Source: Malania oleifera
Lineage: Eukaryota > Streptophyta > Magnoliopsida > Santalales > Ximeniaceae
NCBI RefSeq assembly: GCF_029873635.1
Contig: NC_080419.1
Span: 79,840,931 to 79,904,930, forward strand
Direction: 5' to 3'
DNA length: 64,000 nt
Part shown: in pieces, positions 1 to 64,000 of the stretch
Numbering within the stretch: the stretch's first letter is position 1
Layout: the number at the start of each line of letters is the position of its first letter
The notes under the pieces: generated by a model
Databases searched by the model: none
Told to the model about the DNA's origin: nothing
Seen by the model: the letters and a program-made list of their open reading frames with translations, nothing else
Program-made: the position numbers and the translations under genes

Positions 1-383
1 GAGCTGATTAAACTAGGGTATGTGAATACAAGGATTTGTGCAAACGCCGCATGCACTACTTTAGGATCCTTGTAGGTATTTCTCCAAGAATCACGTAAGA
101 GAATAGATTATATCAGGAAATTTTTAGAAAATTACCAATTAAAAAGGAGTATTTGATTACAGAAATTATATGTATGAAATTCTGAATATTCTGGCATATG
201 AGATTGATATTTATAAATTAATGTATGATTTTGGGAAATCAGATGCTTTAACCGGGTAAGCCATAGACGTTGATTAAATATTATTTTTCAGCAAAATATG
301 TTTTTCCCAGATACTATGTTATAGAATAACACTCACATTGTGTGGCATTAGTATAAATATTTTTACAGTATACATACATACAT

Positions 384-433
<50 letters not shown>

Positions 434-554
434 CTTAGCAAGTTAGATTATTTTATGATCATACAGAAAGTGCAATTGATAATGATTTTTTTTTTGAAAA
501 GTTATAAAAATTACCGAAATTATGACATTGTATAGTACATTATGATAATTTAGA
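1..554 (+). mobile_element. Left half of old Gypsy LTR (copy C), split by element A
   Basis: No coding capacity is seen. The segment is AT-rich and contains GTGTGGCATTAGTATAAATA, which resembles a stretch inside solo LTR B, and it ends directly at the TATAG target duplication of element A. The right half resumes after the second TATAG at 12548 inside a CGGCC-type minisatellite that these LTRs carry. I infer that 1-554 is the upstream part of that LTR, with its 5' end outside the window. The right half is more certain than this one. Confidence 0.5.
398..431. repeat. (AT)n microsatellite
   Basis: A run of alternating A and T follows several CATA units. It is a simple sequence repeat inside the LTR C remnant, with no function visible. 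Confidence 0.9.
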
Positions 555-642
555 TATAGTGTAGAGACCCGAATAATTATCATAATTTAATAATAGGAGG
601 AGAAGAGAAAAAAAAAATTAAACTTGGAATTTAAACAGGGTC

Positions 643-833
643 TCATCGACGAACACATGATATTCGTCGACAAACACGCTTTAGGGGATCATCGACGGGG
701 ACACGTGTCTCATCGACGAGAAGATACCGAGAGACTATATTTCAGTTTTGAATTTCATTGACGAGGAGTAAGCATTCGTCGACGAACTTCCTTTATGGCC
801 TCATCGATGAAGTGGCGTGTCTTGTCGACGAAG
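643..833. promoter_or_regulatory. U3 array of GTCGACGA palindromes, LTR A
   Basis: Eight copies or near copies of TCGTCGACGAA lie within 190 bp, at about 643, 663, 689, 710, 755, 775, 802 and 822. The copy at 775-786 is the perfect 12-bp palindrome TTCGTCGACGAA. The array ends just before the TATA box. I infer a cluster of transcription-factor or silencing-related sites controlling LTR transcription; the binding factor is unknown. Confidence 0.65.
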
Positions 834-840
834 GCTAGTG

Positions 841-848
841 TATAAATA
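841..848 (+). promoter_or_regulatory. TATA box of LTR A
   Basis: TATAAATA lies directly after the palindrome array and about 40 bp before the (CT)n tract at 887-935. The equivalent in the 3' LTR is TATAAAT at about 10343. Confidence 0.75.
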
Positions 849-882
849 GCCTAAACTCGAAATTTTCCTCAAAAATCACGCG

Positions 883-943
<61 letters not shown>

Positions 944-2719
944 TATTCATCCCTTCCCCCCTTCTCTCTAAGATTTTAGGTCAGATTCTTACCGGTTCAA
1001 CGATCCAAGGCCACCACGACACTCCTGGGAAAGTTCTCTTCAAATCTGCTGGAGTGGATCGTTGGTGGGATTGCCTTAGATTTCATCCCAAATTCAAGGT
1101 AAGACTTTTTATTCAATATTTAGCTTTTCCATAGTTATAAGAAATGTTGTACACGGAGATATACTAAAGTTTTGTTCAGGGAGATATTGTTTTCAGGCCG
1201 TTGAACGGGAAATCCTGCGGATGTAGGACTAGACACTGTAGGGACTTTTCAGTAGTCAGGTAAGGGAATAAACTAAAGTAATAATTTTTCATGAAAATTA
1301 TTATTATTTAGTAGCAGATTTATGTTCAGAAAGCATGTATTATATTTAAGCATATGTGTAGAAATGTATATTTGGGAAAATACTACTGTTACACAGGAAT
1401 ACGTATTTTTAGTATGATAATGTTAGGAAATGTGATTTCAACACATAATTTATGATTTTATTCAGTTTGTGTGGAATGAATATTATTTTACGCAAATTGT
1501 ATTATGTTAAGTAAATTTTCCAGAAAAAACATGTTTTAGTGATTTTCAGGAATAACAGAATAATACTGTACACTATGATTTCAGAATACATGGTAAATAA
1601 TATATTTATTCAAATCAGTATGTATGTTATGTTCGGCGCAAGGACGTGATTGATAGCTAGCGTAAGGCTGTGGATTATGCATGTTTTTGGCGCAAGGTTA
1701 TAATTATGAATGTAATCGGCGTAAGGCCGTAATCATTTATATTATTACGAAAATTAGAAAATGCTATCAATCTATTTATATTTTAACAGTATATTATCAT
1801 GTACTATATGTTATCAAAACTCGAATAACAGTTTAGATCAGTTCCAGGAGTACGGTACCGTAGCTATATAGTTCAGTTCAGTTCAGACTTGTGCTAACTG
1901 CCCCTACTAGTAGAGAGGGTGGGAGATAGATAGTCGATGTTGCTTTCAGTGTAGAGTTGTAGATGTCCACTTGGCACTCTGGACTAGGGTGTGGCAGGCC
2001 CATCGTATTTACAAAAATTTTTGACTCGGCAATGGTTGGCCAACCATTATTGGGTCCCGCTTTCGGACTGCACAACCAGTCATGGGGGGTAATACACGAC
2101 ATCAGCTAGCTATTCATCCTGGGTAAATTTCAGAATTATTAGTTATATCGTATGATTTTATGAACAGTGAAATACAATATGATTTAGTAGAATTATGAAA
2201 TTGTATGTTTAATCAGTTATGATATTAACAATGTTTTCACGCATGCAATGTGTACCGTATATTTATTATAACACGTAAATATTCATGTTGTTACACAATT
2301 GTATTTAGTTTATTTTCTTTACTGAGAGGTGTCTCACCCCAGCTTAAATCATTTTAGAGAACCCAGAGAGACAGGCGAACCGAGGTCGCCGTTGAGACAA
2401 TTTGTACTACCCCACTAGGAGGGTAAGTTTTTGAGCTAGGATCAGTAGGTTTTTGTTGAAAGATCCTTGATGTATCTTTTTATGTTTAGAGGATGGAACA
2501 TATACAGTATTATGGTGGGTTGTAGATAACTTTGGTATTATGTACTTTATGGTTTGGAGAATGTAATTTATTTTTACTACTGCTTAGGTTTCCGCTGTGT
2601 ATGACAGGTGTATCCCCGTTACCCACAGGTTCGAGTTGATTTTATTAAATGACTAGCTAATGGTATAAGAGTGTTTAATGTCATTAACTACATAAAAAAT
2701 TAAGTATGTCGTTACAATT

Positions 2720-2731
2720 TAGTATCAGAGC
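2720..2731 (+). other. Primer binding site of element A (tRNA-Met type)
   Basis: TAGTATCAGAGC starts 3 bp after the LTR end and differs by one base from the usual plant tRNA-iMet site TGGTATCAGAGC. Confidence 0.85.
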
Positions 2732-3033
2732 CTCGAATGCTAGGTTTTGTAAACTCTAGAATGCAATAGTAATAATTCCAGAGTATAAGATAAGGGAATT
2801 TGAGGTCTGGTTTTGTTGTCTAGATGTAAGACTTCCGTGATGATTTGTGTGACTTTTCTGGGGTGACGATTTTAGGAAAGCCATGATAAACTATTGTCAG
2901 ATTGGGTATCTAGGTTGCAGGATTAAACCTTGAATTAAGATCAGGAATGATGAATTAGTTAAGGATATAATATACTAGTTAGATAATATGTTATGTTGAT
3001 AGGGTCCTAAGTTAAATTTATTATCTTTTCAAG

Positions 3034-3155
3034 ATGGACCCTGGAGGTAGTAGTGCACATGCTAGTAGTAATGAGGGTGCTGGGCCCTCAAGCACTGCGG
3101 GTGGTGATTTAGGTGCATTACAGTGCAACGTGGCACAACAAATCATGGCTAAAAT
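3034..3155 (+). pseudogene. Element A gag, N-terminal piece
   Basis: The ATG at 3034 opens a Gly/Ser/Ala-rich start (MDPGGSSAHASSNEGAG) that reads to QQIMAK at the insertion point of solo LTR B. Across the insertion the frame continues at 5523 as IARNFKEQ, so the break is due only to the later insertion. This is the retrotransposon capsid polyprotein. Confidence 0.8.
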
Positions 3156-3225
3156 TGTAACAACTCGAATTTAAAATAGTATTTAAATAATGAAGAAAGG
3201 GAAATGGAAACTGGAAACATAAGGA

Positions 3226-3384
3226 AGCAGTCGACTTCGTCGACAAATACAGGGGATTCGTCGATGAAGGCTTAAGAAATTTCGTCGACGAAGAAATACC
3301 GAGAGGGGGGTTTTGAGCCGACTGAATTTTGTCGACGAAATTAATGAGAATTCGTCGACGAAGGTCGGGCTCATTGACGAATTT
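3226..3384. promoter_or_regulatory. U3 array of GTCGACGA palindromes, solo LTR B
   Basis: Six to seven copies of TTCGTCGACGAA or close variants lie at about 3229, 3236, 3256, 3280, 3331, 3351 and 3373. TCTATAAATA follows at 3391-3400, the same arrangement as in LTR A. Confidence 0.65.
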
Positions 3385-3390
3385 CGCTGT

Positions 3391-3400
3391 TCTATAAATA
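3391..3400 (+). promoter_or_regulatory. TATA box of solo LTR B
   Basis: TCTATAAATA lies just after the palindrome array and about 70 bp before the (CT)n tract. Confidence 0.7.
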
Positions 3401-3460
3401 TAGAAATCCGGATTTTTAAGCTTCTTAAAGAAGCTAAGTTCCCTTTCTCTCTCCTCTTCG

Positions 3461-3513
<53 letters not shown>

Positions 3514-3950
3514 CTTCATTTTTGGGCTATTTTTATGCCGGATCGATGATCTGAAGTCACCACCACGCTCCTGGCGGAATTCTCTCCGAATCTTCTAGAG
3601 CGGATCGTTGGTGAAAGCAAGGAGGAAACCATCCCAAATCCTTTATACTCAAATTTTGGATTTGTGACAGTTGAGAAAAGTGTTGTACGCATTAAAATAT
3701 TAAAGTTTAATACTGGAAGTTTCCGTTTCCAGTGGTGTTGATTGGGAATGTTAGGAATCATCCCTGAGTTGAGGTAAGGCTTGTAAGCCTAATTTGACTT
3801 AGTGATAGTTATAGAAAATGTTGTACGTGAGAAAATACTGAACTTTAGTTCTGGTGAATTTCATTTTTAGGGTATTGAGTCGGAAACCCTGCGGGTGTAG
3901 GGAAGAGTTTCTTAGGGGCTGTTCAAGAATCAGGTAAGGGGATAAACTAA

Positions 3951-3975
3951 GCTAGTTTCTATTTTTGAGAAAATG

Positions 3976-4012
<37 letters not shown>

Positions 4013-4048
4013 CTAGTTTCTATTTTTGAGAAAATGCTTATATATATA
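3951..4048 (+). repeat. Tandem duplication with (AT)n in solo LTR B
   Basis: The stretch starting GCTAGTTTCTATTTTTGAGA occurs twice, each copy followed by a TA repeat. It appears to be a local slippage duplication. Confidence 0.8.
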
Positions 4049-4221
4049 TTTATCATTTGATTTATAGAAAATGTATAAGTTTATATATATGTTTTATATT
4101 TGCAAAATACTGTGAAAATGATCGTATGTTGAATATGTGGAAAATCTGTTGTGTGGCATGAGTAAAATGTTCGGAAATACTATTTTCTGGGAATGTGGAT
4201 GATATGGATTTTTATGATGGA

Positions 4222-4512
4222 AAACCGGCGTACGGGCCGAGATATTTATATATATATATATATATGTGATTTGCCGGCGTATAGGCCGTGCTATGTGGAT
4301 ATGTTTGCAGGCGTACGGGCCGTGCTATGTGGATGAGATTTGCCAGCGTACAGGCTGTGCTATGTGATTTGCCGGTGTACGGGCTGTGCTATGTGATTAT
4401 TCGGCATACGAGCCGAGCTATGTGATTTGCCAGCGTACGGGCTATGCTATGTGATTTACCGGCGTACGGGCCGTGCTATGATAAAATGTGTAATACCGGC
4501 ATACGAGCCAAT
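4222..4512 (+). repeat. CGGCGTACGGGCCG minisatellite in solo LTR B
   Basis: About eight degenerate units of roughly 25-40 bp carry the core CCGGCGTACGGGCCGTGC followed by TATGTG. Related CGGC...GGCCGT repeats occur at the same place in LTR A and LTR C. Confidence 0.85.
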
Positions 4513-5522
4513 GATTTTCATGATACACGTATATATATATATATGCAGAATGATATGATTGATGTGAAAATAAATGATATGAGATATCTATGTATCACGG
4601 TTTTAGTATATGTATATGATGTTAGAACCTGGTTGGCTTGGTCTAGGTTAGCATTTGCACATTACCGTTGTTATGTGTCCATGGTCTTCGTGATCATGAT
4701 ATCTGTGTTAACGCCGCTGTACGAAGTGGTGTGAGATTGGATGGTCGATGTGGTTATTTTCAAGAAGTGTGCTGTTATCGCCCGTGGTGTACGGACCAGT
4801 CTGGGTAGACCCATCAGACCTACAGACTAGACTATTGACTTGGCAGTGGTTGGCCAACCATTGTCAGGTCCCGCCTTCGAGCCACACAACCCAGTCATGT
4901 GGGGGTAATACATGACAACAGCCAGCTAACCTACCAGGATGTTTTATGTTATTATTATGATATGAGATGAGATATGTTTATGAAATGCAGTATGTTTTGC
5001 CATGTTTTGATATACTTATATTTTCCCATATTTGATAAACAGTATTGAATATGTTATGTATGTTATATGTAGAACACGGAATACTCATGTTGCCACACAT
5101 TAGTATTAGTTTATTTCCTTTACTGAGAGGTGTCTCACTCCTAAATCTTATTAACTTTTCAGGAGCCCTGGATAGGAGAGCAGGAAAAGCCCCGCTAATA
5201 TAGTACGGTCTATCTGCCCTTTTTAAAGGGTAAGTTTTTGTAGGGACTGTTAAATTTTTTGGGAATGTTCCTAGTTATGATTTTGGGATTTATATATGGA
5301 AATATTGTGGATGATAGCAACTCTGGTATATTGTAATATATGGTATTGAGATGTACATTATTGTATATTTTCTGTTGCTAGGGCTTTTGCTGTATGTTCT
5401 GATTTTTTTTCTGGTACCCATGGGTCCAGGTGGATTGTGACCTGCTGAGCTGGAGTGTGATATTGATTTTATGATGATGTTATAAAAAAAAAATGTGAAA
5501 ATGAGTAGGTCGTGACAAAAAT

Positions 5523-6400
5523 TGCCAGGAACTTTAAAGAGCAGAGTGGTCTGTCTGCAGGCCACGACAGTTTGATTGAGAAGTTCATTAAGATGAATCC
5601 TCCGACTTTCTCAGGAGGAAATGATCCTATAGTTGCTGAAAATTGGGTGCAGGAGATTGAAAAAGTATTTGCAGTGCTATAGTGTACCTAGGAGTAGAGA
5701 GTACTGTTCGCTACGTATTAACTAACTAGAAAAGCTGAGAGAGGGTGGACGGCAGTGAAACTCCTAGAGCAACAGAGGATAGTGCCTATAAAGATGACAT
5801 GGGAGCGATTTAAGGAGATATTTTTTGATAGGTATTTTCCAGCCTCGTCTAGGGAAGTCAAGATTGAGGAGTTCCTGAATTTGAAGCAGGGACAGCAGAC
5901 AGTGCAGCAGTACGCGGTGAGGTTCATTAAACTATCTCGCTTCACTCCGTACATTATTCCAGATGGGACGAAGAAGGTATGGCAGTTTGAAAGAGGTCTA
6001 AGAATAGAATTGTATAAGCAAGTATCGATACTAAAATTGCAAGATTTTACCAAGCTGGTAGACAGGGCAACTATGGCAGAAGCCGGAGAGCGGTTGGAGG
6101 CTGAGGAGCAGAGACAGAGGAAGAGATCCACGCTGTCTGGTTCCCAGTAGGGGTCCAGTAGGAGTTCATGGAATAGAGGTGGCTACTACAAGGATCGTAA
6201 GAAGGAGATAGAGAATCGTGGTTTCCAAGGTATCCAGCCTTTTCTTGCTTGCTCCACTTGTGGGAAAAGACATCCGGGTGAGTGCTGTGTCAGGCGAGGT
6301 ATTTTCTATCAATGTGGGGAATCAGGACATATGTTGAGAGATTGTCAGACTCAGATTGGTGCTGCTCCCGCTCCTAGACCTTCTCGGGGAGGCTATTAGG
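5523..6400 (+). pseudogene. Element A gag, main part with zinc knuckle
   Basis: The continuation of gag after solo LTR B includes NPPTFSGGNDPIVAENWVQE, then TWERFKEIFFDRYFPAS and an Arg/Glu-rich end. A zinc-knuckle zone follows at about 6248-6350 (CSTCGKRHPGEC, then YQCGESGHMLRDC). In the second knuckle the first cysteine is replaced by phenylalanine. Stops occur after the capsid part (near 5681 and 6148). This is the nucleocapsid and capsid protein of a Gypsy element, now a pseudogene. Confidence 0.85.
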
Positions 6401-6419
6401 CGCCACGTGGAGGCCAACA

Positions 6420-6825
6420 GAAGAATATGGCTCCAGCTAGAGTTTTTGCTTTGACGTTGGGTGATGCTGAGACAATCGGCAACGTGGTGACAGGTATGGT
6501 TAGCATGCTTTCCTTTAAAGTTACTGTATTATTTGATTCAGGAGTCACACACTTGCTTGTGTCTGTGGAGTGCATTAGACTATGTGGGGCAGAAACATAG
6601 TTATTAGACACTAAATTGTTGGTAACTACATCGACCAGATTAGGAGTGAGGTGTAGTAGGGTGTTTCGAGGCTGTCCAATTGATATTCAGGGGAGAATTT
6701 TATTTGCTAATTTGATAGTGCTAGACATGCACAGGTTTGATGTCATATTCGGCATGGATTGGTTAGCAACTAACTTTACTAATATAGATTGTCGTTCGAG
6801 AGAAGTGATATTCAAACCTCCATGA
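6420..6825 (+). pseudogene. Element A aspartic protease
   Basis: The sequence holds LFDSGVTHL with the catalytic DSG at about 6535-6545. A stop at 6598 follows, then the usual C-terminal half with FDVIFGMDWLA, typical of Gypsy retropepsins. Confidence 0.8.
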
Positions 6826-6989
6826 AGACTAGAATTCAAATTTATAAGGTCGCGAGTGCAAACCCTACCTCAGCCAGTTTCATCTATTCAAGTGAGGAGA
6901 CTGTTCCTGAGTGGTTGTCAGGGATTCATGGCCTTTGGGAAGGAAATGACAGAAAATGAATTAAAGCTCACTAGTACGCCAGTATTAAA

Positions 6990-7850
6990 AGAGTTTATAG
7001 ATGTGTTTCTACATGAGCTACCAGGCTTACCACCTGATCGTGAGGTAGATTTTCCTATTGATCTGCTTCGCCGATTTCTAAAGCACCTTATCGAATGGCA
7101 CTAGAAGAGTTGGCAGAACTAAAAGATCAGTTGTAAGATTTTCTTGATAAGGGTTTTATACAACCTAATGTATTTTCGTGGGGAGTTCTAGTGTTATTTG
7201 TAAAGAAGAAAGATGGGTACATGAGGATGTGTATATATTATAAAAAATTAACAAGGTGACAATCAAGAACAAGTATCCTCTACCCCGTATAGATGATTTA
7301 TTTGACCAGCTCTAGGGTACACGGGTGTATTCTAAAATTGACCTTAGATTAGGTTATCATCAAGTAAAGGTAAGGGCAGAAGATGTATTGAAGACTGCCT
7401 TCAGGACCAGATATGGGCATTATGAATTTCATGTTATGCCTTTTGGTATGAAAAATGCTCCTGCAATATTCATGGATTTGTTGAATAGGATCTTCCACCA
7501 ATATTTAGATAATTTTGTTGTAGTTTTTATTAATGATGTACTGGTCTATTCGAGGAGCTATGAGGAGCATGCGACGCATTTGAGACAAGTTTTACAGATG
7601 CTTGGGGAAAAGAAGTTGTATGCCAAGTTCAGTAAATGCGAATTTTGACTCGAGAAGGTTGTGTTTTTGGGGCACGTCATCTCAGGGGATGGAATTTCAA
7701 TGGATCCTAGTAAAATTGACGTGGTAATGAATTGCGTTAGATCGAAGAACGTCCAGGAAATCAGGAGTTTCTTGGGGCTGACTAGTTATTACCGTCATTT
7801 TGTTAAGGGATTCTCAACGTTATCGGGGCCTCTAACATGAGTGACTAAGA
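6990..7850 (+). pseudogene. Element A reverse transcriptase
   Basis: The N-terminal part (FIDVFLHELPGLPPDREVDF) is at about 6990-7070. The palm domain follows with [27 protein letters not shown] and the active site written FINDVLVYS, where the first Asp of the usual FIDD box is Asn (about 7531). Later motifs SKCEF and SFLGLTSYYRHFVKGFS are present. Stops and a small frameshift near 7240 split the frame. No active enzyme is possible. Confidence 0.9.
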
Positions 7851-7929
7851 ATAACGTCATATTTGAATGGGACGACAGTTGTGAGTAGAGCTTTCAGGAA
7901 TTAAAACAAAGGTTTGTCACAGTACCAGT

Positions 7930-8330
7930 ATTAATCATCCTGTCAGGGGTGAGGGTTATGTTATCTATAGTGATGCATCCTTGAAGGGACTTGACTGTGT
8001 ATTAATGCAGCATGACAAGGTAGTAGCATATGCTTCCAGGCAGTTGAAAGAATATGAAAAGAACTACCCTACCCATGATCTTGAATTGGCTGCAGTAGTA
8101 TAATCATTGAAGATTTGGAGACATTACCTGTATGGCGAGCGATGTGAAATCTTCTCTGACCATAAGAGTTTAAAGTACTTCTTCACTCAAAAGGAACTGA
8201 ATGTGAGGCAGAGATGGTGGTTGGAGCTTATTAAAGATTTTGACTATAGTATCAGTTACCACCTAGAAAAAGCAAACATGGTAGCTGATGTGTTGAGCAA
8301 AAAAATTGTGGGACCAGTACTGGAAGTTAG
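7930..8330 (+). pseudogene. Element A RNase H
   Basis: The stretch includes [35 protein letters not shown], then [19 protein letters not shown] and ADVLSKK, the standard Ty3/Gypsy RNase H string. An in-frame stop at about 8101 divides it. Confidence 0.88.
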
Positions 8331-8547
8331 GGAGATTCAATATCCGATTACGATAGATTTAGAGAGACTCAACATAGAATTAGTCAATAGTAACCCTCAG
8401 TCATGTATTGTCAGTTTAGTGGTGCAGTCTACTCTGCAGGAAAGGATTAAAGCTGCTCAGAAAGACGATCTAGAATTAGTAGAGGTAATGGTCATAGTAC
8501 AAAATGGTCAGTGAGAGGAATTCTGTATTGCAGATGATGGAGCTTTA

Positions 8548-9370
8548 CGGTTCTGTTTTAGATTGTATGTTCTTGTTGATGCTGATATCAGAAAGACTAT
8601 CCTAGAGGAGGCTCACAGATCTTTGTACAGAGTTCATCTCGGCAGCACAAAAATGTATAGGGATCTGCGAGAGTCTTATTGGTGGAGTGGTATAAAGAAG
8701 GAGATTTTCGAGTATGTAACACAGTGTTTGACGTATCAACAGGTAAAAGCTGAGCACCAAAGGCCAGCAGGTTAGTTGCATCCACTTTTTATCCCAGAGT
8801 GGAAATGAGATCATATATCCATGGATTTTGTTTTAGGGCTGCCGTTAGTATTGCATGGTCAGAATGCAATTTGGGTGATTGTAGATCGTTTGACTAAGAC
8901 CGCCTATTTCCTTCCCATCAAGATCAGCTACTCCCTTAATCGCCTGGCAGAGATTTATATTCAGGAGATAGTTTGTTCTCACGAAGTGCCTGTGTCTATA
9001 GTGTCAGATCGAGACCCGCGTTTCACATCACGTTTTTGGAAGAGTTTGCATGAGGCTCTAGGGTCTTAGTTATCTTTTAGCATGACATTTCATCCTCAGT
9101 CAGATGGGCAGACCGGGAGGAAGATTCAGATATTAGAAGATATTCTTCGAGCATGCATGCTGGACTTGGGGCTAGTTGGACTCAGTTCATGTCGCTGGTG
9201 GAGTTTGCGTATAATAACAATTATCAGACCAGCATTGGCGTGACACCGTTTGAGGCACTTTACAGTAGGAGATGTCCTTCTCCTTTATATTGGGATGAGA
9301 TGGGTGAGCGGCGAGTTGTGGGACCAAAACTAGTGCAACAAGCGTATGATAAGGTTTGATTCATCAGAGA
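8548..9370 (+). pseudogene. Element A integrase
   Basis: The H2C2 finger is at about 8610-8745, with the last Cys changed to Tyr (CLTYQQ). The core follows: IWVIVDRLTKTAYFLP, then VSIVSDRDPRFTSRFW. The third catalytic position lies in DGQTGRKIQ, where the usual Glu is Gly. Next are AYNNNYQTSIGVTPFEALY and RRCPSPLYWDE. A stop at 9067 and frameshifts break it. Zinc finger and active site are both damaged. Confidence 0.9.
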
Positions 9371-9428
9371 TAGAATCAGTGCAGTTCAGAGTCAATAAAA
9401 GAGTTACGCTGATAACCGTTGCAAGAAA

Positions 9429-9870
9429 TTGGAGTTTAATATAGGTGATCATGTGTTTTTTAAAATAGCTCCATTAAAAGGAGTTATGAGATTTGGAAGG
9501 AAATGTAAACTTAGCCCTAAGTTTATTGCCCCATTTGAGATTCTAGAGAAAGTGGGGCAAATTGCGTACAGGTTAGCTTTGCTACCTATGTTGACCAGAA
9601 TACACGACGTATTTCATGTTGAGGAAATACGTCCCAGATCCTTCTCATGTAATTAATTATGGTGAATTAGAGTTCAGTGATTCACTAGTTTATGAGGAGG
9701 TACCAGTACAGATTCTAGATAGGAAAGAACAGGAATTACGTAATAAGAAGATTTCTCTAGTGAAAGTTCTGTGGAGGAATCACACAATAGAATAAGCTTC
9801 TTGGAAGCTCGAGGAATAGATAAGGCAGAAATACCCACAATTATTCCAAGAGGTTCAGTTATAACCAAGT
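9429..9870 (+). pseudogene. Element A integrase C-terminus and chromodomain
   Basis: GDHVFFKIAPLKGVMRFGRK and HDVFHVEEIRP form the GPY/F region. After a stop the sequence continues with VPVQILDRKEQELRNKKISL and VKVLWRNH, then ASWKLEE and KYPQLF, which is the chromodomain of Tekay/Del-type chromoviruses. Stops replace Glu codons. This domain normally directs integration to heterochromatin. Confidence 0.85.
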
Positions 9871-10114
9871 AAAGAGTGAATAGTTATGTAATGTTTCTTT
9901 TGCAAGATAGTCAGTGTATGTATTAGTTTAACTAGTAAGTAATATTTTAGTTTTGGGAAAATTTTATTTTTATATATGTAATCTCCCAGAACTTGGAATG
10001 TAACCACGGTATTCCTCTGCCATAAGTGAGGGTAAGTAATAAAATAAGTAGACCGTTTATCTTTAAGGGATGGTGAATCATATGGATAGTAAATTTCAAG
10101 GACGAAATTTTTAT
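9871..10114 (+). other. Element A 3' untranslated internal region
   Basis: No coding signal is seen after the chromodomain. The stretch leads to the polypurine tract and ends in TTTCAAGGACGAAATTTTTA, a common chromovirus end. Confidence 0.6.
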
Positions 10115-10127
10115 AAGGAAGGAAGAA
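10115..10127 (+). other. Polypurine tract of element A
   Basis: AAGGAAGGAAGAA abuts the TG of the 3' LTR; it is the plus-strand primer site. Confidence 0.85.
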
Positions 10128-10706
10128 TGTAGAGACCCGAATAATTATCGTAATTTAATAATAGGAGGAGAAGGGAGAAGAAGAAATTAAATTTGGAATT
10201 TAAATAGGGTCTCGTCGACGGGGACACGTTTCTCATCGACAGGGACACGTTTCTCGTCGACGAGAAGATACCGAGAGGCTATATTTTAGTTCTAAATTTC
10301 GTCGACGAACTTCCTTCATGGCCTTGTCGATGAAGGCCACTGTATAAATGGCCTAAACTCAGAATTTTCCTTAGAAATCACGCGAAAATCACTCACTCAC
10401 TCACTCACTCAGTCTCTCACTCTCTCTCACTCTCTCTCTCTCTCGTTCATCCCTTCCCCCTTTTCTCTAAGATTTCGAGTTGGATTCTTGCTGGTTCGAC
10501 GATCCAAGGCCACCACGACATTCCTGGGAAAGTTCTCTTCAAATCTACTGGAGTGGATAGTTGGTGGGGCTGCCTTGGATTTCATCCCAAATTCAAGGTA
10601 AGACTTTTTATTCAATATTTGGCTTTTTCATAGTTATAAGAAATGTAGTACATGGAGAAATATTGAAGTTTTGTTCAGGGAGATATTGTTTTCAGACTGT
10701 TGAACG

Positions 10707-10773
<67 letters not shown>

Positions 10774-12542
10774 CGTCCCTTTCCCCTTTTCTCTAAGATT
10801 TCGAGTTGGATTCTTGCTGGTTCGACGATCCGAGGCCACCACGACACTCTTGGGAAAGTTCTCTTCAAATCTGCTGGAGTGGATAGTTGGTGGGGCTGCC
10901 TTGAATTTCATCCCAAATTCAAGGTAAGACTTTTTATTCAATATTTGGCTTTCCCATAGTTATAAGAAATGTAGTACATGGAGAAATACTGAAATTTTGT
11001 TCAGGGAGATATTATTTTCAGACTGTTGAACGGGAAACCCTACGGGTGTACGATTAGACACTGTAGGGGCTTTTCAGTAGTCAGGTAAGGAAATAAACTA
11101 AAATAGTAATTTTTCATGAAAATTATTATTATTTAGTAGCAGATTTATGTTCAGAAAGCATGTATTATATTTAAGCATATGTGTAGAAATGTATATTTGA
11201 AAAATACTGTCGTTACATAGGAATACGTATTTTTAGTATGATCATGTCAGGAAATGTGATTTCAGCACAAAAATTATGATTTTATTCAATTTGTGTGGTA
11301 TGAATATTATTTTACGCAAATTGTATTATGTTAAGTAAATTTTCTAGAAAAAACATGTTTCGGTGATTTTCAGGAATAACAGAATAATACAGTACACTAT
11401 GATTTTAGAATACATGGTAAATAATATATTTATTCATATCAGTATGTATGTTATGTTTGGTATAAGGCCATGATTGATAGTCGGCATAAGGTCGTGGATT
11501 ATGCATGTTTTCGGCGCAAGGCCACAGTTATGAATGTAATCGGCGCAAAGCCGTAATCATTTACGTTATTACGAAAATCAGAAAATGCTATTAATTTATT
11601 TATATTTTAACTGTATATTATCATGTATTATATGTTATTAGAATTCAAATGATAGTTTAGATTAGTTCCAGGAGCACGGTATCGTAGCTATACAGTTCAG
11701 TTCAGTTCAGACTTGTACTAACTACCCCTACTAGTAGAGGAGGTGGGAGATGGATAGTCGATGTGGCTTTCAGTGTAGTATTATAGACGTCCACCTGGAA
11801 GTCCGGACTAAGGTGTGGCGGGCCCATTATACTTACAAACATTTTTGACTTGACAATGGTCGGCCAACCATCGTCAGGTCCCACCTTTGGGGGCTACACA
11901 ACCTGTCATTGGGGGTAATACATGACATCAGCTAGCTATTCATCCTAGGTAAATTTCAGAATTATTAGTTATATCAGATGATTTTATGAACAAAGAAATA
12001 CAATATGATTTAGTAGAATTATGAAATTGTATGTTTAATCAGTTATGGTATTAACAGTGTTTTCACGCATGCAATGTGTACTATATATTTATTATAACAC
12101 GTAAATATTAATGTTACCACACAACTGTATTTAGTTTATTTCCCTTACTAAGAGGTGTCTCACCCTAACTTAAATCATTTCAGAGAACCCAGAGAGACAG
12201 TCGTACTGAGGCCGCCGTTGAGACAATTTGTACTACCCCACTAGGGGGATAAGTTTTTGAGTTAGAATCAGTAGGTTTTTGTTGAAAGATCCTTGATGTA
12301 TCTTTTGATGTTTAGAGGATGGTATATATACAGTATTATGGTGGATTGTAGATAACTCTGGTATTATGTACTTTATGGTTTGGAGAATGTAATTTATTTT
12401 TACAGCTGCTTAGGTTTCCACTGTGTATGATAGGTGTATCCCCGTTACCCACGGGTTCGAGTTGACTTTATTATATGACTAACTAGTTGTATCAAGGTGT
12501 TTAATGTGATTAACTATATAGCAAATTAAGCAGGTTGGTACA
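10128..12542 (+). repeat. Element A 3' LTR
   Basis: About 2.42 kb, beginning TGTAGAGACCCG and ending GGTACA, and followed by TATAG. It is about 258 bp longer than the 5' LTR because of an internal duplication of the (CT)n-to-GAACGGG segment. Confidence 0.93.
10430..11034 (+). repeat. Internal tandem duplication in the 3' LTR of element A
   Basis: The block from the CT-rich tract through TTCATCCC..., GGTTCGACGATCC..., to GTTGAACGGG occurs twice (about 10430-10708 and 10709-11034), joined at a long (CT)n run (10709-10770). The 5' LTR has it once, so it arose after or during the last retrotransposition. Confidence 0.88.
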
Positions 12543-12692
12543 TATAGTCGGCCTAGTGTCGTGATAATATAGCCGGCCTAGATGCCGTGATAATGTAGCC
12601 GGCTCAATACCATGACAATATAGCCGATCTAAATGTCGTGATAATATAACTGGCCCAATGCCATGACAATATAGCTGGCCTAGATGCCGTGA
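12543..12692 (+). repeat. Minisatellite of LTR C
   Basis: Six degenerate units of about 24-27 bp carry ATATAGCCGGCCTAGATGCC and CGTGATA. The TATAG target of element A lies in one of these units. Confidence 0.85.
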
Positions 12693-13637
12693 ATAGTATT
12701 AATATGATAGTTTATTCAAAAATCATGATAAGACAGATTTTATATAGAAGTATGCAAATGATAGATTTTAGGAGGAAAAATTGATGTTACAATTATACTA
12801 TTTGAAGTGTACTATATGATAGCAAAACCTTAATGGATTGTTCAGATACAAAGAACGGTACAGTTGCTATACAAAATAGACATCCAGTGCAACCACACTA
12901 TTAGATATGGTGTAGGTGGATGGATGTCAATTAGCTATAGAAGAGTAGAGTTAGCCCTAGAGTCCGGACCAGCTGGGTAGGCAATCGAGCATACAGTTAT
13001 AGTTACAGCTACAGATACATACATAGTTTGACTTAGCTTGGTAGGCCAGCCAGAGTTAAGTTTAGCCTTTGGGCCGCACAACCTGAATCATGTGAGGTTA
13101 ATTCATGACTTAGCCTTCCATCCAAGGGAAAACTTTCAGTATTATACAGACGTAGTAGATGATTTACATGTCTATATAAAGTTATTAAAATATGATTTTA
13201 CCAAATCTATAACAATTTGAGTACATATTTACTTGATTTATCAGTTACGGTTATTTCAGTATAGATGACTATATACAGTATATGTTTATAGCATACTAGA
13301 ACTCATGTTGCCACACACTGATAATAATCTATCTCATCTTACTGAGAGGTGTCTCACCTCATAATTCAAACATTTTAGAAAATCCAGACAGATCAGTGGA
13401 GCGAGAGGTAGAGGAGATCTTAATATTATATATATGGAGACAATAGAACTCTGGTATTGTATATGGGACTTAGATACATTATGTTTTCTGCTGGAGTGAT
13501 AGTATGTACTTATGGACAGGCATATTCCCGGTACCCCATCCTGGGTCCGGGTTGACTATGTGGATAATATTATCGGTATCAGAGCTTTATATGATAAGAA
13601 AAAGAAAAAAATATAGTAGAAATTTTGGGTCGTGATA
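12548..13637 (+). mobile_element. Right half of old Gypsy LTR (copy C)
   Basis: It follows the second TATAG and starts inside the CGGCCTAGTGTCGTGATAA minisatellite. It then carries GAGAGGTGTCTCACCTC and GGTACCCCATCCTGGGTCC blocks found in LTRs A and B, and ends in GGGTCGTGATA, comparable with GTCGTGACA of LTR B. No coding region follows, so it is a solo or truncated LTR. Element A landed in it. Confidence 0.8.
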
Positions 13638-16366
13638 TTCTACTCCTATGATAATCCCCACCCCCCCCCCCCTAACATGTACAACAACATAGTCATCGGA
13701 ACACTGCTTGAGCTTCCTACCATTTATACTGATCCTTAGGAAATAGTAAAGACCTACCAAAAACAAAAAAATCGTATACTTTAGACTTTGATTAATTGGA
13801 AAATTATTTTTGTTATATTACTTTGAAATCTATAAAGAAAACAACAAACTATTTTGAACAGTTAATATGATATGGCTACATGTCCCCATAGTACACAATG
13901 GATGGGTTGTACTCTATAAAATATTATGTCTTTACCTTTGGGGTTTTGGTGTTCAAGATAATAGGTGGATTTGATTGTTGTCATCCGACACCCCACCGAG
14001 GAGTCCTTAATCAAAAGGCAAGCAGATCTGATTTTCACTATGTCATGCTTCTCTTACATTCAATGTTAATAAATCCTACCCCTTCAAACCAACTGATTTC
14101 TTCCATTACCATACCCTTTCCCTAAATCCTATCCCTTTGCTTGTCAATATATGCCTAAATGGATGAAAAGTGAATATTGGGCTATGGATGAAAAGTGAAC
14201 TTGGCCTGTCTTTGAATAAGCCTAAATGTGATTAGAAAATTAAGAATAACCATCAACTCAATTGTCAAAATTAATTTTCATGATGTCACATGTGACTCAA
14301 AAAATAATTAATTAATTCACCACCAAATTTGATGATATCTACATAAGATAATAGATATGTTATTAGAAGAATTTGTTTATAAGAATATGGATGGGAAAAA
14401 AATGAAGTTTATTAACTAATGTTAATTTAAATTTAAAACTTAAATCATTATTATTCATGTGCAAGTATTGCATGTGAATTTTTTATTTTTTTTTACTTTA
14501 GAAAATCAAATTATTTAAATATTTTGAGGAATATTTATAATCTTCGCAACTCACATAACCTATCAACTCAAGAAAGATAGAGGAAGCCTAAATAAGGGAC
14601 AACGCATATTGAAAGAATCAAAGAATCAAACTCAACTTTTGCTTAGAAAAGTAGAATAAAATAACCACAACTTCTGTTATATGGTTTATCCAAAAATAAG
14701 CAAAAATGATACTTAAATCGGAAATTTAAGAAACTACCAAAACATAAAGAGGAAAAAGCAAACCAACAGCAACAAAAAAAATCAAATTCAAGACAAGAAC
14801 AAATTCAAATAAATTAAATATGAACAAAATAAACCCTAACCTCAAATTAGGGGTTCTCAAATGATGTTTCAAATAACCAAATTTGGTTCAATACAATCAA
14901 ATTCAAGGTATCAAATACTAATTTCTATTACAAAATAACACAAATTTGTACTCAAAATAACAAATCTTAACAAAATAAGATGAATGCTTAAATGTAGGAA
15001 ACATACCTCATCTCCCTCTTTTATATAATACCTTCCCCAAAGTTCAAATTTGGCTTTGTCTCACAACGGTCAACTCTCCAATCTTTGGCAACGCCTACAA
15101 AGTCGTCAGATCATCTAGCCGTCACCTCGTGTCCTTTTGTCTCCTGAACCACCCTCGGCCTGCTCTACGATTCGCAGAGAAAAAGGAGGAAGATGAGAAA
15201 TACCCAAGCAAAAAACGTTGGACGGTTAGCGTCTTTTGCTTACAAAACACTGGACTGTCCAGTGTTTTTTAGTACACATCAAACGGGAAAATAAAGTTTC
15301 CCTTGAACTTTTCATAAAAAAATTTATATAAAATAAAATTAAAAAAAGGAGAATACTCTTACAACTTGGCAACGGTGGTGGCCAATATAACTAGCTGCTA
15401 CCCAAGTCGACATTTTTCCTGTATTGCATTTGTAGAGCCTGGAACTGGGATTCCTTGGGGACTCAAAATTTGGTGCCAGTAAACTAACTCAAACATTATG
15501 CTTGTGTTTGCTGTCGATGATTAGTATTAATTATCTAGAACATAATACTCAAAGAGATTGGGTGGGGAGCATAAACGAATTCAATATGTTGTCTAGGTTT
15601 TTTTCATCGGCTGTCAACTTCTTGGTCTGTCAACTTCTTGGTCAACTTCTCTGCAGAGGCCACTGTAAATTTTCCTCAATTTTTGTTGCACCATTTCCTC
15701 TAATCTATACGAACAAAGGTTGGTGTATTGTCTGTTTCCCATAGCTAAAAAAGTGCACTCAATACTAATATATTAGCACAATGAAACCCAAATCGAGGGA
15801 GGGTGTTCTGTAACAAACATCCCTGGAAGATCATGAATGGATTCCGCGGCCATTGTAAAATAGCTTGGTTGCAATCAAATAAATGTTAGTCCAATCCTTT
15901 GTAAGATTTGTTGTCTCCTCGGTAAAAGACCTTGAAAGGCACAAAAAATACCAATTCAAGAATCCATCAGAATTCCTTATAACAAACATCGGATTCTGCA
16001 ATAATAATATTCAAATACAACCTTGCAAAAACCATGCCATCATACTAACGAACAGCCCAGCACCTCTAATCATCAGTCTCATAGTTACCCAAAGAACAAA
16101 AGTGGGAATAGTATGAATTTCCAGTTAAATAAAAATCCAAATCACATATATTCAAACCTAACCCAGAAAATATGAAAGTCTTCACAATTTTTCCTTTTTT
16201 CTCTACAAGGAATGTACATGATTCCAAGACCAGGCAAGCAATACAAACTGGGAGCACCAAGAGAAATATATATAATAAATGGAATTTTGGGGGAAAAAAT
16301 ATATGTATTTTTAAGAAATGAAGTTGGCAAACAAAAAACAAGGAAAAAACTGCAAAAGAAATTATT
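13638..16366. other. Intergenic sequence and 3' flank of the TOL9-like gene
   Basis: I recognise no gene here. The sequence is AT-rich, with a C12 run at 13661-13672 and short unconvincing ORFs. The part nearest 16366 should contain the 3' UTR of the minus-strand gene, but I could not fix a poly(A) site: no clear AATAAA on the minus strand was found. Confidence 0.6.
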
Positions 16367-16971
16367 TCACATGCTCCCTGCTCTGCCAGGAGCAGATTTC
16401 CCTCCCTTCAGTTTTGCCATGTCAACAAGGTCTCCAAATAGCTTATCCTCTGGCTTTGAAGGCTTGCTGGGCAGTCCATAGGATGAAGAGGAAACATGTT
16501 GATAGGAAGAGTTCCTCAAAGCACTGTCATCTCTCACAGAAAGCCCATACATTCTCTGCTCGATAAACTGAGCCTCTTGTGGACCATAACCATAGCCTGC
16601 CATCTGACTGCTGTACATTTGTTGAGGATACATGGAAACCATTGGGCTAGCTTGTACAGGCTGTGGAAGCATACCCATCAATTGCCCTCCCTGAATAAGT
16701 TGAGGATGAAAACCTCCGAATTGATTACTCTGGTTACTCATCATTGGCAGATGGCCACCAGTGTATGGTGGAATATACATACCTGCCATCTGATCATTAC
16801 CCATTGGCTGAGGACCTTGAGGAGGCATACCACTCTGCACTGGCTGCGAGTGTGTGATTACTGCCGGGGTAACTTGCATTGGAGGAGGAAGTTGAGTGCC
16901 TGCTAGTTGGCTACCATCCAATGGCTGAGCTTCCCAGGGGGGTGGTGGCAGTGATCCACTGTTCTGAGCAC
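16367..16971 (-). CDS. TOL9: TOL9-like exon 10 (C-terminus and stop)
   Basis: It begins with the completed Gly codon and [15 protein letters not shown], runs through Met/Gln/Pro-rich repeats ([19 protein letters not shown]), and ends [19 protein letters not shown] then SAPGRAGSM and TGA. The long disordered tail probably recruits endocytic partners. Confidence 0.94.
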
Positions 16972-19900
16972 CTGTCAAACCCAGACTTGGAATTTTATTT
17001 ATTATAATGCACAGCATAAAAGCAGCCCAAATCAGCTACATTTATTCTCTCCACCATTCAGTCCAAAACCACAACACCCAATATATTCAACCTAGTGGGG
17101 AGTACAAATGAACACCCCCCCCCCCCCTCCCCCGGGCCCAAAAAACCAACCAAGAGGCAAAAAAAAAATATATATGCAGACAAGAAAATGAAACAGAAAG
17201 AGAAATAAATAGAGGTCCTTGAATGACGTAGAAAAATGTACCATAGGCAGGTGATGGCGGTTGCTGCTGGTGGGCAATCTGGCCATTCCAGGCTTGGTTG
17301 GTGCCTTGTGGATACAGTGACTGATCATATTGAGGCAATGCCATGTTTGAGGCACTTCCATTTGGGTAAAATGTTGGTTGAGGAGATTGAAGGTTCTGCT
17401 GTGGTTGGAATTGTGAGGTCGAAGGAAATGTTTGCCCAGATGGATTGGCAGGCTGAGTATTTGATGAATTTGGAGTACTGTTGCTATCAGAGAACATGTC
17501 GAAAAGAACAAGGGCGTTCTGCTGAGATAAAGGACTCTTTGGCTGTGATTCGCCTATGGGAACAAGAGCCAAAGTATTCTCTACTGTTGGTGAATTATAA
17601 TCATCGCCACTTAACAAATCCATTTTGGGATCAACCTTTGTAGGAGTGACAGGGCCATTAGTTGAAAGAGGTGCAGGAAGTGCTAACTGAAGCGGCTGTG
17701 TCCCTGCACTGGAACCTGAGGTGGAACTGCAAAAGATTCCTGGAGTTGACATCATGGAATAATAACAAGGAGATCCCTCCTAACATTTCAAGTATCAACG
17801 AAACTACAATGCTGGTTCAATTTTAACCCATATACAGAATTCCAGAATTTCAGAGGTAAAAAATTAATATATCTCAAAACTCCATTTCAAGATCAACATT
17901 AATTTTTGAAATCTTCTTAATTTGCACGAGGTTCACTTATATGTGAAACCTAGTAGTCCTGAAGAACATGTGACTAAAACATTAGATCATGACTCTTCTA
18001 AGATTTTAACAGCACAAACTCAATCAACCACTACAAGAGAACAAAGGCTTATTTGGAAAAACTATGCTCAGCCCCTGTTTGGTAACACTTAAAAAAAACG
18101 TGCTATGAGTGCTTGTGCACTTGGGGCTTATAAAAAATTAGCAGTGTAACAGTCATGGGCCCAACTCCGGTGAGGTATTGTCTGTGTTGGCTCATTGGCC
18201 TCACGGGTTTGTCCAATAAAAGGCGCCACACATACTTGAAGTTCAAACCATCCTCATAAGCACAAGATCTCCCAAGTACACATTTGATGTGGGACCGTGA
18301 CAGGCTCTCCCGTCCGATCTCTGACGCCCTCATCAGAGTGGCTTACACCTATGTGTAGGATTCACCAACATGATAGTACCCCCAGGATAGCTCCGATACC
18401 AAATGTAACGATCCTAGGCCCAACTCCGATGAGGTATTGTCCGCTTTGGCCCACTGGCCTCACGGGTTTGTTCTATGAAAGGCACCTCACATAATTGGAG
18501 TCCAAACCATTCTTATAAGCCCAAGATCTCCCTAGTAGACATCCGATGTGGGACCGTAACACAAAGCCTAAATTAGACAACTGTAAAGTTTGTGTATTAA
18601 TTTACCAAGTTGAAATCCAGTGAAACCAACCTTTGAGGTTAGTCTTTATGTTCCAACTTCCACCCATATGAAACTAAATGGCAATAAACTCGCCAAACAG
18701 TTACACCATTAAAATGCTGGAAGCAATTCACACCCAACAGAACATGAACTTCCATTTAGCCTACTCATGTTCATTTGGCTAATTAAACTTTAGCAACATA
18801 AATACTGCACCATACTTGTATAATTCAAGTAAATTTAATTACCTGCCATCAGGCCTCTTGCTGCTATCTCCAACTAGAGGGGCAGAGACATCCACAAGTG
18901 CCCGAACAGATTCAGGCTTTGGTTTCTCCAATGGAATAGAAGTTCCTGAAGCAATTGCTTCATGCTTAGCTAGTAAACGCTGCAAGTCATCATTTAATGC
19001 TAGTCCTTGGCACAAGAGCGATTCATCCCTGAAACAGATAAATGAGTATTGATAAAAATGACAAATCATCATTCAAAAGATAAACTTTTGGGAGAATTCA
19101 TAAAATTGCTAACCATGTTTTTAAACTATTAAAAAGAATGAGCAAAATTTTCATTGTAACAAATTAAAGTTGTTAAATTAAAGTTGATTGCTTCAAGTAA
19201 AGGACCTCAGACTTGGTAACGCGAAGAAACTTTCATAAAGAAGTTTTGACAAGAGAGAATTGGATTAATTTGTGGACTTTAGTTAAGATGGAGCAGCTTT
19301 AAAGAAGAGATATCTTAATAAGAAAAACGTAGTTATTTCTCTTTCATTCTTTCTTTTGAGCAACTTGTCCCACTTTCTTACATTACTTCTCTTGGTTTTC
19401 CATTTGCTATTTCAAAGGGAAAAACAGAAAAATGAAAATAAAAATAAGAGCCTGTCAATCAAAAATCAAAAGCTTCATGACCAAGCATGGTATGCTTTAG
19501 CCTTTAACCTTGCTATGTGTTCTTTCTTCTCATAAGACTTCTCCCCAATTGGACGTGCTATTTTCCTACAACAAATCTTAACTAATTTCCTAATTTTTTA
19601 ATCTTGTTTCTAAGATAAGACAAGAAAAAAGAAGAAGAGGGGAAGAGGGATCTGGGATGATGTGGCAGCAGTACCTGCTACTGATTTATAGAGTACCTTT
19701 CTTTTTCCCCTTGGTTCCAAGTTAGAAGTTAATTATATAGTTGTTTTCTGCATCTAGTTAAGTCTTGAAATTTAGATCCTTTTTTTTTTTTTTTGGTGCA
19801 CAGTGTTTCTGCTATTGGTAAAGCGTGATTGATGATTTTTCTAACATTCTAAAAGTTTCTATTCTCATTATGTTCTAGTTGAAGTATAAAAGGATTTGCC

Positions 19901-22900
19901 TGCATTGTAATTTGTAAACACTAAACAATTCTTTCAAAGTAATTAGAAATTTTGTTAAACTCAGGAGAAATTTAAGTGTTTTTCAAATTGGTCAAAATTG
20001 TTTCCAGAAGGTTTTCACCCCCATGGGAAGTCTTCAAGAATCTATAAATACGGTTGGAAGGTTCCTTGTACCTAACCAGGATCAAATTTTGATTAATAAA
20101 ATTTTGAGTGTTTTGGCTGGATAGGTAATGCCATAGTTTGCCTAATCCTCTGCTCCTACCTACATTCATTTACTTCTCCCTTCTATTTCATTAGTTCTCT
20201 ATAACATTGCACTTTGATGCAGCCGTTGAAAAACATCATTTGTTACTCTTTTCTGTATAATTTCAATTTGTTTATGAGATGGACGGTTTCATGTTCAGGG
20301 TTAGAAGCATAATTCCCACAGCTCCTGCACCTCATAATTCAAATTCATATTATTATAGAGAATTAGGAAGTACACATTTACTTTTTTCCAAGTCTAGTAC
20401 TGACCACCCTTCAAAATCCCACATTTGCCATTATTTTCTCGACACACTACTACCACTTCGACTCAAAAACTCCACCTATACCTATCCTAGAGGCATCACA
20501 AGCAACCTCAAAGACTCTACCAGATGCCTAAGTACAATGGTCATCTTCTCAACGATGAGAGCCCTAATGGTGCCACAATGCCTTATGAATTACCTACAGA
20601 AAGTAGCTAGGCCATGATAGATACGTACCGCAGAAATAGTCTTATGCTCAAGCCACTTCTTAATGACTTTGATCTATCAAGATTGGTGACTATTCCTTGC
20701 ATAGAGACCCACAAAACCAAGAATGAGCACTCTAGACTGTAAAAAATTGCATTCTTGAGGTTAACATACATCTTCACTTCCCTCAAAGTCACAAAAGATT
20801 TACGAAGATGTATCAAGTGCTCCCCCTAGTATTAGTGGGTAGTCAAGGACCAATGTATCATTGAAATAGATCACTAGGAATTTTTTCCAAGGAATGAAAA
20901 TACATGTTATAAGCCTTATAGAAGTGCTAGGAGCATTAGAGAGTCCAAAGGGCATGACCAACCAAACCATCATGAGTTTTAAAGGCAATTTTCCACTCAT
21001 CTCCAGATCTAATTCTAATTTCATGACGCCCACTGCACAGCTCAATCTTGGAGTAGACGGTGGGCCTTGGCTCAATGATAAGGTTGCTCTTTTGTGACTA
21101 GTTGGTCATGGGTTCAAGTCCAAGGAAACAACCTCTTTGCATAAAAGCAAGGGTAAGGCTATGCACGCTGTTACAACCCTCCTCCTACCTTGCAAAGTGG
21201 GGAGGGGACACCCTTTACACTCAATCTTGGAGTACCAACTAGAGCCAGCTAGCATGTCTAGGGGTAGGGAACCTATACTTGATAGTTTATTGATGGCTCC
21301 ACTATATCCACACATTCTCCAAGATCCATCCTTTTTCAGAGTTAGAAAAGCCAACACTGCACAAAGGCTGAGGCTCTGTCTCACAAAATCCTTGTCGAGG
21401 AATTCTCCTACCTGCCTATTCAATTAGGGTTCATGGTATAATGAGGCAAATTAGGTAGTTGAGAACAAGGAATCAGATCTATGGCATGTGAATATCTGGC
21501 ATAGGTGGTAGCTCACTAGGAAGCTTACTGGGTACAACACAGAACTCAACTAACAACTCCCTACCTTGGGTGGATACTCACATGGAAACCCTTGATCCTG
21601 AGAAGGAAAGCAATGACTGCTGAAATACACCTGTTTTCTAAGCTCTCTGGCTTAAAAGCCCTATGAACTAACAAGTGGATACTTCTTTGAACTAGGATTT
21701 GAAGGGCTATTATTCCTAAATTTAGGATCCTTAGGGGGCTTTATAAGCGTCAAAATGATTTTCTTATCCTTATGCCCAAACAAATGTGTGTTCCCTACCA
21801 TGATTGGTCACATTACGATCATATAACCACAAGAACCCTAACAAGACAAGGGCCACATGCAATGGGAGTACAACCATATAAACCCTTATCATCATAATCT
21901 CTAATATGTATGGGTACAAGGCACATGCCTATCATCATAATCTCTAATATGTATGGGTACAAGGCACATGCCTATGACAAGTAGATTTATCCTATTTACC
22001 AAATTAACTTTAGAAGGATAGGAGTGCAGTTAACCCTTAAGGTTCAATCTACCTAGAGCACATTTGGATATCATATTCCTACCACTAGATCCCCCCCCCC
22101 CCAGTCTCTCTCTCTGGGGCGAGGGTACCCATTAATAACTAGCTTGCATGTCTTATCCCACATAGGATGAAAGTGCAGAAAATAGTGGTCCGCTTCCACT
22201 TCCCTCTATTCATCATAGTGGACAAGACACCTAACCACACTTACATGGTTAACATCCTCTTCAAAATCATCAACAAGTTCACCTTCATCTCCCAAGTACA
22301 CAATAGCATCTACCATCCTCCGAGCATGTCATCAGTCTCACACTCCAAAGCTAAGGCTCATTCAGAATGAGTAACCATGCGACCTCTAGCGTGACAACGA
22401 TGACACTGCACAAAGGAGCTACTAGCTTGTGGAATGCTAGACCAACATGATAGGACTATTTGTTTCAAAGTACTCTCTTTAGGGGTAGATTAAGGAATGA
22501 TAGACCTAGATTGAGGAAAGGTTCAGAATAATTACACTCACTCGCCTAAGATGAAGACCTATAAGGGATCTTGAGGTACTTTTTTATGGCAATGTATTTT
22601 TGAAAAGCTGCCTCTAAAGACTTAAATGAAAATAACTCAACCTCTCTCCTAACATCCTCCTTAGATCATTCATGAACTTGGTCACCATCTGGTATGTGAC
22701 CTCAACAATACCACTCTGAAGAAATAGCTCCTCAAATCCCTCAATATAACTTGCTACAGCGGTGGTCTGTTGATGGTTCAAAAGGTCACTAAACATTGAT
22801 TCATATACGAAGGAGGGAGGCACTTCTCTCTCAGTTGTTGTCTCATCACTTCCATTGGGTAATAGAAGGTTCATCTAACAGTTTGCCAAATACTCCTTGG

Positions 22901-25900
22901 TTGGTCCTACAAGTTTCATCTTCACAAACTGAACTTTGCTCTTGCCACGTGTATGGTACCACTCAGTGTAATCCTCCATCTCTTCTAACCAATCAAAAAA
23001 AAAAAAATTGGATCTAGCTTCCATCATAGGTATGCGCATCCACCTTGACCTTTTAGTAACATCTCCATAATCCTCCGGATCATGCCTAGGGCAATGTGGA
23101 ATATTCCTAGGGTTAGGTTGGTACTCTACATTGTCAAAAATTCATCACCACTACCCTCCTTAAAGGTAGAGATTCTAGGTTAAATTGAGGCTGGGGTCGC
23201 TGAATTGGTTTTCTAGTTTGTCTTGGGGCCCGACTCATCTTGTTGGGTGCTACAGGAACTCCTGGAGTAGGAGGAATGCCCTAGGCTGACCCTACAAAAT
23301 ATGGGGACTCATGAGGGTGTCTGACTGACTGTTTAAAGCCATCTACAACAGGGCATTCACCCAACAACTTCATGGCTTGTGCAAATTGTTGATGCTCAAA
23401 TTTTTTTGTCTACAGAATCCTAAAGAGTATCTAAACAAACAAAGATTGGGGACCTCAGATGCAAGTTTACTGGGAATGCTTTCAATGTTTTTGTTGGCGG
23501 CCAACTAGACATAGGTAATGCAATATGGTACAATGATGCTGAGGAAGACTAAACCTGGCTACAAATGATGTGAATCCTGAAATTACTAGGGGACACACAT
23601 AAAACTATTGAACATAATGCACGAGTTGACCTGGTCCTACATAATATGACAACAAGGGACTAAAAGTATGAACAAGAATTCAAGCAATGAATAAAATAGA
23701 GGAATTCATATGATAAAGAGCAGATTTTTTTTAATGATGACAAGAAACTTGGAATTATGCAGTGGACAAAATTCTTTTTCCAAACCATATTTTGATTATC
23801 TCACCAAGACTTTAAGCATGAATTGCAATGATTATCAAGTTCTCAGCATAGTCATGCAATTTCTCAAACTCCCAACTTCTCAAGTCCTCAGAAAACAGCC
23901 TTCAAACAGCACCAAATAGGTCTGAATCCAGTGGTTGGAGCCAAAATTATCCTTCAAAAACATGTAACATATACTAACACTTGAATTTCCTCAATTCAGC
24001 TTCAAAATCTCAGGAAATAAATCGAAATATTATGGCTGGACGCAATTTCTCAGAAATCTGGAAGCAGTGGATGAATCTGATTCTGCATCACCCCCATGTA
24101 ATAGTACTTGGTTCAATGGTTTTCAACGGTACTTGTTTTAGTGGTGAGGTCATCCCAAATCAGATGCTACACAACTGACTGAGAATATTGTCCATGAGAG
24201 TACTCCTGAGCTGTTAAGAGTCATAATCTCTGGAGCCAAGTTCCTTTCAAGCGGGGGAGTATGATGGAGGGCCACCTACATCTCTTAGGCTGCCCATTTG
24301 GTATACTTATTTTAGGCATAGATTTAGGAAATTATGTTTGTGTTGAACATCTATCTATTGTGTAATTTCCTGTTTTGTTGAGGTTTTTATGTAAAAATGT
24401 GTTTTAGTTGGTTGTAGGTATAAATACTTTGCTTGTCATTTGTTTGGGAAGTTATCATTTTGATTCAGATTTCTTGAATGGTTTTCCCTCTATCTTGTGC
24501 AACCTCTCCCTCTCCCCTCCTTCTTCCTCCTCCTTCCTAATCTCTCTCAGTTTTTCCCTGTTCTGTTTTCTGACCTGAACTTTTTCTTCTCTATTCTGGT
24601 CTACTTTCTGTTCTGTCCAGCAACCCCTTCTCTTCTATATTCTTCTCTTTCCTTCTCCTCCTCCATGCAAGATTCAATCGGCTTGCCCAAGCATTGCTAC
24701 CATTGATCTATCTATCAACCCACCATTCTCTTACAACACGAGAAGACAATCCACCTTCCTGCATTTTTTTTTTTTTTTTTACATCTGAAACACTATTTCT
24801 CTGTTACAGTTTAATTTTTGTCTTTAGGCAAGAAAGGATTACTTCCACGGCATCCTCTTTTTGGGCCAAAAAAGGAGGCCTGGAGAAGACGTGATAATAG
24901 GTCAAAAGGAGGCTCAAAGATATAATGATGTATTGTAGAGACTTGTTTGGAAACAAATGAAGGACCTTATTCTCAAGTGATCCATGACAAGGAAGAAAGA
25001 TTTTCATATCAAAGCAGTCATTCAAGGTTTTGCAACACACGCAATAACTAATAAGCCAAGTTAAAAGTTCGAACAAAGCCACAATATATTTCACAAGGTT
25101 TAGAAGTAAAAATATCTGAAAGGTTCCTCGCTTTTTAAAGTCTCTTCTCTTCATAATGCTCCTATCAGTTCCTTTATTTCTTCCAAGAAGGGTCATTCTT
25201 TTTGGGATTTCTACTTCTTCAGGAATCTCAACAGAAGAGAGGTTGATGAGCTCACTACACTTATTTTCTTGTTGAACCAACACATTCCCTCTTTTAGTGA
25301 GGATGAGAGAGTGCAAGAGGGGGATTCTTCAGGTATATTTACTTCTAAATCTTTTCTCTCCTACCTACTGAAAACCTATACCTCAAATCCTTTTCCTTGG
25401 TCTCGCTGTCTTTAGAGGGTTAAGGTGTCAGGAAAATTTGGGCTTTTGTCTGGACCATGATTTTGGAAAGGATTAACATGAATGATTTGCTTAAGAGGAG
25501 AATATGTGCTTCATGTGTTGTGAATATGGTGAGTCCAATACCCATCTCTTTTATGCATTGCAAGGTGGCATTGCAGCTTTTGAATGGCCTTTACTCTCTG
25601 GCTGGGGAAGAGTGGGCGGCTTGCAAAAGGTGAGAGACTTGCTTCCGGTTAACCTCAGGGATTTGGAAATAACAGGAACAACAGAACTCTATGGCATGCA
25701 GCTGTTTTTTCTATCCTATGGACCTTGTGAATAGAAAGAAATGCTATCAGAAATCTATGAACTTCCTCACGACTTTTGTGGGATAGAGTGACTTTCCTTA
25801 CCTCGTTGTGGGTACCCTCTTTGAGTTTCTTTAGAGGTTTTCCGCTGTCTGACCTCGTTAGAGATTGGAAGGCAGCACTTTTGTAATGGTTTTTTGTTTT

Positions 25901-28900
25901 GTATTTTATTTGTGTTGCTCACATTTTGGTACTTTCCTTGTTGTTTACGGTCCTTTTTTATAGTTTTTCCAGCTGGTTGGAGAGGACTCAATGTCCTCCA
26001 TATTATGTACTCCATTTTTCAGTATTAATAAATTATCTTCTTTTTCTATCCAAATAAAATATATATATACATACATATAAATATAATATATATATACTCC
26101 CACAACGTTTAAAAGCCCAGTTGACCTTCAAAAATCAACACCATCCAACAACCCATTTCATTACAAGATAGGCAACATTTCCATTAATCAAAGCAATATC
26201 AGTTAACAGCCAAACAACAATACATGGATAAGAGTACTGACATCCATTATGCATATATGAATTAGGAAAATGCTGGGTGAGACATCACGGGCCCATGTCG
26301 CAGGGCACCAGAGGGTGCAGGTGATGTGGGTAGCTCGTAAACAGAACATCATGGTCATAAAAACAGTATAAACATAACTATAGAAGATTTAAGTGTCATT
26401 ATCTAACCAACAAAGAGGATTAAGGAAAGTAGTCCTTACGAAGTTGAGTTAACAAGGTGCACCACTCTTTGCTTGTATGTACGGCACTGTTCCACCAAAT
26501 CAACAATAACTTCCTGTCTAACCCCCTGCAAATTGATTAAGGATTACCAGACAAGCAGTTAGGAAATGAATATGAGTTTAGTAGCTAGTAAAAAATGAAT
26601 TTAAATATGTGTGATGTGTATCAATTTTAAAGGATCAAGTATGATTTTTTTTCAGACGGAAAAATTCAAAAAGGAACTTGAGGAATTTGAGTATCAATTC
26701 AAACCCAGTCAATATATACATCTAACACATCATATCAACTTTCAGTAGCTCCATTCCAATTATTTGCGGCACATTAGACAATGGTGTTCAATTTTATGCA
26801 ATAAAAACATTGGGCTGCATTAAGAATTTCATACCAAAAAAGTATATAATTTTTTTTCATGCTTTAGATTCAAATTTTACCTCTTTATTCCCTGGATCCA
26901 ATGCATTCAGCATTTCTGCAAGGACATCCATAATACCTCTTGCATTTTGAATCTCTGTCAAGCTGACAAAGGAAATATCAATTAAAAGCAAGATATATAT
27001 AGCCAGATAAAACAACAAAAACACAAGTAGAAAAAGATGCACCAAAATGTAATGGAACCTCATAGCAATACATTTTTTCTAGAAATGAAAAGTAAAATAG
27101 TATTGTGGAACAAATTACTTTAATAGTTTATGCTAATTCCAATCTCATGTTGGCTGATCATTGGACTTGTTTGCCAGTTAACATTGAAAAAGATACCCGT
27201 TCAACTCATTTTCAACTAGAATTATTCTTGTTTCTTTTTTAAATTTTATGCTCAGGTCAGGCAAGTTGATCAAATTTATTTTTAACAAAAAGAGCAAGTC
27301 CAATAAATGTAGCAGGCAAATAAATTTATTTTATTACTCAGTTAACTTGAGCTTGGAAAATAAATGAGCAGCCAATACATGTACCTCAATGTTGGAAACT
27401 CAGATACTGCAGAAGACTCAGCTGCTTCTTGCTGATAATCTGAATTATGCAAATTTGGAGGATAGGATGCTAAAGGCTGCGTCTGTGGAGGAGTAAATAC
27501 AGGTGCAGACCTCTCAGATCTCTGGGGAAATACAGCCCCAGCACGCTGCAACATACAAGTCGAAAATGTAAAGGAAACAGCCTTAGGAAAGGTCCAGAGC
27601 ACTAACTACTATTATGTATATAAGTATTGAAGCCAATAATCATGCTCAACCACTAATACATAACATTCATGCCAAATGGTGGCTCCCTTCATCTATCCGC
27701 CAAGAGAATTTGGAAAGAAAATCATTCCAAAATAACATACCAGCAACTCCTGGTAAGCAGTATAGTACTGTGGATATCTTGCCCTTGGTCCTCCAAAAGC
27801 TTCTTGCCAAGTATCAATTAGAATCAATATCTTCTCTTTGACATGAAAGTCGGGCTACATTTTTTTTTTTTTTTTCCCAAGAAAAAAATATTAAGAATAG
27901 ATTCTATCTTAAAAGGGAAAAAAAAAGTAAGCATAATGTAAAACTCACCTTCTTTTTAACTATTCTCACCATCTCATGAAGAACATCTTTCTCTGCTACA
28001 TGCATGTGGACAATGTCCCCACAATTCTTGATGATCGTCTCCAATAACTAGTATATGGCAAACAGATGAAAGTAAAACAATATGAGACATCTACAAGATG
28101 AGTAGCAACATTGATGGAAAATACATCACTTGTTTCAATGAAATATACAACACATGTGAGACTAACATAGAGCTTAAACTAAAGTTCCACAAAATTACGT
28201 CTCTGATTTATAAGTTAATTTAAACAGAGTTAAATTTGCGACTTTGGTAACATAAACTACTTCAACCACTACAATGACAATCCAGATAATCACGAAAACT
28301 CCTTAGTTCCTCCATGTGGGAAATTTAGGAAAATAAGGAAGATTAAATCATTCTGCCACCAACCCAACATCTCCTGCTCTTAGCAGTGACGACAAACAAC
28401 TTTGTCGTATACCATCTAATGACTCACTCTTCGCTGATCAAATGTTCTAGCATCTCATTCATTTTCTGGTCATAAAATAATAAACCTAAGCATATTGTTC
28501 AACACCTAGGAAGCACGGACTCTACAAAAACCTCTGTAAGGCAACCTCTGTAAGGCATGTTAGATGTCAGCATGCATCAGATAGCCCTATATGTGTTGGA
28601 AATTAAATCAATTAATTTTATTTTACAAAACATTCCTGACACAGTCCAACAAGTTTTGGAGCAGCCCCAACAGTTCCCAACACAGCCCAACGTATCTTTT
28701 GTGATTTTCTTGTATTTTGTTGCAAATTACTACTTATTCTTGGGTTAATGTTTTTCACGCTCATTGCTATTGCCTGGTTGTTTTTGTTTATCGGATGGTT
28801 TGTCATGACTCCAGAGGTATATCAATGATAGTGTTATAAACTTGATGGTACTTTGATGTTCAATGTCAAATTATGCAAATATGTATGCGGGCAATGAATG

Positions 28901-31900
28901 TAAATAAAACTTATTATTTGTAGAATATGCAACAATAATGCCTATAATTGGTTCTAAATTTACTTTAACTGCTTACATCTAGAAGAGAAAAACCAAAACT
29001 AAATATGCCTAAATATGTATTTTTTAAACTATTGTCAAAAGACACTAACCTCTCCTAAGGTATCAAAAATTCCATTAACCTCTCTTGACATTTGATTTCC
29101 AAGGCATTTGCACTTCATCAATTTACTATCAAAGTAACCAATGTAAATATTCAAGAAATTGACTATTTTGCCCTTCCCCAACTTTAACACAAAAAAATTT
29201 GGCAAGGCTAGGAATTCATCCCAATGATGGAGTTCACACTTTTTTCATGGGCGGGGCGGGGCGGGGCGGGGGAATGATAACAGTCTTTTAGATATTTGAA
29301 CTCCTTTCATGGGGGCTATTCTCCGCTTTTATAGCCTTGCTCCCACCCAACTAACACCCAATACTTGGAGGATTTATCTTGAGTTTTGTTGCCTTTGTAT
29401 TGAGGCATAGAAAGAGCTTAAATTTTTAAGTTCCAGAAGTTTTACCCTAAAGATCCATCCCCAAGAGAGGCATTGGTTCTATAATACTTCCCAAAAGGTA
29501 ATCCATCTGCTAATAAAAAACCCCTGATTCAATCAAAGGCTGAAAAGAAAGCTTCTTTATGGGCTGGACAAAACCCCAGCCAGCATATAATTAGTGAGGG
29601 ATGGCTGAATTCCATCACAATCCTACCACCCTCACAAGTGATGAAGCTAAAAATATTGTTGCCCTTAAAAAGATCAAACCCAATACTTTTGCTAAAATGA
29701 TCATGAACACCAACTTTTTGACCCTTTATATATAGGGCCCTCAACCTTCAACAGAAGGCTAATAAGGAAGTCAATGGGATCACCCCTGAGAAGAAGTCCT
29801 AGGACCTTTCCTTAAAAGACAAAGGAGAGGTGGTGACAGAGGCCCTTGATAGAGGGTAAAAGAGAAAGAAGGAAGAGAGGATGGCCCCCCGTTGTCAAAC
29901 AAAAAGGCATCCAGATTGGTCAGCTAACCATTTTCCAGCTTTACTGCGATGGGGATTGATCCTGCAGATGAGATGACCTATTTAACATGGTGCTCAAACA
30001 AGGTGCCTCTGTCTTTGGCAACACAAGAGACACCAAGGAAGCTCCCCATGGATCTCCCTCTTGAAAGATTCCAAGGATCTAGGCCATGCATTCACCTACA
30101 GCCTGTTCAGCCTGCTATCCATTGCAAGCTGCAAGGTAAGTATGCTTAATTTGTTGTGTGTTATGTCTCTCTTCAATTTGATTCCATGGACCAAGTTGCT
30201 AGGTTCTTCTCAAGGTACCCTATAGATCTATAAGTTGTCCACCCAAATTGGGAGATTGAAGGATGCTTGCAAGATATATATAGTGTTCATTAATTCACTA
30301 GTCATGATATACAAGGGCCCTTAATTATGGCCACTTAGACATTAGTTTGGTATCACGGGCATGCCTCACCCTCACTTCCCAAGTTTGTGGTGCCCAATAT
30401 GGTTTGTGAGTTACAGTTACCTTTGTGAGAAAGCTTGGTTGACCATGTCTTCAAAATCCACAAACACGTGGCAGCTTCACAGAATCACTGAGACGCTCTT
30501 TTCGTTGTAGGCTTGCAGTTTTCACCTGTCGCATGTGCGTTTTGCACATGCACCCCCTTACACTTACCATCGTTAGTCCACACCCCCCCCCCCCCCAGGC
30601 GCATGCGCACGCACAGGCACCACCTATCAGGTGAATCCATGCCAAGAGATGTTGAGGTCAGTGCTGTTCCAAGTCGGTGCCATGATCTAAATTGGTAAAG
30701 GCAAGGGCCTTTTGCTAGGCATGTAGTCTCAATATGTGTATGCAATGCGTAACTAAAATAGGGCTGCACGTTTTGGCAGAAAATGACCCAGAGAGTTGTA
30801 TAACAGCTGTACATGTCTTATGCATCATTTTGGTTCCGAAAGTTTATGCTTGTCAAGGGGAAAATAGTCAATTTTTAAAAAAATTCAATTGGCTACTAAA
30901 TAAATTGACCTTGAAGTTAGGGGGGGGGGGGGGGGGGAGGCGTGTATAAGTGTACCAAAAATCAAATTTTAAGAAAGGTACATGGGATTTTTGAAACATT
31001 AAGGGAGGTCCATGTCTTTTTGCAAAACATCAAGACGTGAATGTCTTTTGCCCTAAATTAATTAATTGATAGATCACAGCCATGTTGCATCCTAGATTTT
31101 TGTCTCTTAGTTCAACACAAGAAGGCATGGTATTTCTAAACTGTTATATCAAACCAAAATTTGAGAGTGAGGGATTTTTAAAAAATAAAATAAAAAGCTT
31201 GTGAGGGGATAAAGAATCCCCAACGTCTCAAAAGCAAAACCAAAGGCCCTAATCCTTTAAATAAAAAATTACTCCCTTTTATAACCCTCAGCAAACCAGG
31301 CAGGAACAAAACCCAATCAAACAAAATAAATTAGCCTTTCTCTTCAACCTTGAAAGCATATAGAAAATCTCCCCTACAAAAAATTCTCACTTTTCTCGAC
31401 TTAAAATTGTCCCTCTTTGCCATTTTCCGTCCCTCATACACAAGGAGTTTGACACCTCCCACTCCCCAACAAAATGAGGACCAAACTCCTAGTAGAATAT
31501 ATTACAACATGATATTTACAATTAAATTAAACCTACCACAATTAGATAAATTCTATAACATTTTGCACATCTTTTCCTCGTTTGTATACACTGTACGCTC
31601 TGCACAATGGATCTATTTCTTCATTCTTTACTTCAAGTGGGGAGGAATTCTATTGGGATTGCCAATTTCCTAGGGCTCTTATTGATAGGGAGGTGTTGGA
31701 GATCATCTCCCTACAAAGTTTGTTGGAGGGTAGTCTTCATGGATTCTTGATTCTTTGAGGGAGTACTCCTGTAAGTCTCTTTTTGGGGATTTAACCAACA
31801 AAAATATGTCCTACTGCTTGATAGTTCTATCTGGAAGGCAATAGTCCCCTTAAAGATTAAGGCTTTTTGTTTGGTCAGATGCTCTTAATAGTGTTAACAC

Positions 31901-34900
31901 TAACAACTTGTAGAATAGAAGACCTCTAATGGCTTTATCTCTAAATGTTTTATCCCCACCCCCCCCCCCCCCTCCCCTTTTTGAACAACAAAACAAATCT
32001 ATTAATGAGAAGAAATAATTACAGTGGAAGGAGAATAAGAAATCCTCCAAAAAATAAGGCAACAAATAAGACTAAAATTAAGCTGCCTTCTAATCCCTTT
32101 GGGGGACAGCGAGAGACCCTCAAAAACCCCAAAAGAATGTGCCTAAAAAGAAGAATAAAAAGTAACTTTCTTCCAAAATAAAGTTTGGAGAAGTCTCCTG
32201 ATCTTTGAAAATTCTAGCACTCTTTTTACCCAAAGCATCCACAGAATCGTATAGCTGCACATTCCTAGAATAACCTATCTTTCATTCTTCCCAAAACCCC
32301 AAAAATTTCTTTTTAGAGAAGAAATTAGAATTTTTGTTGGTGTGGGAGAAGATTCATTTTTTGGCTTCTCTATGGTGCGTGGGTAATGGTACTTTCAAGG
32401 GGATATGCTGCTCAGATATTCAGCGGGATTGGCATTCTCTGTTGACTTCTTAGGCTGTTCTGGTTTCCTTGGGCTGTTTTTTTTACACTTTTTGATTTTC
32501 TTATTTTGTTTTCCCTGGGATTTCCCAGTTTTTTAAGATGTATCTTCTCCTGATTGGTCATTCTTATTCTGTCTATAAGATTATGATTAAAGGAATGACC
32601 TAACTTGAAGATAGGTCTCTCCCTCTATTTATAATACAAATTAAATACATTCTAATGATCATAATACTCTTACTAACTCTCACTAATTAACATACTAACA
32701 CAATAATAATAATAAAAGACTAAAATAACCTTTGACACTCCCCATCAATCTAGAGCACAAGTATCATATGCTCATGGCATGTTACAAATAAATTTAACAC
32801 GAGCCCCCCCCCCCCCTCTCTTTCCCAAAAAAAATCAACTTCTTGCATATTAGACTTCATGTAAATGGTAGTAATGAGCTTCTGCACAAGTTTCTACCAA
32901 ACAAAATGGCAATCAACTTCAATGTGTGTCTTTCGCTCATGAAAGATCAGGTTGAAGGCAATATGACGAGCAGCTGGATTATCACACATCAACTCCAGAG
33001 ACTGAGAATGTGGAAAACCCAATTCTTCCAACATGTTCTTCAACCAAACAAGTTCACAAGTAGCGCGAGCCAGAGCTCTACAATTTGATTCAACCCTTGA
33101 CCTAGCCACTATAGTTTGTTTCTTACTCTTCCAATAAACCAAATTACCACCAACCATGATATAATACCCAGTTAAGGATCTTTGGTTGAAAGCCGACCCA
33201 GCCCAATCCATATCTATATATCCCTAAACATAAGTGTGACCCTGATCTCGATATAAAAGACCTCTTCTCAAGTGCACCTTTGAGATATCTCATGATGCGA
33301 ATTATTACATCCTAGTGACTTATCCTCAAATAATTCAAAAGATGACTCACAACACTTGTTGCAAAAGATATGTCCGACCAAGTGACTGTGAGATAATTCA
33401 ACTTTCCAACTAGTCTCCGGTATCATCTAGGATTAGGAAACAAATCACCCAAATCTAACACTAACTTCTTGTTAGGATCCAGGGGTGTATCAATCGTTTT
33501 AGATCCCAACAGTCCAATTTCATCCAACAAATCATGAAGCATACTTCCTCTGTGGAAAAACAGTTCTCGTACGAGATCTAGATACTTCTATACCCAAGAA
33601 GTATTTCAACAGACCCAAATCTTTGGTTTGAAACTTAGTACATAGAAAAAGTTTAAGACTCTGAATACCTTTATCATTATCACTTGTAATAACAATATCA
33701 TCCACAAGAACAACAAGTAGGATCCTACCTAATGAAGTATGACAATAAAACACATAGCGATCCACTGCACACCATCAAAAACCAAACTCAAGTACTACAA
33801 CACTGAATCAACCAAACCATGCTTTAGGAGACTGTTTTAAACCATATTGTGCCTTCTTGAGCTAACAAACTAAGCCCAACTCCCCCCGAGCAACAAACCC
33901 AAGTGATTGCTCGGTATAGACCTCCTCCTCAAGATCACCATGCAAGAAGGCATTCTTCACATCTAACTGATGCAAAGGCAAATGACAAGTGGTAGCAAAG
34001 GAGATGAATAGAAGTACAAATGTAAATTTGGCAAACAGAGACAAAGCATCAGCATAATCCAAACCATACACCTAAGTATACCCCTTAGCAACAAGACGTG
34101 ACTTCAAACGAGCCACAAAATCATCAAGGTTTACTTTCACAGTGTATAACCAGCAACAACCAACCACAGATTTGTTAGGAGGAAGAGATAACGAGTCCCA
34201 AGTAACATTGTTCTGTAAAGCATTCACCTCTTCAACCATGGCATTCCTCCACCCAGAGTGGGCTAAGGCTTACAAAACAAATTTAGGAAGGTCAACAGAT
34301 GATAGAGCAATAACAAAATAATAACAGGAGGGTGATAAAAAGTCATAGCAAACATAGTTGAAAATGGGATGTTGTTTACATGTGCGTTTACCTTTTCGGA
34401 CAGCCATGGGTGGGTCAACATCATGGGAATATATGATCATCAAGCGAGGAAAACAAGCAATGGTAGTAGAAGCTAGAGGGGACTCTCTTCCTTGGAGCTG
34501 CTGTCACGAATACACCTAAAAATTAGGACAATCAAGATGATGAGAAGGACTTGAACTACATGGAGACACAAGTGGCTGATTGAGCAAGGACAACAAACTA
34601 GAATCTGGAAGATTAGGCGAAGCAAGAGACTCATTGAGATCAGAAGCACTTACGGACTAAGTGTAGTAAGGTGTAGACTCAAAGAAGATAAATCTGTAGA
34701 AAAAAAAAAAGAAAAAGAAAGCGATGCGACGTAAGACTATAACAAAGATATCCCTTTTGAGTATATGAGTAGCCCAAAAAGACACATTTTATAGCACAAG
34801 GATCCAACTTATCCACCCTAGAAGTTAGTTGATGAACAAAGGACACACACTCGAATATACGAGGTAAAGAGAATAGAAGTCAATTAGGAATGAAAATGGA

Positions 34901-37900
34901 GTAGGGAATTTTACCACTAAGAGCAGAGGATGGCATCCTATTGATAAGATAGCAATCAGTAAATACAGCATCACTCCAAAACACTTTAGATACATGTATT
35001 TGATAAAGTAAGGTGCGACTAATTTCAAGGATATGTCTATTTTTCCTCTCTGCAACTCAATTTTGTTTAGGCGTGTGGGCACAAGATAATTGACGAATAA
35101 TACTAAATTGAGCCATACACAGTGAATTGAGCACTGAAATACTCTTCGCATTATCACTCCGAACTTCGAAGTATTTGAATAGGCAAATGAAATTAAGTCT
35201 TTATTTCATAACAAAAGCCAAAAAATATGTGAAATAACTCAAAACAATCTTTTATTAAATATAGCCAAGTCATCCTTGAATAATCATCCACAAAGGTTAC
35301 AAAGTACCCAAAACCCAGCTTAGACACAACTCTACTAGGACCCTAAACATCAAATGGACTAACATGAAAGAGCTTTCAGCCCATTTATTAAGTTGGGAAG
35401 CAAAAGGGACACGATGATGCTTTCCCAACTGACAAGACTAGACCCAGAACTCAAATTAGGAACTAGACGTTTCAACTTTTCTAATGAAGGATGGCCAAGG
35501 TGACAATGAACTTGGAGAGGTGTGGCAGAAGCAATGCAAGGGATCAAAGGAGATAGTGGCTCAAAATGATACAGTTCACCACCTTCACGCCCTTCGCCAA
35601 TCGTCTACCTCATCTTCCAATCCAAAATAACCACATAATCAAGGAAGAAAGTTACTGAACAACTCATGAATTTAGTAATCTTGCTAGCAAACATAAGATC
35701 CAAAGGAAGCTTGGGAATATACAAAACCGAAGGAAGAGAAATATAAGAAGTGGGATTTTAAGTCCCAATTCTCTTGACGACAGTGGTGGATCCATCAACA
35801 AGAGTAACACAAGGCAAATTTGTAGGATACTAAAGAGTATAGAAGAAATTAGGGTATACCTATGATATGATCAATGGGAGTGGAGTCCATAACCCAGGGA
35901 CTAGGAGTACTAGATGACAGACATTCTATGGGATTACTTGTTTAGGTAAGAGATGCAATGGGAAGAGAAGCTTGTTGTGGCACTTGATACTGCTAGAACT
36001 TGGAATACTCTTCCTCTGACAAAGATACAGTACGTTGCCCCCCACTTGGCCCCAAAGGAGTGTAGTCAATGGTGGCTGATTGGCTGCCCCCAAAGGTGTG
36101 GAGTTGGTGGTGGTTGCATTGGCAACACGTGAAGGTCTTTCGTGGAGATCCCAACACTACTCAATAGCATGATTACCTCATCCACAATAAGCTCACTTGC
36201 AAAGAGTGCCTCTACCTTGTCCATCTCCACCACCACAACTGTTTGAACCACCTCCATAACTTCCACAATTGTTTGGTAAAGAACTAGAATCATCATATGT
36301 GGTAAACGCTGTCCTCTCATAGACAGATGCAAGAGTAGGAGAATGTGTGCTAAAGGAAGCACGAAGGACACGAGAATAAACATTGACAAATGATGGCAAC
36401 TCTGCACTACTAAGTATCTGAGACCGGACTGCCTTGAACTTGGGTCTCAAGCTCGCTAGAACCTGAAGAACTATCATCTACTCCCTCTACTTCTGCATCT
36501 CACGAACGTCGACAGTTATAGGTTGCACAACATTAAGCTCCTCACAAATACGCTTCATCATTCCAAAATAATTGGCAATGCTTCTGTCTCCCTACTTTTA
36601 TTGAAAGCAGTCCTGGGATAAATCATACATACGTGTAAAATTACTAGAGTATAGAAGCTTGGCATAATCCCAAATCTCCTTGCACATATCTGGATGCAAG
36701 AACATCCGTGTAATCTGGGGCTCTATTGAATTCCACAAGAGAGAAACAATCAAGGCATCTTCCTGAATCCACACTTCTTTTCTCTTCTCATCAGAAGGAT
36801 CAAATTGAAGCAAGTGGTCAAATTTTCCTCATCCTGCTAAATAAACTCAAAAAGCCTTAGACTATTGAACATAATTCTTTCCATCCAACTTTTGAGTTGT
36901 TAAATGTGGCAGCAATGAAGAGAACATGTTTTTGCAATTCATAGACTCCATCCCAACACTCACAAACTAGTAGCCACACCAATGTCATCAAGAAGAACAA
37001 TCAAAACTAATCGAGACAACCACAAATGATGTGAAGCACTAAAACAACCACAAGTGAGGTGAACCACTTACAAACTGATATAGCACTGCCACAGCCTCAG
37101 AAATCAACTTACTAACACTGTCACTGCTCCAAGACACTCACAAAAAAGCTATTATGAACACGAGCAACAACTAACGGATTACCACAAGTGCATGGTTGAA
37201 AAAGGTTGGATCTTTGAGCAAAAAACATGCCCAACAGCTTGATAATATGGTCCAGGGAAGGAATGAAAACATGGTGGAGGGAAAAAATCAGAAAAAGGTG
37301 GCCGAAATCTCTCTCATGCACCGACAAGTGCAGTCGAGACTGCTGGTAGTCTACCAGCGTGTGGAACACTTCTCGGCAATGGGATTTGGAGGGTTAGGTT
37401 TCATAGGGTTCTATTTTTGGCTATATGGTTGGTTTTGTGAAATAATGAAGGGCTGAGGTGTATCTGAGACGGGCAACCACAGGAAGGTGTTTTCCAGCGA
37501 CAACTGAGTGTGATAGGGTTTAGGTTGGATTACGCTCTAATACCATGTTAATATTTTGATTAAATGAATGACATAACTTGAAGATAGGTCTCTCCATCTA
37601 TTTATACCATAATACCCTTACTAACTCTCACTAATTAACATATAAACACAGTTAATAATAATAATATTAAAAGAAAAAAAAAAGTAACCATTAACACTAT
37701 CTAATGAATTTCTTTTGCTATCCAAAAAAAAAATCACGAATAGTTTCTGGAGCCGCTCACGCCTCAACAAAACAAAAAAACAAGTTATCCACATATACCT
37801 CACCACTTGCAAGGAAAATATGTCTTTATACCCTGGATGTTTGTTCTTGTTTTAAAAGCTCAGAATCAGTGTTTCACCTTTTTCTTCATTGCTCCTTTTC

Positions 37901-40900
37901 TACGTGTGCAGAATAATTTTTTCTATTTATTTGGAGAGAGATGGGTGTATCCAGAATTGATGGAGGATTTATTGGCTATATAGTTTTCAGGTTTTTGGGA
38001 CAGGTAAAGATGATTTGGCATTGCGGAGGTGTGTGATGTTTGCTGTTTTGTGGGGGATTTTTTATTGGAGCAGAATGCTCAAATTTTTATGGGATAGAGG
38101 ATGTCTCCAGCCATGCTTTGGGATAGGATTCAGTATCTGACCTCCTTGTGGGCTTTTGAAGCACAATGTTCCAGGGGAGTGGTTTTTTCAGATTCGCAGC
38201 ATGATTGGCAGGCAGTGCTGCTTTGATATTTTTGGTTATTGTTCCCTTATCTTCTAAGGATGATCTCTTATGCTCCTTGTCCTACTTGTTTTTTAAATAA
38301 AATCTCTTTTTTTGATCCAAAAAAATAACATAAAAGTGTGCTAATAGCTAAGAACTCCTAACTATTCAGTCAAGCATTACAACTTACAACCAGCCAACAG
38401 AAGGAAACCCCAAGTAAGAGATGAAAGATATTCAAAGCGGCAATCAAAAACTAACTAGGAGCATGTCAAGACCAGCTCCCAAACCTCAACTGTTAGCTCA
38501 TATCATTTATAATAAGCTAAACAAAAATGCAAAATATATGGACCATCCAGTCACACAACACTAAGAAATGATTCTCCCCGCAATGCTACGGATCTATATG
38601 GTATCATTTATGCCTTCTATTTTCATATCTGTATGAAAAAATAGACATGGAAACGCAATAGTTTACGCTGTTAGTTTTTTTTGTCTTTGTTGCCCATTTT
38701 CAGTTATTTAAAAAAAGAAATGGAAAATCAGATTTTATGATTTTTAGTTGTTGTGGCAACCTATTACCACCGTAATACTTTAATATCCATAATTAACTTT
38801 TGTGACTTAAATAATTTATTTTTTATACATAATTTTTAATTAAAATTAAAATAAAATGACCATGTAAATGTAAAATATAATTAAAATAAAGTATCCATAA
38901 TTTTTTTAAAAAATTAAAAAAAATAATAAAGCCATCTAAAAAATATCTTCATTTTGTATTTTTATTATTTTAATCAAATACAAAACTGAGCATTTGCTCA
39001 ATCAAGTTTTTAATTTGTTTTAGTTTTTTAAAATTAACCAAATAGGTTGCCAGTTTTCAGTTTTTGTTTCTTGTTTTTTAGTTTCATAATTTTCGACAGC
39101 AATACCAAATGGCCCCTAAGCATCTTGCTCATGCATACAAAAAGAAACAAGAAACAGGGAAGGGATCGGTACTTAAAGTTGCTCATTATGTTTCGCTTAA
39201 TACAAGAATCCAAGTTGGAAGATGGGGTGTTTTCCAGTTAGAAGTATTTGCGAGTCTAAATTTGATTATTGGGTTTTCTTCCCTTCTCCATGGGCATTAG
39301 AGATTATTGCAATTTTGTGGCACCCTAGACTTGCCAATATATGTACACAGGTTTTACTCTTTCTCTATTCTTTTAGAGATGAGAGGTTTTAAAGAGTGAC
39401 AAATTATAAAAGATTAAAATTATTGAGAGAAAAAAGAGTACGAAGAGTACAACAAGGAAAAATAAGGAAAATAGGAAGGATAAGGTATGCCCTCGATACA
39501 ACAGAAATAATAACAAACTAGAAAACCAAAAAACAAAGATTACAAAACAGCTCTGGAGAAAGCAACCAAGTCCCGTTGTGGATAGGTAATGCTGAAAGAA
39601 ATAATTCGCCAAAACCCACACCAGCACGAGAAACACCAAACCATTCCAAAGCAAGTTAAGAGGAGTATCCAAGTTCTTAAAGATTCTAGCATTTGTCTCC
39701 AACCAATGGACTTCTGGGTTATGGTGTTGGGTTTGTTTGGAGTGAGCTGGGTTATGCCACAATCTGTAGTGGGACTTCTAGCATGTTGGCAAGGCAGATT
39801 TGGTCGTTATCAAAATGGGTTTATTTGGTTGATAGTTCCTCATTGTTTATTGTGGTGTCTTTGGAGGGAGAGAAGTAGGTGTTTTGAAGATAAGGAAAGA
39901 TCCATTTCAGACCTGAAGCTATTTTTCTTTACAACTTTGATGGATTGGTTGGCTGCTTTGTGAAACCAATCATTTTCTTCTGTTTTTGATTTACTAGATT
40001 CTTGTAATTTCTGTTTTTGATTTGTTTACCCCATGTACACTCCTTGTGTACTTGGTGTTCATTTTTTATATCAATAAACTTATTACTTAAAAAAAAAAAA
40101 AGATTCCAGAAGATGGCCAAAAATTGAGCATTCCCATAAAGCCTCTGTCCTTCCCCCTTCCAAAAATGTCAAACAATTTACTCTTGAAGATTCAAGAGAA
40201 ATGATAATGTAAGAAATGAGACCAGATCTCTCCACTCTTGTAGTCCCATGACTCCCATCTTCCTTATCCAACAACCCACACTACTCCAATCTATCCAAAC
40301 TTGTTTACATTCTTAGGAGGGAAGACATTAGTTTATACGAAATTCAACGGGGGATAGTAACTCTAGATTATTTCATTTAGTGATTAATAGGAAAAGGAAG
40401 AAGATTTCCATCAATGAGCTAGAGCTAGATTCTAGTTTCATGGTGGGAGATCATAAGCACAGGTGAGGTGATTACAAGTTTTTATATAGATTTGTACTCA
40501 GAGGTTACAACATGCAACAGATGGCCGGGATGTGTCTCAGCAGAGAGAGAGAGAGATAGGAATTGAAGGAGATGACAGTAATGCATGGCTGGGAAGGAGG
40601 AAAGAAAGGGAGAGGCTGGGAAGACAAATTCTATCAGGCACACTTTTTTTTTAATGGCAAAAGACCAACCATGCCCCTTTATGTTGTAGTTACACCTTTT
40701 TTTCCCCCAAAAGCAACCCCAAGTTGCTTCTTGAGAAATACTCCCCCCTCCAAAAAAAAAAAAAATGTTGTTCTAAAGAAGTACTTCTTGCATTAAGTAC
40801 TTGTTTGAATGCAAGCCAAACGATACTTTTTTGCACAAGCACTTTATTTTAATTATTTTTTGCAACTATTTTTTTTAAGTGGTTCCAAACAGGGGCTGAG

Positions 40901-41891
40901 TAGGAGATCAAGGGGTTGAAGGAGGGCCTACATTTCCTTATGGGATCATATCATCGTTCGAGTATTCCCATTTATTTTTCTATTTTTGGAATCCTAGTAG
41001 TGCAGCTGATAGCACATTCTTTGGGAATTTTTGGGGAATGTCAGTCTTATCTTCAAAGAGATTGGAAGTCAGTGTTATATAATAAGCCGAATCGTGGATG
41101 TCCAATGATGTCTTATCCACCATCTACAGTACTTCTATTCAGGTTTGAATGGATTTTTTTTATGTAGAGAAACCAGTGGGGCAGATAAGTTAGAGAAGAC
41201 AGAGACTTTTCATGGTCAGGTATAACAGGGATCATCTTGTTAGTTGGGATGTGGGGTACAAAGCCTAAGTCGACAGGGGGTAGGAATGTAGGACCCTGAT
41301 GTCTAAATTTCTCTCATGGGAAAATTGTTGTGGAGGTTTCTTTTGGAAGAGGCTCCCCATGGTGCAAAATTATTACAAATATAGTCTTTATTGAAATGGA
41401 CAGCACATTGATTGGAGAAATTTCTAGATGGAGGACTGCTTTTGCCGCCTTTTAAGCAGTTTTACAGAAAGCGTAGCTTTAAGAAATAACGAATTTTTTA
41501 TTAGTTTAGGGATATATATTTGTTCAGTAATTTTTAATTACTATAGGGTCGTTTTGTAACTTTTTATTGCTATGAGGTTATTTTTTACTTTTAATAGTTA
41601 TATCTTTAGAGTTTCTTAATTGCCTATAAGTATAGACTTATGATGTAAAGTTAGGAAGCTTTTGATGATTAATTTTCACGTCAATCTCTCTCTCACAGCA
41701 GCCTCTCTCCCCCTCTCCAACTCCCTCATGTCTATTCTATCGCTCACTCCTCACATTTTCTGCTTCCTCCTCTTTTCTCCTTCTTCCCCCTCTTTTCTTC
41801 TTCTTCCCTTCTCCTCTGTCTGTTTCTCTCTCTGTTCTGTTATATCTTCTGTTTAGTTTCCGACTTTGTTGTCTAGCAGCTGTTTCTCCCC

Positions 41892-41934
<43 letters not shown>

Positions 41935-44900
41935 TGTTGCTGTCCATCAACCCTTATTTGTCAGTTTTGACACCCTTGTCTTTTCAGACACTCTTCCATG
42001 CACAACACCCCAATCACTTCTTTCTATTCTTTGAAGGATGGCTCTCTTTCATGGGATTTTCATTTATTTAGAAATCTTAATGAAAAACAAGTCATCAAGC
42101 TTGTCAACTTACTGAAAGTTTCGGACTCTTTTCTCCCTCATTTGACATGCGATGCCCGTATTTAGCTTGAGGATAGATCAGGAATATTTTTGTCTAAATC
42201 CTTTATCTCTATTTTTGTTGAAATCCCCAACACCTTTTCCTTCCCCTCAGGAGAATTTAATTTGAAAAGCTAAAGTTCCATCTAAGATTAAGGCATTTAC
42301 CTGGGATTTGGTTAGTATGCTCAGAGTAAGTTTTTTTCCTTAGCAATTAGTCCAAATATATGTTCAATGTGCCCAGACCCCGGAGTAAGCATTTTTCCTT
42401 GGCTGGTGAGGCATGAGTGACTTCTTGAGCAGTGGATGATTTTATGTTAGTAAAGTTTTGGAGGTTTGGAATAAGTAAGGAAATTTTGTGGAATTGTGCC
42501 TCTATGTGCTACTACTTTGGACCTTGTGGATGGAGAGGAATGCTACAATCAAAGATCAAGTCAGGCCATCCTGTTTGTTATGGGATATAATAGGCTATCC
42601 TTTGGGCTTTAGCTTTGGGGATTTTTATTTTTTTAATTTTTTTGGTGGTGGGGGTCTTGGACTGATTTGCAAAGGGATTGAAGCTGCACATTCTGAATTG
42701 TTACCTTAGCTTTACTTGTTGGAGGACATCTTGTTCTCTAGCTTTTGTACATTTGCCTTCTTTGTAGTTGAATTTCTTATTTTATCTAAAAACAAGCAGT
42801 CAGCTCCAACCGCATAAAATGTAAATCATGCTTACACAGGCAAACATGTCTGCACTTGTGTGTGTGCGTGCGCGCACGCATGCATGAGAAAGACAGATAG
42901 AAAGAGAGAGAGTCCCACAGTTGGTAGTTCTCATTCAAGCAATAGAAATTAGATTAGGGGTGGAAACCTCACACAGAAAATGGCCTTAAAAATGAGGATA
43001 CATATATATAATGAATGGTTTGCATTCAAGTAATTCAGAACAAAGAGACTAGAATGAAACACATGTAACTTATATTTGTTTAAATTTGAACCAATTATGA
43101 AAGCAATGTTCATATCCACTTATGGAATAGACAGAAAAAAGGGTAGATGCAAGTCAATCATGTTCACATGTAATTAAATAGAAGATTGGTTCTTCTTGAG
43201 CTTACTGTTAAGGCTAGAAGCTGAACTTTTGGATTCTTACTTCCAAGGCGCTTTTTTATGCCCTTAACAACATCCTTTGCTTGTCTGACGAACAGAAAAA
43301 TAATTTGACAGTAACCAGTTCAGAAACATAAACATATTTAAAAAAACAAAATCAGCATTTATACTCCACCAAAATTTTGATCCATGTGCCTATTAAAAAA
43401 AAAAAAGGGAAATCCAATCCATTTTCCTAACACTAAAATGAAATTTGGAAGAAGCATGAATCAGTAAATGAGCATCTGATTGATGTAGGCATAAATTAAT
43501 GGGTCTGAATCAGCAGCACTATAATGATCTCAAGCTGAAGCTCTTAATGCTGCTAAAAAATTGATTGCCTTTGGCTGATATCAAGGATCATAGAAAGCAG
43601 GATCTGTCTGAGTCTATGTGCATGTGTGCTTCTCTGTATTTTTTGACAGCAAAGCATATCTATACCTTGTAGTTATGAAAAGATTTAGATCCACTCAAAA
43701 TTTGCAAGCCCTTGATGCCCTTTTAATAAGATTTTATTTACTGACTAAAGACACATGGAAGCTTTACCCCTGAATGAAATAGTTTTTCACTACATCAACT
43801 AAAAAACACACACACGAGTATGGAGACACCTACTGTGACCAAAAATCAACCACTTGCAGCAACTAAAATGAGACAAATCTAAATTTAACACATTAAAATT
43901 AACTTTGTTTGTGGAGTATCTACTAGAAATAGAACAAAGATAATCTAAGAATTTCATAGCTTATAAAAAAGGATATATTGTCACCATAAAGCAAATGACA
44001 ATGCAAAAAATGTACGAATCTATGACATGGAATACACAAGGAATGCATATTCCCAAATTTCACCATGAGAATATCTATCTCTATCCCTATTCTATTTCCT
44101 GTTATATGGAATTCCATAAGCTTTTGCACAAGTGAAATTTTCTAAATTATTAATCACTACAATTTTTATTATAATTTATTTTTTATTACATTTTATCCCT
44201 AGGAATGGACATGCAAACTAACCTAAGATTTATAATTCTATAAAAAGGATAAATTATAATAATTACTCATTATCCAGTTGACATATCAGAAGTGTAATGA
44301 GTTTGAACATCAAACATGATGCAATTTTTTTTTAAAAAAAACCAACTGAAATAAAATAATTATATTATTTGTAAAGTTTACATGAACAAATAGACAGTAG
44401 CACATGCAACACGGTAGGGTGCTCAAGACCAAGTGAAAAGCATTTGATCCAAGTTGTATAACAAGTAGTGATATCTGAAGTTAAGAAAAAATAATATACA
44501 AGATGTTCTAAATAAATGCTTTCTCATTCCCACCCCCCTCAACAGTCCAAAATGCAATATTGGAGCCTAGGACATGTTCCAAACATACATGCTCATTGAA
44601 CACAGTATAGATGAAAGACGCATAAAACTAACGACCCAAGTACTTCCCCTTCGCCTTATCAGCACAGCAACCAGTTACAGAAAGCTCCTCTATCAGCCTA
44701 TTAGGTGAAATCAACCCAGGAACCCAATTTATCACTTAAAACTTATGAACAAGCCAACTAGAAAAAGTTATCAAACATCCGCTGAGCTCGAATTCAAGAA
44801 AAACAAACACAAACCAAGTCAGCCGAGGATACTGATATTTCACAACTACTTGTATCAGCTAGACGAATACTATTTTTGCCGTCTGAAATAATATTCTCAC

Positions 44901-45391
44901 ACCTCTGTTATATCACCACAGAAGGAGAAGATAAGTTATCAATGTTCGGTTGAGTGTTCCTCGCTCCATACAAAACCTAGCACCAGTGCAAAGACACCTT
45001 ACTTCGAACCTGCGGCGCAAAAGAGCTAAAACCCTCGAACGAATTTCATCCAACACGCCATATCAGAACTCTTTTTCCAACCACCACGTCCCAGATTTTC
45101 TAAATTCAAAGCTTCCCGATCAAATTCAAAACCGCAGACAACTAATCCATCAAACATAGCACACGCAGTTCAAAAAATAAAAAGCAACTAGAACGCTTCA
45201 AAAACACGCAACAAGGCGCAACCGTTTTATGGGAAAGAAAAAAACTAGAAAACAACGAGACAGAAACAAAGAAGAAAGCGAAATGCGTACGCAGGATCGT
45301 GATTGAGCATATCACAGATCTCGATGTTCATGGCCCAATCAGGCCCGATAAGCATGTCGCTCGTCGCCCGTTCCACCATGGAATTCACCAT
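16367..45391 (-). CDS. TOL9: TOM1-LIKE protein, TOL9-type (VHS and GAT domains), 10 coding exons
   Basis: Joining ten exons (45391-45291, 43284-43206, 28047-27949, 27854-27741, 27545-27385, 26962-26881, 26525-26440, 19028-18843, 17726-17242, 16971-16367) gives 1998 bp: 665 codons and TGA. Every intron is GT-AG and every phase fits. Residues about 8-140 form a VHS domain ([50 protein letters not shown]). Residues about 185-272 form a GAT domain ([38 protein letters not shown]). The tail is Pro/Gln/Met-rich and ends in [11 protein letters not shown] and GRAGSM. TOL proteins are plant ESCRT-0-like ubiquitin receptors that sort plasma-membrane cargo, such as auxin carriers, to vacuolar degradation. 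The start at 45391 was chosen over the in-frame ATG at 45379 because [11 protein letters not shown] fits the family start I recall. Orthology to TOL9 rather than another TOL is from memory. Confidence 0.95.
17242..17726 (-). CDS. TOL9: TOL9-like exon 9 (low-complexity middle)
   Basis: It codes the segment with [17 protein letters not shown] and [13 protein letters not shown], then a Ser/Asn/Gln/Pro-rich stretch ending PPSPAYG. Acceptor TTTTGCAG, donor GTACAT. Confidence 0.92.
18067..18098 (+). repeat. MITE-like terminal segment, copy 1
   Basis: CTCAGCCCCTGTTTGG begins a 32-bp stretch that matches the reverse complement of 40869-40900 at about 30 of 32 positions. The rest of the element is not delimited here. 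Confidence 0.5.
18145..18561 (-). mobile_element. TRIM (terminal-repeat retrotransposon in miniature)
   Basis: Two direct repeats of about 158 bp (18145-18302 and 18404-18561) start TGTAAC and end GTGACA or GTAACA, with only about 100 bp between them. On the minus strand TGGTATCGGAGC (18401-18390), a tRNA-Met type PBS, sits 2 bp from the right repeat, and the purine tract GACGGGAGAGCC abuts the left repeat. There is no coding capacity, so movement would need another element's enzymes. It lies sense-oriented in intron 8. No matching 5-bp TSD is visible (AGCAG left, CAAAG right). Confidence 0.88.
18843..19028 (-). CDS. TOL9: TOL9-like exon 8 (end of GAT)
   Basis: It codes [20 protein letters not shown] then KHEAIASG and a Lys/Pro-rich linker ending SSKRPDG. 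Acceptor TGTTTCAG, donor GTAATT. Confidence 0.93.
19029..20459 (-). other. Intron 7, left part
   Basis: AT-rich intron sequence of the TOL9-like gene. I see no genes or recognisable element in it. Confidence 0.6.
20460..21430 (-). pseudogene. Gypsy RT and RNase H fragment
   Basis: [19 protein letters not shown] and KKDGSWRMC at about 21310-21410 are followed, after a SINE insertion, by [10 protein letters not shown] and VIYFNDTLV near 20900-20980. The first Asp of the active pair is Asn. [20 protein letters not shown] follows at about 20750-20810, and RNase H starts as [19 protein letters not shown] at about 20460-20515. Confidence 0.85.
21056..21219 (+). mobile_element. tRNA-type SINE inside the Gypsy RT remnant
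   Basis: A body of about 164 bp is flanked by the perfect 15-bp duplication CTCAATCTTGGAGTA (21041-21055 and 21220-21234). It has a Pol III box A-like TTGGCTCAATGATAAGG (from 21067) and the box B GGTTCAAGTCC (21111-21121), an arrangement typical of plant Au-like SINEs. It codes for nothing and depends on LINE enzymes. Confidence 0.9.
21890..21975. repeat. Two perfect tandem copies of a 43-bp unit
   Basis: The unit starting CATCATAATCTCTAATATG occurs twice back to back (21890-21932 and 21933-21975) inside the Gypsy remnant. Confidence 0.9.
22614..22900 (-). pseudogene. Gypsy gag fragment
   Basis: The stretch [20 protein letters not shown] and [20 protein letters not shown] fits the conserved capsid region of plant Gypsy gag. 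It belongs to the intron 7 remnant. Confidence 0.75.
23481..24240. other. Intron 7, unassigned stretch
   Basis: No gene or clear element is recognised. The end near 24250 leads into a purine-rich AGCGGGGGAGTATGATGG, which looks like a polypurine tract and LTR start. Confidence 0.4.
24241..24890 (+). mobile_element. Possible LTR fragment in intron 7
   Basis: GCGGGGGAG is followed by TATGATGGAGGGCCACC, then a TATA-like GTATAAATAC (about 24418) and a CT-rich leader. This resembles a PPT followed by a plant LTR on the plus strand. No partner LTR or TSD was found, so the call is tentative. Confidence 0.4.
25120..26060 (+). mobile_element. L1-type LINE 3' fragment, intron 7
   Basis: The plus strand encodes broken pieces of the zf-RVT region typical of plant L1 LINEs: [32 protein letters not shown], then a CxxC/HLF zone near 25504-25560 and DWKAALL near 25864. 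An AT-rich 3' UTR and A-rich tail follow. It is 5' truncated and antisense to the host gene. Confidence 0.75.
26440..26525 (-). CDS. TOL9: TOL9-like exon 7 (GAT)
   Basis: It codes [20 protein letters not shown] then VVHLVNST plus TC, which joins exon 8 as TSDES. Acceptor TTTGCAG, donor GTAAGG. Confidence 0.93.
26881..26962 (-). CDS. TOL9: TOL9-like exon 6 (GAT)
   Basis: It codes [20 protein letters not shown] then LDPGNKE. The acceptor TTTGTCAG was chosen because it joins EFPTL to SLTEIQ in frame; an AG eight bases later does not. Confidence 0.93.
27385..27545 (-). CDS. TOL9: TOL9-like exon 5 (linker)
   Basis: It begins [20 protein letters not shown] and ends VSEFPTL plus two bases. It links VHS to GAT. 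Confidence 0.93.
27741..27854 (-). CDS. TOL9: TOL9-like exon 4 (end of VHS)
   Basis: 38 codons, phase 0: [20 protein letters not shown] then [18 protein letters not shown]. The acceptor ATGTAG is preceded by a poly-A stretch rather than the usual pyrimidines, so it is a weak-looking site. Confidence 0.92.
27949..28047 (-). CDS. TOL9: TOL9-like exon 3 (VHS)
   Basis: 33 codons, phase 0 at both ends: [19 protein letters not shown] then [14 protein letters not shown]. It is separated from exon 2 by a 15.2-kb intron; acceptor ATACTAG, donor GTGAGT. Confidence 0.93.
28048..31630 (-). other. Intron 2, right of exon 3: no recognised gene
   Basis: The stretch contains a G-quadruplex-type G tract (29249-29272), poly-C (30587-30599) and poly-G (30919-30938) runs. 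Several short ORFs around 29529-30149 match nothing I recognise. Confidence 0.5.
29249..29272 (+). repeat. (GGGGC)n tract, G-quadruplex motif
   Basis: GGGCGGGGCGGGGCGGGG and further G follow. At least five G-runs are separated by single C, on the non-template strand of intron 2 relative to plus. Confidence 0.85.
31640..32569 (+). mobile_element. L1-type LINE 3' fragment, left of intronic Copia
   Basis: Plus-strand pieces correspond to the LINE zf-RVT region: [14 protein letters not shown] and [12 protein letters not shown] near 31830-31950, then [17 protein letters not shown] near 32390-32440. The 3' end CTTTTGCTATCC plus A-run appears after the Copia at about 37710-37735, so the Copia probably landed in this LINE tail. 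Confidence 0.65.
32570..32737 (-). repeat. 3' LTR of intronic Copia
   Basis: About 168 bp with the same central sequence as the right LTR; its right edge TTTGACA meets the PPT. Confidence 0.78.
32840..33440 (-). pseudogene. Intronic Copia RNase H
   Basis: [52 protein letters not shown] and [11 protein letters not shown] form the standard Copia RNase H order. Confidence 0.88.
33440..34330 (-). pseudogene. Intronic Copia reverse transcriptase
   Basis: [34 protein letters not shown] and, further on, [14 protein letters not shown] with an intact VDD active site, then [17 protein letters not shown]. Stops separate the pieces. Confidence 0.88.
34820..35580 (-). pseudogene. Intronic Copia GAG-pre-integrase and integrase
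   Basis: [20 protein letters not shown] (about 35450-35520) is the HHCC zone. In a shifted frame HTPKQN and [14 protein letters not shown] followed by FWSDAV and YLINRMPSS show the integrase C-terminal half at about 34900-35090. Confidence 0.8.
35940..36960 (-). pseudogene. Intronic Copia gag
   Basis: The minus strand gives [20 protein letters not shown] (about 36700-36770), a typical Copia gag motif, then [20 protein letters not shown] and a Gly/Ser-rich stretch. The frame is broken at several points. Confidence 0.8.
37546..37696 (-). repeat. 5' LTR of intronic Copia
   Basis: About 151 bp, TG to CA in plus reading (TGTTAATATTTTG to CATTAACA), next to the PBS. Confidence 0.8.
37745..38330 (+). 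mobile_element. L1-type LINE 3' fragment, intron 2
   Basis: The plus strand shows [20 protein letters not shown] (zf-RVT) at about 37830-37890. Decayed [21 protein letters not shown] and [17 protein letters not shown] pieces follow, then an A-rich end after AATAAAATCTC. Antisense to the host gene. Confidence 0.7.
38331..39680 (-). other. Intron 2, AT-rich unassigned stretch
   Basis: No gene or clear element is recognised. Confidence 0.5.
39685..40100 (+). mobile_element. L1-type LINE 3' end with poly(A), intron 2
   Basis: [40 protein letters not shown] and [11 protein letters not shown] are the usual end of a plant L1 ORF2. A 3' UTR and an A12 tail (about 40089-40100) follow. It is strongly 5' truncated. 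Confidence 0.82.
40869..40900 (-). repeat. MITE-like terminal segment, copy 2
   Basis: Reverse-complement match to 18067-18098, ending CCAAACAGGGGCTGAG. AGTGCTTGTGCA follows inside in both copies, so the similarity extends past the terminal 32 bp. Confidence 0.5.
40915..42790 (+). mobile_element. L1-type LINE fragment with an interrupting AT-rich segment, intron 2
   Basis: Broken plus-strand pieces of late RT occur at about 41180-41440 (DFSWSG-like, [30 protein letters not shown]). zf-RVT pieces occur at about 42030-42330 ([33 protein letters not shown]) and 42500-42600 ([14 protein letters not shown]). The AT-rich part 41440-41990 between them ends in a CT-rich leader and may be an inserted LTR. 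Confidence 0.65.
42800..43205 (-). other. Intron 2 next to exon 2
   Basis: Nothing recognised except a GTGTGCGTGCGCGCACGCATGC purine-pyrimidine stretch near 42860. Confidence 0.5.
43206..43284 (-). CDS. TOL9: TOL9-like exon 2 (VHS)
   Basis: Acceptor TTCGTCAG, donor GTAAGC. It codes [19 protein letters not shown] and then VQLLALT. An internal GGAAGTAAGAA looks like a donor but using it would drop conserved VHS residues. Confidence 0.93.
43285..45290 (-). other. Intron 1 of the TOL9-like gene
   Basis: Two kilobases of AT-rich sequence with no element or gene recognised. Donor GTACGC, acceptor TTCGTCAG. Confidence 0.7.
45291..45391 (-). CDS. TOL9: TOL9-like exon 1 (start of VHS)
   Basis: It codes residues 1-33 and two bases of codon 34. 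It ends CATGATCC-type context at CCTGC followed by GTACGC. A second in-frame ATG lies 12 bp downstream. Confidence 0.93.
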
Positions 45392-45850
45392 TTTCCAACT
45401 GCGTACTCGATCGCAAACCAACCAGAATTCTCCGGCAATATCACACAGAACTCCGGCGGCTACCCTTCTGTTGCTGCGCGTCCGCCAGAGCCTTCTTCTT
45501 CTTCTTTTTCCTTTGTTTTTTTTTTTTTTTTTCCCCTGCTTAGGAGTGATTTAATTTTTTTCCTCTATTTGGACCAATACGAATTGAACACGTGCGAGGT
45601 CTTGACCACGCGTGCCGTACTGAGGTGTACTTCCTCTGATGCCGTAGGCTGGGTGATCAACGGCCGTTACTGTTTTATTGAGTGGGGTTACTCCTAGGCT
45701 GCGAGGGCCATACTCTTAAGAAGACCTTTCAACTCGGACGCAACGGCGTCGTTTTCATCTATCTCACATAGAACGACGTCGTTTTCTGCTGGTCAAAGAA
45801 CGCTTTTTCACGCCCACGCCAAGTCAAAAACGGTTGTAAATTGTAATTGC
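45392..45850 (-). promoter_or_regulatory. TOL9: Probable 5' UTR and promoter of the TOL9-like gene
   Basis: Reading the minus strand, the start codon is preceded by a purine-rich leader with (GAA)n at about 45486-45505 and an A-rich run. Further upstream lie a G-box CACGTG (45589-45594) and a GACGTC palindrome (45775-45780) inside AACGACGTCGTTTTC. A near copy, AACGGCGTCGTTTTC, starts at about 45742. No convincing TATA box was found, as is common for housekeeping plant genes. Confidence 0.55.
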
Positions 45851-46289
45851 CTATCTTCTTAAATGGGCAACCTGTGTTTGTATTCTTTAATAAAAGGCAC
45901 TTGCATAGCATTTTATGTGAATAAACATATAATTTCCCCATAAAATTGCTTAAATTTTAATGATCAGTTACAATGTTTCCATTAAAACTTTTAATTTTAT
46001 AATTTGAGGCTCATTGTAAATTTAAGCATGTGTTTGTTTCTAAGATTAATATTTACCAAACTAAATTGTATGGATTGGATTGGATTAGATTGACAATGGT
46101 AATTATCCTCTCCCATATTTAAATTTTTATACAAAGAATAGGATAATTGATGTTTGCTTATGGTTGGTGTAATAAACATTGAATAGACTAATCATTCAAA
46201 GGATCAAAGTATACTTAGTACTTATTAGTCATGGGCATACATACACTTTAGAACTCTTTATTTTTCAAATTTGTTTAAAAAAATTATAA
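45851..46289. other. Intergenic sequence upstream of the TOL9-like gene
   Basis: AT-rich; no gene or element seen. Confidence 0.5.
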
Positions 46290-47071
46290 AAAAATAATCA
46301 ACAACAATAACAACAGCAAGTCTTAAGTCTTAAATCTCAATAGGTGAGGTCGACTACATGAATCATTTTCCGCTAATTCACCCAATTCAGAGCATTTTCC
46401 TATATTAAATTAAGGGCTATTAAATACTTCCTTAGTATCTCATTTCAAGTAATTTTAAGTTTATCCCTACCCCTTTTCATGTCAAAAATCATAATTAATT
46501 CATTCCTCGCATGTGCTCTATTAGGCCTTCGTTTTAAATGTCCAAATCATCTAAGTCGTCCATCCCTTGTCTTGTTTTCAACCAATAATATGCCTAAATT
46601 TTTATATATATGTCAATTTCTTACTTTTTTTTTAATGTTAAACCACTCATCTACCTTAACATACGCATCTCAACAACTTTCATTATTTTTATATGTTGTT
46701 TCTTAGTTGCCCATTATTCTGAATCATAAAGCATAGCTGACCTTATAGTCGTCTTAAAAAAAGCTTTCTTTTTTAATTTTAAAGGTATTCTACAATCACA
46801 CGACACACCTGACGCACTCGTCCATTTTACTCAACTTGTATTAATTCTATATACTACATCTTCTTCAATTTCCTTTTTCACCTTACATAATAGATCCAAG
46901 ATATCTAAATCTACCAGCACTATTAATATTTCGATTATCCACTTTAATATTCTCTTTATTGCTACTCCTTACATTAATGAAATTATATTTCATATATTCA
47001 GTCGTATTCCTACTTATCTATTGATATTGGGAACTCTCTAAACTCTCCTTTTACGGTCCTAGTGCTAGTCA
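46290..47071 (-). mobile_element. RTE-type LINE, 3' part, split by the Copia array
   Basis: The minus strand encodes VVTSTRTVKGEFREFPISI next to the insertion site and, further on, TIRSAMLYDSE, WATKKQHIKIMKVVEMRML and MSGL, with stops. The end is a TTG-rich simple repeat near 46295-46320, as in plant RTE elements. Confidence 0.8.
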
Positions 47072-47076
47072 CTACT

Positions 47077-47362
47077 TGTTAAGGAAGGTCATACTTCATG
47101 GCAACAATCTTTCCTAACGTCACAGTAAGTATCAAGTAAATTGGGGACTGACATTACGTGAACTTCCTATTTAAGAGAAATCAGCGAATCATCTAAATAT
47201 GGATAGGAGTGTGTAGATTAATTACATTCAATTTTATGTTCCCCATTTACATGTATAAATAGGGGTTGTATAAAGCTTGTAAATATAGACCAATAGCAAT
47301 CCATTCTTTGCTCTCTTTTGTTTTTTATTTTCCTCTCGTTTCTTTTTGCTCTAGTTTTATCA
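47077..47362 (+). repeat. Copia array LTR 1
   Basis: TGTTAAGGAAGG to TTTTATCA; TATA-like GTATAAATAGGGG near 47252. Confidence 0.93.
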
Positions 47363-47374
47363 TGGTATTAGAGC
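47363..47374 (+). other. PBS of Copia copy 1
   Basis: TGGTATTAGAGC, tRNA-Met type, directly after the LTR. Confidence 0.88.
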
Positions 47375-47943
47375 AAATTGATCCTTGAGAGGTAAAACTT
47401 TTGTTTGAGGATAATTCTCCTCAGTTTCGTTCCTCTGTTTCTGAATACCACAAAACAGAGGTTGTATTTCTCATATCTTCTCACGTCAATGTTACTATCA
47501 AATATTGAGTGTGGGTTTTATTTTTCAAAATTCCACTACTCTTGATTGTGTGATTATTATGATGCTCTCTATTTTGTCACTTGGTTCGATTTAATCAGTT
47601 AAATTTGATTTCTATTTTCATTGAGCATTTTGTCGAACAGTTGGGATGCACAACCTGCATATTGCATTTTTGTTTAAGGTTGAAGAAGGTGGGTTTTTAG
47701 GTTTTTTTTCCTAGGCCCAGTCCACGCACCCAATCACTCAATTCCATTTCTCTTCAGGTTGCACATTTTATTTTAGCCAATAGACTCTGATTTAAGCCCA
47801 GCTCATGCCACAGAATAGACCCACACTCCAGATCCAACCTGTATCACAAGTCCAAATTGTGCCCTGGTTCAGATTGCACCCGGGCCCGATTTGATCCGGT
47901 TCGACCCGGTCCATATTTTCAAAAAAAAATAGCTTCACTTCTT

Positions 47944-48870
47944 ATGGCTGAAAAGGCAACCAAAGTGGAAAATATGATGATCTTAATCTTCACATATGCC
48001 TCCAACAATCAAATCACCCTAAAATGATTTTGCTTTCTCCACCGCTCACAGAGGACAATTATTCCACATGGAGTCATGCGATGATTCTTGCACTCCAAGT
48101 GAAGAACAAAATCTACTTCATTAATGGCATGCTACCTTCACCATCTTTTGAATCCTTGGAACATTCACAATGGAGACGATGCAACATTATGGTAATTTCT
48201 TAGCTTCTCAATTCCATTTCGAAAGAGATTTCTAATAGTGTGACATATTGTGGAACTGCCCATGTCATATGGGAAGATCTAAAAGATAGATACTCCCAAG
48301 TCAATGGCCCTTGCTTATACAAGCTTCAACAAGATATTAATAATCTTGTTCAAGGATCTTTATCAATTAGTGCATACTTTGCAAAATTGAAGAGTTTGTG
48401 GGACAAGTTACACACAGTTCAAGGGATGTCTACTTGCACCTGCAGCACACGCAATGAGACTCTTACATAGCAATAACTAGATCATGTCTTGAAGTTTTTT
48501 ATGGGGCACAACGATTCCTACACTGCGATCCGTGGGCAAATACTTCTAATTGATCCACTTTTCACTCTTAACCGCACCTATGCCCTTGTGCTTTAATAAG
48601 AACGTCATTGCAACATTCTATCTCTACCATTCATTGAAGGTATTGCTCTGGTCACCACCAACTATCAACCATGAACGGAAGGACGCCCTAGTCCACCTAA
48701 GAAGCCTCTTAAATGTAATCACTGTGGCAAAAAGGGCCATATTGTGGATAGATGCTACTGCATCCATGGCTTCCCTCTAGCACCTTGTAACTCTAAGCCC
48801 AATCAGGGTCTGAAGCATAGTGCTCATCAAGCTTCTTCCAATCCATATACCAACAGCCTTCCTTTCACCT
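47944..48870 (+). pseudogene. Copia copy 1 gag with zinc knuckle
   Basis: LTEDNYSTWSHAMILALQVK, then GTAHVIWEDLKDRYSQVNGP and LQQDINNLVQGSLSISAYFA are the Copia gag core. A complete knuckle CNHCGKKGHIVDRC is encoded at 48714-48755. Stops and frameshifts interrupt the frame. Confidence 0.88.
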
Positions 48871-48959
48871 CTAAATAGTGCTAGTTCCTTTTGGCCATTC
48901 TCAATAACTCTGTTTCTTCTCAATTCATGGAACACCAAGTAGGTAGTGTCCAATCTTCA

Positions 48960-50260
48960 TTGTCAGGTAAGTCAAATAATGATATCTTACGGAATCTTGA
49001 CAGTGGCACAACTAATCACATGGTTTGCTCACCCACTGCTCTAACCCAATCTTTTCCAATACATGGTCGTACTATTCAATTACCAGATGGCTCTCATGCT
49101 ACCGTTACTCATATTGGATCAGTTACCTTTATTCCAATGTTATTTTAGACAATGTCCTTTGCATCCGGACTTTGTTATTCAACTTAATTTTTGTCCATAA
49201 ATTGTGCAAAACCCTTCATTGTCTCATTATTTTTTCTTCTGATTTTTGCTTCATTCAGGACCTATGCTTGATGAAGATGGTTGGGATGGGAACTGAGCGT
49301 TACGACTTATACCAATTCAACAACACTAGGAAAGCTTGTCATCAAATGGATACATCCATATCCACTTCCCAAATTTGGCACCGTCGTTTGGGTCATCTAT
49401 TAAATAAAAATCTATCTTTTCTTTCCAATAAATTCCTAAAAATTTGTAGTTCCAAATTGGAATCATTTTTAATTTTTCCATTGGCTAAACTAACTCATGC
49501 ACCTTTTCCATTTAGTTCCATTTCTTCTCTTAAACCTTTTTACCTATTGCATGTTGATATTTTGGGGGAGCCATCGTATCCCTTCCACCATTGGTGCACA
49601 CTATTTCTCTTACCATTGTTGATGATTATACCCGTTGTACCTAGGTTTACTAAATGCGCTATAAATCTGACACCTGCTCTCTCTCGCAATCCTTCATTCA
49701 CCTTGTTGAAAACCAATTCTTCACCACCATAAAAATCATCTGAAGTGATAATGAGCTTGAGTTTGGCATGCCCTCATTTTATGCCCCCCAAAGGCATCGT
49801 ACATCAAACCAGTTGTGTCAACACTCCCCAACAAAATGGAGTAATTGAACACAAACATCGTCACCTTCTTAATGTTGCTCATGCATTAATTTTTCAAGTC
49901 TATATGCCTAAACACTTTTGGGGGGATGTCATTCTTGCTGCAACTTATCTCATTAATCGAACCCCTTCTCCCATTTGAGGTGATTTGTCTCCTTACGAGA
50001 GATTGCATAATGTCAAACCTACATACAATCACCTGCTAGTGTTTGGATGCTTATGTTTTGCTTCCACTTACTCACAAAACCCAGCTAAGTTTGATCCAAA
50101 GGGAACTCGATGTGCTTTTATTGGTTATCTATATGGTCAAAAGGGATACCAACTTTATAATGTTGCAACACATAAAATCTTTGTGTCTCGAGATGTTCTC
50201 TTTCATGAAGATTTCTTCCCTTTTGCATCATCTACACCTAAGACCACGGAACCTACCCTA
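48960..50260 (+). pseudogene. Copia copy 1 protease and integrase
   Basis: The protease motif LDSGTTNHMVCSP is at about 48996. Integrase shows the HRRLGHLLN zinc part near 49380, [50 protein letters not shown] and SPYERLHNVKPTYNHLLVFG. Frames shift between pieces. Confidence 0.88.
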
Positions 50261-50519
50261 CCTTGTCCTATTCCCTCTCTTAACCACATCACAGAAATCT
50301 TCGTCACCATCTTTTTCCTCACCGCGTACCTCTCCTCCATCCCCATCCACTTCTTTACCTTCTTCTCCACCACCCCGACAATCTAGTCGTCCTACTCAGC
50401 TACCGACATACTTATAAGATTTTCATCTAGAACAAGCTTTGCCATCTTGGCCCACTCAATCATCTGACTCTGCAATGGTCTATTCGTAAAGTACTCTTTA
50501 TTCTCTCAATGATTTTATG

Positions 50520-51441
50520 TCTTATTCACGCTTATCTACTTCTCATCGTGCTTTTTCTACAGCCCTCTCTCTTGCCAAAGAACTCCAGTCATTTTTTTCA
50601 GGCCATGACAAATCCCAGTTGGCGTATTACCATGCATGCTGAAATTGATGCCCTCAAGTTCAACAAAACCTAACATCTTACTCCTCTCCCTCTTGGTAAG
50701 AAACCCACTGGCTACAAATGGGTCTATAAGATCAAATACAACCTTGATGGATCCATCGAACAATACAAGGCTCGCTTAGTTGCCGAGGGCTTCAGCCAAT
50801 AAGAAAGCATTGACTAAATCGAGAAATTTTCTTCGGTTGCTAAAATGACCACCGTTCGTATCATTTTGGATCTTTCTTATGCACACAACTGGCACCTTTA
50901 TCAACTCAATCTCAACAATGCTTTTCTTTATGGCTATCTTGATGAAGAAGTCTATAAGCAACTTGATTCGGGGTTCAGATGAAAGGGGGAGACTAGATTT
51001 TGCAAGCTCATTAAGTCTCTGTATGGTCTCAAACAAGTTTCGAGAAAATGGTATGCCAAACTTTCATCCACTCTCATTTATGCAGGATACAAAAAATCCA
51101 AGGTAGATTATTCACTCTTTGTCCAATCCTATGAGGGCAATTTCACTACCATTTTAGTCTATGTGGATGATATTATTGTTGCAAGAAACAATTTGGAACA
51201 GGTAAATGAAGTCAAGAAATACCTAGGCAGCCATTTCAAACTCAAAGATCTAGGAATCCTCAAATACTTTATGGGGATCTAAGTGACTCATTCAGCCAAA
51301 GGAATATGTTTATCTCAAAGGAAGTATGCACGTGAGATATTAGAAGAGTCAGACTTCATTGGAGTTAAGTTTGGAAACTTTCCCACGAATCAAAATATTG
51401 CACTCAACAAGAGTAAGGGCATACTTATCTCAGATCCTTAT
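50520..51441 (+). pseudogene. Copia copy 1 reverse transcriptase, 5' part
   Basis: [71 protein letters not shown] and the intact active site [11 protein letters not shown]. Stops replace W and Q codons. It runs into the solo LTR at 51442. Confidence 0.9.
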
Positions 51442-53229
51442 TGTTAATCGTCCCACACGCGAGTATATAGAGTCAAAGGGGGGAGGATTTTTCTCGTATT
51501 TAGGATTTCTCTACAAAATAAAACTCTTGGCAATATTCAAGTAATTAAATCACAATATACAAAATATAAATCATGCACTAAACAAATAAAATAAAGAGTA
51601 AGGAGAGAAAATCTTAACACTAGTAGTTAACGTAGTTCGACACCAAGCCTACGTCTATGCCTTAAGACCAAGCCAAGGATTCCACAATCCACTATAAAAC
51701 TCCTTCATCAGAGGAGCAAGCCTTACAACTCGGGTTCCAAACCCTACACTCGAGAAAAAATATCTACCGCACTCACCAAGAGCCATAAGGATCACTAAGA
51801 TGCCTTGCCAATTGGTTCACCAAGAACCTTCACCAAGTTGGTTCACAAAGCACCTTTTACAAGAGGATGGGTATACAAAGAAATGCTCCTTGATTGAGCT
51901 AATATCACTTAGAAAACAAACCTCACACTATTCTCTCAAGGATTGAATCAAACACAATTTAGAGAGCAAGAGAGATTGAGCACTTGAAATGAATACCTAA
52001 AATACAGCGTGCTAGGTTTTGAATAAAATGATATTTTTCACTATGGACTTGTATAAATCACCAAAACCATACTAAAGAAGTCTATGGACTTGTATTTGTA
52101 ACCAAAACCACGAACTAGTCATTATTAGACTGTTGGGAGCAATTCTCAAAAGAAACTAGCCATTTTCTAGCCATTGGTGCGCTGTGTACGAGGCCAATTG
52201 TCGACGAGCCACCTAAGCTGATAACTCGTTTTAGCTACTAGAATCGTTCGTTGATGAGCCAAAACACATTTGTCGACGAGTCTCCTGTATTTGTCGACTA
52301 GTCTCTTGTTTTCTTTACTAAAGAGCCTTTTAATGACTTAAAACATTCTTGGACACAAGTATAAGAAATATATTAAGTCTAATGAAGATCAAAACTTGTC
52401 CAAGTGAGTTTTCCTTTGAATATAAGATATCTTGTTAATAAAAACACATTTGAAAAACCATTTTGATATCTTATGAATTTGTATGTCCTTTATTGAAAAT
52501 ATACTTGACTTTCTTTGAACCTTTAGGACATAAGACTCGTTTAGATAAAACCGGGACTAAGTATGAAGATGATCTTAAAACTAAGATGTTAAAAACTTGT
52601 CCCTTGGAAAACATATTTTGAGTTTAGGAATCTTTTTGACAAACTCTTTGATTTTAACTTTTAAAACTATTAAAGTTAAGTTTGTGACTTTAGGTGAAAT
52701 CCTATTTACTCATGTGTCCTAGTATGCATGCATTTGATCAACTCTTACTCAAAAATCATGCAAGAAATAAAACGCAAGAGTTACAACATGTTACTACCAC
52801 ACACAACCCTTATTACATATAATTACACAATCAATCTTCCTTTGGTTGTGCTTGAGTCATTTCCAAGTGAGTGTCCTTTTGATCTTTCCTACTTGATGTC
52901 AACTCGGTCCAATCTTTGCCTTTGATCCAGTACTTCATGTATTCGTGACTAGAACATGTACTAAACATGATATGCGAAGATAGGAATGCACTAGGAACAA
53001 CATATAGGTTAATATCATCAAAACATATAAACTATGATGGTGTAGCCACCAAGACTAATATTCTCCCCCTTTTTGATGATGTCTAACCTATTAAGAATCT
53101 ACTTAATCTTTGCATTTGTATTTAAAATTACCATATTCTTAACATGCAAAGATAAGCTTACATAAAACCACTAATGGGTTGTTATCATCAAAAAAGACAA
53201 TTAAACTCATGTAGCCACCAAGGCTAACA
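51442..53229 (-). mobile_element. Long Copia-type solo LTR inside copy 1 RT
   Basis: 1788 bp from TGTTAATCG to GGCTAACA in plus reading, with the perfect duplication CTTAT (51437-51441 and 53230-53234). The segment near 53072 reads as GACATCATCAAAAAGGGGGA on the minus strand, a signature of SIRE/Maximus-type elements, which suggests minus orientation. It carries TTGTCGACGAG motifs at about 52199-52304. Confidence 0.85.
52196..52304. promoter_or_regulatory. GTCGACGA motif cluster in the solo LTR of copy 1
   Basis: TTGTCGACGAGCC, TCGTTGATGAGCC, TTTGTCGACGAGTC and TTTGTCGACTAGTC lie within 110 bp. The core is the same as in Gypsy LTRs A and B. Confidence 0.55.
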
Positions 53230-53850
53230 CTTATCATATAGGCGGCTTGTTAGAAGACTAATTTATCTGGCCATCATAAGACCAGAATTAGCCTATTCAG
53301 TGCATGTACTACGTCAGTTTATGGACAAGCCACAAATACCACACTTGGATGCAGCACATAGGGTTCTACAGTACCTTAAGAAATCTCTAGGTCAAGGGAT
53401 TTTCTTATGTGCTTCTAGTGAAATCTAGCTCCATGCATGTTGTGATGCAGATTGAGCACACAGCAAGGACACTAGACGATCAGTCACTAGGTATTGCATC
53501 CTACTAAGAAAATCTCTCATTTCCTAGAAGACCAAGAAATAAACAATAGTTTCATGCTCTTAAGTAGAAGCAAAATATAGGTCTATGGCCTCTACATGTT
53601 GTGAGGTTACATGGCTAAAAGCTTTACTCTCAGATCTTGAAGTAAATGCATTCTCAACCAGTCAAATTGTACTGTGATAACAAGGCCGCTATACACATTG
53701 CCTCAAATCCAGTGTTCCAGGAACGGACCAAGCATATCGCGATAGATTGTCATGTGGTTCGAGAAAAACTCTATAATGGCATCATTCAAATAGTAGACAT
53801 GCATACAAGCTAATAACCCACTAATCTTTTTACCAAAGCTCTTGGATTCA
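53230..53850 (+). pseudogene. Copia copy 1 RT end and RNase H
   Basis: RRLVGRLIYL-type start followed by RPELAYSVHVLRQFMDKPQI and VLQYLKKSLGQGIFL. RNase H pieces are CDAD, RSVTRYCILL and VEAKYRSMASTCCEVTWLKA. Many stops. Confidence 0.85.
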
Positions 53851-53904
53851 CACAATTTAATTATATACTCAGCAAGTAGGGTGTCATAAATATCTACACC
53901 AACT

Positions 53905-53914
53905 AGAGGAGGAG
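53905..53914 (+). other. Polypurine tract of Copia copy 1
   Basis: AGAGGAGGAG abuts the middle LTR. The same tract precedes LTR 3 at 60674-60682. Confidence 0.85.
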
Positions 53915-54200
53915 TGTTGAGGAAGTTCATACTTCATGGCAACAATCTTGCCTAATATCACATCAAGTATCAAGCAAATTGGGGACTGATATTACGTGAA
54001 CTTCCTATTTAAGAGAAGTCAGCGAATCATTTAAAAATGGACAAGAGCATGTAGATTACTTACATTAAATTTTATGTTCCCCATTTACATGTATAAATAT
54101 GGGTTATATAGAGCTTGTAAATATAGATCAATAGCAATTCATTCTTCGCTCTCTTTTGTTCTTTATTTCCCTATCGTTTCTTTTTGCTCTAGTTTAATCA
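53915..54200 (+). repeat. Copia array LTR 2 (shared)
   Basis: TGTTGAGGAAGT to TTTAATCA; a PPT on its left and a decayed PBS (TGGTATCAGATC) on its right show its double role. Confidence 0.93.
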
Positions 54201-54775
54201 TGGTATCAGATCAAATAGATCCTTTAGAGGTAAAACTTTTGTTTGAGGATAATTCTCCTCGGTTTCATTCTTTGTTTTTGAATACCATAAAACAAAGGTT
54301 GTATTTATCATATCTTCTCACATCAGCGTTACTGTCAAACGTTGAGTGTGGGGTTTTATTTTTCAGAATTCCACTACTCTTGATTGTGGGATTATTCTGA
54401 TGCTCTCTATTTTTCACTTGGTTCGATTAATCAATTCAATTTGATATCTATTTTCATTGAGCATTTTTTCGAATAGTTGGGGTGCATAACCTACATATTG
54501 CATTTTTGCTTAAGGTTGAAGAAGGTGGGTTTTTGGGTTGTTTTTCCTATTCCAAAGCCCAGTCCACGCACACAGTCACTCCATTCCATTTCTCTTTGGG
54601 TTGCACATTTTATTTTAGCCAAAAGACTTTGATTTAAGCTTAGCCCATGTCACAGAATAGACCCGCGCCCAAGATCCGACTCGCATCACGAGTCTAGATC
54701 GCGCCCTAGTTCAGATCGCACCCTGATCTGGTCTGACCTAGTCCGTATTAAAAAAAGAAAAACAACTCCACTTAC

Positions 54776-55600
54776 AATGGCTAAAAAGGCAACCAAGGTG
54801 GAAAAATATGATGATCCTAATAATCACTTATGCCTCCAGTAATCAGATCACCCTGGACTAATTTTGGTTTCTCCACTGCTCCCAGAGGACAATTATTCCA
54901 CATGGAGCCGTGTGATGATTTTTGTACTCTAAACGAAGAACAAAATCTTCTTCAGTGATGACACGCTATCTTCACCATTTCTAGAATCCTTGGAACACTC
55001 ACAAGAGATGATGCAACATTATGGTAATTTCTTGGCTTCTCAATTCCATTTCAAAAGAGGTTTCTAATAATGTGATCTATTGTGAAACTGCCCACGCCAT
55101 ATGGGATGATCTAAAAGATTAATACTCCCAAGTCAATGGCCCCTGCTTACACAAGCTTCAACAAGATATTAATATTCTTGTTCAAGGATCTTAATTAATT
55201 AGTGCATACTTTTCCAAATTGAAGAGTTTGTGGGACGAGTTACGTAAAGTTCAAAGGATGTCTACCTGCACCTGCAGCGCACACATGGAGTCTCTTACAC
55301 AAAAAGAACTAGATCATATCTTGAAGTTTTTGATGAGGCTCAACGTTTCCTACAATGAGATCTATGGGAAAATACTTCTGATTGATCCACTTCCCATTCT
55401 CAACTGCACTGATGCCCTTGTGCTTCAAGAAGAACGCCATCGTAGCATTCTATCTCCACCATCCATTGAAGGTATTGCTCTAGCCGCCACCAACTATCAC
55501 CCATAAAAGGAAGGACACTTTGGTTCACTTAGGAAATCTCTTGAATGTGCTCACTGTGTGGCAAAAAAGGCCATAGAGTGGATCGATGCTACCACATCCA
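54776..55600 (+). pseudogene. Copia copy 2 gag
   Basis: It is homologous to copy 1 gag: LPEDNYSTWS-type start, then SLWDELRKVQRMSTCTCSAH and LKFLMRLNVSYNEIYGKILL. The knuckle zone near 55547 has an extra base that shifts the frame after CAHC. Confidence 0.85.
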
Positions 55601-55799
55601 TGGCTTCCCTCCAAGACGTTGTAAGTCTTAGCCTAATCAGGGTTCGAAGTATAGTGCTCATCAAGCTTCTTCCAATCCATATTCCAACAATCTTCCTTTG
55701 ACCTTTGAACAGTGCTAACAACTTCTAGCTATTCTCAACAACTTTGTTCCCCCCTTAATCCATGGCACACCATGTAGGTAGTGTCGAATCTTCATTGTT

Positions 55800-57130
55800 A
55801 GGTAAGTCTAATAATGATATTTTGTGGATTCTTGACAGTGGCGTAACCGATCATATGGTTTGTTCACCCACTACTCTAACCTAATCATTCTCAGTACATG
55901 GTCGTACTGTTCAATTACCGGATGACTCTCATGCCACTGTTACTCATATTGGATTAGTTCACTTTTCTTCCAATCTTATTTTAGATAATGTCCTTTGCAT
56001 CTTGACTTTTCATTTTAACTTAATTTCTATCCGTAAATTGCACAAAACCCTCCATTGTCTCATTATTTTCTCTTTTGATTTTTGTTTCATTAAGGATCTA
56101 CGCTTGATGAAGATGATTGGGATGGGGATTGAGAGGGACGACTTATACCACTTCACCAATATTAGGAATGCTTGTTGTCAGGTGGCTACATCCACATCCA
56201 CTTGCCAACTTTGGCACCGTCGTTTGGGTCATCTATGAAATAAAAATCTATTTTTTCTTTCCAATAAATTCCCAGAAATTTGTAGTTCCAATTCAAAATC
56301 ATGTTTAATTTTCCTATTGGCTAAACAAACTCGTGCACCTTTTCCATCTAAATCCATTTCTTTTCTTAAACCTTTTGACCTATTGCATGTTGATATTTGG
56401 GGGGAGCCATCGCGTCCCTTCCACTATTGGTGCACACAATTTTCTTACCATTGTTGATGATTATACCCGTTGTACCTGGGTTTACTCAATACGCGACAAA
56501 CTTGACACCACCGACTCTCTCTTGCAATCCTTCATTCACTATGTTGAAAACCAATTCTCCACCACCATAAAAATCATCTGAAGCGATAGTGAGCTTGAGT
56601 TTGACATGCCCTCATTCCATGCCCTCAAAACATCGTACATCAAACCAGTTGCGTCAACACTCCCCAACAAAATGGAGTAGTTGAATACAAACACTGCCAC
56701 CTTCTTGATCTTGCACGTGCATTAATTTTTCATGCCCATATGCCTAAACACTTTCGGGGGTATGTCATTCTTACTACAACTTATATCATTAATTGAGCCC
56801 CTTTCCTGTTTAGGAGGTTTGTCTCCTTATGAGAGATTGCATAATGTCATACCTACATGCAATCACCTGCTAGTTTTTGGATGCTTATGCTTTGCTTCCA
56901 CTCACTCGCAAAACCCCAGCTAAGTTCGATCCAAGTGCAACTCGATGTGCTTTTCTTGGTTATCTATATGATCAAAAGGGATATCGAATTCATAACCTTG
57001 CAACACATAAAGTCTTTGTGTCTTGAGATGTTCTCTTTCATGAAGATTTCTTCCCTTTTGCATCATCTACTCCTAAGCCAACGGAACCCATCCTACCTTG
57101 TCCTACTCCCACTCTTGACCACATCACATA
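55800..57130 (+). pseudogene. Copia copy 2 protease and integrase
   Basis: ILDSGVTDHMVCSP is the protease site near 55828. Integrase pieces include LWHRRLGHL, FLTIVDDYTRCTWVYSIRDK with catalytic Asp, TPQQNGVVEYKH and SPYERLHNVIPTCNHLLVFG. Stops and frameshifts are present. Confidence 0.87.
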
Positions 57131-57137
57131 AATTCCA

Positions 57138-59060
57138 TGTTGGAATTGGTGTATTCCCAAGAGGGGGTGAATTGGGTATTTAAAACTTCCTAAGTTGATT
57201 TCAGTTCCACAAACAGTATTTCCCAACCTAGGGTCTATCTATGCAATCCCAAATGTACAGATAAATATAAAGTGCGAAAATTAAGTCATGCACAACATTC
57301 ACAGACTATTGAAAGTAACATACACGTGCAGTAAATAAATTGCAAAAACTTAAATTACACACATGATATATTATTGGGGTTCGGCTAATACTGCTTACGT
57401 CCCCACCTTAGCTTGCAAGCCCAAGGATTCCACTAATGCTCACTTAATGAATGAAGCGGCACTGGTTACAACCAAGTCAAATTCACAGGGCTGACATCAA
57501 CCTTTACACACTCTCCTTGTGGGGCGGAGAAGGCCCTACCAATCCTTACGGACTAGATCAACGCCCCCTTAGGCTACGCCTAGAATACAACCAATTCAGA
57601 ATACAAAGTGTGTACAAAATGAATGTTTCTCCAACAAGCAAATTTGTACCAATATCAATCAATGCACATCAACAAGATAGAAACAATAAGCTCAGTGCTA
57701 TATATGTTGTCACTCAATCTAATGTCAATACGCAGTCAAGTTCAAGAGTGTATAATCAATCTATCTTTGAAACAATGTATCAGAATTAATCAATCACAAC
57801 TAGGGTTTCAAAGAGTTCCAACAAGTGTATTCAAAACATCTTAAAAATAATTATCTTAAAATATTAGCTCAAGAAATATTTGAAGTATAGACTTTTCAAA
57901 AAATAATTTTTGCACAATCAAAATACAAACCTCGAAGTCTTGCAATACAAATGCCAAGACTCACAAGCTTCAAAGTTTTCCCAACACAATGAAATTATTA
58001 AATAAACCGAAGGAAAAACTTAGGTTAAAACTTTCAATAAAAATCAGTGTATCAACAAAACCAATGAGAGTTTGAGCAACTAGAATCAATGTAAAATCAC
58101 TCAAGGCACTCTCACCAAACTAGATTTAGCAAAGGAATAACAAGGGTGAGTGTATAGGCCTTGTTCTTGGAAGAATGAGCTTTGAAAAATTTCAGAGAAT
58201 TTTCTCTTAATCAAACATGCTAATCACTTGTTAATCTGAGCAAATGAGCACATATATATATATAGACATGACACAAATTATGACCGTTGGGGACACTAGG
58301 GAAATTATTAAATTTGTTTCAAATGTGTTTAATAAAATTAACCTTGTTTTACCCCAATTAACTCTCGGTAAAATTAGGCAAACCCGAGAGTTTTGGTTGA
58401 CCGAACCATAGGTTTAGTTGCCCGAATAGACACATGAGAAAAAGTGATTTTTCCATTTCGAGTGCCTGAAAATAAGTTCGGTCTACTGACCAATGCAATT
58501 TTCCAAAATATCTGAGGTTCAGTCACTTGGACTCAAGTTCGGTCTACCGAACTTGTATGTTCGGTCGCCCAAGGGTATTTTGAACATGAAGTTCGGGTGC
58601 CCGTCGATGGTCAAAAAGTCCTTATTCAAGGTTTGATCGACCATGAATGTTTAGTTCATTTCGTTTCGGTCGCCCGACCCAAGTCAAACTTTTGACCAGT
58701 AAACAATTAGGTCAACTGAGCATTTTTAATGTGCCTGGTTCGGTCACCCGAAGCTCTTTCATTTTTTACACCTAAGTCATATTTTCACCCCTGATTGCAT
58801 AGATGATAGTAGGGATTTTCTTAAGTGTTTATGCAAGGACCTAGGGTCAATCTACGGCCAAGGCTTTTTAACTTAGCATTAAAAACCTGGCATCGGTCTA
58901 CTCTAAGGTCATTTGAGCTTATAGTTCCTACCATGCATGACATGCATTAATTATTATAGACCTTGGCATATTAAATATTATAGACCCAAATGAATGAAAT
59001 ATAAATTACAAATAATAAACAATTCGGTCTTCATTTTTCTTCGAGTCTTCACATACACCA
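57138..59060 (-). mobile_element. Long Copia-type solo LTR inside copy 2
   Basis: An insertion of about 1.92 kb, absent at the same place in copy 1 (near 50300). It starts TGTTGGAATTGGTGTATTCC in plus reading, a known SIRE-type LTR end on the minus strand. The outer edges keep ATTC on both sides (57132-57135 and about 59062-59065), but the duplication is not clean. On the minus strand a motif array (58755-58385) precedes a TATATATATA box (near 58260). Confidence 0.75.
58385..58755 (-). promoter_or_regulatory. TCGGTC/ACCGA motif array in solo LTR of copy 2
   Basis: About ten variants of TTCGGTCNCCCGAA lie within 370 bp, including the perfect-armed AAGTTCGGTCTACCGAACTT near 58540. The array lies upstream of TATA in the minus orientation. 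Confidence 0.6.
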
Positions 59061-60190
59061 TATTCGTCACCATCTTTTTCCTCACTCTTCTCCATCCCCA
59101 TCCACTTCTTTACCCTCTTCTCCACCACCTCGACGATCTAGTTGTCCTACTTAGCTATCGACATACTTGCAAGATTTTCATGTGGAACAATCTTTGTCAA
59201 GTCGGCCCACTTAATCATCTAACTTTGCAATAGTTTGTTCATCAAGTACTCTTTATTCTCTCACTGATTTTATGACTTATTCTCACTTATCTCCTTCTCA
59301 CCGTGCTTTCACCACAACCCTCTCTTTTGCCAAAGAACCCCAGTCATTTTTTCAATTCATGACAAATCCCAACTGGCGTACTACCATGCGTGCTAAAATT
59401 GATTCCCTCAAGTTTAACAAAACCTGGCATTTTATTCCTCTCCCTCCTAGGAAGAAACCCATTGGCTGCAAATGGGTCTACAAGATCAAATACAACCCTG
59501 ATGGATCCATCGAATGGTACAAGACTCGCCTAGTTGACAAGGGCTATAACCAATAAGAAGGGATTGACTACACTAAGACATTTGCTTCGGTTACTAAAAT
59601 GACTACCATTCATACCATTTTGGTTCTTGCTTCCGCTCACAACTAGCACCTCCATCAACTCGATGTCAACAATGCTTTTATCTATGGTGATCTTGATGAA
59701 GAATTCTATATGCAACTTCCTCTGAGGTTCAAACAAAAGGGGGAGACTAGAGTTTGCAAGCTCGTTAAGTCTCTGTATGGTCTCAAACAAGCTTCAACGC
59801 AATGGTATGCCAAAATTTCATCCACTCTCATTAATGCAAGATAAAAACAATACAAGGCAATTTATTCACTTTTCGTACGATCCCATAAAGACAATTTCAC
59901 TACCATTTTAGTCTATATGAATGATATTATTGTTGTAGGAAACCAGTTTAGGACAGGTTAATGAAGTCAAGAAATACGTAGGCGATCATTTCAAACTTAA
60001 AGATCTAGGAATCCTCAAATAATTTCTAGGGATCAAAGTGGCTCGTTCATCCAAAGGAATATTTCTATCTCAAAGGAAGAATACACTCGAGATATTAGAA
60101 GATACATGCTTCCTTGGAGCTAAGCCTAGAAACTTTCCTAGGGATCAAAATCTTGCACTTAACGAGAGAGAGAGCATACTCATCTTAGTG
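59061..60190 (+). pseudogene. Copia copy 2 reverse transcriptase
   Basis: [59 protein letters not shown] and [12 protein letters not shown]. The active site reads LVYMNDIIVVG, with the first Asp changed to Asn. After GIFLSQRKNTLEILEDTCFL a deletion at about 60186-60189 removes the RT-RNase H junction present in copy 1. Confidence 0.9.
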
Positions 60191-60640
60191 AAATCTAGTT
60201 CCATGCATACTGTGATACGGATTGGGCACGCTGCAAGGACAACAGATGATCAGTCACTAGGTATTGCATCCTACTCAGAAAATCAACTATTTCTTGGAAG
60301 ACCAAGAAACAAACAACAGTTCACCCTCCTCAACTGAAGCAAAATATAGGTCTATGGCCTTTACATGTTGTGAGGTTACTTGACTAAAAGCTTTACTCTC
60401 AGATCTTGAAGTAATGCATTCTCAACCAATCAAACTGTACTGTGATAACAAGGACGCTATACACATAACCTCAAATCCAGTGTTCCATGAACGAACCAAG
60501 CATATTGAGATGGAGTGTCATATGGTTCTAGAAAAACTCCATAATGGCATCATTCAAACAGTCTGCATGCATACAAGCTAGCAACCCTCTAATCTTTTTA
60601 CCAAAGCTCTTAGATTCACACAATTTAATCACTTACTCAA
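60190..60640 (+). pseudogene. Copia copy 2 RNase H, partial
   Basis: It starts directly at VKSSSMHTVIRI (frameshifted), with DQSLGIASYSENQLF and SKAKYRSMA-like and NPVFHERTKHIEMEC-like pieces. The N-terminal catalytic part is lost in the deletion. Confidence 0.8.
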
Positions 60641-60682
60641 CAATTTGAGTGTCATAAATATCCACGCTAACTTGAGGAGGAG

Positions 60683-60966
60683 TGTTGAGGAAGGTCTACT
60701 TCATGGCAACAATCTTGCCTAACATCACGGCAAGTGTCAAGCAAATTGGAGACTGTTACATGAACTTTTCCTATTTAAAAGAAGTTAGCGAATAATCTAA
60801 ATATGGATAGGAGCATATAGATCAATTACATTCAATTTTATGTTCCCCATTTACATGTATAAATAGGGGTTCTATAGAGCTTGTAAATATTGATCTATAG
60901 CAATTCATTCTTTGCTCTCTTTTGTTCTTTATTTCCCTCTCATTTATTTTTGCTCTAGTTTTATCA
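60683..60966 (+). repeat. Copia array LTR 3
   Basis: TGTTGAGGAAGG to TTTTATCA, followed by CTACT; several small deletions compared with LTR 1 and LTR 2. Confidence 0.93.
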
Positions 60967-60971
60967 CTACT

Positions 60972-61145
60972 CTATCATACAAATCCTTAATGACCTCCGT
61001 ATATCTACTACAAAACTTCTCCATTTCTAAAACCCACCAAAACACTTCCCTAAGTACTCTATCATAAGTTTTCTCAAGATCAATATAAACCATATGCAAG
61101 TCCTTATTTTCTCTGAACTTTTTCATTAAATTTCTTAAAAGATAA
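60972..61145 (-). mobile_element. RTE-type LINE, upstream part, split by the Copia array
   Basis: LRNLMKKFRENKDLHMVYID, LEKTYDRVLREVFWWVLE and EVIKDLYDR lead straight to the CTACT target. Across the 13.9-kb insertion the frame goes on at 47076 with VVTST, so the two parts were once continuous. Confidence 0.85.
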
Positions 61146-61800
61146 TAGTTTTAATTGTTGATCTCTCAAACATAAAACCTAATTAATTTTTTGAAAAATC
61201 AAGAACTAAAGAATATAACGGTATTTTGAGATATTTATTAGTAGTTGTTGAGGTATTTTGAGATAATTATAAATAATTATAGGGATAATTTTCATATAAT
61301 TAGAAGGGTATTTTGGGACAATCATAGATAGTTAGAGGGATATTTTGGAATAATTATGAGTAGTTATATGGATAAATTTATATTTTAAGGAAAAACACCA
61401 AGGAAAAAATTTCCTTCATTTCATTAAAAATGAGCTAATTTTTTTTTATTTTAATTTAATCAAACACACAAATAAAAAATAAAAATCATAACCAAAATTT
61501 AATTAATTGCAATACCAAATTATTATTATTATTAGTATTATTGTTGTTGTTGTTGTTGTTGTTGTTGTCGTCGTCGTCATCATCATCGTTGTTGTTGTTA
61601 TTATTATTATTATTTAGTCAAGAAGATGGTTGGACCATCATATCCCCTTTTTGTAAATGTAGGAATATGATAGATACGAGAAAATATTGTAGATTAAAAA
61701 ATGTTTCAAGGCATGTTAAAATGTCGTTCTCCTTAAAACGTTATTTGCCCCCACCAAATCAGTGTGTATTGAGTCAGCAAATACGTTTTTAGGATACAAT
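61146..61800. other. AT-rich intergenic stretch with trinucleotide repeats
   Basis: It holds a mixed (TTA)n, (GTT)n, (GTC)n, (ATC)n, (GTT)n, (ATT)n microsatellite at about 61520-61617. No gene is recognised. Confidence 0.7.
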
Positions 61801-62013
61801 GAAGCCTATAATTTAATCTGATATCAGTTTGCGTTATACACAAATGAAAATTGATCACAAACACCCTTAAAATAATCTAAACAAATATTTTAGAATTCTA
61901 TCTCTGCAGAAAATAGAGTTTAGATTTGAAAAAGATATAATTTATGGAAGCTTTAAGTAAGAAAGAGAAGGAGAGTAATGAATTTTCTATATATTTCGTG
62001 GAGTTAATTCAAT

Positions 62014-62024
62014 CCTTATATAGA
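62014..62024 (-). promoter_or_regulatory. TATA box of the right-edge Copia LTR
   Basis: TCTATATAAGG on the minus strand, downstream of a motif-rich segment (62182-62085) with CCATCGACCAGG, GGTCGCACC and GGTCGCATCC. Confidence 0.65.
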
Positions 62025-62324
62025 CAGAATTGTACCTTTTTCGAAAGGTTGCATCTGTTCAAATCACGAAACAGATTCAACCTAGTTGTGCCCTTGGTCG
62101 AGACTCTCAGGAATTCATGTTCAGTTGATGGTACCATCGACCAGGTCGCACCTGGTCTCTTGGTCGCATCCCTTGGTTGCACCACTTGATCTTAAAAAAT
62201 TTAAGATTAAGTTTAAACCATCTGAATCATGATCAACGGTCACGATCTCGCAACAATGCAAGTGTGTAAAGTGTTAAGTGCTTGTGCACCAACTAAATGC
62301 GCCACTAGCGCCCCACATCCCATA

Positions 62325-62348
62325 CCACACGCACGTGAGTGCGTGTGG
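62325..62348. repeat. Perfect hairpin with CACGTG near its loop
   Basis: Arms CCACACGCAC (62325-62334) and GTGCGTGTGG (62339-62348) are separated by GTGA. It lies in the U3 part of the right-edge Copia LTR. Confidence 0.85.
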
Positions 62349-62574
62349 GGATGGTGCGAAGGGTGCTCTTGAGTATACACTAGCACTATCTCTTAACCAA
62401 CTTTAAGAGATTATTCCACCTTGTCATTTATTAATGACCTTTCCTTTTCCACTTTTTCCAATCTGGTACAAACCCATATAATAATAAATACTCCTTATGA
62501 ATGCTTTAAAAAAATCCATAAATCGAAGACTTTAAAAACTCACAAAATCATATATTTTAGAAAATATTTCGACA

Positions 62575-63136
62575 TTCCCCCACCATTTTCAAAATATAGA
62601 TGAAAAACAATTTATTTAGATAAGAGATATTTTATGCATAAATGAAGGTGTTTTTAGAACTTGAACCTTCACTTAGTGAATACATATCAAAGTTACTCAG
62701 GATTACATAGTAGACGCACTTTGAACTAGTAATCCTCTTTTGATTAACCGCATACATATCACACACAAATTATTAAATCTTTGGGTGTTACCAAAAGCTA
62801 ATGAGTGGATTGGCCTTTCGCCTATATCCCAATTTGATGAGTGCTCTAGAGATAAATCCATTTCTTATAGGAGGCGACACCACTTCCAACACTCATATGG
62901 TTAGGATTATCAAAGGTACCCCTATAATTAAAGTATCTTACAGAAGCTGTTATAATCCTATTAAGAGCTTAAGCTCAACCTTCATCTTTTTTCACATTAC
63001 AGGTACAAAACACTATTTTCCTTAGGATGAATTATGTGACACATATACATTTTAGTGCTTCCAGTCACTACATATGATGTACTTTGCTCATTAAACTCAA
63101 GAGCTTGAAAATTTCAAGTGTTGAGTCGATTTTCCA
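62575..63136 (-). other. 3' noncoding internal region of the right-edge Copia
   Basis: It lies between the pol stop and the PPT; no ORF is recognised. Confidence 0.6.
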
Positions 63137-63974
63137 TCATTGGTGACAATGGGTTATGGATTTAAATCCCATACCCTTTGATGTTTTCCAAACCATGTCT
63201 CTTGCAAGTCCTTTTGTTAATGGGTTAGCCAAATTTTGGCTTGATCTCACAAAATCTATGGTAATTACACCATCAGTAATCAACTGCCTCACATAACTAT
63301 ATCTTAGGTCAAAATGCCTGGATTTACCATTATATATATTACTATATGCCCATGACAAAGTTGCCTCACTATCACAATGTAAAGATATAGGTGGCATAGG
63401 CTTTGGCCAAATTGGAATTTCTAATAGCAAATTCCTAAGGCATTCTACCTTTTTGCTACAAGAAGCTAGAGCCACAAATTCTGATGCCATAATGGAATCT
63501 GTTACAAGGCTTTACTTCTTTGAACCCCAGGGGCCAGGAGATAGCTCCTTTACCAAGGGTGAATATCCATCCACTGGTTGATGTATGATTATTATGATCA
63601 GTTATCCAACTAGCATCTGTGAATCCTTCTAAAATAGTAGGATATCCTTCATAATGTATGCCATAATCCATAGTATTTTTCAAATACTTCAACACTTTAT
63701 ACATAGCATGCCAATGAATATCACTAAGATTACTATTATATCTACTAAGTTTACCTACAAAAAATACAATATCAGGTCTAGTAGAAGTCATAGCATACAT
63801 CGAACAACCAATAACTCTAGCATATTCTAACTGATTTATTGCTCTACTAGTGTTAGGATATAATTTCAAATTTGCATCAAAAGGTGTGCTAACAGGTTTG
63901 CACATAAAATCATATATTTTAGAAAATATTTTAATAGTAAAAAGAACATATGAGGGAAAATGAGGGAGAGACAC
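63137..63974 (-). pseudogene. Right-edge Copia RT end and RNase H, broken
   Basis: CKPVSTPFDANLKLYPNTSR, GCSMYAMTSTRPDIVFFVGK and GFTDASWITDHNNHTSTSGW are followed, after a frameshift near 63480, by ASEFVALASCSKKVECLRNL and CDSEATLSWAYSNIYNGKSR, ending THCHQ and stop. Before CKPV the sequence (KIFSKIYDF) does not match Copia RT and shares a 26-base stretch with the element's own LTR. Confidence 0.85.
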
Positions 63975-64000
63975 AACTTGACATTCGAGCCATATCCCAA

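Follow-up and report, generated by a model that had tools for sequence, protein, structure and literature searches.

A decayed tandem Copia array with three LTRs and one outer target-site duplication in Malania oleifera

Tandem arrays of LTR retrotransposons have been described in several plants. PMC11899658 reports 266 tandem arrays in rice, from a pangenome built on 76 accessions, and more in Arabidopsis, almond and cotton, and presents them as common, polymorphic and widespread in plants. An earlier sequence-only reading of the Malania oleifera locus described here had called such structures seldom reported, which these figures contradict, and the array is an unremarkable example of a known structure, one that is frequent in plants. 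Perfect 5-nt duplications were found in 10 of the 28 Nipponbare tandems (PMC11899658), and PMC7215508 cites at least 4600 tandem structures for BARE1 in barley. For plant arrays, PMC11899658 leaves the choice between exchange and tandem integration undecided. In the present array enough sequence is preserved for the age of the tandem step to be compared with that of the insertion, which is the point at issue there.

The Malania array was similar to the rice insertions TLI1 and TLI2 and to the IDENTAM candidates in its alternating LTRs and internal regions, its shared inner LTR and the single insertion inferred for it, and it shared with the rice tandems a short outer duplication (5 nt in the text and 4 bp in one figure legend of PMC11899658). 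However, 82% of the 28 Nipponbare tandems are gypsy and 80% have LTRs more than 95% identical (PMC11899658), while the Malania array is a Copia one and its LTRs share about 90% identity. The BARE1 tandems cited in PMC7215508 likewise have three LTRs and two internal regions. The route proposed for them is recombination between proximal LTRs, whereas here the matching outer duplications and the absence of a selection signature point to one insertion. The Cassandra (TRIM) arrays of PMC7215508 also consist of head-to-tail units with shared LTRs, but they lack gag and pol and form long arrays, in contrast to the two coding-type units found here, both of which are decayed.

Self-comparison of the window (the whole 64,000-nucleotide stretch of contig NC_080419.1 that was analysed) showed the order CTACT, LTR1, internal A, LTR2, internal B, LTR3, CTACT (Table 1). 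The three LTRs were direct copies, all on the + strand, with pairwise identities of 90.2-90.4% over aligned columns, and internals A and B were collinear, with three aligned pieces in matching order. CTACT abutted LTR1 on the left and LTR3 on the right, flush at both ends; by our own estimate a flush 5-bp match would arise by chance in about 1 in 4^5 cases, or about once per 1000. A polypurine tract ending GAGGAGGAG lay directly left of both LTR2 and LTR3. The primer-binding site to the right of LTR2 read TGGTATCAGA, and its counterpart to the right of LTR1 read TGGTATTAGA. LTR2 is thus bordered by a polypurine tract on the left and a primer-binding site on the right, without a duplication of its own, so that the inner LTR is shared by both units and the target-site duplication is found at the outer ends only, as in a tandem LTR-retrotransposon insertion. 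The sequence-only reading had proposed this order with its coordinates, CTACT at the two outer ends only, and a polypurine tract and primer-binding site on the left and right of the middle LTR, and all of this was borne out by the self-comparison and by reading the junctions. It had also held that target-site duplications flanking LTR2 would speak against a single insertion; none were present at the LTR2 junctions, and the single insertion survives this check. Its description of the array as intact holds for the order of LTRs and internal regions but fails for the coding content, where frames are broken and inserts are present.

Table 1. Features of the tandem array, in positions of the window.
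Feature	Position	Strand	Length	Details
Left target-site duplication	47072..47076			CTACT; sequence read
LTR1	47077..47362	+	286 bp	TG...CA; alignment and sequence read
Internal A	47363..53914	+		Primer-binding site at left end; gag, gag_pre-integrs, SH3_retrovirus and RVT_2 pieces; stops and frameshifts; polypurine tract at right end
Nested insert in internal A	51442..53229		1788 bp	CTTAT at 51437-51441 and 53230-53234; ends TGTTA...TAACA
LTR2	53915..54200	+	286 bp	Shared middle LTR; target-site duplication of its own absent; alignment and sequence read
Internal B	54201..60682	+		Decayed; gag_pre-integrs and RVT_2 pieces; alignment and Pfam
Nested insert in internal B	about 57134..59059		~1.93 kb	Ends approximate; imperfect AATTC/TATTC flanks
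LTR3	60683..60966	+	284 bp	TG...CA; alignment and sequence read
Right target-site duplication	60967..60971			CTACT; sequence read

The Pfam search covered 17 stop-free pieces, of which 13 lay in the array (one of these in the nested insert of B) and four in the rest of the window. Retroelement families were matched by seven of the array pieces, with an E of 3e-6 or better. Six of these seven matches passed the curated cut-off, and the gag_pre-integrs match of B fell slightly short (27.7 vs 28.4 bits). The remaining six array pieces showed no retroelement match in Pfam. The order of matches in internal A was gag (48204-48467), gag_pre-integrs, SH3_retrovirus and RVT_2, and in internal B gag_pre-integrs lay upstream of RVT_2, which was matched twice. 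The integrase core itself was outside the pieces searched, and an RNase H part at 53267-53425 in A, which had no Pfam match, was identified only by eye. In Copia elements the integrase precedes RVT_2. The array element, with integrase-region domains before an RVT_2-type reverse transcriptase, is by this domain order a Ty1/Copia LTR retrotransposon, and it also has TG...CA LTRs, a 5-bp target duplication, a primer-binding site and a polypurine tract. We take the primer-binding site to fit the initiator tRNA-Met. BARE1, too, is a Copia element.

The array is old and decayed, and it is not intact in coding content. Reading frames were broken in both internal regions, 23 gap runs separated A and B within the aligned internal pieces, and about 0.18 kb kept in A around 53235-53416 was missing from B. 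The nested inserts of the two units stand at different places and therefore probably each arrived after the duplication. We infer that the insert at 51442-53229 is probably a solo LTR of another family. BLAST gave no convincing match between the A insert and the B insert, with a best E of 0.05 or worse outside the Copia flanks. By eye, however, the two are arranged alike close to their left ends, where both contain CCAAGGATTCCAC, and they may represent distantly related solo LTRs from a single superfamily.

After a late exchange LTR2 would be a mosaic, the exchange marking the split of its left part from LTR3 and of its right part from LTR1. The sequence-only reading had expected one side of LTR2 to share variants with LTR1 and the other side to share them with LTR3, but this pattern did not appear. 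A scan of all breakpoints over 29 positions (13 with LTR1 as the odd one out and 16 with LTR3) detected no mosaic (permutation P = 0.52 for the orientation predicted, 0.77 for its opposite), and the LTR1-LTR2, LTR2-LTR3 and LTR1-LTR3 distances were all 0.102 (282 gap-free columns). The 16 positions were what was left of 18 LTR3-odd positions once the neighbouring gap columns 77 and 89 had been removed by hand, and a further 13 LTR2-only and two all-different positions carried no signal for the scan. In simulations on gap-free columns (400 runs each), a score no higher than that observed was reached in 46% of runs when tandem and insertion were equally old (ratio 1); the share was 25% at a tandem-to-insertion age ratio of 0.8, 2% at 0.5 and 0% at 0.3. 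The scan therefore has little power against an early exchange, and an exchange that took place between still identical LTRs is compatible with the absent mosaic.

Under a late exchange, the sum of the LTR1-LTR2 and LTR2-LTR3 distances minus the LTR1-LTR3 distance measures the age of the tandem, and the LTR1-LTR3 distance measures the age of the insertion. From the LTRs alone, the ratio of the two ages was 1.00 (95% bootstrap interval 0.45-1.91), with 4.3% of 5000 replicates under 0.5 and 17.6% under 0.7. Internals A and B differed at 627 of 4537 aligned sites (13.8%) and were thus more diverged than the LTRs (0.138 vs 0.096-0.098; P of 0.02-0.03 at equal rates, with or without correction for trinucleotide context). 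With equal rates and a ratio of 1, 39 differences were expected between LTR1 and LTR3 and 27 were observed (P = 0.02), while a ratio of 0.8 gave P = 0.0004. Among 284-site windows of the internal regions, 8.7% diverged as little as the LTRs. The excess is modest, and a lower substitution rate in LTRs or gene conversion between them would account for the LTR deficit. Base composition was rejected as the source of the lower LTR divergence, the expectation corrected for trinucleotide context being 38.9-39.8 differences against 27-28 observed. Late unequal LTR recombination should leave a mosaic LTR2 and internal regions closer to each other than the outer LTRs are, and neither was found. Judged by these distances, the tandem appears to have formed at the insertion or in the earlier part of the insertion's life. 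The relation is reversed in rice TLI1, where the internal regions are 94% and the LTRs 85-89% identical, and in TLI2 both are 99% identical (PMC11899658).

To place the A-B differences by codon position, we used eight hand-framed coding pieces with 2650 aligned sites. The counts at positions one, two and three were 144:119:109 (chi-square P = 0.07 against equality), and the third-position share was 0.293 (95% CI 0.247-0.342). No third-position excess was found between A and B in the eight pieces; if anything, position one held the excess. The context-corrected expectation, ~130:123:126, comes from an earlier framing that had two stretches out of frame. Since the internal regions carry no sign of coding selection between them, their divergence was probably acquired after insertion, and this result together with the matching outer CTACT supports one insertion and one parent. 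Units A and B thus probably derive from one parent.

We favour, at a probability of roughly 0.55, a single Copia insertion followed by an early unequal exchange between LTRs and then by decay. One Copia element would have inserted once, producing the 5-bp duplication CTACT. While the LTRs were still identical or nearly so, the 3' LTR on one chromatid or homologue would have recombined with the 5' LTR on its partner, and the exchange would have duplicated one LTR and the internal region to give LTR-internal-LTR-internal-LTR. Later decay would have brought substitutions, indels, a nested insert in each unit and, in B, a small deletion. This reading is supported by the outer CTACT pair, the junctions of LTR2 with the polypurine tract and primer-binding site, the collinear internal regions, the codon-position counts, the equidistant LTRs with their age ratio of 1.00, and the differently placed inserts. 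LTR2 has no direct crossover mark, which counts against an exchange. A late exchange predicts internal regions less diverged than the LTRs, the reverse of what was observed, so that a slower LTR rate or LTR gene conversion must be assumed. In plants, recombination between LTRs occurs often, and it works best on young, identical ones; it is for these reasons, and not from a mark in the sequence, that we favour exchange, and both the exchange and its early date are inferred. The array could, with lower probability, have integrated as a ready-made tandem, made from a concatenated transcript or cDNA or as a one-LTR-circle product, and the tandem would then be as old as the insertion. The age ratio of 1.0, the equidistant LTRs and an internal divergence not below that of the LTRs all agree with this, and PMC11899658 and, in the case of Cassandra, PMC7215508 discuss such integration as a possibility. 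However, the interval of the ratio reaches 0.45, so that an exchange before the midpoint of the insertion's history fits equally well, and two units, ~10.2 kb without the later inserts, would be large for one particle. Only tentatively, then, might the locus be regarded as a datable ready-made two-unit Copia tandem, with insertion and tandem of the same age, no crossover mark and internal regions no more alike than the LTRs. Early exchange and tandem integration would both fit, and this sequence does not separate them. Extended over many arrays, the same comparison of LTR distances, taken with internal divergence, could separate late exchange from tandem integration.

Two separate elements of the same family, joined when a cDNA recombined into a resident LTR or when neighbours fused through their proximal LTRs, are an improbable source. 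The greater divergence of the internal regions than of the LTRs would suit such an origin, and integrase-independent integration into pre-existing elements has been reported for yeast (cited in PMC11899658). Divergence between two elements that were both active would be expected to leave a third-position excess, but the differences were distributed 144:119:109. Neighbours that fused would be expected to have different outer flanks, but CTACT lies at each end. The sequence-only reading had proposed a single integration and traced the tandem to LTR-LTR exchange or to a concatemer, and the outer CTACT pair and the LTR2 junctions support it. It had also raised duplication of one element by the assembly, for which we found no favourable point; the 13.8% divergence over the internal alignment, the 23 gap runs and the differently placed inserts exclude it.

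Elsewhere in the window, the four pieces searched had no Pfam match at E 0.01, and Rfam (gathering thresholds) and a tRNA scan of the whole window found nothing. An open piece at 63459-63998 on the - strand, without a Pfam match at that E, looked by eye like the terminal part of a Copia reverse transcriptase/RNase H region. Two long open pieces at 16370-17779 on the - strand, also without a match at E 0.01, looked plant-gene-like by eye and are presumably TOM1-like. A segment of ~2 kb was present twice in the self-comparison, at 560-2716 and 10128-12542, with the copies 79-90% identical, and the second copy held a near-adjacent 320 bp repeat (10389-10708 and 10715-11034; 93%).
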